Source of the DNA: Lutibacter sp.
GTDB taxonomy: Bacteria > Bacteroidota > Bacteroidia > Flavobacteriales > Flavobacteriaceae
Assembly: GCA_027449025.1 (NCBI GenBank)
Contig: DAIDMK010000002.1
Coordinates: 1-64,000 of the forward strand
Reading direction: 5' to 3'
Length of the DNA stretch: 64,000 nt
The notes under the pieces were generated by a model. It was not told where the DNA came from and searched no databases. It saw only the letters and a list, made by a program, of their open reading frames with translations. This document shows, piece after piece, positions 1 through 64,000 of this stretch. How positions within the stretch are numbered: the stretch's first letter is position 1; every line of letters starts with the position of its first letter. The position numbers and the translations under genes were made by a program.

Positions 1-67
1 TTTGTTCATTCATACTTTCGTTGTTTAAGTTGTCTAATTTTTAGTCAACCTATTTCAGGAAAGTACA
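1..67 (-). mobile_element. 5' end of a second IS3-family element, running out of the window
   Basis: On the minus strand an IS left end starts near 67 (TGTACTTTCC) and continues CCTGAAATAGGTTGAC, almost the same as the left end of the neighbouring element (CCTAAAATAGGTTGAC, near 830-850). An ATG at 13-11 with MNEQ then follows, matching the orfA start of the other copy (MNTQ). The element therefore points leftwards out of the window and has truncated orfB of its neighbour. Only about 67 bp are visible, so the family call rests on similarity to the neighbour. Confidence 0.6.
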
Positions 68-332
68 CACTTACAAAAACTTGTTCAGCGTGCATTATTT
101 CTAAGTCTTTGAGTAGGTTAGGGGATTTATAAAAGAAATGATTAGAGTTGGTTGTAATATGAAAACGTCTTGTTTTCTTTACCAATAATCCATAAGATCT
201 GAGTAAGTTGAATAGAGCATCTCTACCCATTTTGATATTGTTTTGTTTGAGTTCATTTTTTAGATGTTTATGTAACTTTTTAGTGCCAGTTTTGGGCATT
301 CTTTTACGGATATTTAAGATTAAATTTAGCAC
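45..332 (-). pseudogene. IS3 transposase orfB, truncated N-terminal part
   Basis: The fragment shows the helix-turn-helix region that precedes the DDE domain of IS3 orfB (RKRMPKTGTKKLHKHLK, then GRDALFNLLRSYGL). It stops just where the catalytic core should begin, after VFVS, because another IS end is inserted there; the last residues come from that end. The reading frame is open upstream of 332 and overlaps the end of orfA in the minus 1 frame (WLYQCFGISKQAYYQ is encoded around 380-425). OrfB was therefore probably made by frameshifting on an A-rich stretch. The conserved DDE residues are absent, so it is inactive. Confidence 0.75.
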
Positions 333-862
333 AATTTTATGTTGATTTTGTTTAATTAAATTTGCCTTTATTCGTTGATAATAAGCTTGTTTGCTTATTC
401 CGAAGCATTGATAGAGCCATTTTGTTTTAAAAGGCTTTGTTTCTTTTTCTCTATCTCTTTTGCTAATGCCTCGGGCAAATACTTTTTTGCAAGCTCTTCT
501 CCTGTAATGTTTTCAAAATCAGCGATAATATCTTGTTGAAAGTCTTTGATGAACTCCAATTCTTCAATACGTTCTCTGAGTTTTTTAAGTTCGTTATTTT
601 TGCCCATATTAGTTGATTTTTGTTTAAAATTACTCAATTTTTTCATCCAATAGGTAATTGAACTCCGAGATATTTGATATTTTTTGGATGCGTAGTTAAC
701 AGAAATTTGTCCATTATTAATTTCGTCAATGATGGAAAGTTTGAGGTCAAAACTAATTTTTTGATACGCTGCTTTTCGACAGGTTGAATTTTCTTGTGTA
801 TTCATAAGTTACTAAAAGTGTTTAATTTTTAGTCAACCTATTTTAGGACGAGAGGACTGACA
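68..862 (-). mobile_element. IS3-family insertion sequence, truncated
   Basis: The element contains a complete orfA and the first part of orfB in the minus 1 frame, the usual IS3 layout. Its outer end lies near 862, reading TGTCAGTCC inward. Its inner end is missing because a related element (1-67) has inserted into orfB in the same orientation. It interrupts the gene for a PrrC/RloC-like protein whose C-terminal part resumes at about 865. The exact boundary and target duplication cannot be fixed without an intact copy. Confidence 0.7.
395..805 (-). CDS. IS3-family transposase orfA (HTH protein)
   Basis: This 136-residue protein has a typical orfA layout. An N-terminal helix-turn-helix lies at about residues 15-55 (NYASKKYQISRSSITYWMKK). 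A coiled-coil leucine-zipper segment follows at about 70-105 (ELKKLRERIEELEFIKDFQ). In intact IS3 elements OrfA binds the terminal repeats and is joined to OrfB by programmed frameshifting. Here orfB is truncated, so OrfA alone cannot transpose the element, although it might still act as a repressor. Its start lies just inside the IS end at about 862. Confidence 0.85.
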   Translation of the reverse strand: MNTQENSTCRKAAYQKISFDLKLSIIDEINNGQISVNYASKKYQISRSSITYWMKKLSNFKQKSTNMGKNNELKKLRERIEELEFIKDFQQDIIADFENITGEELAKKYLPEALAKEIEKKKQSLLKQNGSINASE

Positions 863-864
863 CA

Positions 865-1761
865 CTTTATTATAACGCCTATACAGAAGACCTATTCCAT
901 TGGAACAACGACCTTGAAAACGATACACAAAGGCACTTAATCATCAATAGAAATTCACGATTTTTTGAAGGATTCAGGGAATTAGCTTTGGAGGGAAAGA
1001 TTTTTAATTTTCTTGAACGGTACGCAGATTTTGATTTTAGAATTGACTATGACGATTGGACAATTACTTTCAATAAGGGTGAGGAAAACAATCATATCAA
1101 AGTTTCGAGAGGAGAAGAAAATATATTTATCTGGTGCATTTTCTTGGCAATAGCCGAACTTGCCATTGATGATGATGGTAATGGTCCATATAACTGGGTA
1201 AAATACATTTACATAGACGACCCAATTTCATCACTTGACGACAATAATGCCATTGGAGTAGCAAGTGATTTAGCTAAACTTTTGAAAAAAGGGAAGGACA
1301 AAGTAAAAGTTGTTATTTCCTCTCATCATTCATTGTTTTACAATGTAATGTATAATGAGCTAAAGAAGATTCAGCGCAAAAGCCACTTCCTACATAAAAA
1401 CGGTACAGACGGTTATGTTTTGAGGGCTACAGATGAAACACCATTTTTTCACCACGTTGCTTTACTCACTGAATTGAAAAAAGTTTCGGAAAGTGGTAGG
1501 GTTAATACCTATCATTTTAATATGCTGAGAGGGGTTTTAGAAAAAACATCTACATTCTTTGGGTATGACGATTTTTCAAGTTGCATCAATGGTGTTGAAG
1601 ATGAAATGCTTTTTTCACGTGCTTTAAACTTGCTAAGTCACGGTAAATATTCAATCTATCAGCCAGTGGAAATGAATGAAGACAATAAAGAGTTGTTCAA
1701 CAGAATATTGACAGCCTTTTTGGGAAAATACGAATTCCAACTGCCTGTAATATTCGCATAA
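865..1761 (+). pseudogene. PrrC/RloC-like AAA ATPase-anticodon nuclease, 5' part removed by IS3
   Basis: The frame is open from the IS boundary (about 865) to 1761, with a possible internal TTG start at 988. Counted from that TTG, an ABC-type signature SRGEE lies at residues 40-44, Walker B with D-loop (YIYIDDPISSLDD) at 73-85, and a switch histidine SSHHSLF at 111-117. This matches the C-terminal half of the AAA_13 group. The C-terminus keeps R181-x3-E185 and H218, the spacing of the Arg-Glu-His nuclease triad described for PrrC. The P-loop half lies beyond the IS and is missing. It sits 13 bp before hsdM, the classical context of PrrC. Family is fairly sure; activity is unlikely. Confidence 0.65.
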
Positions 1762-1774
1762 AAAATAGAAGTCA

Positions 1775-3406
1775 ATGACACAAAAAGAACAAAATAAAAA
1801 ATTAGGTGATACACTTTGGGATATTGCCAATGATTTGAGAGGCGTAATGAATGCAGATGATTTTCGTGATTATATGCTTTCGTTTCTCTTCCTCAGATAT
1901 TTGTCCTTCAACTATGAAGAAGCCGCAAAAAAAGAATTGGGTAAAGATTATCCACCAAGCTCTTCAAAAGATTTAAGGGCAGACTTTGTTGTGCCACCAC
2001 CTTTGGAACTTTGGTACAAAAAAAATAAAGGAGACATTGATGAGTTTGAGGAACAGATGCGTAAAAAAGTGCATTATGTTATCAAGCCAAAATTTTTGTG
2101 GAGCAACATCACCGAATTAGCCCGAACTCAAAAGGGTGAATTGTTAGAAACACTCCAAAAAGGATTTCGATACATAGAAGACGATTCGTTTGAAAGCTCG
2201 TTTAAAGGTTTGTTTTCAGAAATCAATCTCAATTCTGAAAAGTTGGGTAAAACACCAAAAGAAAGAAATGATAAACTCTGCAAGATAATTACCAAAATAG
2301 CCGAAGGCATAGCGGATTTTTCAACCGATACTGACACGCTAGGAAATGCTTACGAATATTTGATTGGGAAGTTTGCGGCTGGTTCAGGTAAAAAGGCAGG
2401 CGAATTTTATACACCCCAACAAATTTCAACTATTCTTTCCAGAATTGTACTGTTAGATTCCCACGACCCAACAACTGGCTATAAGTCTAAATTGAACAAA
2501 GTTTTGGATTTCACTTGTGGCTCGGGTTCTTTGCTTTTAAATGTAAGAACGCAACTAAAGAAAGCTAAAGGAAACATAGGCAAAATTTTCGGACAAGAGA
2601 AGAATATTACCACTTACAACCTTGCCCGAATGAATATGCTATTGCACGGTATGAAAGACACCGAGTTTGAGATATTCCACGGTGACACTTTGCTCAATCA
2701 ATGGGATTTACTCAATGAAATGAATCCGAGCAAAAAAATTGAGTTTGATGCCATTGTAGCCAATCCGCCATTTAGTTTGCGTTGGGAACCAAATGATACT
2801 TTAGCAGAAGATTTTCGCTTCAAAGGATATGGTTTAGCACCCAAATCAGCAGCAGACTTTGCTTTTCTGTTACACGGCTTTCATTTTTTATCTAAAGAAG
2901 GAACTATGGCTATTATTCTGCCTCATGGTGTTTTATTCCGTGGCGGTGCAGAAGCAAGAATCAGAGAAAAACTTTTAAAAGAAAATTACATTGACACCGT
3001 AATTGGTTTGCCTTCCAATTTGTTTTACTCAACAGGAATTCCCGTTTGCCTTTTGATTTTGAAAAGATGCAAAAAGAAAGATGATGTATTATTTATCAAT
3101 GCAAGCGAGCAATTTGAAAAAGGAAAACGACAAAATTCACTTTCTGAAAAGCATTTAGACAATATCGTAGAAACTTACAAATTCAGAAATGAAAGAGAGC
3201 GTTATTCTCGCAGAGTTTCAATGGACGAAATCAAAAAGAACGACTACAATCTGAACATTTCAAGATACGTGAGTACCTCAGAAGACGAGATACAAATTGA
3301 CTTGAAAGATGTAAACATTAAATTGACAGAAATAAATAAAAGTATAAAAACAAACACAGACAAACACAACGAATATTTGGAAGAGTTAGGATTGAAACCG
3401 ATTTAA
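1775..3406 (+). CDS. hsdM: Type I restriction-modification system methyltransferase subunit
   Basis: This is an N6-adenine DNA methyltransferase of 543 residues. The HsdM N-terminal domain starts with LWDIANDLRGVMNADDFRDY. It is followed by EFYTPQQIS, the SAM-binding motif DFTCGSGSLLL (about 248-258) and the catalytic NPPF (about 330). The length is usual for HsdM. In a complete system it works with HsdS, which reads the DNA target, and HsdR, which cuts. Neither partner lies downstream; only non-coding dyads follow. Upstream is the broken PrrC/RloC-like gene. HsdS may have been lost or may lie beyond the left edge. Without HsdS it is probably unable to methylate specifically. Confidence 0.93.
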   Translation: MTQKEQNKKLGDTLWDIANDLRGVMNADDFRDYMLSFLFLRYLSFNYEEAAKKELGKDYPPSSSKDLRADFVVPPPLELWYKKNKGDIDEFEEQMRKKVHYVIKPKFLWSNITELARTQKGELLETLQKGFRYIEDDSFESSFKGLFSEINLNSEKLGKTPKERNDKLCKIITKIAEGIADFSTDTDTLGNAYEYLIGKFAAGSGKKAGEFYTPQQISTILSRIVLLDSHDPTTGYKSKLNKVLDFTCGSGSLLLNVRTQLKKAKGNIGKIFGQEKNITTYNLARMNMLLHGMKDTEFEIFHGDTLLNQWDLLNEMNPSKKIEFDAIVANPPFSLRWEPNDTLAEDFRFKGYGLAPKSAADFAFLLHGFHFLSKEGTMAIILPHGVLFRGGAEARIREKLLKENYIDTVIGLPSNLFYSTGIPVCLLILKRCKKKDDVLFINASEQFEKGKRQNSLSEKHLDNIVETYKFRNERERYSRRVSMDEIKKNDYNLNISRYVSTSEDEIQIDLKDVNIKLTEINKSIKTNTDKHNEYLEELGLKPI

Positions 3407-3417
3407 TGCCCACGCTA

Positions 3418-3487
3418 TTTGCAAGCACATTGCCAAAGCCCCACGAGCCAACGCATATACCAAAGCTTTGTCAAAGAGCTTGCAAAG
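3418..3487. repeat. Imperfect inverted repeat downstream of hsdM
   Basis: The left arm is 3418-3439 and the right arm ends at 3487. About 19 of 22 positions pair (GCTTTG..CAA.G.GCTTGCAAA on one side against its complement). There is no T-tract after it, so it does not look like a terminator. It may be a remnant of a recombination site of the same kind as the dyad at 3625-3756. The stretch between (3488-3624) shows no credible coding sequence. Confidence 0.5.
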
Positions 3488-3624
3488 ACAACGCAGAGAA
3501 AAATTGTTTTTAAAAAATTCCCGACCTTCAAAAAAATAAAAACGCAACGCACAGCCGCCACGACAATGACACGGAAACTCAATACTGACAATGGTTTACA
3601 AACACTGTAGACAAGAACACCAGC

Positions 3625-3756
3625 ACCCAACAGCACCTATAAGAAATTGGCGGTTCAGTGGTTTAATGAAGTTCAGTTTTTCAATCAAACTTTCGTGCAG
3701 GTTGACAGTTTTGTGCTTCGAAATCGCCAACTTCTTATAGCTGCCAAACGTTGTGT
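3625..3756. repeat. attC-like dyad (candidate integron-type cassette site)
   Basis: The left outer box ACCCAAC (3625-3631) fits RYYYAAC, and the right outer box GTTGTGT (3750-3756) fits GTTRRRY with one mismatch. Inside these, arms at 3637-3652 and 3725-3740 pair at 15 of 16 positions (CTATAAG..ATTGGCG). The total span of 132 bp suits a long attC. The right box lies 35 bp before the start of the next gene, the expected place for a cassette junction. No IntI gene is visible, so function is inferred. Confidence 0.45.
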
Positions 3757-3790
3757 GTAACTCACCTCTTAAAACTATAAATTCGTATCT

Positions 3791-4591
3791 ATGAACAACT
3801 TTATCGAAAATATCATAAGTGGAATTATTGGAGGTGTAGTTGTTTATTTAATTCAAATTTTCAAAGAAAATCGTAAAGAGAAAAAAATCAAATTTGAAAA
3901 TGATAAAGTTGGGAAAAGAGATAGCAAATTTATAGATGAAAACTTTTTATACAATTATCAGCCTGGTAGTTTATCTATTGAAAAAGTAATTCAAGATTTC
4001 GGCCAACCAATTGAAAAATATGAATATCCGGTGGATTTTGAAAATAATATAAATGTCACAATTTATAAATACAAATTTGTGAATGCCGTGATTTTATTTT
4101 CAACTTCAAAAAATGAATCTTCAGTCATTTCAATTACACTAAATTCAAGTTCAAGTAAGTTGCATCCAGTAATCCTTCCATACACATTTGACGAAAGTGA
4201 CAAATATTTTGGAGATGCAAGAATAACTAGAGAAATTATCGAAAACGAAAGGCGTTTTGAAAAAGAAAGTTATACAAATTGGATGTATGCCGCAATTCAA
4301 TCAAAATATTTCAATAGAGAAATTAAATATTTAACTTTCACTTATGTAGTTTGCTCAACAGATGTAGAGAGTATAGCAGATATGGAAAATAAAATAATCG
4401 ATCAATTATGTATAAGCGCTAATATGGATATTTATCCAATTATAAATTTTATGAAATGCTATAGCTGTACACAATCGAGTAGACGGCTCCGCCAGACTTT
4501 CCACCACCAGATATGGCGGTTCTTGAATTCTCACCTTAATTGCCCTTTTCACCAATTGGATATTCCAGTACTACTGACCCCCTTAAAGTAA
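3791..4591 (+). CDS. Membrane-anchored protein of unknown function, C-terminus altered
   Basis: I do not recognise a precise family. The first 20 residues form one hydrophobic segment (IISGIIGGVVVYLIQIF) followed by a basic cytoplasmic stretch (KENRKEKKIK), which suggests a single N-terminal anchor. The rest is a soluble domain with mixed strands, including SLSIEKVIQDFGQPIEKYEYP and a later ARITREIIENERRFEKESYTNWMY. From about residue 223 the sequence (SCTQSSRRLRQTFHHQIWRF) is compositionally different and reads into what looks like mobile-element remnant DNA. The native C-terminus, perhaps about 225-235 residues from the start, was probably replaced by recombination. Confidence 0.6.
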   Translation: MNNFIENIISGIIGGVVVYLIQIFKENRKEKKIKFENDKVGKRDSKFIDENFLYNYQPGSLSIEKVIQDFGQPIEKYEYPVDFENNINVTIYKYKFVNAVILFSTSKNESSVISITLNSSSSKLHPVILPYTFDESDKYFGDARITREIIENERRFEKESYTNWMYAAIQSKYFNREIKYLTFTYVVCSTDVESIADMENKIIDQLCISANMDIYPIINFMKCYSCTQSSRRLRQTFHHQIWRFLNSHLNCPFHQLDIPVLLTPLK

Positions 4592-5075
4592 AGCATCAGT
4601 TCTTGGTAACGTTGGTTGTAAATAGTAGACTTTAAATGGAACAGCGCTATTAAAGCGGCACTGTCAAAAGCCAATAATTCTTTAAAAGAATATTCGTTGA
4701 CCATAGAGCATCATATATTGACGGCGTTGCAGGAAATTCCCAAGGTAAAACTTATTTTACGGTTACTAAAACCATCTAATTGTAAAATGATAACGGTAAT
4801 AATCCCAATGGATCAAGTGTATAAGCTATATCGCTTATTTTTTGCGATAAGGTAGTTTATGCTTAATCTTTCAAAAGTGGCACAATTTGATCCGATATCA
4901 CTGGCACGGTCACCCCGAAATAGCCAGTAATGAGGGCTTTTTTTAGAAAATTAAATGTCCTTTAACCATTGTTAGTCTGATACTGAATCTTCTATATGTG
5001 AAAACAAAGATGCACTTTTTTCTAAATAGTTATTCTAGAAGAATTTTTCTTGAGATTTGTTTTTAGAGTATTCTA
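4592..5075. other. Non-coding stretch with mobile-element remnants
   Basis: No convincing gene is present. At 4877-4910 the sequence has two TGGCAC repeats around CCGATATCACTGGC, resembling the repeated ends of IS21-type elements. The 14-mer CCGATATCACTGGC occurs again at 17,239-17,252 near the other island end. The stretch 4455-4600 also looks like transposon-derived DNA fused to the 3' end of the preceding gene. The family assignment is a guess from the repeat style. Confidence 0.35.
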
Positions 5076-5122
5076 ATTACGGTTAAACCGTAATGAAGTA
5101 AGGAATTACTTATTTAAATTAG
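5076..5122 (+). promoter_or_regulatory. Palindromic operator P1 with -7-like box
   Basis: ATTACGGTTAAACCGTAAT (5076-5094) is a perfect 19-bp palindrome. Twenty nucleotides downstream lies TAAATTAG (5115-5122), similar to the Bacteroidetes -7 box. The same arrangement occurs at 9394, 10,332, 10,935 and, reversed, 15,223. The sequence just before it (GTATTCTAA) is also shared with copies P3 and P5. It probably drives the genes at 5186 and 5291. Confidence 0.55.
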
Positions 5123-5185
5123 CGCAGCTATGAAATTGGGGTTTAATGAATTGGGGTAACCAATGATTAGGGGTTGTTGGAAATA

Positions 5186-5272
5186 ATGAGAACTTTCAGA
5201 TATCCAACAATAAAACTAATAACTGGTGAATTTTGTGTCGATATAACAGGTTGCAAGAATATAAATGATTAA
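5186..5272 (+). CDS. Possible 28-residue protein
   Basis: A short ORF starts with ATG at 5186 and contains FCVDITGCKNIND at its end, with two cysteines eight residues apart. It lies between operator P1 and the gene at 5291, 18 bp before the latter, so both would be on the same transcript. There is no recognisable domain. The support is position only; it may be a leader peptide or chance. Confidence 0.3.
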   Translation: MRTFRYPTIKLITGEFCVDITGCKNIND

Positions 5273-5290
5273 TTAATTAAAAAAAAGAAT

Positions 5291-5671
5291 ATGAAAAAAT
5301 TTCTGACAAACATCGTATTTATTGGATTGTTAATAGCTGTAGGGTATTATTTTCTTAAAGAAAGTGGATATAATATTGATTCAATTTTGAATAAGACAAA
5401 AACTTACGATGTAATAGCTGAATGTTCTAATATTGAGAATTTAGTTTTAACTTCAGTAACAGAATTGACTGTTACAAATAATGGAGGAAAGAATCATAAA
5501 GACGTTACAGTTCGACTTACAGCCTACGACATCAATGGAGATATTATAAAACAAAAAAATATACAATTTGACAGAGATTTATTGCCAAATAGTTCAATGT
5601 CAAAACCGATTACTATACCTGCTAAAACGGAAAAATGTAATTGTGTGATTTTGGATTCCAATCCTGATTAA
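5291..5671 (+). CDS. Small membrane-anchored protein with FxLYD-like domain
   Basis: The protein has 126 residues. Residues 5-22 form one transmembrane segment (LTNIVFIGLLIAVGYYFL). The remainder is probably outside the cytoplasm and folds as a beta-rich domain of the FxLYD type (NNGGKNHKDVTVRLTAYDINGDI, then a strand ending in ITIPAKTEKCNCVI). The second protein of this kind here is the C-terminal domain of the gene at 8540. Both genes are followed by the same 50-bp repeat, so they may derive from one ancestral cassette. The role is unknown; FxLYD domains are found in secreted and envelope proteins. Confidence 0.7.
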   Translation: MKKFLTNIVFIGLLIAVGYYFLKESGYNIDSILNKTKTYDVIAECSNIENLVLTSVTELTVTNNGGKNHKDVTVRLTAYDINGDIIKQKNIQFDRDLLPNSSMSKPITIPAKTEKCNCVILDSNPD

Positions 5672-5690
5672 AATACTACTTGCAAAACAT

Positions 5691-5740
5691 TATAAAATTT
5701 ATGCTCACATTTAAACTAAATAACAAACCGACAAACATTC
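5691..5740 (+). repeat. 50-bp repeat, copy 1
   Basis: This segment matches 9248-9297 at 44 of 50 positions (TATAAAATTTAT..T.ACATTTAAACTAAATAA and onwards to CATTC). Each copy begins 20-22 bp after the stop of a gene with an FxLYD-like domain. The last part (GACAAACATTC) occurs again at about 10,203. Confidence 0.7.
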
Positions 5741-5812
5741 AACAAACGATTTGCTACGTGCAAACGAAAAAGAAGCCATTTTGTGGCTATAATAGGCAAG
5801 TTAGCGTTAATA
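5737..5812. repeat. Second attC-like dyad, upstream of Thoeris
   Basis: The left box ATTCAAC (5737-5743) fits RYYYAAC; the right box GTTAATA (5806-5812) fits GTTRRRY except the last base. The outer arms pair imperfectly, and an inner stem AGCCA/TGGCT (5774-5778 with 5784-5788) closes the top. The right box lies 21 bp before the thsA start. The evidence is weaker than for 3625-3756 because the arms are less regular. Confidence 0.35.
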
Positions 5813-5832
5813 ATAATTAGACATTATATAAG

Positions 5833-7275
5833 ATGAAATTTGAAAATGAAATTGAGGTTTTTATTAACGACTATGTAAAAGACCTAAATGAAGGTAATGC
5901 ATCTATTTTTGCTGGTGCTGGACTTTCAATATCAGCTGGATATGTTAATTGGTCTGATTTAATGACCGAAATTGCTCAAGACCTTGGTCTTGATATACAA
6001 TTAGAAAAAGATTTGGTTTCATTAGCACAATTTCATGTTAATGAAAATCGAACAAGATCCAAATTGAACAGAAAAATATTAGAAGAATTTACGGAAGCAA
6101 CGACTGAAACAGAGAACCATAGAATTATTGCTAGACTTCCAGTTTCTTCTGTATGGACAACAAATTATGACGAACTAATTGAAAAAACGTTTATAAAAGA
6201 GAACAAAGTTGTCGATGTTAAATATAAAAACGAGCAACTTTTAACTACCAAACCTAAACGTGACATTGTTATTTATAAAATGCATGGAGATGTTAATCAT
6301 CCAAATGATGCAATTTTAACAAAAGAGCAATACGAACAGTACCATAAGATTCATGAACCTTTTATAAACGCACTAACAGGAGAATTGACAACAAAGACTT
6401 TCCTCTTTATTGGATTTAGTTTTACAGACCCTAATTTGGACTATGTATTAAGCAGACTGAATTTTCGCTTTAGAGAATCTCAAAGACAGCATTATTGTTT
6501 TGTTAAAAAAAACATTCTTGGAGACAACCAAAATTTAGACCAAGCCACTTTTGACTATAATGTACGCAGACAAACACTTGCCGTTAATGACTTAAAAAGA
6601 TATGGAATAAAATCTTTAGTTGTTGAAAAGTATTCAGATATAACTGAAATATTGAAGGAGATCGAATTTAGATACAAAAAAAAGACAGTATTCATTTCAG
6701 GTAGTGCAGAAATTTATGAACCATTTGAAAGAAATGAGGCAATTGGCTTTATTCACAATCTTTCTAAAACTTTAATTCAAAATGATTTCAGAATAGTTAA
6801 TGGGTTTGGATGGGGCATTGGAAGTTCGGTTATTAATGGCTCATTGGAGGCAATATATAATAATCCCAACAAGTATTCAGAAAGTCAATTAATACTAAAA
6901 CCATTCCCTCAATTTGAAACAGGAGATAAAAAGTTAAATGTACTTTGGGAAGAATATAGACAAAAAATGATTTCCAATTGTGGTATCTCTATATTTGTTT
7001 TTGGCAATAAGAAGGTTGCTGAGGAAATAGTTGAAGCAAATGGCGTAATTAGGGAATTCGAAATTTCTAGTGATAAAGGAATAATTTGTTTGCCAATCGG
7101 TTTGACAAAATATGCAGCAAGAACAATTTTTGATATAATCTCAAATGATCCAGGAAAGTATTACGAAAATCCCGAAATAATAATTCCTGTTTTAGCCCAA
7201 TTGGCAGATATTAATACATCCTTTAGTCAAGCTCTGACTATTATTGATGTGCTTTTAAAACAACTAAAAAAATAA
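5833..7275 (+). CDS. thsA: Thoeris protein ThsA: SIR2 plus SLOG domain NADase effector
   Basis: The 480-residue protein has an N-terminal SIR2 domain (FAGAGLSISAGYVNW at 26-40) and a C-terminal SLOG/STALD domain from about 283 (KKTVFISGSAEIYEPFERNE). The SIR2 catalytic pair falls at N111 (TTNYDE) and H151 (KMHGD), where ThsA has Asn112 and His152. In Thoeris, the SLOG domain binds a cyclic ADP-ribose isomer made by the TIR partner, and SIR2 then depletes NAD+ and stops phage growth. R376, K393 and E408 sit in the positions I expect for ligand contacts, from memory. The TIR genes follow directly, so the call is strong. Confidence 0.93.
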   Translation: MKFENEIEVFINDYVKDLNEGNASIFAGAGLSISAGYVNWSDLMTEIAQDLGLDIQLEKDLVSLAQFHVNENRTRSKLNRKILEEFTEATTETENHRIIARLPVSSVWTTNYDELIEKTFIKENKVVDVKYKNEQLLTTKPKRDIVIYKMHGDVNHPNDAILTKEQYEQYHKIHEPFINALTGELTTKTFLFIGFSFTDPNLDYVLSRLNFRFRESQRQHYCFVKKNILGDNQNLDQATFDYNVRRQTLAVNDLKRYGIKSLVVEKYSDITEILKEIEFRYKKKTVFISGSAEIYEPFERNEAIGFIHNLSKTLIQNDFRIVNGFGWGIGSSVINGSLEAIYNNPNKYSESQLILKPFPQFETGDKKLNVLWEEYRQKMISNCGISIFVFGNKKVAEEIVEANGVIREFEISSDKGIICLPIGLTKYAARTIFDIISNDPGKYYENPEIIIPVLAQLADINTSFSQALTIIDVLLKQLKK

Positions 7276-7279
7276 AAAT

Positions 7280-7771
7280 ATGGCAAGAAAAGTATTTACA
7301 AGTTTCCACTACATACCAGACAATTGGAGAGCATCCCAAATTAGGAATATGGGAAAACTTGAAGGCAATAATGTTGCGACGACAAATAAATGGGAAGAGG
7401 TAACCAATGGTGGTAACGCTGCAATAGAAGAATGGATTGATGATAATATGAGTGGAAAATCCTGTGTAATTGTTTTTATAGGAGAAAATACAGCAGGTAG
7501 AAAATGGATAAAGTATGAAATAAAAAAAACTTGGGAAGAAGGAAGAGGTATTTTTGGAATATATGTTCACAATCTTAAAGACAGTGCCGGTAATCAAGCA
7601 AATAAAGGTATCAATCCATTTGATGCTTATAAAATAGGAGATGAATCAATGTCTTCAATTGTTAAATGTTACAATCCCCCATATTCAACAAGTACCAGTG
7701 TTTATGACTATATCAAAAACAACATTGAAAGCTGGATTGAAGAAGCAATTGAAATTAGAAATAACTACTAA
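7280..7771 (+). CDS. thsB1: Thoeris TIR-domain protein ThsB, MTH538-like
   Basis: The protein has 163 residues and starts MARKVFTSFHY, the opening of TIR-like proteins of the MTH538 (DUF1863) type. The core carries CVIVFIGENTAGRKWIKYEI at about 74-93, with the acidic residue E92 in the position of the TIR catalytic glutamate. ThsB proteins sense phage infection and cleave NAD+ to a cyclic ADP-ribose signal that activates ThsA. The gene starts 4 bp after the thsA stop and its stop shares one base with the next start, so all three are one operon. A TIR fold with this context is highly likely to be ThsB. Confidence 0.9.
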   Translation: MARKVFTSFHYIPDNWRASQIRNMGKLEGNNVATTNKWEEVTNGGNAAIEEWIDDNMSGKSCVIVFIGENTAGRKWIKYEIKKTWEEGRGIFGIYVHNLKDSAGNQANKGINPFDAYKIGDESMSSIVKCYNPPYSTSTSVYDYIKNNIESWIEEAIEIRNNY

Positions 7772-8358
7772 TGAGCATTCTAAGTAAATCCATACTACTT
7801 GGGTTTAGAAATGCCAATAGGTCATTTTCTAAATCGATAACTGAGAGTTTATCCGATTATTCTAGTGAAAGTAAATCTGGAAAGGTGACCATTTTCCTAT
7901 CACATAAACATGATGAAAGAGATGCATTAGATGCAGCTATTTCTTTCTTAAAAAATTTTGGTGTAAGTGTTTATGTTGATTGGCTTGATGAAGGCATGCC
8001 AAAATCGACTTCTGGAAAAACAGCCAAAAGAATAAAAGATAAAATAGTTGAGAATAATAAGTTTATCTTTTTGGCTACGGAAGCTGCTATTAACTCAAAA
8101 TGGTGTAATTGGGAATTAGGGTTTGGCGATTCTCATAAATATATTGAAAAGATAGCAATCTTTCCTGTTCGAGAAGACTATGGTAGTTTTTCAGGAAGTG
8201 AGTATCTTGATATATATCCAAGAATTGAATTTGTTGATTATAATACGGTTAGTCGCAAAATTGGTGGTTATTTTGAGAAAGGTTATTATGTGATAACCCC
8301 ACCTGATTATGATGGAATAAGTTATTACACTAAGATTGAAGATTGGTTGAGAAAATAA
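7771..8358 (+). CDS. thsB2: Second Thoeris TIR-domain protein, TIR_2-like
   Basis: The protein has 195 residues with a TIR domain at about 35-150: KVTIFLSHKHDERDALDAA, then FGVSVYVDW, then FIFLATEAAINSKWCNWELG. The glutamate in WCNWELG is the expected NADase residue. About 30 residues before the domain are serine-rich and of unclear function. Its TIR class differs from that of the protein encoded just before. Thoeris loci often carry several ThsB variants, each thought to sense different phages. It is the last gene of the operon, overlapping its predecessor by one base. Confidence 0.88.
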   Translation: MSILSKSILLGFRNANRSFSKSITESLSDYSSESKSGKVTIFLSHKHDERDALDAAISFLKNFGVSVYVDWLDEGMPKSTSGKTAKRIKDKIVENNKFIFLATEAAINSKWCNWELGFGDSHKYIEKIAIFPVREDYGSFSGSEYLDIYPRIEFVDYNTVSRKIGGYFEKGYYVITPPDYDGISYYTKIEDWLRK

Positions 8359-8365
8359 AAATACT

Positions 8366-8500
8366 ATCGCTAATAAAAACTATTTGTCAATTAGGGTTTC
8401 GGTGCGGACAACAAAGTCCGCAACCCCGCAACAACGGCGGTAGGGCTCAACAGGAAAGAAGCCCGCAATCCCCAACTGCATATAGTTCCGAACGTTATAC
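8366..8500. repeat. Third attC-like dyad, downstream of Thoeris
   Basis: Arms at 8378-8402 and 8463-8487 pair at about 16 of 25 positions (AACTAT.TG outside). The right box GTTATAC (8494-8500) matches GTTRRRY with one mismatch, 40 bp before the next gene. A clean 7-bp stem TGCGGAC/GTCCGCA (8403-8409 with 8416-8422) and runs of GC-rich sequence lie inside, unusual against this AT-rich background. No credible ORF occupies this region. Confidence 0.35.
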
Positions 8501-8539
8501 ACTTTTTCAAGATTTATATATAAAATAAATGAATAAAAT

Positions 8540-9226
8540 ATGAAGAAATATTACATACATAACGGATCTGAACAAGATGGGCCATTTAACATTACCGATT
8601 TAAAAAGTAAAGGAATAATACCTAAAACAGAAGTTTGGTATGAAGGACTATCTGATTGGATTAACGCGGACCAAATTGATGAACTTAAAGAATTATTTTC
8701 TAGTATGAAACCACCACCGATTAAACCAAAAACAACTTCAGAACAAAGTCAATCAAAACTGACACCAAAAAAGAGCAGTTTAGGAAAAAATGTTTTGAGA
8801 TTAATATTAATTACTATTGGAGTTATTGGTGCTTATGCAATAATTAATGTAGTTTTTTCTTCAAATCCAGATTCAAATCCCTCGAATTATTATGAACAAA
8901 AACTGACTATTGAGGAAACCGAGAATTCTGACCCATTAAGATTTTTGAGTGTAGAAGGAAGCTACAACGAAAGTTTTTGGGGAACAGAATTTAAACTGAA
9001 AGGAAAAGTTACAAACCGAGCATCAATAGCGGATTATAAAGATTTAGTTTTAAGAATAACATATTATTCAAAAACAAAATCTGCTATAGGAACAAAAGAT
9101 TATACAATTTATCAAATATTTCCACCTAATCAAGAAACGTTATTTAATTTGGATGTTGCGAATTATAAAGACGTTGAATCTATTGGATTAGATATTGTTG
9201 GAGCAGTACCAAATCAATCAGAATAA
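8540..9226 (+). CDS. GYF_2-domain membrane protein with FxLYD-like C-terminus
   Basis: The 228-residue protein begins with a GYF_2 domain (YYIHNGSEQDGPFNITDL, then VWYEGLSDWINADQI) at about 4-50. This domain is common in Bacteroidetes membrane proteins and is thought to bind proline-rich partners. A proline-rich linker (MKPPPIKPK) follows, then one transmembrane segment at about 85-107, then a beta-rich domain at about 130-222 similar to FxLYD proteins (YKDLVLRITYYSKTKS). The GYF domain would be cytoplasmic. The C-terminal part is related in type to the protein at 5291. The role is unknown. Confidence 0.8.
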   Translation: MKKYYIHNGSEQDGPFNITDLKSKGIIPKTEVWYEGLSDWINADQIDELKELFSSMKPPPIKPKTTSEQSQSKLTPKKSSLGKNVLRLILITIGVIGAYAIINVVFSSNPDSNPSNYYEQKLTIEETENSDPLRFLSVEGSYNESFWGTEFKLKGKVTNRASIADYKDLVLRITYYSKTKSAIGTKDYTIYQIFPPNQETLFNLDVANYKDVESIGLDIVGAVPNQSE

Positions 9227-9247
9227 AAAAACAGTGTACAATGACTG

Positions 9248-9297
9248 TATAAAATTTATACTGACATTTAAACTAAATAATGAACTGACAATCATTC
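9248..9297 (+). repeat. 50-bp repeat, copy 2
   Basis: This segment matches 5691-5740 at 44 of 50 positions and again lies just after a gene with an FxLYD-like domain. The region from here to 9393 is otherwise AT-rich and without a gene. Confidence 0.7.
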
Positions 9298-9393
9298 TAT
9301 AAAAATTATTGATTCTTGTTTTAAAAAATTTTAAAATCCATTTTTTTTAAAAATTCAATTTGCTACAAAATAGGAAAATTCAATTTCAAATTG

Positions 9394-9439
9394 TTACGGT
9401 AAAACCGTAATGAAGTGAATAACAAGTTTTATAAATTTA
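9394..9439 (+). promoter_or_regulatory. Palindromic operator P2 with -7-like box
   Basis: TTACGGT-AAA-ACCGTAA (9394-9410) is a perfect palindrome, followed 21 nt later by TAAATTTA (9432-9439). It lies 56 bp before the small gene at 9466 and is the clearest case of an operator directly upstream of a short gene in this series. Confidence 0.6.
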
Positions 9440-9465
9440 GATTTTAAACTTTAAATAAATAGAAA

Positions 9466-9603
9466 ATGGCAAAAAATGAAAAAACATCGAAATCAGTTGC
9501 AAGTAAAGCATCTAAATTATTGAGTAATCCTAAATCATCTAAAGATGTAAAATCAGTCGCTGCGTCCGCTTTGACACAATCACCTAATAATAAAAAAAAA
9601 TAA
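9466..9603 (+). CDS. Conserved small basic protein (45 residues)
   Basis: The protein has 45 residues and is rich in Ser, Lys and Ala: SKSVASKASKLL, then SSKDVKSVAASALTQ, then a basic tail NNKKK. The two alanine/serine-rich segments look like a pair of short helices. I have met this pattern (SVASxASKxL...SVAxSALTQ) in accessory regions of many bacteria, but no function is known to me. It follows operator P2 and is 28 bp before the next small gene, so the two are likely co-transcribed. The upstream AAATAAATAGAAA is typical of Bacteroidetes start regions. Confidence 0.75.
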   Translation: MAKNEKTSKSVASKASKLLSNPKSSKDVKSVAASALTQSPNNKKK

Positions 9604-9631
9604 TTATATTTTAAAACAAAATTCAATTATT

Positions 9632-9778
9632 ATGGCAGTAAAACATTTACCAACAGGAGAAGTTCATAAAGGACAAAAAGGCGGAACAACCGGATGCGGA
9701 TTTGATACAAAAGAACAGTCAACGCACTGGGAAAATTCTATTGAAAGAATTACTTGTGCGAAAAATGGTTGCAAGTAA
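9632..9778 (+). CDS. Conserved small cysteine-containing protein (48 residues)
   Basis: The protein has 48 residues: it begins MAVKHLPTGEVHKGQKGG, has TTGCGFDTKEQSTHW in the middle and ends with ITCAKNGCK. Cysteines are at 22, 43 and 47, and the histidine-tryptophan pair at 32-33 is notable. Three cysteines plus one or two histidines could bind a metal, although that is inference. It is the second gene behind operator P2. Pairs of this type recur beside other small accessory genes in Bacteroidetes as far as I recall; the function is unknown. Confidence 0.75.
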   Translation: MAVKHLPTGEVHKGQKGGTTGCGFDTKEQSTHWENSIERITCAKNGCK

Positions 9779-10331
9779 ATCTACACATCTTGCTTATGAC
9801 AAAATTAGAAATTTTCTGAAATCGAATTAAGATACATTGTAAATTTAAGAACAACTGAGTTAAAAATATGTCTTATTACCTTAATTTTATGCAAAATTTT
9901 CATCATAAGATAACTCAATTCAATAATAGCAAAAGCTTGTTTTAGTTGTTTTTTGCAAACAGCTATTAGGGCAAGTTTTTTTTTAGCTGAATTCTCTTAT
10001 AAAGTTAAACATTACAGGTCTTTTAAATATTGATTTCTTAAATTAAAAAACCCACCTCGAAAATTGCTGTAAACGTGGTGGGTTAAAAAAATTGCTATGA
10101 AAAAGATGAGTTGCCTAGCGACAACTCTGAATTTCAAATATAATATTTTTATTCAACTAACTCAAATCTTTTATTATTAAATAAATTCTATATTTGCGAC
10201 TGACAAACATTCAATAAAAATATGGCTTCGGCGGAAAAATCTCAGATTTTTATGTCGCACAAATTATATACCTGTTCTTTCTAAATAGGTCTTCTAAAAG
10301 TATTTTCTCAAGATTTTTTAAGTATTCGAAT
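9779..10331. other. Non-coding stretch after the small-protein pair
   Basis: No gene can be supported. It holds a bidirectional hairpin at 10,049-10,091 and, at about 10,203, a copy of the GACAAACATTCAA motif of the 50-bp repeats. A small hairpin AAAAATCT/AGATTTTT is present at about 10,235-10,253. From about 10,270 on the sequence resembles the P1 promoter region (5020-5105). Confidence 0.4.
10049..10091 (+). terminator. Rho-independent terminator-like hairpin
   Basis: The stem AACCCACC/GGTGGGTT (10,049-10,056 with 10,077-10,084) is perfect, with a 20-nt loop. It is flanked by A-tracts on both sides (AAAAAA before, AAAAAAA after), so it reads better as a terminator on the minus strand. On the plus strand it may end the small-gene transcript less efficiently. 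Confidence 0.45.
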
Positions 10332-10377
10332 TATGGTTTTACCATAGCGAGGTAAAAAATAGCTTTCATAAATTGGG
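10332..10377 (+). promoter_or_regulatory. Palindromic operator P3 with -7-like box
   Basis: TATGGT-TTT-ACCATA (10,332-10,346) is a variant of the palindrome with TATGGT in place of TACGGT on both sides, so the symmetry is kept. TAAATTGGG lies 22 nt downstream (10,369-10,377). The 70 bp before it resemble the P1 region. It lies 69 bp before the gene at 10,415. Confidence 0.5.
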
Positions 10378-10414
10378 CTATTAAAAACTAGCTTGAATAA
10401 TTAAATTAAAAAAA

Positions 10415-10618
10415 ATGAATGGGAAGGAATTTTTTAAAAATGAACCTAAACTTTTTAAGATCATCTATTTAATTGGGTTAATCTTTTTATTTGTTAATTT
10501 AAATGATTTGACAACCGGAAAAAAGGAAATAAACATATTTTTTCCAATTCTTGCATTTGCAGTCTTGACTTTTTTATTTATAAGAATGGCTATTTTTAGC
10601 AAGAAAAATGACTATTAA
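10415..10618 (+). CDS. Small two-segment membrane protein
   Basis: The protein has 67 residues. Two hydrophobic segments are visible, at about 13-29 (LFKIIYLIGLIFLFVNL) and 42-60 (IFFPILAFAVLTFLFIRMA), joined by a short charged loop (DLTTGKKEIN). Both termini are basic, which suggests that they lie in the cytoplasm with the loop outside. It stands alone behind operator P3. I do not recognise a family. It may be a small peptide effector or an immunity-type protein controlled with the other P-box genes, but that is speculation. Confidence 0.6.
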   Translation: MNGKEFFKNEPKLFKIIYLIGLIFLFVNLNDLTTGKKEINIFFPILAFAVLTFLFIRMAIFSKKNDY

Positions 10619-10708
10619 TTATGGTTATCATTCAGAGCATTTGGATAAAGACAATCAGAAATTGAGAATTTATCATCTAATGTTTGATTTTAATGAAATT
10701 ATGCACCT

Positions 10709-10751
10709 AAAATGTTGGGGTGTTTGAATCTTATGGATCCCCTCAACATTT
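10709..10751. repeat. Inverted repeat
   Basis: AAATGTTG-GGG (10,710-10,720) pairs with CCC-T-CAACATTT (10,739-10,751), with an 18-nt loop. No T-run follows. It lies in the 425-bp gene-free stretch 10,619-11,044, which otherwise holds the terminator at 10,858 and operator P4. Confidence 0.45.
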
Positions 10752-10857
10752 GTTAGATTGCCTTCAAGATAGTTTTATGGACATGCAGTAGAGGAATTAT
10801 TTATTGTTGGTTTAATGGCTTTTGAACTGAAAAGTTGAAGAATAAATTATCAATATT

Positions 10858-10886
10858 AAGGGTGTCATTTGACGCCCTTTTTACTT
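10858..10886 (+). terminator. Rho-independent terminator
   Basis: The stem AAGGGTGTCA/TGACGCCCTT has a single G.T wobble, a 2-nt loop and a following T-run. It would end transcripts from the gene at 10,415 or from the untranslated region after it. Confidence 0.7.
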
Positions 10887-10934
10887 GAACTGTGATTTTT
10901 TAAATTTTTCGAAGATATCCAAATATTTAAAGGA

Positions 10935-10983
10935 TTTTTACGGTAAAACCGTAAAAATTAATTTAATTTATTCAATTACTTTG
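10935..10983 (+). promoter_or_regulatory. Palindromic operator P4 with -7-like box
   Basis: TTTTTACGGT-AAA-ACCGTAAAAA (10,935-10,957) is a perfect 23-bp palindrome, the longest of the series. TACTTTG (10,977-10,983) lies about 20 nt downstream. No sizeable ORF follows before the terminator at 11,036; only an 11-codon ORF (MCRKIKMKRIL) starts at 10,991. The product may be a small RNA or a peptide. Confidence 0.5.
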
Positions 10984-11035
10984 TAAAACAAATGTGCAGG
11001 AAAATTAAAATGAAAAGAATATTATGAATGCTTAC

Positions 11036-11068
11036 AAAAGAGGGTTAAATAAACCCTCTTTTTTTTGC
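11036..11068. terminator. Bidirectional terminator at the end of the regulator gene
   Basis: AAAAGAGGGTT/AACCCTCTTTT (11,036-11,046 with 11,052-11,062) is perfect, with a 5-nt loop and a run of eight T on the plus strand. It overlaps the last codons of the response-regulator gene on the minus strand and would also stop a short P4 transcript of about 80 nt. Confidence 0.7.
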
Positions 11069-11707
11069 TTCGCTTAACAATTGTTCATCGTCGCCATTAA
11101 CATTAAATAGCTGCTTGATGTGATTTTTTCGTTTTTCTATAGCACTTAATGATAATGGTATGTGTTGTGTAAGATTTTTGGTTTTTACACCTTGTGATAA
11201 GTAATAGATGATTTTTTTATTATATTCATCAAGATGTTCATCGTTTACGATAATTTTATTTATTAATTTTTGTACAGTTTTACTGTAAAAGGAGTTTCCT
11301 TGTAAAATGGTTTCGAGAGCTTTTAAAATTATTTTAGCCGTACTGTCACTTTTTATTAATATCCCATTATGAGGTAAGGTTTTCAAAATATTATGTAAAT
11401 AATGCGGGTTGTCAAACATTGTAGAGATTATAATTTTTGTTTGAGGAAATTCCTTTTTAATTAGTAATGCAATATCTTCACCCGAAGTTATGGTTCCATC
11501 TTCAGAAGCCGGCAATTGAATATCTATAAATACTACATCAAAAGGGTTGGTATGTTTTGCATTGTTTATAGCTTGAATTGCTTGGTCACAAGAATTAGCC
11601 TTAAGAATTCGAAGGTTGTAATCTTTGTTCTTTGATAAAACATTTTTATAGCCTTCTATAATTGAATGATGGTCATCAATAATTAAAATATTTAGCTCCT
11701 TTTTCAT
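11045..11707 (-). CDS. LuxR/NarL-family response regulator
   Basis: The protein has 220 residues: a receiver domain at 1 to about 130 with acidic pair D11-D12 and phosphoacceptor D62 (VVFIDIQLP), then a LuxR-type helix-turn-helix at about 150-215 (YYLSQGVKTKNLTQHIPLSLSAIEKRKNHIKQLF). It lies 20 bp downstream of the TPR histidine kinase and surely works with it. LuxR-type domains bind short dyads as dimers, so this protein is the best candidate to bind the five ACGGT-type palindromes between 5 and 15.2 kb, although no direct evidence is available. Confidence 0.9.
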   Translation of the reverse strand: MKKELNILIIDDHHSIIEGYKNVLSKNKDYNLRILKANSCDQAIQAINNAKHTNPFDVVFIDIQLPASEDGTITSGEDIALLIKKEFPQTKIIISTMFDNPHYLHNILKTLPHNGILIKSDSTAKIILKALETILQGNSFYSKTVQKLINKIIVNDEHLDEYNKKIIYYLSQGVKTKNLTQHIPLSLSAIEKRKNHIKQLFNVNGDDEQLLSEAKKRGFI

Positions 11708-11727
11708 CTCAAAACTGATTTAAGTTT

Positions 11728-13743
11728 TTATATTGGAATTGTAATTGTAATTCGAGTTCCGTTTCCTTGACTTGAATTAAACTCAATCTTACTGTTCATA
11801 GCTTCTGCCCTAGAGCGCATATTCTTTAAGCCTATCCCTTTATTTTTCTTTTTAGGGTTAAACCCAACGCCATTATCATGAATACTTATCAATATATTAT
11901 TGTCCACTCTTTTAAAATCAATTTGCACTTTACTTGCATTCGCATATTTATTTATGTTTTGGATGGACTCCTGTAATATTCTATAACAATTAATTTTGAT
12001 ATTATTTGATATACCTTCCCAATTTGTTAAGTTATTAAAATTTGGTTCACATTCAAATTTACCTATTTTGCTTTGCTTTGCTACTAATTGTTCAACTAAT
12101 TTTATAAAATTGGTTTCTGAATTAAAAATGCTTGTTTTAAGATTGTGCGCTATTGTTCTAACATCTTCCTCGATAAGCTGTAATTCCTCAATATATTCTT
12201 CACGTTCTTTAATATCAGCCTTTGTTTTGCCTTCATTTAAACTATCCAAACTAAGCCTTGTTCCAAATAAACGACCTAAAATACCATCATGTAATTCTTC
12301 GGAGATACGGTTTTTTTCATTTTCACTTCCTTTCTGAAACATTTCCTGTTGAGAAAGCATAAGATTATAAATCTCTATGTTAGACTCTTCTTGTTTATGA
12401 TTAAAAAGAAGTTCTTTATTTTTAGAACTTTGTTTCATATTAATGAATAATAATATGCCAAAGCCTGTCCCAATTCCTGAAAATAATATGACCCACCATT
12501 TCTTTTTTGTTTCCGCTTCCTTTTCTTGAGTTATCTCATCAGTCTCATAGGCAATGCGTGTGAATTTTTCACGGATGGAGCGCTCATGTTGTTGAAGGCT
12601 GTCGGTAAGGTGTATGTGTTTTCGTAAGTATTCTTTTCCTTTTTCAGTAGATTCTAGTTTTGAAAGTAATAGATAAGATTGTAGTAAATCTATGTTATTA
12701 TTTGAAGATTTTGCCAAATTTTTAGCTATTTTACAATGTTGCATTGCAATTAAACTATCACTTTTTAATAAAAAATATTCTGTTAAATGAAGATTGCTGG
12801 TTATAATACCATCAATTATTTGCAAACTATCACGAATTTTTAGGGATTTATAAAATAGATCCGGTAAATCGGAATAATCTTCATTCTTAAATTTAGAATA
12901 TGCCAAATTATCAATTAAGACTGCGTAAATATCAGGATAAAAACTTTGAATATTCTTGGTAGCTAATGCATTCTTAAAATATTCAATTGATTTAATATAA
13001 TCTCCTTTATTTTGATAAGCGATTCCTATACCATTTTTAGAAATCAGCTCTAAATTTTCCATGTTTTTTAGCTTAGATAAGTATATTAATCCTTCTTTTC
13101 TGTATTCAATGGATTTTTCGAAATCTTTTAATTGAGTTGCAATGAAAGCTAAATTATTATAGCACAGAAAAAGTGAATGATATTTATCGGTACCTTTTAG
13201 GATAGAAATTGCTTTAATTGTATTTATTTCGCTACCGATATAGTCCTTTTCAACTGATTGAATTGTAGCTAGGTTTAAAAGAATATCTCCTACTAATAAA
13301 TTATTTTTTATTAATGAGTAAATTTTTAGAGCTTCATTATAAAAATAAAAAGCACTATCAGGTTTAAATTTTAATTGATAATAATAACCTAAATCTGAGT
13401 TTGCCCGAGCTTTATTTATAGTATCATTGTTCAGAGTGGTTAAATACAATGTTTTTTTACTTATTTCTCCAAATTTATTTAAATTCCCCAAAACTAGATG
13501 ACTATAGGATATCCTAATATAAAATCCAATTTTCAGGGAATCATTATTTAGCTTTTCAGTTATTTTATTTGATTTAAATAAATACTCATTTCTTAAAGAA
13601 TCCGTAAAGGAAATATTTCTAGATGCTTTAATTAAAGAATCTATATTTTTAGAAATATTATCTTTTTGATAAAAAATAGATGTTTTTTTGTTACAACTAT
13701 ATATTAGAAGAATTGTAATAAGAAATAGTGCAGTTTTTTTCAT
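11728..13743 (-). CDS. TPR-repeat sensor histidine kinase (NarX/DesK-type core)
   Basis: The 671-residue protein starts with a lipoprotein-like leader (LFLITILLIYSC). It then has tetratricopeptide-like repeats to about 380 (for example ARANSDLGYYYQLKFKPDSA and SKNGIGIAYQNKGDYIKSIE) and one transmembrane segment at about 415-432. The HisKA_3 core has ELHDG with the phospho-histidine near residue 483, and the ATPase domain ends GIGLKNMRSRAEAM. The TPRs should sense a protein or peptide ligand outside the inner membrane. It forms a two-component pair with the regulator just downstream. Such TPR kinases are common in Bacteroidetes; the ligand is unknown. Confidence 0.9.
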   Translation of the reverse strand: MKKTALFLITILLIYSCNKKTSIFYQKDNISKNIDSLIKASRNISFTDSLRNEYLFKSNKITEKLNNDSLKIGFYIRISYSHLVLGNLNKFGEISKKTLYLTTLNNDTINKARANSDLGYYYQLKFKPDSAFYFYNEALKIYSLIKNNLLVGDILLNLATIQSVEKDYIGSEINTIKAISILKGTDKYHSLFLCYNNLAFIATQLKDFEKSIEYRKEGLIYLSKLKNMENLELISKNGIGIAYQNKGDYIKSIEYFKNALATKNIQSFYPDIYAVLIDNLAYSKFKNEDYSDLPDLFYKSLKIRDSLQIIDGIITSNLHLTEYFLLKSDSLIAMQHCKIAKNLAKSSNNNIDLLQSYLLLSKLESTEKGKEYLRKHIHLTDSLQQHERSIREKFTRIAYETDEITQEKEAETKKKWWVILFSGIGTGFGILLFINMKQSSKNKELLFNHKQEESNIEIYNLMLSQQEMFQKGSENEKNRISEELHDGILGRLFGTRLSLDSLNEGKTKADIKEREEYIEELQLIEEDVRTIAHNLKTSIFNSETNFIKLVEQLVAKQSKIGKFECEPNFNNLTNWEGISNNIKINCYRILQESIQNINKYANASKVQIDFKRVDNNILISIHDNGVGFNPKKKNKGIGLKNMRSRAEAMNSKIEFNSSQGNGTRITITIPI

Positions 13744-13886
13744 AGCAAAATTTACAATGGCAAATTACTACAAAAATAATTAAAACACTATTACTTAATT
13801 TTTGAAATTATAATATATACAAATTTTAAATTTTATCAACAAACAACAACATGTTGCATTGATGTTTGTTGATATTTTGATTATTT

Positions 13887-14060
13887 TTATTCGGGATCTA
13901 CCGGTGGGGTTGGAGGTACGGGATAAGTCCCAGTATCTTCAGCAAAGGTTTTTTGATTGTTAATCAATATTTGTAATTCTTCGTCTGTTTCAGAGTTTGA
14001 ACAGGATAAAAATATTGGTGTAAAAAGTATTATGGCTGCAAAAATTTTTATTGATTTCAT
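13887..14060 (-). CDS. Short lipoprotein with proline-rich tail
   Basis: The protein has 57 residues from the ATG at 14,060, chosen because it gives a clean lipoprotein leader (MKSIKIFAAIILFTPIFLSC). An upstream in-frame start at 14,162 would add 34 residues without signal character and is unlikely. The mature part is acidic (SNSETDEELQILINNQ) and ends in a proline-rich TYPVPPTPPVDPE. It lies between the TPR kinase and the LytTR regulator. It may be a ligand or a partner for the surface part of the kinase, which is inference from position only. Confidence 0.6.
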   Translation of the reverse strand: MKSIKIFAAIILFTPIFLSCSNSETDEELQILINNQKTFAEDTGTYPVPPTPPVDPE

Positions 14061-14397
14061 TATTTGTTTTTTAGAAATTAGACAATAGTCTTCCCTGCCA
14101 ACAATTAAGTTGGTTGCTAAAACACAATGGAAAAACATGAAGGCATCAATGCGGGAATACATTGATATGGGTAGAATTGAGATGCAGTCTAGTTTTCCCT
14201 ATCTGGATTTACTTCTCTATTCTGATTCAGCTAAGCTTTGTTTATTCGATCGAAATGATTGATTAATCGATTTGTACAGGCCAAAAATACCGAGAAGACT
14301 TGTAGTGGGATACTAATTAATAGGGTGTTTTGTAAATGTTATTACGGGATAAGTGAAAAGGTTAATTTGAATGGTGAGTGGATTTTTATGTAGATTA
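14061..14397. other. Gene-free stretch
   Basis: I see no coding sequence, hairpin or promoter box of note in this 337-bp interval between the short lipoprotein and the LytTR regulator gene, apart from a small stem ACCAAC/GTTGG at 14,098-14,114 (seen on either strand). Confidence 0.3.
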
Positions 14398-15165
14398 TTA
14401 TATCAGATTTATCTGTTGCTCAAATCCATCAAAAGTTCCATTCATCCATAAATCTTTAATTTCCATCATTTTGAATTTTAGCGATTTCGAAAATGGTATT
14501 AAGGTTTTTGTGTATTTAAGTGAACAATGAAATTTACTGAAGTGAATTTTATTGATGTAGTTAACATTCACCATATAACTCTTATGTATACGTGCAAAAA
14601 TATTTGGAAGTTCTGTTTCAAAGTTTTTTAATGTTTTGTAGGAGGTTACCATTGAACCATCTTTTAAAAAAAAATCAGTTGTATTATTATCTGCTTTTAA
14701 GTAAACAATATCATTTATTTGTAAAAACTTAAATTCAGTAAATGATTTTATACATATTGAGGAGATATCTGGTTGTATATTTTCAAAACGCAATAAAACT
14801 TTTTTCAAATCATAATAATTGAGTGGTTTTAGAATATAATCAAAGACACCACTTTTAATAGCCTCATAAGAATGTAATGTTGACGAGCTCATTGCAATGA
14901 ACTTAGGTAAACTATGCAAAAGCTGGTACACCTCAGGTATTATACAGAAGGTTGGTGTTTTCGCAATACCATCAACTAATTCTGTATCGAAAAACACCAA
15001 ATGAGGTAATTGGTCCAGAATTATATTAATTGCTTCATTTTTGTTTCTTGCAACTCCAACGCAGACATAATTGGTATACTCACCCAGTAGTTGTTGTAGG
15101 TCGCTTATATCATCCAATTGTGAATCTACAATAACATACTTGTATTTTTTGGAAGAATAAACCAC
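14398..15165 (-). CDS. LytTR-family response regulator
   Basis: The protein has 255 residues. The receiver domain (1 to about 125) has phosphoacceptor D60 in HLVFFDTELVDG and a conserved K near 113 (YILKPLNYYDL). The LytTR DNA-binding domain is at about 145-240 (INDIVYLKADNNTTDFFLKDG, then SYKTLKNFE, then RIHKSYMVN). Such regulators usually pair with LytS-type kinases, but none is visible, so the input may come from elsewhere. Operator P5 lies upstream of its start, suggesting that it belongs to the palindrome regulon, perhaps in a cascade with the LuxR-type regulator. Confidence 0.9.
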   Translation of the reverse strand: MVYSSKKYKYVIVDSQLDDISDLQQLLGEYTNYVCVGVARNKNEAINIILDQLPHLVFFDTELVDGIAKTPTFCIIPEVYQLLHSLPKFIAMSSSTLHSYEAIKSGVFDYILKPLNYYDLKKVLLRFENIQPDISSICIKSFTEFKFLQINDIVYLKADNNTTDFFLKDGSMVTSYKTLKNFETELPNIFARIHKSYMVNVNYINKIHFSKFHCSLKYTKTLIPFSKSLKFKMMEIKDLWMNGTFDGFEQQINLI

Positions 15166-15201
15166 TTGTTATCATCAGTTATTAGAACTCTTTAAAAGTA
15201 T

Positions 15202-15237
15202 TCTAACTTTTGGGAACATTATTACGGTTAAACCGTA
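15202..15237 (-). promoter_or_regulatory. Palindromic operator P5 with -7-like box, reversed
   Basis: TACGGTT-A-AACCGTA (15,223-15,237) is a perfect palindrome. Read on the minus strand, a -7-like TACTTTTA lies 22 nt downstream, the same geometry as in P1 to P4. It is 58 bp from the start of the LytTR regulator gene. Confidence 0.55.
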
Positions 15238-15564
15238 GATTTGTTGCTATAAACAATTTGTGGTTTATAAAATATGCTAATTATTGATATTTATTATTTT
15301 GAAGTCTTTTATAGGTGTTAGTTATAATACTAAACCTGACTTGAGTCTTTGTAAAATGAATTTGTTGCTTTAAGATTTAATTAATCCCTAAGAATATTCA
15401 TATCCGCACTCAACTTCCTGTTTAAATTTTAGCATAGTGTTGCTTCGAAGAATATTTCAACTAAATTTTTGTTATAATTGTCCAATACATCATTTGGCAT
15501 GGTTTTAAGGTAAAGATGAACTCGTTTTTCAAAATAAGAGATGTCATAAATCTTTAGTTGATCT
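15238..15564. other. Gap with a possible broken ORF
   Basis: On the minus strand a 51-codon frame (15,429-15,584) reads RDQLKIYDISYFEKRVHLYL and onward but has no usable start codon and overlaps the 3' end of the recombinase gene. It may be a remnant of an element gene. Nothing else is visible in the 326-bp gap. Confidence 0.3.
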
Positions 15565-16896
15565 CTAAAAATTAAGGACGCTATCTAAAGCTTCGTCGGC
15601 ATCTCTATGAATAAAATTAGCCTGATAATTTAAAGTTGTCTTTAAATCACTGTGGCGATATAGTTTCTGCAACATTAAAGGATGTATCCTGTCACCCGCA
15701 ATATTGCCAAAACTATGTCTTGCAATATGGTTTGATAGGTTTTTTTCGATGCCGCATTTTATAGCAATAAACTTTAAGTATTTATTGAACAACTTTGTGG
15801 CGTTTCTTGTTTTTATAAAAATGTCTTCTGCATTTTTGGAGTCAGCATTTTGCAAGAATGGAAATACATAGCCGTTGTTTTGTTTACTGTACTTCTCATA
15901 AACCTTTAAAATAACAGCTGCTTTATCCGGAATTTTTAAACTTAAGGGTTTTTCATTCTTATTCATTATGTATAACAAACGATTATCCTTAAAATTAGAC
16001 CATTTTAATTGGACGATGTCTGAAATGCGTATGCCTGCAAAATAGAACGCGACAAGCCATACATTATGCGTATGCCAAATAGAAGACCATTTTTCTAAAT
16101 CCAAGGCTTCAATACGTCCTATTTCCTCTACAGACAATCCAATTTTATGGCCGGAACCAATGCGAATTTTTTCTTTTTCATTGGCAAAAGGATAATACTT
16201 AATATCAATGACACCTTCTTTTATGGCAATATTGAAAAGGGTACGGATAAAGATAAGTTGATTTGTTATTGTTCGTGTTTTATGTTCAAGAAATACAACA
16301 CAAAATGTTTTATACTTTTTAATGAAAGTCTCATCTATATCTTGGAAATTAAGTTTTTTATTTTTCTTAAAGTACGCTATAGTATCCATAATGGAAAATT
16401 CATGCTTTCTCCCTTTACTTATACGTTCTTTTCTGCGTTTCTTTATGCCAATGGCTACTTCTGATTTGTTCATAGAGCTTTTCAAATTAATGAACTCCTC
16501 TATGTTATGTAGGATTGACAGTTCTGCCTTTGTAACAGAGAAAGTTCCGCGATTGTATTTAGTTTCTATGCGTTCCGCAGCAACTAAGAAAAACGATTTC
16601 TGGCCACCTGGACCCACAATCTTCTTTTTCATTCCTTTACTGGAAATTCTATCATTAGCCTCAAAGGATATATCATTGGCTTCAGTCAATTTCTTCATTA
16701 AATAATTATTGATCTTTTGTGAATTTGGATGCGTTCGTTTAACTTTTCCATGTTCCTCATCCCAATCTTTTTCCAAAATATATTGCCCGGTAAAGCAATA
16801 GTTGGTTTTATAATCTTTACTGATTCTTAATGCCAAGGGTGCGGTACCATCTTTCCGTTGCTTATTTTTGCGTCTAACAATTTTTATTGCTGCCAT
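15565..16896 (-). CDS. Tyrosine recombinase (island integrase)
   Basis: The 443-residue protein is a Bacteroidetes-type integrase. It has an N-terminal arm-binding domain (RKDGTAPLALRISKDYKTNY), a SAM-like core-binding domain at about 165-255, and a catalytic domain with arginine in FAGIRISDIVQLKW, the HxxR box HIARHSFGN, and a late histidine and nucleophile tyrosine in LYRHSDLKTTLNYQ. It should integrate and excise the element at a tRNA end. A 3' fragment of tRNA-fMet lies 180 bp from its start and repeated GGTACAGAAT motifs flank that fragment. This supports it as the integrase of the island to its left. Confidence 0.92.
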   Translation of the reverse strand: MAAIKIVRRKNKQRKDGTAPLALRISKDYKTNYCFTGQYILEKDWDEEHGKVKRTHPNSQKINNYLMKKLTEANDISFEANDRISSKGMKKKIVGPGGQKSFFLVAAERIETKYNRGTFSVTKAELSILHNIEEFINLKSSMNKSEVAIGIKKRRKERISKGRKHEFSIMDTIAYFKKNKKLNFQDIDETFIKKYKTFCVVFLEHKTRTITNQLIFIRTLFNIAIKEGVIDIKYYPFANEKEKIRIGSGHKIGLSVEEIGRIEALDLEKWSSIWHTHNVWLVAFYFAGIRISDIVQLKWSNFKDNRLLYIMNKNEKPLSLKIPDKAAVILKVYEKYSKQNNGYVFPFLQNADSKNAEDIFIKTRNATKLFNKYLKFIAIKCGIEKNLSNHIARHSFGNIAGDRIHPLMLQKLYRHSDLKTTLNYQANFIHRDADEALDSVLNF

Positions 16897-16951
16897 AATA
16901 GAATTATTGTTGGTAATTTAGATAAAGATAATTAAAAAATTCAAAAAAAGG

Positions 16952-16973
16952 GGTACAGAATAGGTACAGAATA
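16952..16973 (+). repeat. Tandem GGTACAGAATA repeats (candidate integrase arm sites)
   Basis: Two exact copies of GGTACAGAATA stand in tandem at 16,952-16,962 and 16,963-16,973. A further GGTACAGAAT lies at 17,168-17,177, followed by GGTACAAAT at 17,184, on the other side of the tRNA fragment. Direct repeats on both sides of a crossover site are typical of arm-type integrase binding. Confidence 0.45.
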
Positions 16974-17074
16974 ATTTGATTTTAAATGAATTCAATTGAT
17001 ATCAATGAATATTAATATTTTTTAAATAATTGATTTTAAATTGTTTAAATAAAAATTGTGTTTATAAACTTGAA

Positions 17075-17120
17075 GCTCATAACCCGAAGGTCGCTGGTTC
17101 GAGTCCAGTCCCCGCTACTA
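17075..17120 (+). other. 3' fragment of tRNA-fMet, candidate attachment site
   Basis: The segment from the anticodon arm (GCTCATAACCCG, anticodon CAT) through the T arm (GGTTCGAGTCC) to the acceptor end matches the 3' half of initiator tRNA. The 5' half is absent: the preceding bases are AT-rich and do not pair. Islands that use a tRNA 3' end for integration leave such a fragment at one border; the intact gene would then be at the other, outside this window. Confidence 0.7.
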
Positions 17121-17126
17121 GTAAAC

Positions 17127-17159
17127 AAAAGGCTTTCAAGAAATTGGAAGCCTTTTTTT
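17127..17159 (+). terminator. Rho-independent terminator after the tRNA fragment
   Basis: AAAAGGCTT/AAGCCTTTT (17,127-17,135 with 17,148-17,156) forms a perfect stem followed by seven T. It probably came with the tRNA gene as its own terminator. Confidence 0.75.
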
Positions 17160-17244
17160 ATTCAATGGGTACAGAATTAAGGAGGTACAAATCAAAACAT
17201 TATGCGCTTATATGAGCCACAAAAGGGGCGCTAACAAACCGATA

Positions 17245-17560
17245 TCACTGGCGCTTTTTGAACCGATATATCCTTTTTCTGTTAATTCTTTCTAATCTGA
17301 TATTTCCTTTTTTATAAATAGAATGAAATGAGGAATTACTAAAGGTTTTTCCATAAGGGGTAAGTAACCTCTCATTATTCAGAATTTGGGAGATTTTTCT
17401 ATACCCAATAGGGGTAAAATTTTCTTCTAAATGACCCTTAATTCGATTGAATAAGTACTCCTGATACTCAGTATAATACGACTTCCATAAATGGGTCGTA
17501 ATTACTGATACAGAGAACGCTACGAGTAGTTTTTGGAGGAAATAAAATTTTTGCTTGTCG
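17245..17560 (-). pseudogene. Recombinase-like fragment next to the island border
   Basis: The minus-strand frame is open for about 104 codons from the glmS stop to 17,245 and no stop interrupts it. It reads WKSYYTEYQEYLFNRIKGHL, then TPIGYRKISQILNNERLL, then TPYGKTFSNSSFHSIYKKG. The GYRKISQILNNE...TPYGK pattern resembles the part of large serine recombinases that precedes the zinc region (IAxxLNxxGxxTPxGK). No ATG is available before the motif and the frame begins inside the 3' end of glmS. It is best read as a truncated remnant. An N-terminal hydrophobic part (LVAFSVSVITTHLW) argues for caution. Confidence 0.4.
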
Positions 17561-19411
17561 TTACTCCACCGTGACTGATTTTGCTAAATTTCTTGGTTGA
17601 TCTACATTACAACCACGCATTACTGCAATATAATATGATAGCAGTTGCAATGGTATTGTTGATAAAAGCGGCGTAAAAGCTTCTTCGGTTTCTGGAATTT
17701 CAATTACATGGTCTGCCATTTCTTTTACTATGGTATCGCCTTTGGTGACAATCGCAATAATTTTGCCTTTGCGCGCTTTAATTTCTTGGATATTGCTGAC
17801 AACTTTGTCATAATGTCCATTTTTTGGTGCAATAATAATAACCGGCATTCGATCATCAATTAAAGCTATTGGGCCGTGTTTCATCTCGGCTGCAGGATAG
17901 CCTTCAGCATGAATATAAGAAATTTCTTTTAATTTTAAAGCCCCTTCTAATGCAACAGGAAAATTAAAGCCTCTACCCAAATATAAACAATTTGGCGCAT
18001 CTTTATAAATTGCAGCAATTTTCTCAATTTCTGTATCTATTTTCAAAACCTCTTCCACTTTTGCCGGAATTAAACTCATTTCCTGGATATAGTGGTTGTA
18101 CCTTGAGTTTGAAAGTTCTCCTTTTAAATTGCCAAGTTTTAGTGCAATTAAGGCAAGTACGGTAATTTGTGTGGTAAATGCTTTTGTTGAAGCTACGCCA
18201 ATTTCAGGACCAGCATGTGTATAAGCTCCAGTATCTGTTTCTCTTGCAATGGAAGACCCTACCACGTTGCAAACACCAAAAACAAAAGCACCTTTGGATT
18301 TTGCCAATTTTACAGCTGCCAACGTATCAGCTGTTTCTCCAGATTGTGAAATGGCAATAACAATATCATCTTTATTTATCACTGGATTCCGATACCTAAA
18401 CTCTGAGGCATATTCTACTTCAACAGGAATACGCGCCAAGTCTTCAAACAAATATTCGGCCACCAACCCTGCATGCCATGAGGTTCCACAGGCAACAATT
18501 ACAATACGGTTTGCATTTAGAAATTTTGAAATGTTATTGTCAACACTTCCCATTTTTATGATGCCTTTTGAAGCTAAAAGGCGGCCTCTGTAAGCATCTA
18601 CAATAGATTGAGGCTGTTCATGTATTTCCTTTAGCATAAAATGATTGTAGCCTCCTTTTTCAATTTGCTCTAAATTAAGCTTTAATTGCTGAATATCGGG
18701 TACAACCTCTGTATTGTCATGAATTTTACGAATTCTAATATCTCTTCCCAATTTAATGATTGCCAATTCTTCATCTTCTAAATAGATAGCATTTCTAGTA
18801 TATTCTATAAAAGGAGATGCATCTGAAGCGACAAAAAACTCTGTATTATTTTCTCCAATTCCTATTGCGATTGGACTTCCCAATTTAGCCACAATAATTT
18901 CGTCAGGTTTCGAAACATCAAATACAGCAATGGCATAAGCACCAATCACATTGGTTAATGCCATTTGTACGGCATAGCCCAATTTGCAGTTGTTTTTGAT
19001 TTTTACCTCTTCTATTAAGTTGATTAAAACCTCGGTATCAGTATCACTTTTAAAAGTATATCCTCTGGTGATAAGCTCCTTTTTTATGGTATCATAGTTT
19101 TCAATAATTCCGTTATGAACTATCACTAAATTTCCTGAATTTGAAAGATGAGGATGTGAATTTTCATCATTTGGAATACCATGTGTTGCCCAACGCGTAT
19201 GACCTAAAGCCAAATTGCCCTCAACGTTTTTCTGTTTCATGATTTTTTTTAAATCAGAAACTTTTCCTTTTGTTTTATGCAGGCTCATTTCATGGCCATC
19301 AACCAATACAACTCCTGCGCTGTCATAACCTCTGTATTCTAATCGCTGTAATCCATTAATAACTATTGGGTACGCTTTTCTAAATCCTAAATAGCCTGCA
19401 ATTCCACACAT
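17561..19411 (-). CDS. glmS: Glutamine-fructose-6-phosphate aminotransferase
   Basis: The 616-residue enzyme makes glucosamine-6-phosphate from fructose-6-phosphate and glutamine, the first step towards peptidoglycan and LPS amino sugars. The mature N-terminus starts at Cys2 (MCGIAGYLGFR), the glutaminase nucleophile, and the loop RWATHG and EYRGYDSAGV are present. Two SIS domains occupy about 290-600 (SQSGETADTLAAVK; AEGYPAAEMKHGP), and it ends KSVTVE. The start is 14 bp after the DUF4270 gene stop, so it is the last gene of a three-gene operon. Length and motifs are complete. Confidence 0.98.
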   Translation of the reverse strand: MCGIAGYLGFRKAYPIVINGLQRLEYRGYDSAGVVLVDGHEMSLHKTKGKVSDLKKIMKQKNVEGNLALGHTRWATHGIPNDENSHPHLSNSGNLVIVHNGIIENYDTIKKELITRGYTFKSDTDTEVLINLIEEVKIKNNCKLGYAVQMALTNVIGAYAIAVFDVSKPDEIIVAKLGSPIAIGIGENNTEFFVASDASPFIEYTRNAIYLEDEELAIIKLGRDIRIRKIHDNTEVVPDIQQLKLNLEQIEKGGYNHFMLKEIHEQPQSIVDAYRGRLLASKGIIKMGSVDNNISKFLNANRIVIVACGTSWHAGLVAEYLFEDLARIPVEVEYASEFRYRNPVINKDDIVIAISQSGETADTLAAVKLAKSKGAFVFGVCNVVGSSIARETDTGAYTHAGPEIGVASTKAFTTQITVLALIALKLGNLKGELSNSRYNHYIQEMSLIPAKVEEVLKIDTEIEKIAAIYKDAPNCLYLGRGFNFPVALEGALKLKEISYIHAEGYPAAEMKHGPIALIDDRMPVIIIAPKNGHYDKVVSNIQEIKARKGKIIAIVTKGDTIVKEMADHVIEIPETEEAFTPLLSTIPLQLLSYYIAVMRGCNVDQPRNLAKSVTVE

Positions 19412-19425
19412 CGCAATTTTTTCTT

Positions 19426-20952
19426 TTAATTATTTATTTTTGTATAAGATATTTCAAGTTTTACTCTTTTGTCGCCAAAACTTGGATTGTCGCCAAACAA
19501 AACAACGCCTTTTGGTGTCCAACTATAATCTTTGTTTTTTATATCACCAATTGAGGTTGGAGTATCTGAAGGGTTATAAACTTTTAATCCAATTTTAACT
19601 AAGTCTAGCGGTTCATCCGTTTTTAATAATCTCGAAATATAATCCGTAATTTTAAAGACATAACGGTAAGGTTTTCCGTTGGTATCTCTTTCCAACAATC
19701 CGCCAACTACTGCCAATCCTTCAGTCATTACATCGGTCAGCTGTAAATTGTCTGTATAATTATAAATAAACAATTGCTCGGGAGCGATGTTACTTGCCGC
19801 ATTTTGATCCACATAAAAAATTAAGCTTGCATCATTAATCAGCCAATTATTTTCCTGTAAATCAACTATATTTTCATTTTTAAACAACTCGATGGTTGCT
19901 ATTGAACCAGCTGCACCTTGTACATATAGTCTGTCTTCACCGCTTTGGTGTGGTGCCAAATCTCTTTTAAGTACATTTGATTTTATGGATCCAAAGGCAA
20001 ATTCAAAATTGTGATTGGTTCTAACGCCTTGCTCTCCATTAATATTATTCCCGTTTAAATCTTCTGTAGCTTCTTCATTTTCATCTTTTGAGTAATAAAT
20101 AATCATTTTAGCATCAACCATTGCCAATGAAACTAAATGAGATTTGTTGGAGGTTAATGCTTCTGCTTCAATATAAAAACCTCTAAAATAATGCTGAAAA
20201 TTATCAAGCGATTGAAACTCGGCTCCGGTCGCATTGTTTACAAAAAGTTGCTTCACTAAATTTTCATCTAAAGGTATTCTAATGCTTGGACTTACAGTTG
20301 TTGCTTTAACAGTGTCAATTTTATAAACTGAGACACCGTCGGGCATATATCTTTTTATGTAAGACACTGTATCATTTGGATTTACCTTAAAATTCTCCAA
20401 ATAAAATGGCGTATCTCCTTTTTGAAATTCCTTGTCTGAATAATAGATGGCAGGTTTTGAAGGGTCGTTTGGATCTAAGGTGTTTAAATAGGTTTTTAGT
20501 TCGTAAATACCCAATTTAAATTCAACACCCGCGTCTCCAAAGACTGAATCAATAGAAAATTTTGGTTTTCCATCGCTGTATTTTTCTGCTGATTTGGTAG
20601 ATTGATATGGGATAATCATTAAAACAGAATCTATACCGTAATTAGTTCCGTAAGTATATGCGTCTCCCGTAAAAGGCAGTCCCAATTGCGACACAATTGA
20701 TGCCTTTAATGTGCCAAATTCATTATCGGAATAAACTCCCAATAAATATTGAGAAGCCCCGTTAGAAGGTACTTTTAGAATATTTTCATTGGTTGAAATA
20801 ACTTCTGTTGTTTTTTTATCAGTAGAAAAAACATTGGTGTTAACAATATTAACACCAATATTTTCAATATCTTTTTCGCACGATAATATAGTAAAAAATA
20901 CGATTGAGAATAGCCCTAAATATTTTAAAGCATTTACAACTTTAATTGTCAT
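19426..20952 (-). CDS. DUF4270 family lipoprotein
   Basis: The 508-residue protein has a lipoprotein leader (YLGLFSIVFFTILSC, cysteine near 25) and continues EKDIENIGVNIV. The rest is a DUF4270-type beta-rich exported protein common in Flavobacteriia, with blocks such as QYLLGVYSDNEFGTLKASIV and YGIDSVLMIIPYQST. The function is unknown to me. It stands between a glycogen-synthase-like gene and glmS, with gaps of 19 and 14 bp, as in other flavobacterial genomes that I recall. It is probably anchored in the outer membrane. Confidence 0.92.
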   Translation of the reverse strand: MTIKVVNALKYLGLFSIVFFTILSCEKDIENIGVNIVNTNVFSTDKKTTEVISTNENILKVPSNGASQYLLGVYSDNEFGTLKASIVSQLGLPFTGDAYTYGTNYGIDSVLMIIPYQSTKSAEKYSDGKPKFSIDSVFGDAGVEFKLGIYELKTYLNTLDPNDPSKPAIYYSDKEFQKGDTPFYLENFKVNPNDTVSYIKRYMPDGVSVYKIDTVKATTVSPSIRIPLDENLVKQLFVNNATGAEFQSLDNFQHYFRGFYIEAEALTSNKSHLVSLAMVDAKMIIYYSKDENEEATEDLNGNNINGEQGVRTNHNFEFAFGSIKSNVLKRDLAPHQSGEDRLYVQGAAGSIATIELFKNENIVDLQENNWLINDASLIFYVDQNAASNIAPEQLFIYNYTDNLQLTDVMTEGLAVVGGLLERDTNGKPYRYVFKITDYISRLLKTDEPLDLVKIGLKVYNPSDTPTSIGDIKNKDYSWTPKGVVLFGDNPSFGDKRVKLEISYTKINN

Positions 20953-20971
20953 ATATAAATGTTGGATTTTT

Positions 20972-21781
20972 TTATAATAAAACTTTGTTTAAGTAAAAAT
21001 TGGTGTAGGCACTGTCAAATTCACTGATTGGAATATAATCCAATACAGGTTTATCGCAAGTTTTTAAGTAGTCGAGCAAATCACTTGGAAGTTGCTCGCT
21101 CACTTTAATAACCGCATCAGAATTTTCAATAGCATTGATTAAAAGATTTGTGTATGTTGGATTGGAAATTGATTTAAATTTAGATTCGTTAATATTATCA
21201 AAATTGATTTTATCAAAAAACTTTTCATTCAAAGTGCCTTCAAATCCCGTATTGTACAATGAAGTCACTATTTTACTGTTTGAAAACAAGGGGTCGTCTT
21301 TATAATATTCCTTAATGTATAATGGTAAAAGTGATGCCATCCAGCCATTAACGTGAATAATATCAGGTGACCAATTTAATTTTTTTACAGTTTCCACTAC
21401 GCCTTTTGCAAAAAATATAGCGCGTTCGTCATTGTCTTCAAATAAGTTGTTGTCTTCATCAGAAAATAATGCTTTTCTTTTAAAATATTCATCGTTGTCA
21501 ATAAAATAAACCTGCATTCTTTCCTTTGGAATGGAAGCAACTTTAATAATTAAAGGCATATCCATATCGTTGATTACCAGGTTCATACCCGATAAACGAA
21601 TCACTTCATGGAGTTGATGTCTTCTTTCGTTTATCAATCCGTAACGTGGCATAAATATTCTTGTTTGCCCACCGTTGCTATGGATCATTTTTGCTGTTTC
21701 AAATGAGGTCGTTGACAATTCATTCTCAGGTAAATAGGGAACAACTTCTGAAGAAACAATCAATACTCTCTTATCTTTCAT
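20972..21781 (-). CDS. Glycogen/starch synthase-type protein, N-terminal half only
   Basis: The protein has 269 residues. It contains the N-terminal (acceptor) domain of GT5 glycosyltransferases: VLIVSSEVVPYLPENELSTT at the start, where glycogen synthases have a KTGGL loop, and later PDIIHVNGWMASLLPLYI. The C-terminal nucleotide-sugar domain of a full GlgA (about 480 residues) is missing, and the ORF is closed normally rather than frameshifted. Short forms of this kind are normal in Flavobacteriia, so it is probably not a broken gene. Catalysis is doubtful. It heads the operon with DUF4270 and glmS, opposite panC. Confidence 0.85.
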   Translation of the reverse strand: MKDKRVLIVSSEVVPYLPENELSTTSFETAKMIHSNGGQTRIFMPRYGLINERRHQLHEVIRLSGMNLVINDMDMPLIIKVASIPKERMQVYFIDNDEYFKRKALFSDEDNNLFEDNDERAIFFAKGVVETVKKLNWSPDIIHVNGWMASLLPLYIKEYYKDDPLFSNSKIVTSLYNTGFEGTLNEKFFDKINFDNINESKFKSISNPTYTNLLINAIENSDAVIKVSEQLPSDLLDYLKTCDKPVLDYIPISEFDSAYTNFYLNKVLL

Positions 21782-21811
21782 AAAACCAGCTCTTATTTTT
21801 TAAAATATATG

Positions 21812-21860
21812 CAAAATTACGAAAATTTATGTAGAATTTAGCTTGAAAAATGTAAGTTTG
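21812..21860. promoter_or_regulatory. Divergent promoters between the GT5 gene and panC
   Basis: On the minus strand TAATTTTG is at 21,819-21,812, and on the plus strand TAAGTTTG is at 21,853-21,860. Both match the Bacteroidetes -7 consensus TAnnTTTG and sit at suitable distances from their starts (21,781 and 21,892). Confidence 0.6.
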
Positions 21861-21891
21861 CACGCTTTTAACGTTAATTAACAAATACGTT

Positions 21892-22731
21892 ATGTTGATT
21901 TTTACTAAAATAAAATCGCTACAACAAAAAATAAAGTCGCTTAAAAACGGCACTACCATTGGGTTTGTACCAACCATGGGGGCACTTCATGAGGGGCATT
22001 TATCGCTCGTGGAAAAGGCAAAAAAAGAAAATGATATTGTGGTGGTAAGCATTTTTGTGAACCCAACTCAGTTCGATAATGCCGATGATTTGAAAAATTA
22101 TCCAAAGACAATTGAAAAAGATTTATCACTTTTGAAATCTTTCAATTGCGACATCGTTTTCACCCCAACTCCCGAAGAAATTTATGCTGATGATATCAAG
22201 TCGGAGGTCTTTGATTTTGATGGATTGGAATTTCAGATGGAAGGAAAATTCAGGGTTGGTCATTTTGATGGTGTTGGTACCATAGTGGAGCGATTGTTTG
22301 AGATTGTGAAACCTCATAAAGCTTATTTTGGGGAAAAAGACTATCAGCAATTCCAAATCGTTCGCAAAATGGTGGCGAAAAAGAAACTTTCAGTTCAAAT
22401 TATTGCCTGCCCCATTCACCGCGAAAAAGACGGTTTGGCCATGAGTTCAAGAAATATAAGGCTTACAAAAGAACACCGGGACGCTGCACCATTTATTTAT
22501 AAGACATTAAAAAAAGCCAAGATTCAATTTGGCACAAAAAATGCTTCAGAGGTGGTAAAATGGGTTGAAAATGAATTCAAAAATCATCCAATATTTCGAT
22601 TAGAATATGTTGAAATTGCAGATGAAAATACATTATTGCCAGTTGAAACCAAAAATCCAACAAAAAAATATCGCGCATTTATAGCTGTTTTTGCTGGAAA
22701 TGTTAGACTGATAGATAATATAAGTTTATAA
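21892..22731 (+). CDS. panC: Pantothenate synthetase
   Basis: The 279-residue enzyme joins pantoate and beta-alanine with ATP to form pantothenate. The family motifs are clear: GFVPTMGALHEGHLSLV (about 24-40), FVNPTQF, and the flexible-loop region GEKDYQQFQIVRKMV. A later MSSRNIRL is part of the active site. It is followed after 37 bp by panD, which supplies beta-alanine, so both ends of the reaction are encoded together. The length is normal. The start at the ATG fits the promoter TAAGTTTG 32 bp upstream. Confidence 0.98.
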   Translation: MLIFTKIKSLQQKIKSLKNGTTIGFVPTMGALHEGHLSLVEKAKKENDIVVVSIFVNPTQFDNADDLKNYPKTIEKDLSLLKSFNCDIVFTPTPEEIYADDIKSEVFDFDGLEFQMEGKFRVGHFDGVGTIVERLFEIVKPHKAYFGEKDYQQFQIVRKMVAKKKLSVQIIACPIHREKDGLAMSSRNIRLTKEHRDAAPFIYKTLKKAKIQFGTKNASEVVKWVENEFKNHPIFRLEYVEIADENTLLPVETKNPTKKYRAFIAVFAGNVRLIDNISL

Positions 22732-22756
22732 ATATAATAGATTAACACAAAATCAT

Positions 22757-22764
22757 TAATTTTG
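22757..22764 (+). promoter_or_regulatory. -7 box upstream of panD
   Basis: TAATTTTG ends only 4 bp before the panD ATG. If used, it would give a transcript with almost no leader, while panD is also reachable from the panC promoter. Usage is uncertain. Confidence 0.3.
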
Positions 22765-22768
22765 CATT

Positions 22769-23119
22769 ATGCAAATACAAGTCGTAAAATCGAAAATTCA
22801 CAGGGTTAAAGTAACCGGCGCCGATTTAAATTATATTGGTAGCATTACTATTGATGAAGATTTAATGGATGCAGCTAACATTATTCAAGGAGAAAAAGTG
22901 CATATTGTAAATATTAACAATGGCGAACGACTTGAAACTTATGTAATCCCTGGTCCTAGAAAAAGTGGGGAAATTACCCTAAATGGTCCTGCAGCCCGAA
23001 AAGTTGCCAAAGGTGATATTATTATCATTATTTCATATGGCATTATGGATTTTGAAAAAGCAAAAATGTTTAAACCGACATTAATTTTCCCTAACGAAAA
23101 TGACAATACGTTAACATAA
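22769..23119 (+). CDS. panD: Aspartate 1-decarboxylase
   Basis: The 116-residue proenzyme converts aspartate to beta-alanine for pantothenate synthesis. It cleaves itself between Gly and Ser in YIGSITID (residues 23-30), producing the pyruvoyl cofactor. Other conserved parts are [16 protein letters not shown] and [11 protein letters not shown] with IIISYG near the C-terminus. It follows panC closely, and the next gene starts 2 bp after its stop, suggesting one operon. Start and length match the family. Confidence 0.97.
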
Positions 23120-23120
23120 A

Positions 23121-24095
23121 TTGATTAAAAAATTAAAAAAAATTAGTTTTATCACCCTCCCAATAGCCTTGGGAGTTTTTTTAATTTGGTATTCCGTTTC
23201 AAAATTTACACCATCCGACATCCAATCAATTAAAACATCGTTTGCAACTGCCAATTATTGGTGGGTGGTTTTGTCTTTGTTTTTCGGCGTTTTAAGTCAC
23301 TTGTCGCGCGCCTATCGTTGGCAATTTTTATTGGAACCATTGGGTTACAGGCCAAGGTTCGCCAATAGCGTTATGACTGTTTTAATTGCCTATTTACTCA
23401 ACCTGTTGATTCCGCGTTCAGGAGAAATTGCACGTGCCGTAAGCATCAAAAAGTACGAAAAAATTCCGTTTGAAACTGCCATAGGAACCATAGTTGCAGA
23501 GCGCGTTGCCGATGTAATTATGCTGCTTTCAATAACCGGAATTGCCTTTTTTTTACAAACCGAGTTGTTGGGAAGTTACCTGTTTAAAGAAAACGAGGAA
23601 AGCAGTATTTATCTTAAAATTACGTTTTTGGTGCTGTTTCCACTTTTAGGAATTGTGACTTATTATTTTCTCAAAAAATCCAGAAATCCTTTTATACAAA
23701 AAATATTTAAGTTCATTAAAGGCTTAATTGATGGTGTAAAAAGCATTATTACCATGAAAAAGAAATGGGCATTTATTTTTCACACTGTTTTTATATGGTT
23801 TATGTACGTGCTAATGTTTTACACGGTAACTTTTGCCCTGCCCGAAACAACAAACCTGCCTTTTGCAGCCATTATTGTGGCTTTTGTGGTTGGTGGTTTT
23901 AGCATGGCACTCACAAATGGCGGCTTGGGAACTTACCCCGTTTTTGTTGCAAGCGCCCTTATTTTATATCATATTGACGACAATCCTGCTCGCGCTTTCG
24001 GTTGGATTATGTGGACAGCCCAAACATTAATGGTAATTATTTTTGGAGGACTCTCCTTTTTGTTGATTCCAATCTACAATAGAAAACGCCACTAA
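23121..24095 (+). CDS. Lysylphosphatidylglycerol synthase TM-region family protein
   Basis: The 324-residue integral membrane protein has about eight transmembrane helices and the UPF0104/LPG_synthase_TM pattern: LSHLSRAYRWQFLLEPLGYRPRF, YLLNLLIPRSGEIARA, and a C-terminal NGGLGTYPVFVA. The soluble lysyl-transfer domain of MprF is absent, so lipid lysinylation is unlikely; a flippase or lipid-handling role is possible. Start is TTG at 23,121, 2 bp after the panD stop, so it is likely translated with the pan genes. Such proteins follow panD in many flavobacteria as I recall. Confidence 0.9.
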   Translation: MIKKLKKISFITLPIALGVFLIWYSVSKFTPSDIQSIKTSFATANYWWVVLSLFFGVLSHLSRAYRWQFLLEPLGYRPRFANSVMTVLIAYLLNLLIPRSGEIARAVSIKKYEKIPFETAIGTIVAERVADVIMLLSITGIAFFLQTELLGSYLFKENEESSIYLKITFLVLFPLLGIVTYYFLKKSRNPFIQKIFKFIKGLIDGVKSIITMKKKWAFIFHTVFIWFMYVLMFYTVTFALPETTNLPFAAIIVAFVVGGFSMALTNGGLGTYPVFVASALILYHIDDNPARAFGWIMWTAQTLMVIIFGGLSFLLIPIYNRKRH

Positions 24096-24481
24096 CAAAT
24101 CCTTAAAATGATATTTATTTTGGGTGTTACCGCTGAAAAAACAGTCGGGATTTTCATTTTAATCCACTGATAATCAAGACCGTTCAGGGCAACAACAAAC
24201 AAGCTCGAAAATCGGTGATTTCCACTTCAAACAAGATTCACTGAACTCTAAAACTAAATAGAAATAAGTGAAGTAATCCCTAATACTAGATGATTTATGA
24301 TATTAGAATTTAAAAAACTTAAAACTTTTTTAGCCCACTTTACTGTTTTTATTTGTGGTTAAAAAATTTTTTGGTTCAGCGTTTTTTATAATTTTTTCTT
24401 GCTTTTTATCATAGAATACACAAATTAAATCAATAATTATTGAACGAGTACTTGGTTCATTTATCTTAAAATAGTTCCAAA
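24096..24481. other. Gene-free stretch between convergent genes
   Basis: This 386-bp interval between convergent genes shows no ORF of interest and no strong T-tailed hairpin. It is AT-rich, with one slightly GC-richer portion at about 24,128-24,215. Confidence 0.3.
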
Positions 24482-26422
24482 TTACCTACTTATCAGGCTA
24501 AAATGACCTCGTTTTTCACTATAATTCCCATATTGGTCAGTATACTTCACCAGGTACCAGTAATCCGATGAGGGCAACATTTTGTTATTATAAAACCCAT
24601 CCCAGCCATCACCTGTTAAATCAACATCAGCAACCAATTTACCAAAACGATCAAAAATATAGATAGCTGATATTTGAACATTAATAAAATCGTTTCCAAG
24701 AATTTTCCATGTGTCGTTATGACCATCGCCATTGGGCGTAAAAAATTTGGGAAATCCCAATATGGCAATAGCTAATTTAGAAATGCTGCAGTTGGTTTTA
24801 TTGCGTAAATACAACGAATGTATTCCTGGCTCTAAGTGTTCAAAATAAGTTTCGTCCCCAAATTCCTCAAAACTATCAAGGCTAAATTCATAATTGGCAA
24901 TTTCCAGACTATTATTAATCGTTATCGTGTTGTTGTCAGAATCATCTACAATGCTAATGTCATTCAAATTTATTGGAGAAATTGGAGATATAGTATTTCC
25001 CAAGACTTCAAATTTCACCTCCTTTCTGGTTGGCGATGAGCAGCCATTTTCCGTTGCGTCAACATAGTATGTTGTTATGTTGGTTGTTGGTGTTATTGTG
25101 ATAGGGCTTCCTGTTTCAACAGGAATTCCTCCACTTTGTGTGGTGTACCAATTAATTGTTGCCGTTGTTGATGATGCCGTTGCGTTTAATGTTCTTGAAT
25201 TTCCTTCACAAATGGTAACATCTGGCGCTGAAATTATGAATGGAACAGCATAAACAGTTGCAGTTATGGGTGTTCTTTTTCCCGATAAACACCCGTTCAC
25301 CGATGCCAAAACATAATAGGTTGTGGTTGTTGAAAGCACTGGTGTTTTAAAATTAGGTTCTGAATATATTGGTGTTGTGTTGGTTGAAGAGTCAAACCAC
25401 AAAACTGTTGCTCCCAAGGTGGCAGTTGCCGATAAGTTAAGGGTTCCGTTACCACATCTTGAATCACTTACTGTAGTGCTAATAGCAGCCACAGAAATTT
25501 TTGTGCTTGCAGAAAGATTTAAAACAGGGTCACCAAGCATTCCGCCATATTCAACAACATAGCCCTTTGGTTGATAATCACCAGATGCTCCGCCAGTATT
25601 GCTTAAATCATTCCATGAGCCTAAAATGCCAACGCCTGGAGCAGTTACATGCGCATAATCTTCATCATCCAAATTATTTGGTTCACCAGTATTCCAAAAG
25701 GCAAAATTAGGTGTTGAGCCATTAGCCTTTCCATTCCAAAAAACAATACCATTTTCAGGCCCGGTTACCCATTTCCAAACACCTTCAGTTTCTGCGTCGC
25801 TGCCGCCAATCCACCCGGCACCTTGAGCCTGTTCGCCAGAAAGTTTTGCCTCATCGGAAGTGGTGATGGTTGCTAAATAGCCTTTTAATCCAAAATAAGT
25901 TCTTGCTTCGGCTGCGGTCTTTGCGCTTTTCCAGGTAATTCCTATTGCTGCAACATATTCGTAAAAATGACCTGTTGACGGCAAATAATTGGCATCTCCA
26001 ATTGTAAAGGAAAAAGATTTTTCGCCCGACACCAACAAAGAACTGCTTTCAAAAATAACATCCTTAACAGCTGAAATAATATCAACATAAGTTGCGGACC
26101 CAGAACCTGAATTTTTTAGGGTTAATTTTCCTTCAGAAGCACTCCAAGATGTTGTGATATTTGGATGTAACCCCAAAGGAAGGGTTAGTTTGTCTTCGCC
26201 GTTTTTATATCCTTCAGATATCTGAATGTAGAAAGCATCAACAGTGGCATCATCAGGATCTGTAATATCAAAAGAAGTAACCACCTTCATTTGGCTTAAC
26301 GGACAATAAATTTGATCTCCAGTTGCTGTAATAGTTGGAGCAATATTTTCTGACCAGCTGTGATTCGTTAGCAATAACATCAACAAAGAAAAAAATAAGA
26401 TGAGGTGCTTTTTGAAATACAT
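24482..26422 (-). CDS. Secreted C-type lectin-like protein with T9SS type B sorting domain
   Basis: The 646-residue exported protein begins with a signal peptide (LILFFSLLMLLLTNHSWS). A C-type lectin-like region lies at about 150-300 (ITWKSAKTAAEARTYFG, WIGGSDAETEGVWKWVTG, NTGEPNNLDDEDYAHV). Two Ig-like repeats follow, with paired blocks WFDSST..TPIYSEPNF and WYTTQSGGIPVETGSP. The C-terminal gliding-motility-associated domain begins FPKFFTPNGDGHNDTWKI and ends with YWYLVKYTDQYGNYSEKRG. This domain is the type B signal for the type IX secretion system, so the protein should reach the cell surface. The likely role is glycan or surface adhesion. Confidence 0.92.
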   Translation of the reverse strand: MYFKKHLILFFSLLMLLLTNHSWSENIAPTITATGDQIYCPLSQMKVVTSFDITDPDDATVDAFYIQISEGYKNGEDKLTLPLGLHPNITTSWSASEGKLTLKNSGSGSATYVDIISAVKDVIFESSSLLVSGEKSFSFTIGDANYLPSTGHFYEYVAAIGITWKSAKTAAEARTYFGLKGYLATITTSDEAKLSGEQAQGAGWIGGSDAETEGVWKWVTGPENGIVFWNGKANGSTPNFAFWNTGEPNNLDDEDYAHVTAPGVGILGSWNDLSNTGGASGDYQPKGYVVEYGGMLGDPVLNLSASTKISVAAISTTVSDSRCGNGTLNLSATATLGATVLWFDSSTNTTPIYSEPNFKTPVLSTTTTYYVLASVNGCLSGKRTPITATVYAVPFIISAPDVTICEGNSRTLNATASSTTATINWYTTQSGGIPVETGSPITITPTTNITTYYVDATENGCSSPTRKEVKFEVLGNTISPISPINLNDISIVDDSDNNTITINNSLEIANYEFSLDSFEEFGDETYFEHLEPGIHSLYLRNKTNCSISKLAIAILGFPKFFTPNGDGHNDTWKILGNDFINVQISAIYIFDRFGKLVADVDLTGDGWDGFYNNKMLPSSDYWYLVKYTDQYGNYSEKRGHFSLISR

Positions 26423-26656
26423 TCAGGATGGGGCTTCTTTATTAAAACACAAAAATAAGCAAATGTTTTATTGAGAAGGTGTATTTAGATTTAAAAAATT
26501 GAATTAATTCCTAATAAATTATTAAAGTTCAGTGGTGTAGAAGTCTTAGTTAGTAATTTTTCCACCTAATTTTTACCGCTTAAAAACACGTTAATTCCAA
26601 GTGGAATTCAGGCAATACACTAAAACTGTCTTTTTAGGTAAAACAGAACGGGTGAA

Positions 26657-26809
26657 TTATGAATCCCCACGTTGCTTTAAATAATCGGTTTTGTCAATTA
26701 ACAAATTAGGGCGTTGGTTGGTTAGTGGATTTAAATAATTTTCAAAATCAATTAGATTTGGGTGCTTCAAATTTTTAGAATATTTTGCATTCCAAGATTG
26801 ATGAGTCAC
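26657..26809 (-). CDS. Possible 50-residue protein
   Basis: A minus-strand frame from GTG at 26,809 reads THQSWNAKYSKNLKHPNLID, then FENYLNPLTNQRPNLL, then IDKTDYLKQRGDS. It lies just after the CorA stop in the transcribed direction, in a 394-bp interval that otherwise holds nothing. The composition (no rare-residue clusters, a repeated N-L-L/I pattern, basic N-terminus) looks like a protein rather than noise. There is no ATG and no clear ribosome site; the family is unknown to me. Confidence 0.4.
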   Translation of the reverse strand: MTHQSWNAKYSKNLKHPNLIDFENYLNPLTNQRPNLLIDKTDYLKQRGDS

Positions 26810-26816
26810 CTTTTTG

Positions 26817-27881
26817 CTAAAGCCACTTTTTCTTTTTAAAATAGAAAACCATTGAAATGGCTAAAACCAACATAAAGCCCAACATAATAAAATAACTATT
26901 TTCATAATGAAGCTCAGGAAGATTGTCGAAATTGGTTCCGTAAACACCTGCAATAAATGTTAGCGGAATAAAAATTACGGAGAAAACTGTTAAAAATTTA
27001 ATGATGTCATTTAATTTACTACTGATGGTTGTGTGATATATCATAAGTTGATCGGATAAAATTTCACGATAACTTTCTAACGATTCAAGTGCTTGATTGA
27101 GGTTGTTTTTTAAATCTTCGAAATGAACTGACACGTTATCTTCAAATAAATCTGAATCTAATTTTAATAATTCCATGACAATTTCCCGGCATGGTTTAAT
27201 GGATTTGTGCAAATAAATAATTTCTTTTTTAAAATTATTTATTTCTTCCAAGATATTTTCGTGTGAATTATTCAGTAAATGTATCTCCAAAGATTCAATT
27301 TTTTCACCAATTTGACTGATGATATAATTGTAATTATCAAAAACAATATCCATAAGTGCAAAAGTCAGATAATCGGTTTGGGAATTACGAATTCTTCTTT
27401 TGTTTTTTCGCATTCGTTCTCTTACTGGATCAAAAACGTCGCCTATTTTTTCTTGGAATAAAAGTAGAATATGCTCTTTAACTATAATTACGATATTTTC
27501 TGAAGAAATATAGTTTCGTTTTTCATCAAACTGCAACATTTTAAAAGAAATATAAATACAATTATCATATTCCTGAATTTTTGGGCGGGCATGTGTATTC
27601 ATAACATCGGCAAGAATCAAGGAATCCAACTCAAACTGTGTCGCAATCTCATCCATTATTTTTACATCATGCAAACCATAAATATTGAGCCAGGTAGTTG
27701 TTGCAGTTTTATTAAATTTCACAACTTCACTTACGTCTTTTGCCTTAAATTCATCAAGATTTTCAGAATCGTAATCAATCACTTCCAACAAAACAACATC
27801 ACTTTTTTGCTCTCCTCTAAATTGAATTGCATGTGGAGACAATCCTATATGCTCTTTTTTTGATTTTAAATATCTTGCCAT
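26817..27881 (-). CDS. corA: CorA-like magnesium/cobalt transporter
   Basis: The protein has 354 residues from the ATG at 27,881 (MARYLKSKKEHIGLSPH); an upstream in-frame start at 27,941 would add 20 residues and is less likely. The family C-terminus has two transmembrane helices (LTVFSVIFIPLTFIAGVYG, then YFIMLGFMLVLAISMVFYF) joined by YGTNFDNLPEL, where CorA has the YGMNF loop; T replaces M. The N-terminal part is the cytoplasmic funnel. The pentameric channel imports Mg2+ or exports divalent ions. It stands alone with no obvious operon. Confidence 0.9.
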   Translation of the reverse strand: MARYLKSKKEHIGLSPHAIQFRGEQKSDVVLLEVIDYDSENLDEFKAKDVSEVVKFNKTATTTWLNIYGLHDVKIMDEIATQFELDSLILADVMNTHARPKIQEYDNCIYISFKMLQFDEKRNYISSENIVIIVKEHILLLFQEKIGDVFDPVRERMRKNKRRIRNSQTDYLTFALMDIVFDNYNYIISQIGEKIESLEIHLLNNSHENILEEINNFKKEIIYLHKSIKPCREIVMELLKLDSDLFEDNVSVHFEDLKNNLNQALESLESYREILSDQLMIYHTTISSKLNDIIKFLTVFSVIFIPLTFIAGVYGTNFDNLPELHYENSYFIMLGFMLVLAISMVFYFKKKKWL

Positions 27882-28061
27882 AGTATGCGATTTTAGTATT
27901 GCTCTAGAAAATAACAATTTTAATATCAAGCGAATATCCAATGAATCTTAAAGGATATCATTCACTTAACTATAAGTTGAAATTTCTTAGGCTTTCAAAA
28001 AAAGAAAGCATTTAAAATTAGTGATTTTAATTTAAAGGCTTTTCTTAGATGTTAAAAAAAA

Positions 28062-29606
28062 TTATTTTGGGGCAACCGTTTTTTTAGTTAACTCATATAA
28101 ATCATTGCGTCTGTCTTTCAAATTACGCACACTTCCAAACTGATTTAGTTCGCGAAGCATATTAATATCTACATCGGCAATTAGGATCATTTCAGTATTT
28201 GGCGTTGCTTCCGCTTTCACTCCGTTAGACGGAAACGCAAAATCACAAGGGGTAAAAACCATGGATTGCGCATATTGAATATCCATGTTTTGAACCTTTG
28301 GTAAGTTGCCTACGCTTCCAGCAATTGCAACATAACATTCGTTTTCAATAGCTCTTGCCATACAGCAGTTTCTAACTCTTGAATAGCCGTTTTGTGTATC
28401 GGTTAAAAAGGGAACAAATAAGATATTCATGCCTTCATCAGCTAAAATTCTGCTCAATTCAGGGAATTCAGAATCATAACAAATTAAAATCCCAATTTTA
28501 CCGCAGTCGGTATCAAATGCTTTAAGTTGGCTTCCGCCTTGTAATCCCCAAACCTTCACTTCATTTGGGGTTATATGAAGTTTTTCATAGCGCTCTGTAG
28601 TACCATCTCTTCTGCATAAATAACCGGCATTATACAGATGTCCGTCAACTACTTCGGGCATACTTCCCGAAATGATATTGATATTATAGGATATAGCCAA
28701 TTGAGAAAGTTTTTCAATAATCGGAGTCGTATATTTGGCAAGTTCCCTAATGGCTTCTGCTTCCGACAAGTGGTTGCTTTCAGCCATCAACGGCGCATTA
28801 AAATACTCGGGGAACAAAGCGAAATCTGATCGATATCCAGAAAGGGATTCTACAAAAAATTCCACTTGGTTCATCATTTCATCAAAATCTTTATAAGGAC
28901 GCATTTGCCATTGCACCAAGCCTAACCTTACAATATCCTTCTTTACAAGTGCTTTTTTTGTTGGTTTTTGGTAATAAATATTATCCCATTCCAACAGTAC
29001 AGCGAACTCATTTGAAGATTTGTCACCTTTCAAATATCCTTTTATAACCTTAGTTGGGTGAAAATCATTAGAGATTTGAAAATTTAAAACAGGGTCATGA
29101 ATTTCTTTAATCTTTACTTTTTCAATGTATTCTTTTGGAGTTAATTGATCGGAATATTTAAAGTAGTTGGGAATTCTTCCCCCAAATGCAATTCCCCTAA
29201 GGTTTAGCCGTTCACAAAGTTCTTTTCTGTAATCATATAACCTTCTTCCCAAACGCAATCCACGATATTCGGGTCTTAAAAAAACATCAATTCCGTAAAG
29301 AACGTCTCCATCCTCGGAATGCGTACTAAATGTATAATTCCCGGTTAATTCTGAATAGGTGCTATGGTGGTCAAATTCAGCATAATCAACAATAATGGAC
29401 AATGCGCAACCTACAAATTCATTGTTAATTTTTATCACCACCTGACCCTCAGGAAAAATTTTGATAAGTTTTTCAATTTGCTCCTTTTCCCAAATGGAAT
29501 CTGGCATGGTAACATAAGCGGCGGTCATGGCTTCTTTAAAAGCTGGATAATCTTCAGGTTTTAAAAAGAGTAACTCTATATTTTCTATATTTTCTATTTT
29601 TTTCAT
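28062..29606 (-). CDS. GNAT acetyltransferase-carbon/nitrogen hydrolase fusion
   Basis: The protein has 514 residues from the ATG at 29,606 (MKKIENIENIELLFLKPED). An earlier frame start at 29,657 only adds a hydrophobic prefix that is not supported. The N-terminal GNAT domain is at about 1-215 (DVFLRPEYRGLRLGRRLYDY). The nitrilase domain from about 225 has the Glu-Lys-Cys triad: E in ALFPEYFNAPL, K in YEKLHITPNEV, and C in ILICYDSEFPELSRI. The fusion probably acylates and hydrolyses an amide, but the substrate is unknown. The family is common in Bacteroidetes. Confidence 0.9.
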   Translation of the reverse strand: MKKIENIENIELLFLKPEDYPAFKEAMTAAYVTMPDSIWEKEQIEKLIKIFPEGQVVIKINNEFVGCALSIIVDYAEFDHHSTYSELTGNYTFSTHSEDGDVLYGIDVFLRPEYRGLRLGRRLYDYRKELCERLNLRGIAFGGRIPNYFKYSDQLTPKEYIEKVKIKEIHDPVLNFQISNDFHPTKVIKGYLKGDKSSNEFAVLLEWDNIYYQKPTKKALVKKDIVRLGLVQWQMRPYKDFDEMMNQVEFFVESLSGYRSDFALFPEYFNAPLMAESNHLSEAEAIRELAKYTTPIIEKLSQLAISYNINIISGSMPEVVDGHLYNAGYLCRRDGTTERYEKLHITPNEVKVWGLQGGSQLKAFDTDCGKIGILICYDSEFPELSRILADEGMNILFVPFLTDTQNGYSRVRNCCMARAIENECYVAIAGSVGNLPKVQNMDIQYAQSMVFTPCDFAFPSNGVKAEATPNTEMILIADVDINMLRELNQFGSVRNLKDRRNDLYELTKKTVAPK

Positions 29607-29827
29607 ATTTGAGTATTGGATTTTTAGCCCTTGTTTAAAAAATAAATCAACAGCCAATATTGTTCAAAATATTTAATTTTTTAGAGGTATATTTAAAAGT
29701 GTAAGATAATTAATTTCAATATATCAATGTTTATTTTAGGGTTCTTAAATTGTTTTGCTGTAGAAAAAAGCAAATTCATTAAGGATAAATATATCGTCCC
29801 AACCATCGAGTAAAAAATATATTTTTA

Positions 29828-29843
29828 TGGAGAAGATCGGGCT
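29828..29843 (-). repeat. 16-bp copy of the tRNA-Ala 3' end
   Basis: TGGAGAAGATCGGGCT occurs here and again at 29,926-29,941, where it is the acceptor and T-arm end of tRNA-Ala. The two copies are direct repeats 98 bp apart. The DNA between them (29,844-29,925) shows no gene. It may be the scar of an integrated element that has been lost. Confidence 0.5.
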
Positions 29844-29925
29844 TCCCTCGACACGCTTATCTTGATCTTTATTCAATGGCTCGGGATAAACTTCTCGCCC
29901 CACTAAAATTCGATATACAATTATG

Positions 29926-29999
29926 TGGAGAAGATCGGGCTCGAACCGACGACCTCTTGGCTGCCAGCCAAGCGCTCTAGCCAACTGAGCTACATCCCC
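29926..29999 (-). tRNA. tRNA-Ala (anticodon GGC)
   Basis: The minus strand folds into a cloverleaf: acceptor GGGGATG against CTTCTCC with G3.T70, the alanine identity pair; D arm TAGCTCAGTTGGCTAGAG; anticodon stem CTTGG/CCAAG with loop CTGGCAG, anticodon GGC; T arm with GGTTCGAGCC. The discriminator is A and no CCA is encoded. The anticodon reads GCC codons. Confidence 0.95.
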
Positions 30000-30257
30000 A
30001 ATTTTTTAATTTTTCAGCCGGTGGCCTTCGGTCTGAAACTTCAATATAAAATATGCAAAAGCAATACTTTAAATCGAATGGCGCAAAAGTACATAAATTT
30101 TTTAAATGTGTTTTAAATTTTTTTATGGTTCTTATGCATCAAATTTATAAAAAGAATAAAAAATTCGTTAAAGATTTGTTGCCCTATACTTTTTATTAGC
30201 CAAACCTTTAAATTTTTGTGACACCTTAACAACTTCTAAAAATTATTATAGAGGGTA

Positions 30258-30291
30258 TTGCCTATAAAAGTCTATTTTTCATGTAAATTTG
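30258..30291 (+). promoter_or_regulatory. Promoter of the OsmC-family gene
   Basis: The -7 box TAAATTTG at 30,284-30,291 and a -33-like TTG at 30,258-30,260 fit the Bacteroidetes consensus. Transcription would start at about 30,297, upstream of the ATG at 30,313. This argues against a start at 30,289. Confidence 0.6.
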
Positions 30292-30312
30292 CAAATAAAT
30301 TATAAAATAATT

Positions 30313-30732
30313 ATGATCAATAAAATTGAAGTAAATTGGAAAGGTGAAATGCTTTTTGAATCGGTAGCTCCAGAAGGCAATGTAATGATTGATGCCGCTG
30401 AAGATGTTGGCGGACAAGGGAAAGGATTGCGCCCAAAAGCGATGATGTTAACTTCTTTGGCGGGTTGTACAGCAATGGACGTAGCTTCATTATTGAAAAA
30501 AATGCGTGCTGAAGTAGCCGATTTTAAAATTGAAGTTGAAGCAAATCTTACTGATGAAAACCCTAAATACTATGATAAGGTAAAAGTTATCTACAAATTT
30601 TATGACAAGAGCTTTCAAAAAGACAAAATTGAAAAATCGGTAAACCTTTCTGTTGAACGCTACTGCGGCGTTTTTGCAATGTTTCGTAAATTTTCTGATA
30701 TTTCGCACGAAATTCAATATATAGAGCAATAA
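30313..30732 (+). CDS. OsmC-family protein
   Basis: The protein has 139 residues from the ATG at 30,313, chosen because the promoter TAAATTTG ends at 30,291 and the first codons then read MINKIEVNWKGEMLFESV. OsmC/Ohr proteins are peroxide-reducing enzymes with two conserved cysteines, visible here as the C in LAGCTAMDV and the C in YCGVFAMF. The length is typical. It stands alone, with a GC-rich repeat element (30,734-30,757) following its stop. The role is probably resistance to organic or hydrogen peroxide. Confidence 0.92.
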   Translation: MINKIEVNWKGEMLFESVAPEGNVMIDAAEDVGGQGKGLRPKAMMLTSLAGCTAMDVASLLKKMRAEVADFKIEVEANLTDENPKYYDKVKVIYKFYDKSFQKDKIEKSVNLSVERYCGVFAMFRKFSDISHEIQYIEQ

Positions 30733-30733
30733 A

Positions 30734-30757
30734 GCCCCCTAACTCCCGAGGGGAATT
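30734..30757 (+). repeat. REP-like GC-rich intergenic repeat, copy 1
   Basis: GCCCCCTAACTCCCGAGGGG followed by AATT has an almost exact counterpart in the opposite orientation at 63,414-63,436 (GCCCCCTAACCCCGGAGGGA followed by ATT). Elements of this shape recur in Bacteroidetes genomes between genes. Confidence 0.6.
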
Positions 30758-30877
30758 ATTGTTGAAAAGCCAAAGTAGGAGCAGGTTCTGCCTATCTGGA
30801 TTATTATTTAAAGGAAACCAAAACATTAAAATAACAACAATCTAAAATTTGTTTACTTTTGAAGAAAAAGCAATGCT

Positions 30878-32578
30878 ATGCGATGGAAATTAAAGTCTGA
30901 AACAAATAAGGAAATCACTTCAAAATTAGCCAAGGATTTAGGAATAGAATATACCTTGGCAAAACTGCTGGTTCAACGAAATATAGAAACTTATGACCAA
31001 GCAAAAGCCTTTTTTCGCCCCAATTTAAAAGACCTCCACAATCCTTTTTTGATGAAGGATATGGATAAAGCGCTTGCGCGCATTGAAGAAGCAATTGCTG
31101 AAAATGAAAATATTTTAATTTATGGCGATTATGATGTGGATGGCACCACCTCCGTTTCCATGCTTTCCGCTTATCTAAAAACATTTTATCCAAATATAGC
31201 GACTTATATTCCGGATAGATATGCCGAAGGTTATGGCGTTTCTTATCTTGGAATCGATTTTGCGCACGACAATAATTTCTCTTTAATTATTGCATTGGAT
31301 TGTGGCATAAAAGCCATTGATAAAGTAAATTATGCCAAAGAAAAAGACATCGATTTTATCATTTGCGACCACCACCGTCCGGGAAATGAAATTCCGGATG
31401 CTGTGGCTGTTTTAGACCCAAAACGTGTTGATTGTGAATATCCTTATAAAGAATTGTGCGGTTGCGGAGTCGGATTCAAATTAATTCAGGCTTTGGCAAG
31501 CACAAGAAACCAAACTATTGACGACTTGGTTCCTTATCTCGATTTGGTGGCTACAGCCATTGCCGCAGATATTGTTCCAATCACCGGAGAAAACAGAATA
31601 TTGGCCTATTTTGGGTTGAAGGTGATTAATTCCAATCCGAGAAACGGCATAAAAGCGATGATTCACCAACTCAAAAAGAAAGAATTAAACATTACCGATG
31701 TGGTGTTTATTATCGCACCAAGAATTAATGCCGCTGGAAGAATTAAACATGGAAATTACGCCGTTGAGTTGTTAACAGAACTTGATTTTGATTCGGCGGT
31801 TAAATTTGCTTTGGAAATAGAACAAAACAATAATGACAGGAAAGATTTGGATAAATTAATCACTAGTGAAGCTTTGCTCCAAATCGAAGCAAATAAGGAA
31901 CAGGATAATTATTCAACAGTGGTTTATGCCGAAAATTGGCACAAAGGCGTTATTGGCATTGTGGCTTCCAGGCTCATAGAAACTTATTACAAACCAACCT
32001 TGGTTTTTACAAAAAGCGGTGATAAGCTGGCGGCATCGGCGCGTTCTGTTAAAGGATATGATGTATATGAAGCGCTGGAGCAATGTTCGGAATTTATTGA
32101 ACAGTTTGGCGGACATAAATATGCGGCCGGACTTACCTTAAAAGAAGAAAATTATCAAAATTTCAAGAATAAGTTTGAAGAGGTTGTTGCAGCAACTTTG
32201 CCTGAGGAATTACGAATACCTGAAATTGCTATTGATGCGGAAATAAGCCTTTCAGAAATTACACCAAAATTCTACAGAATCATGAATCAATTGTCGCCTT
32301 TTGGCCCTCAAAACATGAAACCCATTTTTATGTGTGGTGGTTTGCGCGACAACGGCTACGGCAAAAAAGTAGGTTCTGATGAAACACATTTAAAATTGAA
32401 TATTTTTGAAGGCACCAACCAAACAACCTACAACGCCATCGGTTTTGGCATGGGCGATAAACATGAGATTACACAAAATAAAAATGCGTTTAAAGCGGCT
32501 TTTTGTATCGATGAAAATGAATGGAATGGCTATAAAACATTGCAACTTTTACTAAAGGATATTGCAGTTGAAAGCTAG
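30878..32578 (+). CDS. recJ: Single-stranded-DNA-specific exonuclease
   Basis: The 566-residue DHH phosphoesterase degrades single-stranded DNA from the 5' end in recombination and repair. Motifs: ILIYGDYDVDGTTSVSML (about 88-105), DCGIKAIDK and FIICDHHRPGNEIPDAVAVL for the DHH core, then RINAAGRIKH, and the DHHA1 motif QFGGHKYAAGL. The C-terminal OB-like part is present (FGPQNMKPIFMCGG). Length is as expected for RecJ. A TACTTTTG promoter box lies at 30,854. It is not linked to another repair gene. Confidence 0.97.
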   Translation: MRWKLKSETNKEITSKLAKDLGIEYTLAKLLVQRNIETYDQAKAFFRPNLKDLHNPFLMKDMDKALARIEEAIAENENILIYGDYDVDGTTSVSMLSAYLKTFYPNIATYIPDRYAEGYGVSYLGIDFAHDNNFSLIIALDCGIKAIDKVNYAKEKDIDFIICDHHRPGNEIPDAVAVLDPKRVDCEYPYKELCGCGVGFKLIQALASTRNQTIDDLVPYLDLVATAIAADIVPITGENRILAYFGLKVINSNPRNGIKAMIHQLKKKELNITDVVFIIAPRINAAGRIKHGNYAVELLTELDFDSAVKFALEIEQNNNDRKDLDKLITSEALLQIEANKEQDNYSTVVYAENWHKGVIGIVASRLIETYYKPTLVFTKSGDKLAASARSVKGYDVYEALEQCSEFIEQFGGHKYAAGLTLKEENYQNFKNKFEEVVAATLPEELRIPEIAIDAEISLSEITPKFYRIMNQLSPFGPQNMKPIFMCGGLRDNGYGKKVGSDETHLKLNIFEGTNQTTYNAIGFGMGDKHEITQNKNAFKAAFCIDENEWNGYKTLQLLLKDIAVES

Positions 32579-32752
32579 AAGTCAGAAATTTTATTTTACT
32601 AGATATTCTTGTTCTAAAACATCTGGTAGAATAAAAAATCACGTATTATTCTATTCTTTTATAAAGTCAATTTTCGTTTTTTATAGGTTTAGTTGCTATA
32701 ATTATTTCCTTTAATATTTGAAAACTATTTTGTAGTCTTTTTATCGCTTAAC

Positions 32753-34000
32753 TTAATGACATTGTGCTAGCGGAGCCTTTTTTAATTTCTCTATAAATTT
32801 TGACAAATCTTCAATTTCCACATGACTCATCATAATTACTTTATACCATTTGTTATTTCCCTCATGAGTATCTGGAACCAATCCGAATTTATGTGCGATG
32901 TTTTCAGGTACAAATTCTGATTTTATGGTGACAATGTTCATAAACGGGTTTCTGTAGTAGCCGATATTTAATTCATCTAATTGCTCACAAAACCATTCAG
33001 TACGCATCAAAAGCGTGCTTATTTTTTCAAACCATCCATAATAACCATAACTAAATAAAATCATCCAAACGGCAATGGCGTTTGCGCCTGACCTGCTGCC
33101 AACCATAGTTAAATCCATTCCGTCAACATATTGCGCTTCTTTGGTCAGCACATTTTCAATTAAGCCCTTTCTGCACAAAAACACACCCGTTCCGTATGGA
33201 GCTTGTAACATTTTATGGGCATCAATGGTGATGGAAGATACATTATGATTTTCAAAATTAATGGTTGATTGTTTGTTGGTAATCGGATAAATAAATCCGC
33301 CAAAGGCACCATCCACATGAATTTTAAATGGCACGTTATAGTTTGTTAATATTTCAGCATAAATATCAGGGTTGTCAACTGAGCCAAACATGGTTGTTGC
33401 CATATTTGAAATGACCATGAAGTATTTTTTGCCTTGGTCAATTAATTTTTTTACGATAGTGTTAAGTGCTTCAGTATTAATTTCTCTCGAGTTAAAATCG
33501 ACTGGAATACTCACGTTTTCGACACCTAAAATATCAGATCCTTTATTTACGGAGTAATGCGTGTCTTCAGAAGATAAAATCACCATCTCATTTAAGGTCG
33601 CCTGATATTTCTTTTTGAAAAGATTTCTATAAATCCAAAGCGCCTGCATATTCGCTTCGGTGCCTCCAGTAGCAATATAACCGTCATAGTCGTTTTCCTT
33701 AGCCTTAAAAATATCAACGGCCAAAACCTGAATAACTTCTTTTTCAAGTTCTTGGGATCCTTTAAAAGCTTCTTCCGATTTTCCTAAAGTGTGACAGCCA
33801 ATATTATTAGGATTTGCAATGTATGCTTTTAATAAAGGCGAATTTTCTAAAATAGCGCCACCCGCATTAAACACACTTTCATCCAATTTAGAAACGGGAT
33901 AGCCTAAATATTTACTGTTTTGAAAATTGATGGTCGATTTTAAGGCCACATCAATTCGTTTTATTAACTGCTTTCTTGAATATTTTTTCCAGTGCTTCAT
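32753..34000 (-). CDS. PLP-dependent decarboxylase
   Basis: The 415-residue enzyme belongs to the group II PLP-dependent decarboxylases (glutamate/histidine/tyrosine decarboxylase type). The cofactor lysine is in TIDAHKMLQAPYGTG. Other recognisable parts are YIATGGTEANMQALW and HVDGAFGGFIYP, where D binds the pyridine nitrogen. The substrate cannot be told from the sequence; a histidine or aspartate decarboxylase role is possible. It stands between recJ and uvrC, opposite to both, with no operon partner. Confidence 0.9.
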   Translation of the reverse strand: MKHWKKYSRKQLIKRIDVALKSTINFQNSKYLGYPVSKLDESVFNAGGAILENSPLLKAYIANPNNIGCHTLGKSEEAFKGSQELEKEVIQVLAVDIFKAKENDYDGYIATGGTEANMQALWIYRNLFKKKYQATLNEMVILSSEDTHYSVNKGSDILGVENVSIPVDFNSREINTEALNTIVKKLIDQGKKYFMVISNMATTMFGSVDNPDIYAEILTNYNVPFKIHVDGAFGGFIYPITNKQSTINFENHNVSSITIDAHKMLQAPYGTGVFLCRKGLIENVLTKEAQYVDGMDLTMVGSRSGANAIAVWMILFSYGYYGWFEKISTLLMRTEWFCEQLDELNIGYYRNPFMNIVTIKSEFVPENIAHKFGLVPDTHEGNNKWYKVIMMSHVEIEDLSKFIEKLKKAPLAQCH

Positions 34001-34173
34001 GCGTCTAAATACTTAATAATTATTAAAGAAAACCTTTTTTAGAGGTCATTTATTATATTTTTCGCAAAAATACACATTTTAAGGATTAAAAATTATTGAA
34101 TTTTAACTTCATAAAAGAAAATCAAAAGTTCAATAAAAATCTGTAATTTTATTATTTTAAATCAAAGTACTTT

Positions 34174-35964
34174 TTGGAATTAGAAATTCAAATAAAAACG
34201 TTACCATCGCTACCCGGAGTTTATCAATATTATGATAAAAATGGCACTATTTTGTATGTTGGAAAAGCAAAAAACCTAAAGAAAAGGGTTTCATCCTATT
34301 TCAATAAAAATCATGAAAACGGGAAAACCAATGTGCTGGTAAAAAAAATTGCTGCCATTGAGCATATCGTTGTGGATACGGAAACCGACGCCTTGCTGTT
34401 GGAAAATAATCTGATTAAAAAATATCAGCCGCGTTATAATGTGATGCTGAAAGATGACAAAACCTATCCTTGGATTTGCATTAAAAAAGAACGGTTCCCG
34501 CGTGTTTTTTTAACAAGGAACGTTGTTAAAGACGGATCGGAGTATTATGGTCCTTATCCTTCTGTTAAAATGGCGAAAGCCCTGTTGGATTTAATAAAGG
34601 AATTGTACCAATTGCGTTCATGCAGCTACGATTTGACCGAAAAAAACATTAAACTTAGAAAATATTCTGTTTGTCTTGATTTTCATATAGGAAACTGTAA
34701 AGGGCCTTGTGAGGGTCTTCAATCAGAAGAAGATTATCAGAAAGACATTCAGGCAATTAGGAACATTGTGAAAGGAAACTTTAAGGAATCCCTGCAGCAG
34801 TTTTATGGTCTAATGACGTATTATGCTGATGAATTAGAGTTTGAAGAGGCTCAAAAAATAAAGGAAAAAATAGCGACTTTAGATAAATATCAGGCAAAAT
34901 CTACCGTTGTAAATCCCTCCATTACCAATGTGGATGTTTTTTCTATTATTTCGGATGAAAGTTACAGCTATGTGAACTTCTTCAAAATAATTAATGGCGC
35001 AATAATCCAGTCGCATACTGTTGAAATTAAAAAGAAATTAGGCGAAACAGACAGAGAATTATTGGAACTTGCCATTATTGAAATTAGACAACGGTTTAAT
35101 TCACAATCCACCGAGGTTTATGTTCCTTTTGAGGTTGATTTGGGAGAAAATATAAAAGTGACAGTTCCCAAATTGGGGGATAAGAAACGTATCGTAGATT
35201 TGAGCTTGCGGAATGCTAAATATTATAGGCAAGAGCAGTTTAAACAGTTAAAAATTGTAGATCCAGATAAGCATGTAAAAAGAATTATGGCTCAAATGCA
35301 AAAGGATTTGCGCTTAACAGCGGAGCCGAGATATATTGAGTGTTTTGACAATTCGAATATTCAAGGAACCAATCCGGTAGCGGCCTGTGTGGTTTTTAAA
35401 AACGGAAAGCCAAGTAAAAAAGATTATAGGCATTTCAATATAAAAACCGTTGAAGGTCCCGATGATTTTGCATCTATGGAAGAAGTTGTTTTTAGAAGGT
35501 ATAAAAGGTTGCAGGATGAAGGTCAGGAATTGCCTCAGTTAATTGTTATTGATGGTGGAAAAGGACAGTTGACTTCAGCCTTAAAAAGTCTTGACATTTT
35601 AGGGTTGCGACATAAAATTGCCATTATTGGAATTGCCAAACGATTGGAGGAAATCTATTATCCGAATGATTCAGTGCCTTTATATTTAAACAAAACTTCT
35701 GAAACCTTAAAAATTATTCAGCAATTACGCAACGAAGCGCATAGATTTGGAATAACACACCATCGAAATAAGAGAAGCAAAAATGTGTTGGTTAATGAAT
35801 TGGAACAAATTCCGGGAATTGGTAAGCAAACTATTGTATCTTTATTGAAGCAATTTAAATCGGTAAAAAGAACGGCACTTGCTTCAGTTGAAGAATTGGA
35901 ACAAGTTGTCGGAAAATCGAAAGCCATTATTATTTATAACTATTTTCAAAAAGATAAAAGTTAA
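34174..35964 (+). CDS. uvrC: Excinuclease ABC subunit C
   Basis: The 596-residue nuclease cuts on both sides of lesions in nucleotide excision repair. It has an N-terminal GIY-YIG domain (LPSLPGVYQYYDKNGTILYVG), a UvrB-binding region (about 200-235), an RNase H-like endonuclease core (IECFDNSNIQGTNPVAACVVF, then LIVIDGGKGQLTSALKSL), and C-terminal helix-hairpin-helix (IPGIGKQTIVSLLKQFKS). The start is TTG at 34,174 because no ATG precedes the GIY motif. Its stop shares one base with the next start, so the two are translationally coupled. Confidence 0.97.
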   Translation: MELEIQIKTLPSLPGVYQYYDKNGTILYVGKAKNLKKRVSSYFNKNHENGKTNVLVKKIAAIEHIVVDTETDALLLENNLIKKYQPRYNVMLKDDKTYPWICIKKERFPRVFLTRNVVKDGSEYYGPYPSVKMAKALLDLIKELYQLRSCSYDLTEKNIKLRKYSVCLDFHIGNCKGPCEGLQSEEDYQKDIQAIRNIVKGNFKESLQQFYGLMTYYADELEFEEAQKIKEKIATLDKYQAKSTVVNPSITNVDVFSIISDESYSYVNFFKIINGAIIQSHTVEIKKKLGETDRELLELAIIEIRQRFNSQSTEVYVPFEVDLGENIKVTVPKLGDKKRIVDLSLRNAKYYRQEQFKQLKIVDPDKHVKRIMAQMQKDLRLTAEPRYIECFDNSNIQGTNPVAACVVFKNGKPSKKDYRHFNIKTVEGPDDFASMEEVVFRRYKRLQDEGQELPQLIVIDGGKGQLTSALKSLDILGLRHKIAIIGIAKRLEEIYYPNDSVPLYLNKTSETLKIIQQLRNEAHRFGITHHRNKRSKNVLVNELEQIPGIGKQTIVSLLKQFKSVKRTALASVEELEQVVGKSKAIIIYNYFQKDKS

Positions 35965-38177
35965 TGAAAAGAATTTTTTTACTTGCTTTTATATTTTCAA
36001 TAACACTTTCTTTTTCGCAGGAAGTTGATAAAAAAGAAGATATAAAAGTTGGTCTTGTACTTAGCGGCGGTGGCGCAAAAGGATTTGCCCATGTGGCAGT
36101 TTTAAAAGTTTTGGAGGAAGCCGGCGTGCGAATAGATTATATTGGAGGAACTAGTATGGGAGCCATTGTTGGTGGCTTGTATGCTTCAGGCTATAGCGCA
36201 AATCAGCTCGATTCCATTATTAAATCCATAAATTTCAATCGGATTTTAACTGATAGGTTACCTCGCAAATCAAAGCCGTTTTATGAAAAAGAAAATGGTG
36301 AAAAATATATACTTACCATACCTATTAAAAAGGGAAAATTGGGAATGCCCACTGCACTCTCAAACGGGCAAAATGTGCTAAATTTGTTAACCGAATTAAC
36401 TCAGAATGTAAATTATATTAGTGATTTTAGTAAGTTACCAATCCCTTTTGTTTGCGTTGCCACCAATTTAGAAACCGGGAAACAAGAAGTTCTAAAAAAC
36501 GGATTTTTACCTCAAGCAATTTTGGCAAGTGGCGCATTTCCAACATTGTTGGCTCCGGTTGAGATTAATGGGAAGTTGCTGACGGATGGCGGAATAACAA
36601 ATAATTTTCCTGTGGAAGAGGTTAAGGCCATGGGAGCCGATGTAATTATTGGTGTTGATATACAAAGCGGATTGGAAAACAAGGAAGATTTAAATTCAGC
36701 CGTAAAAATATTAAATCAGATAGTTGGTTTTCAGATGTATAAATCGATGGAACACAAATATGACAGTTTGGATTTGGTGATAAAACCAGACATGAAATTG
36801 TTTAATGTGGTTTCTTTTGATAAAGTAAAGGATATTATGGAGGAAGGCGATAAGGCGGTACGTGAGAAATTTAGTGAATTAAAGGCAATTGCAGATAGGC
36901 AAATTCATTTAGATAAACAATATGTTGATGTGAATCAAATAGAGAGATTCAGCATAAAACAAATTAAAATAGACGGGAATGATTATTATACGCGTGCTTA
37001 TGTTTTAGGGAAACTTAATTTTAAGAATGCGGAAACCACAAATTATGAAAAGGTAGTTGAAAGTGTTAATAATTTATCGGCCACCGGCAATTTTGAAAAT
37101 GTACAGTATCAAATAGTTCATGAAGATGATGGCTGTATTTTAAACCTTAAGTTAAAAGAACATCCCGTATCGAATTTTTTGCAACTAGGAGTGCATTTTG
37201 ATGATTTATACAAAACCGGAATTCTATTGAACCTTACCTCAAAACACTTATTAACCAATAACGATATGCTTTCGGCAGATGTTGTTTTGGGAGATAATTT
37301 GCGGTATAATTTTAATTATTTTATTGACAATGGATTTTATTGGAGCTTTGGAATAAAATCAAGGTATAATAATTTTAATTCAAATATTAAATTTGATTTG
37401 ACAAACGCCAATAAAATAAATATAAATTATGAAGACTTTACCAATCAAATCTATCTCCAAACAGTATTTGGAAGAAAATTTGCGATTGGTGTTGGAGGTG
37501 AATTCAAAAGACTTAAAATATATTCTGAAACAATCACCTCTTTAGATATTAATAGCGAAACGGGTAATGGAAGATTGTATTTTGATAAGTCAAATTATTT
37601 AAATTTAATAGCTTATTTAAAAATTGACACTTATGACAAAAAATATTTTCAAAAGGAAGGTGCTTATATAGATGTTGATTTTAGGTGGTATATAGGGTCT
37701 TCAGACTTCAATGATAATTTTGTTACCATTTCTCAACTAAAAGGAAAAATTGGATTGGCACATACTTTTTTTGACAAATTTACCACACACATAGTTTCTG
37801 AGGCAGGATTAACCATAGGTGAAAATTTTAATAGATCATTAGATTATAATGTTGGTGGTTATGGAGGAAATTTTATAAACACTTTTATTCCTTTTTTTGG
37901 TTATGATTATGCCTCTTTAAATGGGGATTCTTTTTTGCGGTCTGCTCTTACGTTTAGGTATGAGTTTTTGCCAAAAAACTATTTTCAGGCAACGGCAAAT
38001 TATGCGAGAGTAGGAAGTGATTTGTTTAATGAAGGCAGACTTTTTGAAAACACGAAGTCCGGCTATATGTTAGGCTACGGATTGGATACTTTTCTAGGTC
38101 CCATTGAAGTTAATTACACTTGGTCACCAGATCATAAGGAGAATTATTGGTATTTTAACGTTGGGTACTGGTTTTAA
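35964..38177 (+). CDS. Patatin-like phospholipase with POTRA and Omp85 barrel
   Basis: The 737-residue protein has a signal peptide (LLAFIFSITLSFSQ). A patatin domain spans about 25-300, with oxyanion loop LSGGGAKGFAHVAVL, serine motif GTSMGA and the DGG aspartate, so the Ser-Asp dyad is intact. A POTRA-like segment is at about 315-395 and a C-terminal outer-membrane beta barrel follows (ends YWYFNVGYWF). PlpD-type proteins of this kind export or display their lipase at the surface. It overlaps uvrC by one base, a coupling of unclear meaning. Confidence 0.92.
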   Translation: MKRIFLLAFIFSITLSFSQEVDKKEDIKVGLVLSGGGAKGFAHVAVLKVLEEAGVRIDYIGGTSMGAIVGGLYASGYSANQLDSIIKSINFNRILTDRLPRKSKPFYEKENGEKYILTIPIKKGKLGMPTALSNGQNVLNLLTELTQNVNYISDFSKLPIPFVCVATNLETGKQEVLKNGFLPQAILASGAFPTLLAPVEINGKLLTDGGITNNFPVEEVKAMGADVIIGVDIQSGLENKEDLNSAVKILNQIVGFQMYKSMEHKYDSLDLVIKPDMKLFNVVSFDKVKDIMEEGDKAVREKFSELKAIADRQIHLDKQYVDVNQIERFSIKQIKIDGNDYYTRAYVLGKLNFKNAETTNYEKVVESVNNLSATGNFENVQYQIVHEDDGCILNLKLKEHPVSNFLQLGVHFDDLYKTGILLNLTSKHLLTNNDMLSADVVLGDNLRYNFNYFIDNGFYWSFGIKSRYNNFNSNIKFDLTNANKININYEDFTNQIYLQTVFGRKFAIGVGGEFKRLKIYSETITSLDINSETGNGRLYFDKSNYLNLIAYLKIDTYDKKYFQKEGAYIDVDFRWYIGSSDFNDNFVTISQLKGKIGLAHTFFDKFTTHIVSEAGLTIGENFNRSLDYNVGGYGGNFINTFIPFFGYDYASLNGDSFLRSALTFRYEFLPKNYFQATANYARVGSDLFNEGRLFENTKSGYMLGYGLDTFLGPIEVNYTWSPDHKENYWYFNVGYWF

Positions 38178-38179
38178 AA

Positions 38180-38214
38180 AAAAGTCCTGTAAAATTTTAC
38201 AGGACTTTTTAGAT
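38180..38214. terminator. Bidirectional terminator
   Basis: AAAAGTCCTGTAAAA/TTTTACAGGACTTTT is a perfect 15-bp inverted repeat with no loop bases, with A-tracts on the left and T-tracts on the right. It separates the convergent patatin and RNase G genes. Confidence 0.85.
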
Positions 38215-38227
38215 ATTGAAGCCTTAT

Positions 38228-39778
38228 TTAATCAATTATTTTACCTTCATTGTCGGTAAAGTCAAATCTTAAATATTGGTAGGTAATTCTAGGTAAAATT
38301 TTAATCCACTTTTTATATTTTAGACACCATCGTAAATGTATTGATGGAAATCCCTTTTTTAAATACGCAACAATAAAAGGGTGCGTATTTAAAGTAATAT
38401 TTACAGGCGCCTTCGAGCTGACAAGTCTTTCAAGTTCTGATTCAATTTTGTCCAATAAAATAATTGGAGATTCCACTTCGCCAACACCGCTTGGGTTAGG
38501 TTCTTGTGTTTTTATTACCATCTCTGGTCTTATGCGTTGTCTGGTAATTTGAATCAATCCAAATTTACTTGGAGGCAATATTTTATGTTTTGTTTTGTCA
38601 AACTCCATTTCAGCCTTCAAATGGTCGAATAGTTTTTGTCTGTGCTCAGCAGTGTTCATGTCAATAAAATCAACCACAATAATGCCTCCCATATCACGTA
38701 ATTGTAATTGTCTTGCAATCTCTGAAGCTGCAATTAAATTAACCTCAAGTGCCGTGTCGGCTTGTGTGTTGGCTTTGTTTGAACGATTGCCACTGTTTAC
38801 GTCAATTACATGAAGTGCTTCGGTATGTTCAATAACCAAATAAGCTCCTTTGCTCATAGAAACTGTTCGGCCAAATGATGTTTTTATTTGGCGTTCAATT
38901 CCATGTTTTTCAAAAATTGGAACTTGCGACTTATATAGTTGTACGATAGACTCTTTTTTAGGCGCAATTTCTTGTAAATACTCTTTAATTTCTAAATATA
39001 GAATTTCGTCATTTGTTACAATACTTGTAAACGAATCATTAAACAAATCTCTTAAAATTGAGGAGGCTCTGTTTAATTCACTTAAAACTTTAACGGGTGC
39101 TTGCTGTGCTTTTACAGTAATAATTTGTTTGCACATGGCAATCCATCGTTCTAAAGAGTTTTGAAGATCTTTATCCAATTCTGCAACTTTTTTATTTTCG
39201 GCTACAGTTCTGATAATTACGCCAAAACCTTTAGGTTTAATGCTTTTGATCAGTCTTTTTAATCGTTCTTTTTCCTCGGGATCATTTATTTTTTGAGAAA
39301 CTGAAACCCTGTCGGAAAAAGGAACCAATACCAAATATCTACCCGCAATAGAAATCTCTGAACTCATTCGCGGACCTTTGGTAGATATGGGTTCTTTTAC
39401 AATTTGTACTAATAAATTTTGACCTGTTTTTAGAACGTCAACAATACTTCCGTTTTTGTCGATATCCTTTTCTAGTTGAAAATTCTTTAAAGTGAAATCT
39501 TTTATTTTACCTGTAGTGATACCTTTTATAAATTTATTTAAGGAGAGCATTTGTGCACCTAAATCGTGATAATGCAAAAAACCATCTTTTTCATAACCTA
39601 CATCAACAAATGATGCATTTAAACCAGATAGAACTTTGCCAATTCTAGCTAAAAAAATATCTCCGACGGAGAATTTATTGCTATTGGATTCGTTGTTTAG
39701 TGCTGTTAATCTGCCATCTTTTAATAAGGCAAAATCAATATCAGAGAAGTTTGACCTAATTATTAATTCTGTTTTCAC
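38228..39778 (-). CDS. rng: Ribonuclease E/G family protein
   Basis: The 516-residue endoribonuclease has an S1 domain near the N-terminus (FSVGDIFLARIGKVLSGLNASFVDVG, shown in part). It has the RNase E/G catalytic motif with aspartates in VIDVNSGNRSN and DFIDMNT, and IGVIxR-type GVIIRTVAE. RNase G processes the 5' end of 16S rRNA and degrades mRNA. The length is that of RNase G; there is no long C-terminal scaffold as in RNase E. It follows HU and the 30-residue basic protein on the same strand, a common Bacteroidetes order. Confidence 0.95.
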   Translation of the reverse strand: MKTELIIRSNFSDIDFALLKDGRLTALNNESNSNKFSVGDIFLARIGKVLSGLNASFVDVGYEKDGFLHYHDLGAQMLSLNKFIKGITTGKIKDFTLKNFQLEKDIDKNGSIVDVLKTGQNLLVQIVKEPISTKGPRMSSEISIAGRYLVLVPFSDRVSVSQKINDPEEKERLKRLIKSIKPKGFGVIIRTVAENKKVAELDKDLQNSLERWIAMCKQIITVKAQQAPVKVLSELNRASSILRDLFNDSFTSIVTNDEILYLEIKEYLQEIAPKKESIVQLYKSQVPIFEKHGIERQIKTSFGRTVSMSKGAYLVIEHTEALHVIDVNSGNRSNKANTQADTALEVNLIAASEIARQLQLRDMGGIIVVDFIDMNTAEHRQKLFDHLKAEMEFDKTKHKILPPSKFGLIQITRQRIRPEMVIKTQEPNPSGVGEVESPIILLDKIESELERLVSSKAPVNITLNTHPFIVAYLKKGFPSIHLRWCLKYKKWIKILPRITYQYLRFDFTDNEGKIID

Positions 39779-39908
39779 TCTGAATTGTTTTGTGTTTAAA
39801 TAAATAAATATTTAAACGATTTATATTAAGTTATACAGGGTATTATACCCAACAATATTTGCAGTTTATGCAAATATTTATTTCAATGAACTTTTAAAAT
39901 TGAAAAGA

Positions 39909-39935
39909 AAAAGTAAGCAAGCTTACTTTTTCTTT
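39909..39935 (-). terminator. Terminator after the small basic gene
   Basis: AAGTAAGC/GCTTACTT overlaps the stop of the gene at 39,923-40,015; on the minus strand it is followed by TTTTTCTTTT. It may reduce transcription into rng. Confidence 0.6.
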
Positions 39936-40015
39936 TTATGTCTGTTTGCTCTAGCTCTTTTTTTACGTTTGTGAGTCGAAATCTTCGCTCTTTTTCTTTT
40001 TTTACCACTTGGCAT
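39923..40015 (-). CDS. Small highly basic protein (30 residues)
   Basis: The 30-residue protein begins MPSGKKRKRAKISTHKRK and ends in RANRHKKKK; well over half of it is Lys or Arg, with no acidic residue. It lies between HU and RNase G on the same strand, an order that I recall as conserved in Bacteroidetes. Its character and location suggest a ribosome-associated protein, perhaps of the bTHX type, but the sequence is not close to Thermus Thx. Its own terminator-like hairpin follows. I am confident that it is a gene, less so of the function. Confidence 0.75.
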   Translation of the reverse strand: MPSGKKRKRAKISTHKRKKRARANRHKKKK

Positions 40016-40068
40016 AATCAAAAGTTGTTGTTTAATTAATAAATATTTTTATACTACTTTGAAGTTGG

Positions 40069-40356
40069 TTATACGGTAACCTTACTTTTTACAGCTTCTA
40101 CAAATACTTTTGCTGGCTTAAATGATGGGATGTTGTGTGCCGGAATTTTAATTGTGGTGTTTTTAGAAATGTTTCTTCCAGTTTTTTCAGCTCTTGTTTT
40201 AATGATAAAACTACCAAAACCTCTTAGATAAACATTATCTCCTTTTTCTAAGGAATTTTTTACCTCTTCCATGAACGCTTCAACAGTTGCTAAAACATCT
40301 GCTTTTTCTATTCCAGATTTGTCTGCAATATTTGATACGATTTCTGCTTTCGTCAT
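40069..40356 (-). CDS. hup: HU/IHF-family DNA-binding protein
   Basis: The 95-residue nucleoid protein carries the family core: MTKAEIVSNIADKSGIEKAD, then the beta-arm start VYLRGFGSFIIKTR and SFKPAKVFVEAV. HU binds and bends DNA as a dimer. Length and sequence fit HU better than IHF, but IHF-like function cannot be excluded. It is the first gene of the group HU, 30-residue basic protein, rng. A TATATTTG -7 box lies 40 bp upstream. Confidence 0.95.
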   Translation of the reverse strand: MTKAEIVSNIADKSGIEKADVLATVEAFMEEVKNSLEKGDNVYLRGFGSFIIKTRAEKTGRNISKNTTIKIPAHNIPSFKPAKVFVEAVKSKVTV

Positions 40357-40395
40357 TTTTAATATGGGTTATATGTTATTATAAAATTAAGACGG

Positions 40396-40403
40396 CAAAT
40401 ATA
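40396..40403 (-). promoter_or_regulatory. -7 box of the HU gene
   Basis: Read on the minus strand the box is TATATTTG, an exact match to TAnnTTTG, with the start codon 40 bp further on. Confidence 0.55.
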
Positions 40404-40487
40404 TGATATAATAATGAAATTCAAAAAGTTAATTCACTAAAATTTAATTAATTAAAAGATGTATCATTGCATTTTATAAAAAAAGGA

Positions 40488-41528
40488 ATGATTTTCGCTA
40501 AACAATTAATATACTGGTATTTATATAACAAAAGAAATCTGCCTTGGCGTGATACTAATAATCCTTACGCCGTTTGGCTGTCAGAAATTATTTTGCAGCA
40601 AACGCGGGTTGACCAAGGAATATCGTATTATTTTCAATTTATAAAAAAATTTCCGACTGTTTTTGATTTGGCAGCTGCATCAGAAGAGCAAGTGTTAAAA
40701 CTTTGGCAAGGTTTGGGATATTATTCCCGCGCAAGAAACTTGCATTTTTCAGCGAAATATATTGTAAATGAACTAAATGGGAATTTTCCCTCTACCTTTA
40801 AAGAACTATTAAAGCTTAAAGGTGTTGGCGATTATACGGCTTCTGCAATTGCATCCATTTGTTTTAATGAAGCAACCGCGGTAGTTGATGGAAATGTATA
40901 TCGGGTTTTGGCCAGATATTTTGGCATAGATACCGCCATAAATTCTTCCGCAGGAATTAAAATATTTAAACAATTGGCCCAGCAGTTAATTGATGAAAAA
41001 AATCCTGGAACACACAACCAGGCTTTGATGGAATTTGGTGCACTGATGTGCAAACCCAGCAATCCGGACTGTGGAAGTTGTCCCTTAAACAGCAGTTGTT
41101 TCGCCTTGTCCAAAAATTGTGTTAAAGACCTTCCTGTAAAAGAAAAGAAAGCCAAAATAAAAATAAGGCATTTTAATTATTTGGTAATTCATTCAAGCGA
41201 CCATAAAACGATAATTGCGAAGCGGGAAACTGGAATATGGCAAAATCTTTATGAGTTTCCATTGATAGAATCTGATGATGTTATTGACATTGAGGCGCTT
41301 ATGGAACATTCCATATTTAAGGAACTATTTTATGGTTTATCGGTTAAAGTTAAGCTTTTTGACAAAGAGGTGCTTGTGCACAAATTAACGCACCAACACA
41401 TTCATACAAAATTTTGGATGGTAACCACCACAGCATCAGGCCATTTTTCAATCCCTTGGAAAACAATAAAAAAATATCCGGTATCGGCATTGATTGATAA
41501 TTTTTTAAATCGGTATAAATACGACTAA
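40488..41528 (+). CDS. mutY: A/G-specific adenine glycosylase
   Basis: The protein has 346 residues from the ATG at 40,488 (IFAKQLIYWYLYNKRNLPWR); a TTG at 40,467 would add seven residues. MutY removes adenine opposite 8-oxoguanine. It shows the glycosylase start (LPWRDTNNPYAVWLSEIILQ, QTRV), the helix-hairpin-helix with catalytic Asp (LKGVGDYTASAI, VVDGNVYRV), and the iron-sulfur loop CKPSNPDCGSCPLNSSC (C-x6-C-x2-C-x5-C). A NUDIX-like C-terminal domain follows. The order mutY-ssb-gldE-gldD is that of the gliding locus in flavobacteria. Confidence 0.96.
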   Translation: MIFAKQLIYWYLYNKRNLPWRDTNNPYAVWLSEIILQQTRVDQGISYYFQFIKKFPTVFDLAAASEEQVLKLWQGLGYYSRARNLHFSAKYIVNELNGNFPSTFKELLKLKGVGDYTASAIASICFNEATAVVDGNVYRVLARYFGIDTAINSSAGIKIFKQLAQQLIDEKNPGTHNQALMEFGALMCKPSNPDCGSCPLNSSCFALSKNCVKDLPVKEKKAKIKIRHFNYLVIHSSDHKTIIAKRETGIWQNLYEFPLIESDDVIDIEALMEHSIFKELFYGLSVKVKLFDKEVLVHKLTHQHIHTKFWMVTTTASGHFSIPWKTIKKYPVSALIDNFLNRYKYD

Positions 41529-41537
41529 ATTTTTTAG

Positions 41538-41545
41538 TACTTTTG
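41538..41545 (+). promoter_or_regulatory. -7 box of ssb
   Basis: TACTTTTG matches TAnnTTTG and lies 23 bp before the ssb ATG at 41,569. It would allow ssb to be expressed apart from mutY. Confidence 0.5.
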
Positions 41546-41568
41546 TTACTTAATCGATACTTAAAAAA

Positions 41569-42006
41569 ATGGCTGGGACAATAAATAAAGTAATACTGAT
41601 AGGACATTTAGGTGATGAGGTGAAAATGCATTATTTTGAGGGTGGAAACGCTATTGGGAGGTTCCCAATTGCAACAAATGAAACCTATACAAACAAACAA
41701 ACTGGAGAAAAAGTTACCACTACAGAATGGCATAATATTGTAGTTAGGAACAAATTGGCTGAAATTTGCGAAAAATATTTGTCCAAAGGTGATAAAGTAT
41801 ATGTTGAAGGGCGCATAAAAACAAGACAATGGGAAGGTGAAGATGGAGTAAAAAGATATACCACAGAAATTCATGTGGTTGATATGACCTTTTTAACCAC
41901 CAAAAAAGAATTGAATACACCATCTCCGCAAATGGATACAAAACCAGAGGAGCCCGCACAAAGTAGCGCCAAAAACGAACAAGAAGAGGATGATTTACCA
42001 TTCTAA
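41569..42006 (+). CDS. ssb: Single-stranded DNA-binding protein
   Basis: The 145-residue protein has an N-terminal OB fold (NKVILIGHLGDEVKMHYFEG, TEWHNIVVRNKLAEICEKYL, YVEGRIKTRQWEG) and a disordered linker. It ends in the acidic tip EEDDLPF that recruits repair and replication proteins. SSB coats single-stranded DNA in replication, recombination and repair. It lies 40 bp after mutY and 24 bp before gldE, and it may have its own promoter. Confidence 0.97.
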   Translation: MAGTINKVILIGHLGDEVKMHYFEGGNAIGRFPIATNETYTNKQTGEKVTTTEWHNIVVRNKLAEICEKYLSKGDKVYVEGRIKTRQWEGEDGVKRYTTEIHVVDMTFLTTKKELNTPSPQMDTKPEEPAQSSAKNEQEEDDLPF

Positions 42007-42030
42007 AGTTTAATTAAATTTGTTTTTAAG

Positions 42031-43353
42031 TTGGATCCTGAACCCACGATTTTATCTATTCTTTTATCAGCCGAAGTATTATCAAAAGCGCTGAGTGTTT
42101 CTATACTCTTTTTATTGCTCATACTATCCGCGTTAATTTCTGGCGCTGAAGTTGCTTTTTTTTCACTTTCCCAAACGGATTTGAATAGAGCTGCCGAATC
42201 AAAATCAAGCAAAGAAAAAGCAGTTGTTTCATTACTTGAGAGACCGAAAAGATTGTTGGCTACTATTTTAGTTTCAAATAATTTCATCAACATTCTAATT
42301 GTGTTGATTTTTGCTTATATAGGCGATTTTTTGTTTGCCAAAATTGCTTCAGGTTTATTGAAATTTTTAATTGAAGTTGTTTTAATTACCTTTTTAATTT
42401 TACTTTTTGGAGAAGTTTTACCAAAATTGTATGCCTCAAGAAATTCTATGAAGTTTGCGGCAATTATGGTTTATCCTCTTAAAGTTTTGGTGTCGTTACT
42501 TTCATTTATTAGTTTTCCTTTGTTGGGTTTAACCAATATTATTGAAAATAATTTAGGAAGACAGAAATCGAGCTTGTCGGTTGAAAAATTATCACAGGCG
42601 CTCGGTCTTACTTCCAACGAAACCACCACCAAAGACGACCAAAAGATATTGCAAGGAATCGTAAGTTTCGGCAATACGGAAACCGGACAAATCATGACGC
42701 CACGTATTGATATTTTTGCGCTTTCAAAGGAAGAATCCTATGAAAATGTAGTTGCAAAAATTGTGAATGAAGGATTTTCAAGAAATCCTGTATATGATGA
42801 AAATATTGATGAAATAATTGGTGTTCTGTATGCCAAGGATTTATTGCCATATATAGATGTAAAGAATTTTGAGTGGCAAAAACTTATTAGAGTACCTTAT
42901 TTTGTTCCTGAAAATAAAAAACTGGATGATTTGCTGAAAGAATTTCAGGAAAAGAAAAATCATTTGGCCATAGTTGTTGATGAATATGGTGGAACCTGCG
43001 GTATTGTTACGCTGGAAGATGTGATTGAAGAAATTGTTGGCGATATTAGCGATGAATACGACCACGATGATGTGCCTTATTCTAAGATTGATGAAAATAA
43101 TTTTTTGTTTGACGGGAAAATTAATTTAAAAGACTTCTATAAAATTTTAGAATTAGAAGACGCCTATTTATTTGAGGAAAATAAGGGGGAGTCTGAAACA
43201 TTGGCAGGATTTATATTAGAAATTTACGGTAGATTTCCTAGAAAGCAAGAAACTATTGCTTTTTTTGAATATTCATTTAAAGTAGAAATCATGGATAAAA
43301 AAAGAATAAAACAGGTAAAGTTAACAATTGACCGAGCATTTGTAAAAGAGTAA
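42031..43353 (+). CDS. gldE: Gliding motility protein GldE (CBS/CorC transporter family)
   Basis: The 440-residue protein has four predicted transmembrane helices at about 20-190 (DUF21: SGAEVAFFSLSQTDLNRAAES), two CBS domains (EIVGDISDEYDHD follows the second), and a C-terminal CorC/HlyC domain. The start is TTG at 42,031. Order with ssb upstream and gldD immediately downstream (1 bp) identifies GldE, the partner of GldD in assembly of the gliding/type IX secretion machinery of flavobacteria. The sequence alone would only give a CorC-type membrane protein. Confidence 0.92.
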   Translation: MDPEPTILSILLSAEVLSKALSVSILFLLLILSALISGAEVAFFSLSQTDLNRAAESKSSKEKAVVSLLERPKRLLATILVSNNFINILIVLIFAYIGDFLFAKIASGLLKFLIEVVLITFLILLFGEVLPKLYASRNSMKFAAIMVYPLKVLVSLLSFISFPLLGLTNIIENNLGRQKSSLSVEKLSQALGLTSNETTTKDDQKILQGIVSFGNTETGQIMTPRIDIFALSKEESYENVVAKIVNEGFSRNPVYDENIDEIIGVLYAKDLLPYIDVKNFEWQKLIRVPYFVPENKKLDDLLKEFQEKKNHLAIVVDEYGGTCGIVTLEDVIEEIVGDISDEYDHDDVPYSKIDENNFLFDGKINLKDFYKILELEDAYLFEENKGESETLAGFILEIYGRFPRKQETIAFFEYSFKVEIMDKKRIKQVKLTIDRAFVKE

Positions 43354-43908
43354 ATGAGAAATTTTTACGCAATATTTTTTTTGGCATTTATATTGGTTTC
43401 CTGCAGAAAAGATACGTTACCGAAACCTGCGCCTTACTTAAAGCTTCAATATCCGGAAGCAACATATAAAAAGATTGAATCTAGCGGTCCTTTCACTTTT
43501 GAAATATCGAATCTCGCCAAAATCAACTTCAAAAATAAGTATTGGGCAAGAATTGAATATCCACAGTTAAAGGCTACAATTCATCTTACTTATAGGCCTG
43601 TAAATAATGATTTAGAACAAATTTTAAAGGAAGTTGAAAAATTAACTTTTGAACATACAATAAAAGCCGATGCCATTAACGCAATTCCCTATGAAAATCT
43701 TAAAAAAAGAGTTTTTGCGAAACTGTATAATATTGAAGGAAGTGTCGCCACAAATATACAATTTAGAGCAACCGACAGCGTGAAACACGTGCTTTCTGGA
43801 GCCTTATATTTTTATGTTCGACCAAACTACGATTCTATTGTGCCTGCAATAAAATATGTTGAAAAGGACATCATTCATTTAATTGAAACACTGGAATGGA
43901 AAGAGTGA
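43354..43908 (+). CDS. gldD: Gliding motility lipoprotein GldD
   Basis: The 184-residue protein starts with a lipoprotein signal (FFLAFILVSC, cysteine near 17). The mature part shows the GldD pattern (LPKPAPYLKLQYPEATYKKI, GPFTFEIS, KNKYWARIEYPQLKATIHLT). It is needed for gliding and for type IX secretion in flavobacteria as known from F. johnsoniae. It begins directly after gldE and its end overlaps the start of ctaA by 13 bp, so the five genes from mutY on may be one operon. Confidence 0.95.
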   Translation: MRNFYAIFFLAFILVSCRKDTLPKPAPYLKLQYPEATYKKIESSGPFTFEISNLAKINFKNKYWARIEYPQLKATIHLTYRPVNNDLEQILKEVEKLTFEHTIKADAINAIPYENLKKRVFAKLYNIEGSVATNIQFRATDSVKHVLSGALYFYVRPNYDSIVPAIKYVEKDIIHLIETLEWKE

Positions 43909-44960
43909 CAACCAAAAGATTTAGATATACAAAAACAATAAGAATTTGGCTTATTATTGGTTTGATTATGTTAATTGGTCAAGTTGTGATTGGAGGGATC
44001 ACCCGCCTTACTGGATCTGGACTTTCTATCACAAAATGGGATATTATAACCGGAGTTATTCCGCCCCTAAATGATACGGATTGGGTGAATGAATTTGAGC
44101 TATATAAAGAAACGCCACAATTCCATAAAATAAATTCAACATTTACGATACGAGAGTTTAAATTTATTTATTTCTGGGAGTATTTTCACCGGCTTTGGGT
44201 GCGTTCGCTCGGATTTATTTTTTTAATTCCATTTGTAATTTTTGCCCTTAAAAAGCAATTCGATTTATACTTAATTAAGCGGTTAGGCATTGTAATTTTG
44301 CTGACCGTATTAACTGCTTCTGCAGGCTGGATTATGGTTCAGAGTGGCTTGGTAAATAGGCCTTGGGTAAACGCCTATAAATTGACAATTCATTTTACAC
44401 TAGCTGTACTGGTGATTTGGGCGATGGTTAAAACTGTTTCGGATGTTTATTTACTTGGAAGTAAAGAATTGATTCCTTCAAAAAAAATTGTTTCTTATGT
44501 TGTAGGTCTCGCATTTGTACAATTGATTGTTGCAGGTATTATGGCAGGAATGAAAGCGGGATTGTATTATCCCACTTGGCCCGATATGAATGGAGCATTT
44601 GTTCCCAGCGTTCTGTCGAATTCAGCAAATTGGGATTGGCACAATATGATTAATTACGACTCATACTTATTTGCGCCTGCATTAATACAATTTACCCACA
44701 GAATGCTTGCTTATATATTGGCTACTGCAACTATTTATATGGTTTTTAAATTAAGGAAAAAGGTAGAAGGATCTTCTAAAAAATGGCTATACAGCACTTC
44801 CGTTTTAGTTTGGGTTCAAATTGTATTGGGAATTTTGACCGTTTTAAATGTTGAAGGTAAAATTCCGCTGTTTTTTGGTGTAAGCCACCAATTGATAGGG
44901 TTGCTATATTTTATGGGTTTGTTATTTTTATATGACTCATTAAGAAAACAAAAGGCATAA
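43896..44960 (+). CDS. ctaA: Heme A synthase (COX15/CtaA)
   Basis: The 354-residue membrane enzyme oxidises heme O to heme A for cytochrome oxidases. It has about eight helices and the family features GGITRLTGSGLSITKWD, EYFHRLWVRSLG with a heme-ligand histidine, HFTLAVLVIW, QFTHRMLAY and GVSHQLIGLLYF. The N-terminus overlaps the gldD end by 13 bp in another frame. It is followed by a strong terminator. The presence of heme A synthesis indicates aerobic respiration with an aa3-type oxidase. Confidence 0.95.
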   Translation: MERVTTKRFRYTKTIRIWLIIGLIMLIGQVVIGGITRLTGSGLSITKWDIITGVIPPLNDTDWVNEFELYKETPQFHKINSTFTIREFKFIYFWEYFHRLWVRSLGFIFLIPFVIFALKKQFDLYLIKRLGIVILLTVLTASAGWIMVQSGLVNRPWVNAYKLTIHFTLAVLVIWAMVKTVSDVYLLGSKELIPSKKIVSYVVGLAFVQLIVAGIMAGMKAGLYYPTWPDMNGAFVPSVLSNSANWDWHNMINYDSYLFAPALIQFTHRMLAYILATATIYMVFKLRKKVEGSSKKWLYSTSVLVWVQIVLGILTVLNVEGKIPLFFGVSHQLIGLLYFMGLLFLYDSLRKQKA

Positions 44961-44961
44961 A

Positions 44962-44991
44962 AAAAGCTTCAGTAGTCTGAAGCTTTTATTT
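44962..44991 (+). terminator. Rho-independent terminator of the gliding-ctaA operon
   Basis: AAAAGCTTCAG/CTGAAGCTTTT with a TAGT loop is a perfect 11-bp stem, followed by TATTTT. It also serves the convergent small lipoprotein gene at 45,010. Confidence 0.85.
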
Positions 44992-45009
44992 TCTTAAAAG
45001 AAAAAAGTA

Positions 45010-45204
45010 TTACTCAGCAGCTGGAGCTTCTTCAGCTGTAACAGCAAGAGAGTCAACTTCTACAGCTGGAGCTTCTTCTACAACTGGAGCTTCTTCTACA
45101 GTTACTTCAACTGCAGGTGCTTCTTCTTTAGGTGTTTCTTTACAAGAAACAGCAAAAACGCTTACAAAAAGTGCAATTGCTATAAAAAATTTAAATTGTT
45201 TCAT
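45010..45204 (-). CDS. Acidic repeat lipoprotein
   Basis: The 64-residue protein has a lipoprotein signal (FFIAIALFVSVFAVSC, cysteine near 21). Its mature part is made of short Glu-Ala-Pro-Val repeats (EEAPVVEEAPAVEV, EEAPAAE). Such short acidic lipoproteins are frequent in Flavobacteriia, with no known role. It is expected in the periplasm or outer membrane. It lies next to an HMA-domain lipoprotein on the same strand, and a role in metal or cation binding is possible but unproven. Confidence 0.75.
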   Translation of the reverse strand: MKQFKFFIAIALFVSVFAVSCKETPKEEAPAVEVTVEEAPVVEEAPAVEVDSLAVTAEEAPAAE

Positions 45205-45269
45205 TTTTTGATATGATTTTTATTGTTAGTGCAAATTAACAACAAATTTGTTAATAATAAAAAAAAATA

Positions 45270-45653
45270 TTATTTATTTACTGGAATTGCTTTAATTTCT
45301 TCAATTTCAGTGATTTTAGTTGCTTTATATAAAGCGCCTCCGCCAATTTTAGCTATCTTTTTGGCAATATCTTCTTTACTAATTTTATTTTCATCATACG
45401 TGAATTGTCCTATTTTGTCTTTAAAACTTACTTTTGAGTAGGTAACGCCTTTAGTTTTAGATAATTTAGACTCAATTGTTCTGGCACAGCCAATCTCACA
45501 AGTCATTCCTTCAATTTCAACTTCTATGGTTTTATAATTGGCGGCAACTTCTTGTTTTTTAACTTCTGATTTTACTCCAGAAACTTCTTTTTTTGTGTCA
45601 TTGCAGGAAAATAATACAAGAGCAATTGATAGAATATACATTGCTTTTTTCAT
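45270..45653 (-). CDS. Lipoprotein with heavy-metal-associated (HMA) domain
   Basis: The 127-residue protein has a lipoprotein signal (AMYILSIALVLFSC) and an HMA domain from about 44 (TIEVEIEGMTCEIGCARTIES). The usual metal motif is CxxC; here C-x3-C (TCEIGC) is present, a known variant in which metal binding is less sure. It may carry Cu or Zn at the cell envelope. It lies upstream of the acidic lipoprotein in the same direction, 65 bp apart, and is divergent from the EamA transporter. The family is clear, the metal is not. Confidence 0.88.
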   Translation of the reverse strand: MKKAMYILSIALVLFSCNDTKKEVSGVKSEVKKQEVAANYKTIEVEIEGMTCEIGCARTIESKLSKTKGVTYSKVSFKDKIGQFTYDENKISKEDIAKKIAKIGGGALYKATKITEIEEIKAIPVNK

Positions 45654-45741
45654 AATTCGTTTCTTTAAATTGATTTTGCTAAGTTAAAACTAATAAATTT
45701 AAATCCGAATAATTATGCGATTTTTGCATTTTATTTATTGA

Positions 45742-46614
45742 ATGGAAAACAAAAAATTACGCTGGATTTACTTAATAATTCTTTCATTAATTTGGGGGAG
45801 TTCCTTTATTTTAATGAAAAAAGCTTTGATTGGATTGACACCTATCCAAGTAGGAGCATTGAGGATTTTAATCACCGCAATTTTTTTATTGCTTATTGGG
45901 TTTAACCGATTGCTTAAAATAGAAAAGAGGCATTGGAAGTATTTAGCCCTAAATGCAATGTTGGGCTCATTTTTTCCGGTATTTTTATTTTCTTTTGCGC
46001 TTCAAAAAATTGACAGCTCAATTGCTTCCATTTTAAACGCTTTAACCCCTTTAAACACCTTAATTTTTGGGGCAATGGTATTTGGGTTTTCATTTAAGCG
46101 AAGACAGTTTATAGGCGTTTTAATTGGGTTTGTTGGAACTGCAATACTCATTTTAGAGGGGGCTAAAATTCATCAAGAGCAAGAATACTTGTATATGGGA
46201 TTTGTGATCATCGCTTCTGTTGGTTATGCCTTTAATGTGAATCTCATCAAAAAATATTTACATGATATAGACGCTTTAAGCATCACCGTAGGGGTTTTTG
46301 CATTTTTAATTGTTCCTATATTGATGGTGCTGTGGTTATCCGGTTTTTTTCAAACTATTGAAATAAATGAAGTTACAGCATCTTCATTGGTTTATGTATC
46401 AATATTGGCGGTAGTCGGCACGGGTATCGCCACTATAATGTTTAACCGTCTAATTCAATTGTCAACGCCGGTATTTTCATCTTCTGTCACTTATTTAATT
46501 CCTGTTGTTGCCATTACTTGGGGGATTTTGGATGGAGAGAAAATTTCATTTTTGCAATTCTTTTCGGGTTTTGTGATTTTGGCTGGCGTCTATTTGGCAA
46601 ATAAAGCCAAATAA
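45742..46614 (+). CDS. EamA/DMT family transporter
   Basis: The 290-residue membrane protein has ten predicted helices in two repeats of the EamA domain: IWGSSFILMKKALIGLTPIQVGALR at the start, and TGIATIMFNRLIQLSTPVFSSSVTYLIPV in the second half. This is the drug/metabolite transporter superfamily, which exports amino acids or other small molecules. The substrate cannot be told. It stands alone, divergent from the HMA lipoprotein gene, and ends in a hairpin terminator shared with the peptidase pair that converges on it. Confidence 0.9.
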   Translation: MENKKLRWIYLIILSLIWGSSFILMKKALIGLTPIQVGALRILITAIFLLLIGFNRLLKIEKRHWKYLALNAMLGSFFPVFLFSFALQKIDSSIASILNALTPLNTLIFGAMVFGFSFKRRQFIGVLIGFVGTAILILEGAKIHQEQEYLYMGFVIIASVGYAFNVNLIKKYLHDIDALSITVGVFAFLIVPILMVLWLSGFFQTIEINEVTASSLVYVSILAVVGTGIATIMFNRLIQLSTPVFSSSVTYLIPVVAITWGILDGEKISFLQFFSGFVILAGVYLANKAK

Positions 46615-46643
46615 AAAACGACTCAATTTCTCGAGCCGTTTTT
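46615..46643. terminator. Terminator between convergent genes
   Basis: AAAACGACTC pairs with GAGCCGTTTT with one A.C mismatch, separated by 8 nt and followed by T-rich sequence on the plus side and A-rich sequence on the minus side. Confidence 0.6.
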
Positions 46644-46664
46644 AAAATCAATTCAACATTTTAT

Positions 46665-48719
46665 CTATTGAAAATCGGCATCAGAAACACCTTCATTTAC
46701 TTTTGCACTAATTAATTTAAATTCAACTGTTTGAGGTCCTAGACTTCCTTTTTTTGTGCCTGGAAATTTAATTCCGTTAAATTCTTGGTAATTGCTGAAA
46801 GTTGCTTCCTGATTTTGGGTTTGGCCTTGCATAGTAATCACTTGCAGTTCCTTGACTTTTAATCCGCTTTCAATATCAAAATAAACTGACGATGACACAA
46901 TTTCACCTTTTGTTGAAATTACATAAGCATCTTTTCCGTCAACCATTTCTATACCTGTAAGCTTAGAATTTTCGTTGTTTAGCAATCCCATTTCCAAAAA
47001 GGTGCCTAAAGTGTAAGTCATTTCGCCAGCCATTTGTGGAGGTAATGGTTGTTTGTTAATAAACACACCTTCTTTGGTCATTACAATTTTTGCCAACACA
47101 TTTCCACCCATACTGGTTTCATTGGCATATTTTTCTGATGTTCTTTTTTCTGTGGATACAATCACGCTTCCCATCGCGTTTGCCTCATAGGAAGCCAAAG
47201 TGCTTTTTAAGGCTTTTACTTTAGCGGCTCCACCAATAGCATTAAAGAAATTATCTAAAACTGTTAATTTGGTTACACCATTTGGAAGTGGTTTAGACAT
47301 TTCCGGTTTTGAAGTGGCATTTGATTCCTTATCAAAATAATTGATGGTATAAGGTAATTTTTCAAGATTGGGCAAAACATCCAATGCTTTACCAACAATT
47401 ACAATTCTGGCATTGTCTTCACTAAAATATTTTTGAGCAACGCGTTGAACATCATCAACCGTTACTGCATTTATTTTTTGCAGATAGGTTTGGTAAAAAT
47501 TTTCAGGTAATTTTTTAGTGACAATATTTAGGGCGTAGCTGGCTACTGTAGCAGGATTTTCAAGCGCCATTACAAAGCTTCCGATATAAGCGGCTTTTGC
47601 ATTTTTTAATTCTTCATCAGTTACTTTGGTATCTCTAAAAGTTTTGATTTCTTTCATAAATTCAACCACTGAACTGTCTGTCACCACATTTCTTACGGAT
47701 GCAGCTGATTTAAAGGTAGCCGAGGTTCTTTCGTCATTTCCAATTCTGGAATAAGCGCCATAAGTATAGCCTTTGTCTTCACGTAAATTTAAGAATAATC
47801 GACCTTCACCGCCACCGCCGAAAATTTTATTAGCCAATAAAGCCGCAAAATAATCAGGATTACTCATTTTTAATTCTACTGTATTTATGATTGCAATATC
47901 AGATTGCACCGCATTAGGCATATCAATAAAATTGATTTCGGTTTTGGCAACATTAGCTACTTTAGGCATTTCATAGGCAGGAATTGTTCCTTTTTTCCAA
48001 TTGTTGAAATGTTTGGTTACCTGAGCTTTTACATCTTTAAAAGTAACATCACCAACAATTACCAAATAGGCATTGTTTGGTTTGAAATAAGTGGCATAAA
48101 AATTTTGAACATCGGCCAATGTTACATTTTTGGCAGTAGTTTCTGTTTCAAATTCTCCATAAGGATGATTTTTTCCGTAAACCAAGGCACTTTGCGCTTT
48201 CGAGGCAATTGCGGCTACACTATTTTCACCCGATTTAATATTTTCAAGAAGTTTTGCTTGTTCTTTTTCGAATTCTTCTTGTGTAAATAGTGGATTTTGA
48301 ACAGCATCAGCCGTTAATTCCAAAACTCTTGGGAAGAATTTAGACAAGGTATTGAAGCTTGCACTTTGGCTACCAATATTTAAGTCAGCGCCTAAAAAAT
48401 CGATTTCTTCATTAAAGGCGTCTTTTGATATTGTTTTGGTTCCATTTCCCATCATTCCTCCTGCAATACTTGTTAAGCCAGCTTTTTCTCCTTCAAAAAT
48501 AGGGCCGTTGTCCAGAATTAAAGTTGCGGAAACTTTTGGTAATTTGTGATTTTCAACGACCATTACTTTTAACCCGTTTTTAAGCTCAAAAGTTTGTGGT
48601 TTGCCTAAATTTATGACTGGTGCAGGCCCTGCTTTTGGTTGTTGCGACCTGTCTATTTGTGCGTTTACTCCTAAAGAAATAAGAAATAATGCAATTATTG
48701 TAGTTATTTTAGTTCTCAT
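46665..48719 (-). CDS. M16 family peptidase, probable non-catalytic subunit
   Basis: The protein has 684 residues from the ATG at 48,719 (MRTKITTIIALFLISLGVNA, a clean signal peptide); an in-frame ATG at 48,746 would add nine residues. The family's zinc box HxxEH is missing: the corresponding place reads GLTSIAGGMMGNGTK. It is therefore likely the inactive partner of the active M16 protein encoded just upstream. A C-terminal extension of about 190 residues (from about 470; ALKSTLASYEANAMGSV) is typical for the Bacteroidetes form. The pair would act on peptides in the periplasm. Confidence 0.92.
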   Translation of the reverse strand: MRTKITTIIALFLISLGVNAQIDRSQQPKAGPAPVINLGKPQTFELKNGLKVMVVENHKLPKVSATLILDNGPIFEGEKAGLTSIAGGMMGNGTKTISKDAFNEEIDFLGADLNIGSQSASFNTLSKFFPRVLELTADAVQNPLFTQEEFEKEQAKLLENIKSGENSVAAIASKAQSALVYGKNHPYGEFETETTAKNVTLADVQNFYATYFKPNNAYLVIVGDVTFKDVKAQVTKHFNNWKKGTIPAYEMPKVANVAKTEINFIDMPNAVQSDIAIINTVELKMSNPDYFAALLANKIFGGGGEGRLFLNLREDKGYTYGAYSRIGNDERTSATFKSAASVRNVVTDSSVVEFMKEIKTFRDTKVTDEELKNAKAAYIGSFVMALENPATVASYALNIVTKKLPENFYQTYLQKINAVTVDDVQRVAQKYFSEDNARIVIVGKALDVLPNLEKLPYTINYFDKESNATSKPEMSKPLPNGVTKLTVLDNFFNAIGGAAKVKALKSTLASYEANAMGSVIVSTEKRTSEKYANETSMGGNVLAKIVMTKEGVFINKQPLPPQMAGEMTYTLGTFLEMGLLNNENSKLTGIEMVDGKDAYVISTKGEIVSSSVYFDIESGLKVKELQVITMQGQTQNQEATFSNYQEFNGIKFPGTKKGSLGPQTVEFKLISAKVNEGVSDADFQ

Positions 48720-48738
48720 ATTATTTTTATTCTTTGTA

Positions 48739-50058
48739 TTATTCAATTTCCTTTTTTAGATAATCCATTTCAACGCGACTGTTTTTGTTTAAGTAGTCAT
48801 TTGCTACACGCTTAATGTCTTCTCTGGTTATGGAGCGATAAATGTTGATTTCGTCGTTAATTAGGTTTGTGCTGCCTTTAAGCATGTAGTTTGCCGCTAA
48901 AGTATTGGCAATATTTTGCACTCCGGAGTTTGAATTCACAAAATTGTTTTCAAATTGATTTTGCAGTTTCTGAAATTCTTTTTCCGAGATTAATTCAGTT
49001 TGAAGTTTGGTGATTTCAGCATCCATTTCAGCGCCCAAATCATCTAAAGTAGTTGTGCCCATTGGCAGTGCGCCCATAATATAAACACCATAATCTTCTT
49101 GTGAATCATTAAATGCCAAAACCTGTAAAGCTTTTTTCTCTTCAACCAATGTTTTGTATAATCTGGCGCTTTTTCCACTGGTTAAAATAGAAGAGACCAT
49201 ATCTAAAGTATAAGAATCTTTGTCTTTATTTGATGGCGTTCTATAAATAAACAGTTTAACGGGAATTTGAATGTTTGAATCGTATTCGGTAACCTTAATG
49301 CTTTCAGTTATAGGAGTTTCTTTGGCAGTTACTCTTTCAACATTTTCTCCTTTTGGAATATCGCCAAAATAATTTTCAATCATTTTTTTTGTGGCCTCGG
49401 TTTCAAAATCGCCAGCTACCACTAAAACAGCATTGTTAGGCGCGTAGAATTTTTTATGAAAATCTAAAAACTCTTGCAATTTGGCGGCATCTAAATCTTC
49501 CATGCTTCCGATTACAGAATTTTTGTAAGGATGATTTTTAAAGATATGCTGATTAATTCCGGTGCGATACATAATTTTTCCATAAGGTGCGTTATCGATT
49601 CTAGCGCGTTTTTCTTCTTTTATCACTTCGTTTTGCGTATCAACACCAACTTGGTTAATTACTGGGTGCAACATCCGTTCAGATTCTAGCCACAAACCCA
49701 ATTCCAAATTATTGGAAGGAAATGTTTCATAATAAAAAGTACGGTCTTGGGTTGTATTCGCATTATTTGCTCCACCATTGGCAGATACAATTTTAAAAAA
49801 TTCTCCTTTAGGAATATTCTCGGTTCCTTCAAACAATAAATGTTCAAAAAAGTGTGCGAATCCCGTGCGTCCAGCTACTTCGTCTTTGGCACCAACGTGG
49901 TACATCACAGAGGTGCTAATGATAGGTGCTGAATTGTCTTTGTGTAATATAACGTGCAGGCCGTTACTTAAATCATACTCTTCAAATGCTACTTGTTGGG
50001 CAAACATGTTCACGCTTAAAAAAAGCGCCAAAGAGCTTAAATAGCTAATTTTTCTCAT
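48739..50058 (-). CDS. M16 family zinc peptidase (active)
   Basis: The 439-residue protein begins with a signal peptide (LSSLALFLSVNMFAQ) and has the complete inverted zinc motif HFFEH (GFAHFFEHLLFEGTENI at about 67-83) plus a later E in the helix after NTTQDRTFYYETFPS. It is a pitrilysin/mitochondrial-processing-type peptidase in the periplasm. It is followed after about 20 bp by the non-catalytic paralogue; the two probably form one heterodimer, as in other Bacteroidetes. Confidence 0.94.
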   Translation of the reverse strand: MRKISYLSSLALFLSVNMFAQQVAFEEYDLSNGLHVILHKDNSAPIISTSVMYHVGAKDEVAGRTGFAHFFEHLLFEGTENIPKGEFFKIVSANGGANNANTTQDRTFYYETFPSNNLELGLWLESERMLHPVINQVGVDTQNEVIKEEKRARIDNAPYGKIMYRTGINQHIFKNHPYKNSVIGSMEDLDAAKLQEFLDFHKKFYAPNNAVLVVAGDFETEATKKMIENYFGDIPKGENVERVTAKETPITESIKVTEYDSNIQIPVKLFIYRTPSNKDKDSYTLDMVSSILTSGKSARLYKTLVEEKKALQVLAFNDSQEDYGVYIMGALPMGTTTLDDLGAEMDAEITKLQTELISEKEFQKLQNQFENNFVNSNSGVQNIANTLAANYMLKGSTNLINDEINIYRSITREDIKRVANDYLNKNSRVEMDYLKKEIE

Positions 50059-50606
50059 AGGTATTTATGGTTTAATTTAATTAATGTTGCGTATTGGACG
50101 CATTTAATACTCAGGTGTTACAATTTAAAAGAGGAAATAGTGAATTCATTTTGTGGTTATTTCATAGCAAATTGAGTTTCAAATTTAACGATTTATTTTT
50201 TGAAAACGAAGAAAATTAATTCTCAATCTGAAGTAATTCATATTCTTTATTAAATTTTGTTGCGTATTCTATAATAAAAGGCAAGTAAAATTTAAGAAAT
50301 TATAAGTAAATTTATCAATGCAAAAACAGTTAGGTTTGAAGCCATAGCTTTATTATTCATTTTTAATTATTCATTAAATGTGTTAGTGATTGAAACGAAA
50401 ATCCTTTTTTGAGGTTTTTCACCGATAAAAAGATTGCAGTGAAAAGCACGACCCCCGCCTTTTCGGTGGGGGGAACACCCAGCAAAAAAGCAGGCAGACC
50501 CAAAATATTCTTTTATTGATTTTTTGCTATTTTAGAAATTATCCTTTAATTTTAATAACGCAATTTAAGAAGCTAAAAGTGAACGATTTATTTGCTGTGA
50601 ATTTGT
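50059..50606. other. Divergent gap between the peptidases and rplU
   Basis: Mostly AT-rich DNA without a gene. It holds a GC-rich hairpin at 50,452-50,472 (CCCCCGCC/GGTGGGGG, loop TTTTC) that resembles Bacteroidetes intergenic repeats. A short low-complexity ATTATTCATTTTTAATTATT stretch at about 50,352 also occurs near 62,910. Confidence 0.4.
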
Positions 50607-50638
50607 TTTGCAGAAATAAGAAAAAAGACATATATTTG
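50607..50638 (+). promoter_or_regulatory. Promoter of the rplU-rpmA operon
   Basis: The -33 TTTG at 50,607-50,610 and the -7 TATATTTG at 50,631-50,638 are separated by 20 bp, an ideal Bacteroidetes promoter. The rplU start follows 61 bp later. Confidence 0.75.
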
Positions 50639-50698
50639 CACCCGCCTAAGTAGAAAAGGCGATCAATTTAATTAATAAAGCGAATAAAAACAAAGCTT

Positions 50699-51205
50699 AT
50701 GTACGCAATTGTAGAGATAGCAGGGCAGCAGTTTAAAGTAGCAAAAGACCAAAAAGTTTACGTACACCGTTTACAAGAAGAAGAAGGAGCAAGTGTTTCT
50801 TTTGATAAAGTTCTTCTAGTAGGCGATAATGGTACAATAACAGTTGGCGCCCCAGCTATAGATGGAGCCGAAGTAACGGCCAAAATTTTAGGTCATCTTC
50901 AAGGTGATAAAGTAATCGTTTTCAAAAAGAAACGTAGAAAAGGATTCAGAAAAAAGAATGGTCATCGCCAAGCTTTAACTGAAATTCAAGTTGAAGGTAT
51001 TTTTGCCAGTGGCGCAACAAAAAAAGCTGCTGTTAAAAAAGAAGCTCCTAAAGCTAAAGCTAAAGTTGAAGCTGTAAAAGAAACTGTTTCTGTTGATTTT
51101 GAATCAATGACTGTTGTTGAATTAAAGGCTTTGGCAAAAGAAAAAGGTATTGAAGGATACACTTCTTTGAAAAAAGCAGAATTAATCGAGGCATTAACTA
51201 AATAA
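50699..51205 (+). CDS. rplU: 50S ribosomal protein bL21 with C-terminal extension
   Basis: Residues 1-103 are a normal bL21 ([40 protein letters not shown]). The 168-residue protein then has a Lys/Ala-rich linker ([17 protein letters not shown]) and a C-terminal motif [20 protein letters not shown] followed by [10 protein letters not shown], which matches the Rho_N/SAP/LEM-like helix-extended-loop-helix fold seen in nucleic-acid-binding proteins. bL21 binds 23S rRNA. The extension, about 65 residues, is a flavobacterial feature that I infer from memory. It is followed by rpmA. Confidence 0.97.
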
Positions 51206-51232
51206 GAACCAAAATTTTAAAACCATAAGGTC

Positions 51233-51493
51233 ATGGCACATAAAAAAGGAGTAGGTAGTTCGAAAAACGGTAGGGAATCGGAATCGAAACGACTAGGAGT
51301 AAAAATATTTGGTGGACAAGCTGCAATTGCAGGGAACATTATTGTTCGTCAAAGAGGAACTCAACACCATCCTGGTGATAACGTATATATGGGAAAAGAC
51401 CATACTTTACACGCTAAAGTGGACGGTTTGGTGAAATTCTCAAAAAGAAAAGACAATAAATCTTTTGTTTCTATTGACCCAATAGAAGCATAA
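51233..51493 (+). CDS. rpmA: 50S ribosomal protein bL27
   Basis: The 86-residue protein is a typical bL27: [20 protein letters not shown] with flexible N-terminus, [16 protein letters not shown], and [13 protein letters not shown]. It reaches to the peptidyl-transferase centre of the large subunit. There is no N-terminal extension that would need cleavage. It lies 27 bp after rplU in the usual pair and is followed by a strong terminator. Confidence 0.98.
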
Positions 51494-51514
51494 CATATAG
51501 AGTTAAAATATTTT

Positions 51515-51547
51515 AAACGCTCAAACTTAAAGTTTGAGCGTTTTTTT
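51515..51547 (+). terminator. Rho-independent terminator of rplU-rpmA
   Basis: AAACGCTCAAACTT/AGTTTGAGCGTTT (51,515-51,528 with 51,531-51,543) is a long clean stem with a run of seven T. Confidence 0.88.
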
Positions 51548-51573
51548 ATGCGCTATTTACTACATTTGCGTTT

Positions 51574-52827
51574 ATGTACTTTTTATACAACTTACTTATT
51601 TTGTTTGCCGGTTTTGCTTTAAAAATATTGGCGCTTTTCAATAAAAAAATCAAACTTTTTGTTGATGGAAGAGCGCAAACTTTTACCAAATTACAACAAG
51701 AAATTGCAAAAATCGATGAAGTAATATGGATGCACTGTGCCTCTTTGGGCGAATTTGAGCAAGGAAGGCCAATTATTGAAAAGTTAAAACTCAAATTTCC
51801 GAAAAAAAAAATAGTGCTGACTTTCTTTTCGCCGTCGGGATATGAAGTGCGTAAAAATTATGAATATGCTGATGTAGTTTGTTATTTGCCTTTAGATTCG
51901 GCCAATAATGCAAAAAAATTCCTTGAAATGGTACATCCAAGTCTGGCCATTTTTGTGAAATATGAATTTTGGCCAAACCTGTTAATGCACCTTAAAATCA
52001 GAAATATTGAAACGCTGCTAATTTCTGGTATATTTAGGGAAAACCAGTCGTTTTTCAAATCGTACGGCGGTTGGATGCGCAACTCGCTGACTGCTTTTTC
52101 ACATTTTTTTGTGCAGGATGAAAATTCAAAACAATTGTTGAGCAGCATCAATTTTAACAATGTAACTGTTAGTGGCGACACACGTTTCGACCGTGTTTAT
52201 GAAATTACACAACAAAACAACAAACTGGCTTTTATTGAAGAATTTATCGATAATAAATACACCCTTGTTGCCGGAAGCACATGGAAAGAGGATGAAATGA
52301 TGTTGGTAGATTATATCAACAACAAGGCTTCGGAAAATGAAAAATTTATTATTGCTCCGCACAATATCAATCCAAAAGATATTGACGATTTAAAAAATAG
52401 CATTTCAAAAAAAGCAGTTTTGTTTTCAGAAAAGTCGTTTGGCGAGGCTCAAGGTGCTAAAAATCTTTCCGAGTATCAGGTATTTATCATTGATACCGTT
52501 GGACTTTTGACTAAGATTTACAGCTATGCCACAGTTGCATATGTTGGAGGAGGATTTACAAAAACAGGGGTTCACAACGTTTTGGAACCGGCAACTTTTG
52601 GTATTCCAATAATTATTGGGCCAAATTATCATAAATTTAACGAAGCAGTTGATTTGGTGAAAAGTAAGGCTTGTTTTGTTGTAGGTAATTCTAATAAATT
52701 ATCTTTGCATCTAGGAGAATTTTTTCAGTTAAATGAAATGCGGACAGAAGCGGGGAAAAGCGCCAAAAAATATGTAGTCGATAAAACTGGAGCTACGTTA
52801 AAAATTTTAAATTATATAGAAAGATGA
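51574..52827 (+). CDS. waaA: 3-deoxy-D-manno-octulosonic acid transferase
   Basis: The 417-residue glycosyltransferase (KdtA) adds Kdo to lipid A in the inner membrane. Family features: membrane-anchoring N-terminus (LYNLLILFAGFALKILALF), the WMHCASLGEFEQGRPIIE block, SGDTRFDRV, SGIFRENQSF, and the end motif GGGFTKTGVHNVLEPA with a donor-binding glutamate. The stop overlaps the start of the crp-like gene by 4 bases (ATGA), so the two are translated in sequence. Length is normal. Confidence 0.95.
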   Translation: MYFLYNLLILFAGFALKILALFNKKIKLFVDGRAQTFTKLQQEIAKIDEVIWMHCASLGEFEQGRPIIEKLKLKFPKKKIVLTFFSPSGYEVRKNYEYADVVCYLPLDSANNAKKFLEMVHPSLAIFVKYEFWPNLLMHLKIRNIETLLISGIFRENQSFFKSYGGWMRNSLTAFSHFFVQDENSKQLLSSINFNNVTVSGDTRFDRVYEITQQNNKLAFIEEFIDNKYTLVAGSTWKEDEMMLVDYINNKASENEKFIIAPHNINPKDIDDLKNSISKKAVLFSEKSFGEAQGAKNLSEYQVFIIDTVGLLTKIYSYATVAYVGGGFTKTGVHNVLEPATFGIPIIIGPNYHKFNEAVDLVKSKACFVVGNSNKLSLHLGEFFQLNEMRTEAGKSAKKYVVDKTGATLKILNYIER

Positions 52828-53456
52828 GAGAAAAGCTCGAAAAATATTTTTCATTTGTGTTTGAAAAAGAATTGCTTGATGAAATAGTTCAAGTGGGCGT
52901 TTATAAAAAGTTACGCGAAAATGAAGTATTGGTTGATTTAGGCGATAAAATGAAAGGTATTCCTTTATTGTTGGAAGGAGCAATTAAGATTGTGAGGGAA
53001 GATAAAAATGGAGATGAAATGTTGCTATACTTTTTAGAACGTGGTGATACTTGCGCCAGCTCTTTTGCAAGCGCGCTCACAAATGGAAAATGCGGTATTA
53101 GAGCAATGGCCGAAAAAGAATCTGAAATTATTTTTCTTCCTAAAGAAAAATTAGATGAATGGATGGTGAAATATAAATCCTGGAGAAGTTTTGTAATTGA
53201 TAGCTACAATATTCGTCTAAATGAAATGATGGAAACTATTGATAGCTTGGCTTTTATGAATATGAGCGAGCGACTTTATAAATATTTGACTGATAAAGCT
53301 CAAATTATGCGAGAAACCTCATTAAACACTACACACCAAGACATTGCCTATGATATGCATACTTCTCGTGTTGTAATTTCACGATTGCTAAAACAACTAG
53401 AAAACGAAGGAAAAATAAAGTTGCACAGAAATAAGATTGAGATACTTGAATTTTAA
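52824..53456 (+). CDS. Crp/Fnr family transcription regulator 1
   Basis: The 210-residue regulator has an N-terminal cyclic-nucleotide-binding-like domain (VLVDLGDKMKGIPLLLEGAIKI) and a C-terminal winged HTH (HQDIAYDMHTSRVVISRLLK). The recognition helix SRVVISR lacks the Glu found at the CRP position. Cysteines are at about 77 and 90 and may help redox sensing, but there is no FNR-type four-cysteine cluster. It overlaps the waaA stop by 4 bases. A CRP-type operator lies just after its stop, before the YeeE gene. The paralogue at 55,121 has the same length. Confidence 0.92.
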   Translation: MREKLEKYFSFVFEKELLDEIVQVGVYKKLRENEVLVDLGDKMKGIPLLLEGAIKIVREDKNGDEMLLYFLERGDTCASSFASALTNGKCGIRAMAEKESEIIFLPKEKLDEWMVKYKSWRSFVIDSYNIRLNEMMETIDSLAFMNMSERLYKYLTDKAQIMRETSLNTTHQDIAYDMHTSRVVISRLLKQLENEGKIKLHRNKIEILEF

Positions 53457-53461
53457 GTTGC

Positions 53462-53504
53462 GTGATGACAATCACAAAACAATTTAATTTTTAAGATAAT
53501 TTTG
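53462..53504 (+). promoter_or_regulatory. CRP-type operator and promoter upstream of the first YeeE gene
   Basis: GTGAT-GACA-ATCAC (53,462-53,475) is a perfect CRP-like dyad with GTGA and TCAC six bases apart. TAATTTTG (53,497-53,504) lies 21 nt further on, placing the dyad centre near -41.5 of the expected start. The same arrangement, with 20 of 23 bases identical, occurs at 63,763. Confidence 0.7.
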
Positions 53505-53524
53505 ATCGTTTTAAATGTTTAACT

Positions 53525-54082
53525 ATGGATTTTATTATGCAGCCTTGGGAATGGTATGTTGCCGGACCCGTAATTTCGTTTATCATGTTTTTGCTATATT
53601 ATTTTGGTGAACGATTTGGGGTGTCATCAAATCTGGAAACATTTTGTTCTATTGGCGGAGCTGGAAAGTTTGTCGACTATTTTAAAATTGACTGGAGAGA
53701 GAATCTTTGGAATTTAATTTTTATTGCTGGCTCCATTGTTGGTGGTTTTATAGCCTCTAATTATTTAACAACAACCGATGCTGTTGCCATAAATCCACAA
53801 ACAGTACAAGATTTGGCCGATATTGGCATTGTAAATGCAGGTCAAACATATTTGCCCGATGAAATCTTCAGTATTGAAACCATGCTTTCTTTAAAAGGAT
53901 TTATAATTTTAATCATCGCTGGTTTTTTGGTTGGTTTTGGTGCGCGTTGGGCTGGTGGTTGCACATCTGGTCACGCAATTGTTGGTTTGAGTAATTTGGA
54001 GCTTCCTTCTTTAATCGCAGTAATTGGTTTTTTTATAGGAGGCTTGGTGATGACCTGGCTAATTTTACCCTTAATATTTTAG
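53525..54082 (+). CDS. YeeE/YedE family transporter, part 1
   Basis: The 185-residue membrane protein has about five helices. The family motif is GFGARWAGGCTSGHAIVG (about 138-155) with a conserved cysteine that is thought to relay thiosulfate. Residues PQTVQDLADIGIVNAGQTYL lie in a loop. In YeeE/TsuA the substrate is thiosulfate; here two half-size genes are separated (53,525 and 54,615), each with one cysteine motif, probably forming one transporter. Expression is probably controlled by the CRP-type operator upstream. The assignment to sulfur compounds is by family. Confidence 0.9.
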   Translation: MDFIMQPWEWYVAGPVISFIMFLLYYFGERFGVSSNLETFCSIGGAGKFVDYFKIDWRENLWNLIFIAGSIVGGFIASNYLTTTDAVAINPQTVQDLADIGIVNAGQTYLPDEIFSIETMLSLKGFIILIIAGFLVGFGARWAGGCTSGHAIVGLSNLELPSLIAVIGFFIGGLVMTWLILPLIF

Positions 54083-54172
54083 GATCATGAAACGCATAAG
54101 ACTTAGGATCTTTAAAAATTTGGAAATGATAATGAGCGATCCATTTGACAAAAAAACAATAGAAAATAACAA

Positions 54173-54438
54173 ATGAACCGAGCATAACAAATTTTGATAC
54201 ACAGAGGGATGATTAATAGCGAACTGCATCTGTTACCAACAAAAAACTAAAATTTAAACAGATGAACCGAGCATAACAAATTTTGATACACAGAGGGATG
54301 ATTAATAGCGAACTGCATCTGTTACCAACAAAAAATAAAATATAAACAGATGAAACGAGCGATACAAATTTTGACACACAAAGAAATGATTAATGGCGAA
54401 CTGCATCTGTTACCAACAAAAAACTAAAATTTAAACAG
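54173..54438 (+). repeat. Tandem copies 1 to 3 of an 88-bp repeat with micro-ORF and hairpin
   Basis: Three units stand head to tail: 54,173-54,261, 54,262-54,349 and 54,350-54,438 (89, 88 and 89 bp). Each starts at an ATGAA, has an AGAGGG or similar purine run, then ATGATTAAT(A/G)GCGAACTGCATCTGTT. The micro-ORF encodes MIN(S/G)ELHLLPTKN. CATCTGT near its end can pair with ACAGATG at the unit end, which contains the next ATG. Between the first YeeE stop and 54,172 nothing else is visible. Confidence 0.75.
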
Positions 54439-54527
54439 ATGAAACGCCTATAACAAAATAATCTAACAGAAAAAAGAAAGATACTAAGCGTTCCATTTGA
54501 CAAATGAAAAACAATAAAAAATAGCAA

Positions 54528-54614
54528 ATAAAACGAGCATAACAAATTTTGATACACAGAGGGATGATTAATGGCGAACTGCATCTGTACCAATAAAAAA
54601 TAAAATATAAACAG
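54528..54614 (+). repeat. Copy 4 of the 88-bp repeat, upstream of the second YeeE gene
   Basis: This unit (87 bp) ends exactly at the start codon of the gene at 54,615. The micro-ORF reads MINGELHLYQ and stops early. CATCTGT pairs with ACAGATG, in which ATG is the start codon of the YeeE gene. The unit is preceded by a segment (54,486-54,527) that also resembles the DNA before copy 1 (54,135-54,172). Confidence 0.75.
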
Positions 54615-55028
54615 ATGAAATATATAAAATTTTTTTTAGTGGGCATTCTTTTCGGAATAGTCATGAGCAAGTCCGAAATAATTTCATGGTATAGAATATA
54701 CGAAATGTTTAAGTTTCAGTCGTTTCATATGTATGGAATTATTGGCTCTGCGATAGTGCTTGGGATGATAAGCATGTTTTTATTTAAGAAAAATATGGTT
54801 AAAACTTTCAAGGGCGAAGAAATATATGTCACACCTAAAAAAGAGGGATTGTCTCGTAACCTTTTTGGCGGAATTTTATTCGGATTGGGATGGGCATTGG
54901 CCGGTGCTTGTCCGGGTCCCATGTTTGTTTTAATAGGAAAAGGCATTGTTTCCATTTTGGTGGTCATTTTTGGCGCTACTTTGGGTGCATTTTTTTACGG
55001 AGTTTACAGGGATAGATTACCCCATTAA
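54615..55028 (+). CDS. YeeE/YedE family transporter, part 2 (DUF6691-type)
   Basis: The 137-residue protein has four helices and the motif GGILFGLGWALAGACPGPMFVL (about 92-113), where the cysteine is that of the family. It is the second half of the transporter that begins at 53,525. Its start codon lies inside a repeat hairpin (CATCTGT/ACAGATG), which could limit translation. The fifth repeat copy follows 5 bp after the stop. Start at 54,615 is supported by the repeat boundary and by the N-terminal hydrophobic stretch (IKFFLVGILFGIVM). Confidence 0.9.
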   Translation: MKYIKFFLVGILFGIVMSKSEIISWYRIYEMFKFQSFHMYGIIGSAIVLGMISMFLFKKNMVKTFKGEEIYVTPKKEGLSRNLFGGILFGLGWALAGACPGPMFVLIGKGIVSILVVIFGATLGAFFYGVYRDRLPH

Positions 55029-55033
55029 TAAAG

Positions 55034-55120
55034 ATGAACCGAGCATAACAAATTTTGATACACAGGGGAATGATTAATGGCGAACTGCATCTGTACCAGC
55101 TAAAAAATAAAATTTAACAG
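55034..55120 (+). repeat. Copy 5 of the 88-bp repeat, upstream of the second crp-like gene
   Basis: This unit (87 bp) again ends exactly at the start codon of the next gene (55,121). The micro-ORF reads MINGELHLYQLKNKI, slightly longer than in the other copies. CATCTGT pairs with ACAGATG, which contains the crp start codon. Confidence 0.75.
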
Positions 55121-55753
55121 ATGAAAATACACGACATTATTGTAACTAATTTTTCAGGAATATTCGAGGAAAATTTACGAACTGAAATTTGCAACAATGG
55201 TATTTTAAAATCTGTTGAGGCGGATAAAATAATATTGGATGTTAGGACGGATATAGAGTTTATCCCCTTAATTATTTCCGGAATTGTAAAAGTAATGCGA
55301 CGTGACGGAAAAGGAAACGGTATTTTTTTGCATTATTTATCCCAAAAACAAACCAGTGCAACTGCTGTGACTTATGCAATAGAAAACATAAAAAGTGACA
55401 TTAGGCTTGAAACTGAAAGTAACGTTATGTACATTGCAATTCCGTCAAAAGTTGTAATTTCGTGGTTTTTAAAATATAGCACATGGCGTTCTTTTTATTT
55501 TAAATTGAATCAACAGCAAACAGCTTATTTAATTGAAAAAATTAATGATATCGCTTTTGAAAATTTAGAGTTTAGGCTGATAAAATATTTGGAATATTCC
55601 AGTTTAATAAGCAATAAAAACACAATAAGTAAAAAGCATTTTGACATTGCGCGCGATTTAAAAGTTTCTCGGGAAGCCATATCAAGGGTTTTGGGAAAAC
55701 TGGAAAAAGACGAAATAGTAACATTGGGAAGAAATAAAATTATTTTGAATTAA
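55121..55753 (+). CDS. Crp/Fnr family transcription regulator 2
   Basis: The 210-residue regulator has the same length as the one at 52,824 but is clearly divergent. The C-terminal HTH reads HFDIARDLKVSREAISRVLG. The recognition helix SREAISR matches CRP (SRETVGR) at Arg, Glu and final Arg, the residues that contact GTGA half-sites, so it is the better candidate for the operators at 53,462 and 63,765. Cyclic nucleotide contacts are weak in the N-terminal part. The stop is also the first base of moaA (shared A), so they are coupled. The start codon is in the repeat hairpin. Confidence 0.9.
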   Translation: MKIHDIIVTNFSGIFEENLRTEICNNGILKSVEADKIILDVRTDIEFIPLIISGIVKVMRRDGKGNGIFLHYLSQKQTSATAVTYAIENIKSDIRLETESNVMYIAIPSKVVISWFLKYSTWRSFYFKLNQQQTAYLIEKINDIAFENLEFRLIKYLEYSSLISNKNTISKKHFDIARDLKVSREAISRVLGKLEKDEIVTLGRNKIILN

Positions 55754-56739
55754 TGGAGTTATTAGACAAATTTGGAAGAAAAATCACCTATTTGCGATTG
55801 GCAATCACTGATCGTTGCAACTTGCGTTGCCAATATTGTATGCCAGCTCAAGGAATTGACATTGTTGACAGAACAGAACTCCTTTCTTATAAAGAAATGT
55901 TCCGAATTACCCGCGTACTATCTGAATTAGGCGTTAATAAAGTGCGTTTAACCGGCGGAGAACCTTTTGTGAGAAAAGATTTTATAAATTTTTTGGAATC
56001 ACTGTCTTTTAATGACAAACTCGAGGAAATTAACATCACCACAAACGGCGCTTTAATTTCAAATCATATCGATAAATTAGAATCATATAAAATCAATGCC
56101 ATTAATTTGAGTTTGGACAGCCTTCAGAAGGAAAAATTCGAAAAAATTACACGGCGAGATGTTTTTGACAGTGTTTATGATACTTTTGAAAAGTTGGAGA
56201 AAAGCAATTTAAAATTAAAATTAAATGTCGTTGTGCAGTCTGGTGTAAATACCGATGAGATTATCGATTTTATTGAACTTACCAAAAATAAGGATATTGC
56301 TGTTCGTTTTATTGAAGAAATGCCTTTTAACGGTAAAGGGCAAAGAGCTATTTCAGAAGTTTGGAATTTTAAAAAAATATTAAATCACATAAAAAATCAG
56401 TATGCGGATATTGATCCTATTTTATCCAAAAAATCTTCTACATCCGTAAATTATCGCATTCCAAATTACCAAGGAACTTTTGGCATTATCCCTGCGTTTA
56501 CCCGCACTATTTGTAGTGATTGTGATCGGATTCGCATTACATCCACTGGTTTGTTTAAAAATTGTTTGTTTGATGGCGGCGTTTTTAACGTTCGTGATTT
56601 TATAAGAAATGGTGCGAGCGATGACGAACTAAAAAAACTGTTTATTGACACTGTTCATCACAAACCTGAGAACGGATTTATTGCTGAAGCTGCCCGAGGA
56701 AACGCTGTTTCAGAAAGTATGTCCACAATTGGAGGGTAA
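55753..56739 (+). CDS. moaA: GTP 3',8-cyclase MoaA
   Basis: The 328-residue radical-SAM enzyme makes the first intermediate of molybdenum cofactor from GTP. It has the N-terminal cluster CNLRCQYC (ITDRCNLRCQYCMP at about 18-31), the SAM-binding TGGEPFVRKDF and the C-terminal cluster with C-x2-C and a later C (TICSDCDRIRIT and NCLFDGG). The C-terminal GG (STIGG) needed for activity is present. It is coupled to the upstream crp-like gene by a one-base overlap and is followed by moeA. Confidence 0.97.
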   Translation: MELLDKFGRKITYLRLAITDRCNLRCQYCMPAQGIDIVDRTELLSYKEMFRITRVLSELGVNKVRLTGGEPFVRKDFINFLESLSFNDKLEEINITTNGALISNHIDKLESYKINAINLSLDSLQKEKFEKITRRDVFDSVYDTFEKLEKSNLKLKLNVVVQSGVNTDEIIDFIELTKNKDIAVRFIEEMPFNGKGQRAISEVWNFKKILNHIKNQYADIDPILSKKSSTSVNYRIPNYQGTFGIIPAFTRTICSDCDRIRITSTGLFKNCLFDGGVFNVRDFIRNGASDDELKKLFIDTVHHKPENGFIAEAARGNAVSESMSTIGG

Positions 56740-56798
56740 ATCAATTGACAATTAACAATCTACAATTAAAAATTAACAATTGATAATCACTAATTACT

Positions 56799-58022
56799 AT
56801 GAGTTTAACTACCGTAAAAGAAGCAGTAGAAATCGTTGTAAATAATTCCGAAAATTTTGGTGTTGAAAAAGTAGATTTTTTAAATACTTTAGGTCGCGTT
56901 TTAAAAGAAAATATATTTGCCGATCGTGATTTTCCGCCTTTTGACCGGGTTAGCATGGACGGAATTGCCATTTCCTCCGAAGCCTTTAATAAAGGACAGC
57001 GCACATTTAAAATAGAAGGAATTCAGGCTGCAGGAGGCGAGCAATTAACGCTTCAAAATCCAGTGAATTGTATGGAAGCGATGACTGGCGCCGTGTTGCC
57101 GAAAAATACGGATGCTGTAATTCAATATGAGCTTTTGACCATTGAAAACGGAATTGCCAAAGTAAATTTAGAAGCGGTAAAAAGCTTTCAAAATATTCAT
57201 TTAAAAGGAACCGACAAAAAACAAGGCGATTTACTGATCAAAGAAAACACCCTCATTTCTCCTGCCGAAATTGGGATTTTTGCCACAGTTGGCAAAACTG
57301 TGGTAAATGTTGCCAAACAACCAAAGGTGATGATTGTTTCAACTGGTAACGAATTGGTTGAAGTTGGTGAAAATCCGGCCGACCACCAAATCAGAAGAAG
57401 CAATGTTTTTACCATGGTTTCATTATTGGAAAAACTGCATATAAAGACTGATACATTGCATATTTTGGATGATAAAGAAGTGTTGTTGACCAAAATTAAG
57501 TTGTTGTTGGAAAACTATGACGTTCTGATTTTTAGCGGTGCTGTTTCCAAAGGAAAATTTGATTTTATTCCCGAAGTTTTAGATCAATTGGGTGTAAAGA
57601 AACTTTTTCATCAAGTAAAACAACGTCCGGGAAAACCCTTTTGGTTTGGCAAAATAGTTAACACTGAGCCTAGTCAAAGTGGGAAAACAATATTCGCATT
57701 CCCTGGAAATCCGGTTTCAACTTTTGTAAACTGCATAAAATATTTTTATCCTTGGTATTATAAATCTGTTGGATTGGATTTTGAAAACAAACAACAGGCA
57801 ATTTTAAGCGAAGATTTATATTTTAAACCTGAACTGACTTATTTTTTGCAGGTAAAATTAAATCAGATTGAAGGTAAATTATGGGCAACCCCTATTTTAG
57901 GAAAAGGATCAGGTGATTTAGCCAATTTAGCAGATGCTGATGCTTTTTTGGAATTGCCGGATAATCGCAGTAATTTTACCAAAGGAGAGGTTTTTCCGAT
58001 ACTCTCGTACCGGAGTTTTTAA
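56799..58022 (+). CDS. moeA: Molybdopterin molybdenumtransferase MoeA
   Basis: The 407-residue enzyme inserts molybdate into adenylated molybdopterin. Family motifs: FDRVSMDGIAI (about 48-58), GAVLPKNTDAVIQYE, ISTGNELVE-like VSTGNELVEVGE, SGAVSKGKFDF and PGNPVSTFVN. It starts at an ATG 59 bp after moaA; the gap is AT-rich with repeated AATTAACAATT motifs. It is followed by a four-helix-bundle protein and moaC. Length and order suit a Moco operon. Confidence 0.96.
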   Translation: MSLTTVKEAVEIVVNNSENFGVEKVDFLNTLGRVLKENIFADRDFPPFDRVSMDGIAISSEAFNKGQRTFKIEGIQAAGGEQLTLQNPVNCMEAMTGAVLPKNTDAVIQYELLTIENGIAKVNLEAVKSFQNIHLKGTDKKQGDLLIKENTLISPAEIGIFATVGKTVVNVAKQPKVMIVSTGNELVEVGENPADHQIRRSNVFTMVSLLEKLHIKTDTLHILDDKEVLLTKIKLLLENYDVLIFSGAVSKGKFDFIPEVLDQLGVKKLFHQVKQRPGKPFWFGKIVNTEPSQSGKTIFAFPGNPVSTFVNCIKYFYPWYYKSVGLDFENKQQAILSEDLYFKPELTYFLQVKLNQIEGKLWATPILGKGSGDLANLADADAFLELPDNRSNFTKGEVFPILSYRSF

Positions 58023-58038
58023 TTTTGAGTGTTAAGTT

Positions 58039-58395
58039 ATGAGTGAGAGTATTATTAAGAATAAAAGTTTCGAGTTTTCATTAAAGATAATTGGTCTATA
58101 TACGCAGTTATTAAGTGAAAAGGAGTTTATTATCTCAAGACAATTGCTTAAAAGTGGAACTTCAATAGGCGCAAATATTGAAGAAGCATTGGCTGGTCAA
58201 AGTAAAAAAGATTTTATTGCTAAAATGTCAATATCTTCAAAAGAAGCTAGAGAAACTAAATATTGGTTACGGTTATTGAATAAGAGCGAATTAACCTTAA
58301 TTAATGTAAATAATCATTTAGAGGATGTTGAAGAATTAATTAAAATGTTAACGGCAATTGTTAAAACTTCTCAACAGAGATTAACTAAAAATTAA
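58039..58395 (+). CDS. Four-helix-bundle protein (S23/avd-like)
   Basis: The 118-residue helical protein matches the TIGR02436 family (four helix bundle, formerly 23S rRNA intervening-sequence protein): IIKNKSFEFSLKIIGLYTQL, RQLLKSGTSIGANIEEA, and DFIAKMSISSKEARETKYWLR. The function is unknown; related proteins form pentamers, and one group (Avd) assists diversity-generating retroelements. It lies between moeA and moaC, 16 and 19 bp from them, and is flanked by an inverted repeat TTTTGAGTGTT (58,022 and 58,400), which suggests that it entered as a unit. It has no visible role in Moco synthesis. Confidence 0.88.
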   Translation: MSESIIKNKSFEFSLKIIGLYTQLLSEKEFIISRQLLKSGTSIGANIEEALAGQSKKDFIAKMSISSKEARETKYWLRLLNKSELTLINVNNHLEDVEELIKMLTAIVKTSQQRLTKN

Positions 58396-58414
58396 AAACT
58401 AAACACTCAAAACT

Positions 58415-58891
58415 TTGGATAGATTTTCTCATATCAACAAAAAAAATCAGCCAAAAATGGTCAATGTTGGCGATAAAAAAGTGACCAATAGAGCGGCAAC
58501 TGCAAAAGCTAAGATGTTTTTAGGCGAAGAAATTATAGCGCATTTTGAAGATAGAGAACTGATTACCAAAAAAGGTCCGGTTTTTCAAACCGCCATTATT
58601 GCCGGAATTCAGGCGGTTAAAAAAACATCGGATCTAATTCCAATGTGTCATCCCTTGTTAATTAACGGCGTTGATATCAATATTGAAATTATAGATAAAG
58701 AAAATATAGAAATTTTGTGCACTGTTACCATAGAAGGAAAAACTGGTGTTGAAATGGAAGCGTTAACTGGCGCGACTATTGCGGCATTAACCGTTTATGA
58801 TATGTGTAAATCCATTTCGCAAAAAATGGAGATAAAAGAAGTGAAGCTGGTAAAAAAATCAGGAGGAAAAAGTGATATAAATAATGAATAA
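58415..58891 (+). CDS. moaC: Cyclic pyranopterin monophosphate synthase MoaC
   Basis: The 158-residue enzyme completes cyclic pyranopterin monophosphate, the second half of the first Moco step. Motifs: MVNVGDKKVTNRAATAKAKM, QAVKKTSDLIPMCHPL, and EALTGATIAALTVYDMCKS. Start is TTG at 58,415 (TTGGATAGATTTTC) since no nearby ATG precedes the conserved FSHINKKNQPKMVNV; a start inside at M15 is possible. The stop overlaps the start of the next gene by 8 bp, so they are coupled. Confidence 0.95.
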   Translation: MDRFSHINKKNQPKMVNVGDKKVTNRAATAKAKMFLGEEIIAHFEDRELITKKGPVFQTAIIAGIQAVKKTSDLIPMCHPLLINGVDINIEIIDKENIEILCTVTIEGKTGVEMEALTGATIAALTVYDMCKSISQKMEIKEVKLVKKSGGKSDINNE

Positions 58892-59996
58892 ACATCAAAA
58901 ACATACAAAACTCAAATTAAGGGACAACGATATTTTTTCGCCAAACGAAATTTCGATTGTTGGCTCAAAATGCAATATAATTTCAGATTTAGTTCAGCAG
59001 GTTTCAAAAAGATTGGCATCTTATAAATTGGCGTATTTAGACGCATTACATGCTGAAAATATTGAACAAAGTGTATTTGATTCTTTTACCTTTCATTCAG
59101 AGGGAACACTTGCTGTTTCTGCAAAAAATGAACTTAATAAATTCAATCAGCGCATTCAGTTTTCACAACATGATTTGTTATTTATCAATGGAAATCATTT
59201 TGAAGGCGCCAAACAAATTTTGATTTTAGACAAGGAAAAAGAGGCTTCTGTTTTAAAAAGACTGGATCAGCTAAACAATATTCAGTTTGTTATAAAACTT
59301 ACCGATGATGCAAAATTTTTCGATTTTTTGGAAGCTAAAAATCCGCAGATAAAAAACTTAATGTGTTACCATATTTCTGAAATTGATAAAATTGCGAGAC
59401 ATATTGAAAATTTAATCAAGGAAAGAATTGCGCCGATTCAAGGATTGGTATTAGCCGGAGGAAAAAGTACCAGAATGGGAACCGATAAGGGCACTCTTAA
59501 TTTTTATGGTAAAAATCAGCGCGATGTTGCGATTGAATTGTTAGAAAAACATCACTTAAAAACATATCTTTCCATTAGGTCAGATAAGGAAATAGGAATT
59601 GAAAATAAAATCACCGACAAATTTGTTGGCTTGGGTCCATTTGGCGCCATTTGTTCCGCTTTTCAGGAAAACCCAGATGTTGCCTGGTTGGTTTTGGCAA
59701 CCGATTTGCCTTTTGTGAATGATGAAGTGATCAAACTTTTGTTGAAACACAGAAATCCGTCGAAAGCTGCCACCACCATAAAAGGAAAAAACAGTCAATT
59801 TCCAGAGCCTTTGATCACTATTTGGGAGCCAAAAAGTTATACTTTATTGCTTAATTATTTGGCACAGGGATATTCTTGTCCGCGGAAAGTGTTAATTAAT
59901 TCAGCAATTGAAATTATTGAAGTAGCTGATGATTTCATCAGAAATATCAATACGCCAGAAGAATTTAAGGCTGCGCACAAAGAAATAAACGACTAA
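58884..59996 (+). CDS. mobA: MobA-like guanylyltransferase with N-terminal extension
   Basis: The 370-residue protein has the MobA nucleotidyltransferase domain from about residue 185 (QGLVLAGGKSTRMGTDKGTL, then FVGLGPFGAICSAF, ATDLPFVNDEVI). MobA adds GMP to Moco. The first 180 residues resemble a MobB-like fold (EISIVGSKCNIISDLVQQVS) but the GxxxxGKT P-loop is not kept, so that half is probably non-catalytic. The same two-part protein is known to me from other flavobacteria. It overlaps moaC by 8 bp. Confidence 0.9.
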   Translation: MNKHQKHTKLKLRDNDIFSPNEISIVGSKCNIISDLVQQVSKRLASYKLAYLDALHAENIEQSVFDSFTFHSEGTLAVSAKNELNKFNQRIQFSQHDLLFINGNHFEGAKQILILDKEKEASVLKRLDQLNNIQFVIKLTDDAKFFDFLEAKNPQIKNLMCYHISEIDKIARHIENLIKERIAPIQGLVLAGGKSTRMGTDKGTLNFYGKNQRDVAIELLEKHHLKTYLSIRSDKEIGIENKITDKFVGLGPFGAICSAFQENPDVAWLVLATDLPFVNDEVIKLLLKHRNPSKAATTIKGKNSQFPEPLITIWEPKSYTLLLNYLAQGYSCPRKVLINSAIEIIEVADDFIRNINTPEEFKAAHKEIND

Positions 59997-60042
59997 ATAA
60001 TTCACTGATTTTTTTGTGAACACATTCAATTTTTAATCCATA

Positions 60043-61122
60043 ATGGACTTCAATAAAGAAACTTATTTTTTGCGTCAAACTACGCTGCCAGAAATTGGTG
60101 AAGCCGGACAAGCATTGTTGCAAAAGGCAAAAGTGTTGGTGATTGGTTGCGGAGGTTTGGGAAGTCCCGTTGCTATTTATTTAGCGACAAGCGGCGTTGG
60201 AGAACTTCATTTAGTGGATTTTGATACGATTTCTATTTCAAATTTACACCGTCAGGTTTTTTTTAAAATGGATAGGGTGAATCAGCCGAAAGTTGAGGTT
60301 CTTGCCAATGAAATAAGGCAGAGAACGCCTTTCACCAAAGTTACGACAACCAATGAGCCGGTGACTAAAAAGTCCATTTTAGCATTGATTTCAGAGTTTG
60401 ATGTGGTGGTTGATACCACAGACAGTTTACCCATCAAATATTTGATAAATGATGCTTGTGTTGTGGCGAAAAAAACCTTGGTTTACGGTTCGTTATATAA
60501 GTTTGATGGCTACGTGGCAACTTTTAATGTGTTGAATGAAGATGGGAATTACAGTTGTAATTTACGTGATGCCTTTCCTAAAATTGCCACCGATATTCCC
60601 AGTTGTGAAGAAGCCGGAACGATGAACCCTATTGTTGGCATGATTTCGTTATTACAGGTAAATGAAGTGATAAAATTAATTACCAAAACCGGTAAATTAT
60701 TGACTGACCAATTGCTGATATACAATGCCTTGGAGAATTCGCAGTTTAAAATGAAGCTAAAGAAAAACAAATCTTTAGATATAAAAGCTATTTTTGAAAA
60801 GTCAGATTATTTGGGTGCAACCTGCGCTAATCAAGATTCATCATTGGTAATTTCTGCTTCGGTATTAAAAGAAAAAATTGGGGATTCAACACTCGAAATT
60901 GTGAGTGTATTCAACAATTTGGATGCCTTAATTCCGTTTAAGGTGCATCAGAAATTACCGTACAATGTTTTTGATGTCGAGAATTTTCAACCCGATTTTA
61001 AAAAACATTATGTTATTATTTGTAGCAAAGGAATTACAAGTTATGAGGTTACCTTAAAGCTAAAAGAAAAATATCCATTGCTTTCAGTTGTTAGTCTGTC
61101 TGAAGGTATCATAAATTATTGA
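60043..61122 (+). CDS. moeB: MoeB/ThiF-type adenylyltransferase with rhodanese-like end
   Basis: The 359-residue protein activates the MoaD C-terminus by adenylation, so that it can take up sulfur. It shows the ATP motif VIGCGGLGSPVAIYLATSG, the nucleotide contacts DFDTISISNLHRQ, and DTTDSLPIKYLINDAC. The usual zinc cysteines are only partly visible (SCEEAGTMNP is kept). The C-terminus is rhodanese-like with CSKGITSYEVTLKLKE, where C is the sulfur-acceptor position. It acts with moaD and moaE further on. Position and family make MoeB the best name; ThiF is possible. Confidence 0.9.
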   Translation: MDFNKETYFLRQTTLPEIGEAGQALLQKAKVLVIGCGGLGSPVAIYLATSGVGELHLVDFDTISISNLHRQVFFKMDRVNQPKVEVLANEIRQRTPFTKVTTTNEPVTKKSILALISEFDVVVDTTDSLPIKYLINDACVVAKKTLVYGSLYKFDGYVATFNVLNEDGNYSCNLRDAFPKIATDIPSCEEAGTMNPIVGMISLLQVNEVIKLITKTGKLLTDQLLIYNALENSQFKMKLKKNKSLDIKAIFEKSDYLGATCANQDSSLVISASVLKEKIGDSTLEIVSVFNNLDALIPFKVHQKLPYNVFDVENFQPDFKKHYVIICSKGITSYEVTLKLKEKYPLLSVVSLSEGIINY

Positions 61123-62892
61123 ATGCAAAAACCTTTAGAATTTTATACCGCAGAAAAGGAGCGCTTTGAGCATGTGCAAAAAACGTTAAAAAGGCAATTG
61201 GCTTTGTCAAGTTCCTTGAGGTTGATTGTTTTTTTAATGGCCGTTATCGGCATTTATTTCTTTTTTGGCAATGTAAAAATGATGATTTCTATAGTTGTAA
61301 TCGGCGCTGTTTTCTTCTTCTTTATGTTAGCACGGCACGCCAAATTACAATATAATAGCAATCTTAATAAAGCTTTAATCGAAATAAACAAAACTGAAAT
61401 AAAAGTATTGAACAGGGATTATTTTTCCTTAAATCCAGGCAATGAATTTATAAATCCGACCCATCCTTTTAGTTACGATATTGATTTGTTTGGAAAAGGT
61501 TCTTTTTTTCAATATGTAAACAGAACAGTTACCAACGAAGGAAAACTGGAATTTGTTGATTTATTAACAAATAATGATATTTTAAACATTGTCAAAAAGC
61601 AGGAAGGCATTAAAGAATTGAGCGTAAAAGCCAAATGGCGCCAACAATTTTCTGCCCTAGCCAGTTTGGTAAAAGTGGAACATCCTGCAAAAGAAATAGT
61701 CAATTGGATTAGCAATTATAAGTCTGTATTTCCTAAATTTTTATCGTTTTTACCTAAATTGTTTTCAATAATTTCGCTGGGTTTAATTGTGCTTTTAGCC
61801 ATGGAAATTATTACTGACCAAATTCTGTTAATTTGGATTTTTGTCGGAATGGGAATTTCCGGTGCTTATGGCAATAAAGTTAATGCATTATATAAAGAAG
61901 CAAGTAATACAAAAGACACCTTTAAGCAATATCATAAATTGTTGCATGAAATTGAAACGACTTCTTTTGAGTCCCAGATTTTAAAAGAAAAGCAACAGAT
62001 AATTCAAACAGAATCCCAAAAAGCATCTGTCATATTCGCTAAATTTTCAAAAATATTGGATGCTTTTGATCAGCGGAATAACCTAATTATTGGTTCTTTT
62101 GGCAATGTTTTTTTATTGCGTGATTTGCAGCAAGTTTATAATGTAGAAAAATGGATTAGCAATTATAAATCAAAAGTGGAAGACTGGATAAATATAATTT
62201 CTTTTTTTGATGCACAAAATTCCTTGGCTAATTTTGCTTTTAACCATTCGAGTTATGTTTTCCCTGAAATTGAGACTAATAAAAATGTAATTTCTGCTCA
62301 AAATTTGGGACATCCTTTGTTGAAAGTTTTGCAACGCGTTGACAACGATTTTACCATTGAAAATCAACAATTTTTTATTGTAACGGGTGCAAATATGGCA
62401 GGAAAAAGCACTTTTTTAAGAACTGTTTCCTTGTCTATAGTGATGGGAAATATGGGCTTGCCGGTTTGTGCATCAGCATTTAAATATGCGCCCATAAAAT
62501 TAATTACCAGTATGCGAACTTCCGATTCTTTGGCCGACAATGAATCTTATTTCTTTTCTGAATTGAAGCGCTTAAAATTTATTGTTGATGAAATTAAGTA
62601 TGAGGATTATTTTATCATTCTAGATGAAATTTTAAAAGGAACAAACAGCACTGATAAAGCGATTGGCTCAAGAAAATTTGTCCAAAAATTGGTGAGCTCA
62701 AAATCGACCGGCATTATCGCCACACACGATTTAAGTTTGTGTGAAATTGAAAAAGAATTGCAAGAAGTACAAAATTATTATTTTGATGCTGAAATTATCA
62801 ATGATGAATTATTTTTTGATTATAAATTGAAAGTTGGAGTTTGTAAAAATATGAATGCTTCTTTTTTATTAAAGAAAATGGAAATTATATAG
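61123..62892 (+). CDS. Membrane-anchored MutS-family ATPase
   Basis: The 589-residue protein ends with a MutS ATPase domain: Walker A VTGANMAGKSTF (about 421-432), then Walker B FIILDEILKGTNSTD and IATHDLSLC. The mismatch-recognition and connector domains of MutS are absent. Instead there are two pairs of hydrophobic segments (LRLIVFLMAVIGIYFFF and ISIVVIGAVFFFFML; FSIISLGLIVLLAMEI and ILLIWIFVGMGISGAYG). A similar group exists in Bacteroidetes, with an unknown role. It follows moeB by 0 bp and may be part of the same operon without an obvious link to Moco. Confidence 0.88.
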   Translation: MQKPLEFYTAEKERFEHVQKTLKRQLALSSSLRLIVFLMAVIGIYFFFGNVKMMISIVVIGAVFFFFMLARHAKLQYNSNLNKALIEINKTEIKVLNRDYFSLNPGNEFINPTHPFSYDIDLFGKGSFFQYVNRTVTNEGKLEFVDLLTNNDILNIVKKQEGIKELSVKAKWRQQFSALASLVKVEHPAKEIVNWISNYKSVFPKFLSFLPKLFSIISLGLIVLLAMEIITDQILLIWIFVGMGISGAYGNKVNALYKEASNTKDTFKQYHKLLHEIETTSFESQILKEKQQIIQTESQKASVIFAKFSKILDAFDQRNNLIIGSFGNVFLLRDLQQVYNVEKWISNYKSKVEDWINIISFFDAQNSLANFAFNHSSYVFPEIETNKNVISAQNLGHPLLKVLQRVDNDFTIENQQFFIVTGANMAGKSTFLRTVSLSIVMGNMGLPVCASAFKYAPIKLITSMRTSDSLADNESYFFSELKRLKFIVDEIKYEDYFIILDEILKGTNSTDKAIGSRKFVQKLVSSKSTGIIATHDLSLCEIEKELQEVQNYYFDAEIINDELFFDYKLKVGVCKNMNASFLLKKMEII

Positions 62893-62940
62893 GTGTTTAT
62901 AACTCTTAATTATTCATTTTTAATCATTCATTATTCATTA

Positions 62941-63363
62941 TTACGGATGCGAATTTACCCAAACTTCACCATCTTCAAAATGCTCTTTTTTCCAGATAGG
63001 AACTGTTTCTTTCAGTGTATCAATGGCAAACTGACAAGCTTCAAAAGCAGCATTTCTATGTGCTGAAGAAACCGCAATAATTACTGGGATATCACCAATT
63101 TGTAATTCACCAACTGCATGGTGAATCGCTAATTTGTGGATTTGAAACTTTGTCAAAGCCAAATCTGCAATTTTTTGCATTTCCTTTATAGCCATTGGTT
63201 CATAAGCACTGAAATCCAATAGGGAAACCTCTTTGTTTTTTGTGGAATTACGAACTGTACCCACAAATAAGGCAATGCCACCACATGAGGCAGCCTGCAC
63301 AAAATCATAACAATCTTGAAGATTCAATTTTTTAGGAGTAATTAAAACAGAAGATTTTTTCAT
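62941..63363 (-). CDS. moaE: Molybdopterin synthase catalytic subunit MoaE
   Basis: The 140-residue protein is MoaE, which makes molybdopterin from cyclic pyranopterin by transferring two sulfurs from MoaD. Motifs: GGIALFVGTVRNSTKNKEVS, LDFSAYEPMAIKEMQKIA, HHAVGELQIGD and the catalytic-type basic end PIWKKEHFEDG. It is on the minus strand, convergent with the MutS-like gene and 77 bp after moaD in the same direction. A GC-rich repeat lies between moaE and moaD. Confidence 0.95.
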   Translation of the reverse strand: MKKSSVLITPKKLNLQDCYDFVQAASCGGIALFVGTVRNSTKNKEVSLLDFSAYEPMAIKEMQKIADLALTKFQIHKLAIHHAVGELQIGDIPVIIAVSSAHRNAAFEACQFAIDTLKETVPIWKKEHFEDGEVWVNSHP

Positions 63364-63413
63364 TATTGATTAGTTAATGAGCCAATTAGGCGATTAGTTG
63401 ATTGTCTTTTTTT

Positions 63414-63436
63414 AATTCCCTCCGGGGTTAGGGGGC
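63414..63436 (-). repeat. REP-like GC-rich intergenic repeat, copy 2
   Basis: On the minus strand this reads GCCCCCTAACCCCGGAGGGA followed by ATT, nearly the same as 30,734-30,757. It lies between moaD and moaE, adjacent to the moaD stop. Confidence 0.6.
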
Positions 63437-63440
63437 ATTT

Positions 63441-63683
63441 TTACCCACCACTCACTGGAGGAATAATTGCCACCACATCATTTTCTTGCAAAACCAAATC
63501 ATTTTCGCCATATTCTTCATTTACGGCAATGGCAAAATCTTCGATGTTTTTTAATTTTGAATACTTCTTCAGCAAATCTTTTTTTAATTCACTAATAGTA
63601 GCAGCAGATTTCAATTCAATAAAAACTGAATTTTCTCCAACCAAATCGGTGGCAATGCCAAAAAATAATAATTGAATTTTCAT
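63441..63683 (-). CDS. moaD: Molybdopterin synthase sulfur-carrier subunit MoaD
   Basis: The 80-residue ubiquitin-like protein ends in VVAIIPPVSGG, the double-glycine tail that is thiocarboxylated by MoeB and a sulfur donor. The start MKIQLLFFGIATDLVGENSV matches the family. It works with MoaE. It is transcribed divergently from the iron-sulfur gene at 63,834, and the CRP-type operator at 63,765 lies in the shared intergenic region, so it could affect both directions. Confidence 0.94.
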   Translation of the reverse strand: MKIQLLFFGIATDLVGENSVFIELKSAATISELKKDLLKKYSKLKNIEDFAIAVNEEYGENDLVLQENDVVAIIPPVSGG

Positions 63684-63764
63684 GATTTCTATTTCTGCAA
63701 AAATAAATTATTTCTGCTTAGAAACCTCATTTCATTTGCAAAATAGGTCTAAACAACCTATTGC

Positions 63765-63807
63765 GTGATGTTTATCACAAAACTAATAGTTACAATCGCT
63801 AAATTTG
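63765..63807 (+). promoter_or_regulatory. CRP-type operator and promoter upstream of the iron-sulfur gene
   Basis: GTGAT-GTTT-ATCAC (63,765-63,778) matches the operator at 53,462, with the same TTGC before and AAAAC after. TAAATTTG (63,800-63,807) lies 21 nt further on, the same distance. Expression of the downstream gene is therefore probably controlled by one of the Crp/Fnr regulators. Confidence 0.7.
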
Positions 63808-63833
63808 TTTTAGTTCAAAATATTTTTAAATAT

Positions 63834-64000
63834 ATGAAGTATGGTTTTATAATCGACAACAGAAAATGCATTGGTTGTCATGCTTGCACAACAGCTTGTA
63901 AATCAGAACATGATGTGGCTATTGGAGTTAACAGGACCTACGTAAAGCAGGTTGAAAAAGGAGAATTTCCAAATACCCGAAGAATTTTTTCCGTGATGCG
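63834..64000 (+). CDS. 4Fe-4S dicluster protein (molybdoenzyme electron-transfer subunit), partial
   Basis: Only the first 55 residues are visible before the window ends. They contain the first cluster motif CIGCHACTTACKSEHDV (C12-x2-C15-x2-C18-x3-C22), preceded by MKYGFIIDNRK. This is the start of NrfC/PsrB/DmsB-type ferredoxin subunits that pair with a molybdopterin oxidoreductase. The context of a complete Moco gene set next door supports that. It probably begins an operon for a polysulfide, thiosulfate, DMSO or nitrite-type reductase; the exact one cannot be told from this part. Start and promoter are well placed. Confidence 0.88.
   Translation, partial: MKYGFIIDNRKCIGCHACTTACKSEHDVAIGVNRTYVKQVEKGEFPNTRRIFSVM

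Follow-up and report, generated by a model that had tools for sequence, protein, structure and literature searches.

A small repeat at ATGAA start sites of Lutibacter genes is very probably a non-autonomous mobile element

Repeat units in front of yeeE2 and crp2

The 64-kb stretch of Lutibacter sp. DNA analysed here (the window) contains two genes, yeeE1 and yeeE2, whose products both match Sulf_transp in Pfam, and further downstream a gene for a Crp-like helix-turn-helix protein, crp2. The original prediction described five repeat units of 87-89 bp in this region, three of them in tandem, with the fourth and fifth ending in the start codons of yeeE2 and crp2, respectively; the sequence bears this out on all points. 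When unit boundaries are counted from directly after one ATGAA through the next ATGAA, the features of the region are as follows:

54087..54091, + strand: ATGAA that borders the array on the left, in the old start region of yeeE2 (sequence)
54092..54177, + strand: degenerate B unit (the profile match covers 54126-54173; the left part by sequence only)
54178..54266, + strand: A unit 1, 89 bp, with an ATGAA end (sequence and profile)
54267..54354, + strand: A unit 2, 88 bp (sequence and profile)
54355..54443, + strand: A unit 3, 89 bp (sequence and profile)
54444..54532, + strand: B unit, whose junction to the following A unit is ATAAA (profile match)
54533..54619, + strand: A unit 4, whose final 5 bases are the yeeE2 start ATGAA (sequence and profile)
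54582..54587, + strand: left stem arm of unit 4, CATCTG (sequence; covariation within the family)
54612..54617, + strand: right stem arm of unit 4, CAGATG, containing the start codon (sequence; covariation within the family)
54615..55028, + strand: yeeE2 (Sulf_transp / DUF6691), with its start codon supplied by the end of unit 4 (Pfam)
55039..55125, + strand: A unit 5, whose final 5 bases are the crp2 start ATGAA (sequence and profile)
55088..55093, + strand: left stem arm of unit 5, CATCTG (sequence)
55118..55123, + strand: right stem arm of unit 5, CAGATG, containing the start codon (sequence)
55121..55753, + strand: crp2, Crp-like helix-turn-helix (Pfam, 26.9 bits, just below the cut-off of 27)

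The array begins 4 nt past the stop codon of yeeE1. In addition to the five units previously described, which we call family A, it includes two related units of a second family (B) that had been overlooked, and the order before yeeE2 is B-A-A-A-B-A; one further A unit sits between yeeE2 and crp2. All five A units of the window keep both the micro-ORF MIN(S/G)ELHL and the arms CATCTG...CAGATG, the ATG of the right arm being either the start codon of the gene or the start of the next unit, but the earlier statement that every copy keeps them does not extend to the family as a whole. Rfam gave no match on the units and a single sub-threshold match within 53400-55800, outside of them. Short tandem repeats with periods of 7 and 21 were also seen in the window at 56742-56796, directly 3' of a moaA-like gene.

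Anatomy of the unit and a related family

In an alignment of 40 divergent copies, the target is followed by ACGAGCAT, each column of which is at least 90% invariant. The centre of the unit reads GCGAA, followed by CATNTG and ACC, after which an A-rich stretch leads to the right end, CANATGAA. The alignment was derived from 133 candidates, of which 44 were kept as non-redundant; five were left out for insertions or for shifted or odd ends (L078, L299, L307, L336 and L338), and L071 was added, which gave 40 rows. Terminal inverted repeats were found neither by a search for repeats of at least 20 nt nor by eye, and a MITE with inverted repeats was therefore rejected as an identity for the unit.

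Units of family B have ends similar to those of A and are also inserted at gene starts, where they occur alone (L167, L175, L176) or as the last unit (L161, L174, L178). This family matches 14 of the 38 Lutibacter genomes, several of them weakly, and is most conspicuous in G023, with 31 matches and several arrays in which B and A alternate. Most of the B-to-A junctions displayed read ATAAA rather than ATGAA, which suggests that a B-A pair may move as a dimer. G+C-rich palindromes of differing sequence are nested in some units (L117, L143, L169, L177, L178, L063, L065, L355, L359), at nearly one place, namely inside the CATNTG arm or in the interval that separates it from GCGAAC.

Family size and spread

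With one A unit as the query, 63 matches were obtained in the Lutibacter sp. genome (one weak profile match was dropped), and 62 units were mapped there, grouped into 42 arrays with one to five units each; two of the 62 are partial, at contig ends, and were excluded from the alignment, leaving the 60 units analysed below. A sequence-only model gave at least 114 matches in the same genome. In the genus Lutibacter the unit was found in 32 of 38 genomes, the window's genome included, with at least 1319 matches in total (summed by hand) and more than 40 matches in each of 14 genomes; because at most 111 candidates were scored per genome, the high counts are lower bounds. Two genomes from another family of the order also match at E 0.01 (26 matches in G037 and 8 in G052), and among the matches listed by a scan with the unit pattern the contigs are mostly from Lutibacter, the others being assigned to Flavobacteriaceae, Flavobacteriia, Bacteroidetes or Gelidibacter. 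The best copies of 30 genomes include diverged ones in which the ends are kept, and divergent copies mostly retain both ends.

The genes preceded by units are unrelated to each other. As the unit is dispersed through the genus, a local duplication of a regulatory region was rejected, and so was phage or plasmid cargo, since one unit found no match at E 0.01 in phage and plasmid collections and a search of viral contigs with one unit pattern returned no exact match. Among the papers listed by searches of the open-licence literature, none describes the element in its title or at the start of its abstract, which by itself does not demonstrate its absence in print.

Filled and empty orthologous sites

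Four genes, those for NAD kinase, asd, crp2 and yeeE2, were compared upstream of the start codon in 30 fetched loci per gene, from the 35-37 genomes with a match. At all four, most relatives run directly into ATGAAA, and the carriers read ATGAA followed by one or more units that end in ATGAA. According to a strict profile, which leaves remnants and variants such as those seen by eye in L503 (yeeE2) and L493 (crp2) uncounted, there are 4 filled and 26 empty loci for NAD kinase, 3 and 27 for asd, 5 and 25 for crp2, and 3 and 27 for yeeE2, where one of the three filled loci carries a B unit. In four cases (NAD kinase in G000, G014 and G004, and asd in G001) the 20-nt left flank is identical between the filled and the empty site (20/20 bases). 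The agreement is less good in the other cases, with 18 and 19 of 20 bases at NAD kinase and asd, 16-18 at three crp2 loci, and 15, 18 and 19 at yeeE2, the value for the window array, left of 54087..54091, being 18 in comparison with the empty site L507. At two crp2 loci (L475 and L477) the flank could not be used for comparison, either because of an interruption of the unit or because what stands in the flank is a remnant of a unit.

Some loci depart from this simple pattern. Before asd, L118 and L119 carry no unit, yet by eye right-end-like bases abut the ATG, as might be left by the imprecise loss of a unit. Before yeeE2, L503 and L509 carry a further unit variant with GTTCCATCTG and an AATCAG-ATG end. 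A gene that we read as fabD has B units at its start in L147, L148 and L167, and a CATGTG-type A unit in L306.

From their N-termini, we take the host genes to include asd, alaS, coaD, fabD, lpxB, mnmA and the gene for NAD kinase. In well-studied bacteria several of them are essential genes, which suggests that the genes behind units probably stay expressed.

Target sequence and preference for gene starts

Of the 160 distinct sites, 10 are too close to the end of the locus, which leaves 150 for analysis. The right edge reads ATGAA plus one base in 145 of 149 readable sites (ATGAAA in 136), and the left edge does so in 140 of 149. The orientation is fixed, and the insertion lies 3' of a fixed short target that is retained in the left flank. 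The flanking ATGAA may be a retained target or a 5-bp duplication, and the sequences would fit both.

At 132 of the 150 sites the unit is placed at a gene start: the right ATG opens a reading frame that measures 60 aa or more, or that runs open to the end of the locus, in 128 of the sites, and a frame of 51-55 aa in 4 more. At three of the 128 (L059, L070, L201), removal of the unit leaves a frame that is open for 42-49 codons upstream as well. The remaining 18 sites comprise some that, as we read them, fall within a reading frame or at its end (L057, L065, L219) and some that are ambiguous; in L057 the left edge is ACGAA, within a reading frame. As a background, 93 of the 823 ATGAAA outside units in 395 kb of the Lutibacter sp. 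genome (11%) are possible starts, and 93 of the 171 non-genic ones in the same 395 kb (54%), where "possible start" follows a generous rule and the gene models are ORF heuristics. Because 132 of 150 exceeds the non-genic background of 54% (binomial p 8e-19), the excess of start sites is clear. Its size is rough, since the sites sampled are mostly the best-scoring copies, some represent one ancestral insertion shared by several genomes and are not independent, and the gene models are heuristic.

The base after the target is A in 136 of 145 ATGAA sites, compared to 90 of 136 first ATGs of reading frames that begin with ATGAA, and the frequency of G at position -1 is 0.23 at sites of A units versus 0.05 at native starts. 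A role of the CATNTG arm in selecting the target base at -1 was considered and dropped: at this position CATGTG copies show about one C in 29 flanks (by eye), and some of the flanks are what is left of earlier units.

The micro-ORF and the stem over the start codon

The original prediction suggested that each unit could be a translational switch, with a hairpin that masks the start codon and that would be opened or hidden by a ribosome translating the micro-ORF. The peptide MIN(S/G)ELHL, however, is encoded in only 13 of the 60 units of the Lutibacter sp. genome and its ATG is kept in 49. The variable positions mostly alter amino acids, and there is little third-position excess, since the mean entropies of codon positions 1, 2 and 3 are 0.24, 0.20 and 0.29. 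The frame that begins at the left ATG of the unit, which reads ATA in six of the 60 rows, stops after 4 codons in 18 units and after 10-27 in 41, and does not stop within the unit in one; this frame does not look conserved as a peptide either. A peptide-coding micro-ORF was consequently rejected.

The stem fares somewhat better. In the 60 units the arms are exactly CATCTG and CAGATG in 34 and the stem is weak, inexact in the other 26; CAGCTG is combined with CAGATG in 18. No compensation was found among these units, in 20 of which the T-A pair is broken. The divergent copies do show the compensating changes expected of a conserved stem, but at one pair of six and at none of the other five: the nucleotide preceding ATG and its partner directly 3' of CAT are GC in 20, CG in 15, AU in 2, UA in 1 and UG in 1 of the 40 copies, and unpaired in 1. 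This alignment includes one row added by hand that counts for the stem (L071, CATTTG/CAAATG) and leaves out two that would count against it (L078 and L299, without the CANATG right arm). In 500 shuffles, the covariation score, the number of paired cells and the number of cells changed on both sides were each reached by none, the number of pair types by 47, and the number of pairs changed on both sides (one) by all 500; these covariation measures are inflated by the relatedness of the sequences, and the three pairs that touch the ATG can hardly vary. RNAalifold predicted the stem neither in the 60-unit alignment nor in the divergent one, for which no consensus hairpin was obtained, and the two leaders of the window, whose folding had been proposed as a check, fold no better than shuffled sequences (z 0.58 and -0.45). 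With DNA parameters, the right-end stem appears in 3 of 5 folds and no such stem at the left end, with z-scores from -1.52 to 0.66.

At 37 C the median accessibility of the start codon is 0.138 behind units (n=144) versus 0.213 at native ATGAAA starts (n=73; Mann-Whitney p 0.019). Together with the covariation at one stem pair, this slight reduction is what would be expected if the mobile unit also dampened initiation, so that insertions lowered the expression of host genes. We consider such an effect possible but rather unlikely, as the difference is small, the two genes of the window deviate in opposite directions (yeeE2, at 0.273, is above the native median, and crp2, at 0.005, far below it), and the hosts include genes that we read as essential.

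That the unit is primarily a conserved switch seems improbable to us. Such a switch would explain why the covarying pair occurs in all four Watson-Crick types, why B units carry CATTTG arms together with CANATG ends, and why at 20 C starts behind CATCTG copies are less accessible (median 0.010, n=73) than those behind CAGCTG copies (0.071, n=55). It is difficult to reconcile with units that precede unrelated genes and were not found at most orthologous loci, with a micro-ORF peptide and exact arms kept in 13 and 34 of the 60 units, respectively, and with a stem that neither alignment predicts. Of the original functional proposal, the stem is partly borne out by the covarying pair, and a switch as the main function is not supported, a side effect on initiation being possible. 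Instead, we infer that the stem would mainly be a feature of end recognition, because it is part of the right end of the element whatever gene follows, and because in IS608 the ends are defined by pairing of an internal guide with the cleavage site, as passages of one article describe (PMC5934647).

Candidate movers

No transposase could be tied to the unit, and the link to the Y1_Tnp family is one of co-occurrence: it is present in 13 of the 14 genomes with more than 40 units versus 7 of the 24 others (Fisher p 0.0002, for related genomes whose kinship was ignored). The exception is G017, a genome 88% complete with 70 units and without Y1_Tnp. None of the ten fetched tnpA loci (L181-L190) contains a unit, and one unit lies about 1.5 kb from a Y1 gene at G000:C12 (L270). 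Two other potential partners were rejected, namely IS110 (PF02371 in 6 of the 14 genomes with more than 40 units versus 10 of the 24 others, Fisher p 1.0) and reverse transcriptase (PF00078 in 5 of 14 versus 10 of 24, Fisher p 1.0).

Several observations concern the Y1 loci themselves. In L189 (G023:C256), seven tandem units of 122 bp, at about 1834-2684 of the locus, precede a Y1 transposase gene; each of these units seems to include the start codon of that gene and the codons that follow it, which makes them a further instance of tandem repeats of a start codon. L182, L183, L186 and L269 hold IS200-like elements, about 550 bp long, that have G+C-rich terminal inverted repeats and ends unlike those of the unit. 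Y1_Tnp matches also occur within open frames of more than 1000 residues (G000:C12:15880-16200, and similarly in other genomes).

A REP-like repeat spread by a RAYT (TnpA-REP) would share with the unit its high copy number, its intergenic location and the tracking of copy number by Y1_Tnp. We nevertheless regard this identity as very improbable: by eye the units contain no short palindrome with a GTAG-type tag, insertion takes place at one pentamer, and a unit is present at the gene in only 1 of 17 RAYT-like loci, with one more locus having units about 1.3 kb away. On this count a RAYT-flanked REP was rejected. In the one locus concerned, L249 (G001:C10), an A unit sits directly at the start of the RAYT-like gene, and the rebuilt start codon is GTG.

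A proposed mobile element of gene starts

We propose that the unit is very probably a very small non-autonomous mobile element, which inserts in one orientation directly after ATGAA, mostly at gene starts. The insertion, its exact target and orientation, the rebuilt start codon, the dispersal and the tandem arrays are established by comparison of the sequences. A gene conversion or recombination that copies the leader between start regions without transposition would explain why the unit ends in an A-rich leader like that of many native starts, but it is most implausible in view of the cleanest cases, in which filled and empty alleles share the left flank as far as the base beside the ATG, and of sites away from starts, such as L057.

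Because the mobile element ends on the right in ATGAA, with an A-rich leader before it, a gene that receives an insertion obtains a rebuilt start codon and another 5' leader, and its old start codon stays upstream, where it opens a short ORF; and because the start codon is rebuilt, a unit can precede housekeeping genes without breaking them. The tandem arrays would lengthen as further copies insert at the right ATGAA of an older unit, and B-A pairs would move together as dimers. The tandem copies of the window, which the original prediction considered might be dead or spare switch units, are better regarded as an array of the mobile element. The excess of start sites could reflect selection, as insertions elsewhere break genes, on top of the choice of target, and the covarying CATNTG...CANATG arms would serve the recognition of the right end. 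As to the last step alone, a single-strand transposase of the IS200/IS605/HUH type may move the unit in trans, which we suggest with some reserve. Equally tentative is the broader view that these units are a distinct kind of mobile DNA dwelling at start codons, which targets ATGAA, carries a leader and a copy of the target, has its end defined by a CATNTG arm read against the base before the ATG, and has rewritten the starts of many genes across the genus.

An element that rebuilds the start codon on which it lands would escape the usual filtering of mobile elements from genes and could swap the 5' leaders of genes repeatedly. The filled and empty alleles of sister species therefore offer a natural experiment on translation initiation in Bacteroidota, and this mode of targeting is worth seeking in other genomes. 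They also carry a warning, namely that short upstream ORFs or leader stems beside start codons can be the ends of mobile elements.

Comparison with known systems

Leaders with uORFs or attenuators and RNA thermometers also combine a stem at the start codon with a short upstream ORF. The unit differs from them in that it is not shared by orthologous genes, its peptide is not conserved, and the units match nothing in Rfam. Rickettsia palindromic elements are small repeats tolerated by genes as well, but they are located within the coding sequence, while the unit is found at the start codon. With MITEs the unit has in common that it is short, non-autonomous and dispersed, and it differs from them by its lack of terminal inverted repeats (in the search for at least 20 nt and by eye). 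It also resembles REPs and REPINs in being small, abundant and for the most part intergenic, and many of the genomes that carry it have Y1 transposases too. However, REPs are palindromes of 20-50 nt that follow a tetranucleotide, most often GTAG, according to passages of a published account (PMC8266576), whereas the unit measures 88 bp, is non-palindromic and is bound to starts.

A close parallel is provided by the IS200/IS605 family and its non-autonomous derivatives. IS608 and ISDra2 are described as inserting directly 3' of a fixed sequence that is kept in the left flank, TTAC for IS608 and TTGAT, with G as the next base, for ISDra2 (PMC5934647). Like them, the unit inserts 3' of a fixed short sequence in the left flank, with a preference for the next base, and it possesses an internal arm complementary to its right end. 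On the other hand, it has neither the pair of end hairpins nor a transposase of its own, its target is the context of a start codon, and its right end repeats the target and thereby rebuilds that codon. With these differences in mind, a mechanism similar to that of IS200/IS605 would fit the target pattern of the unit.
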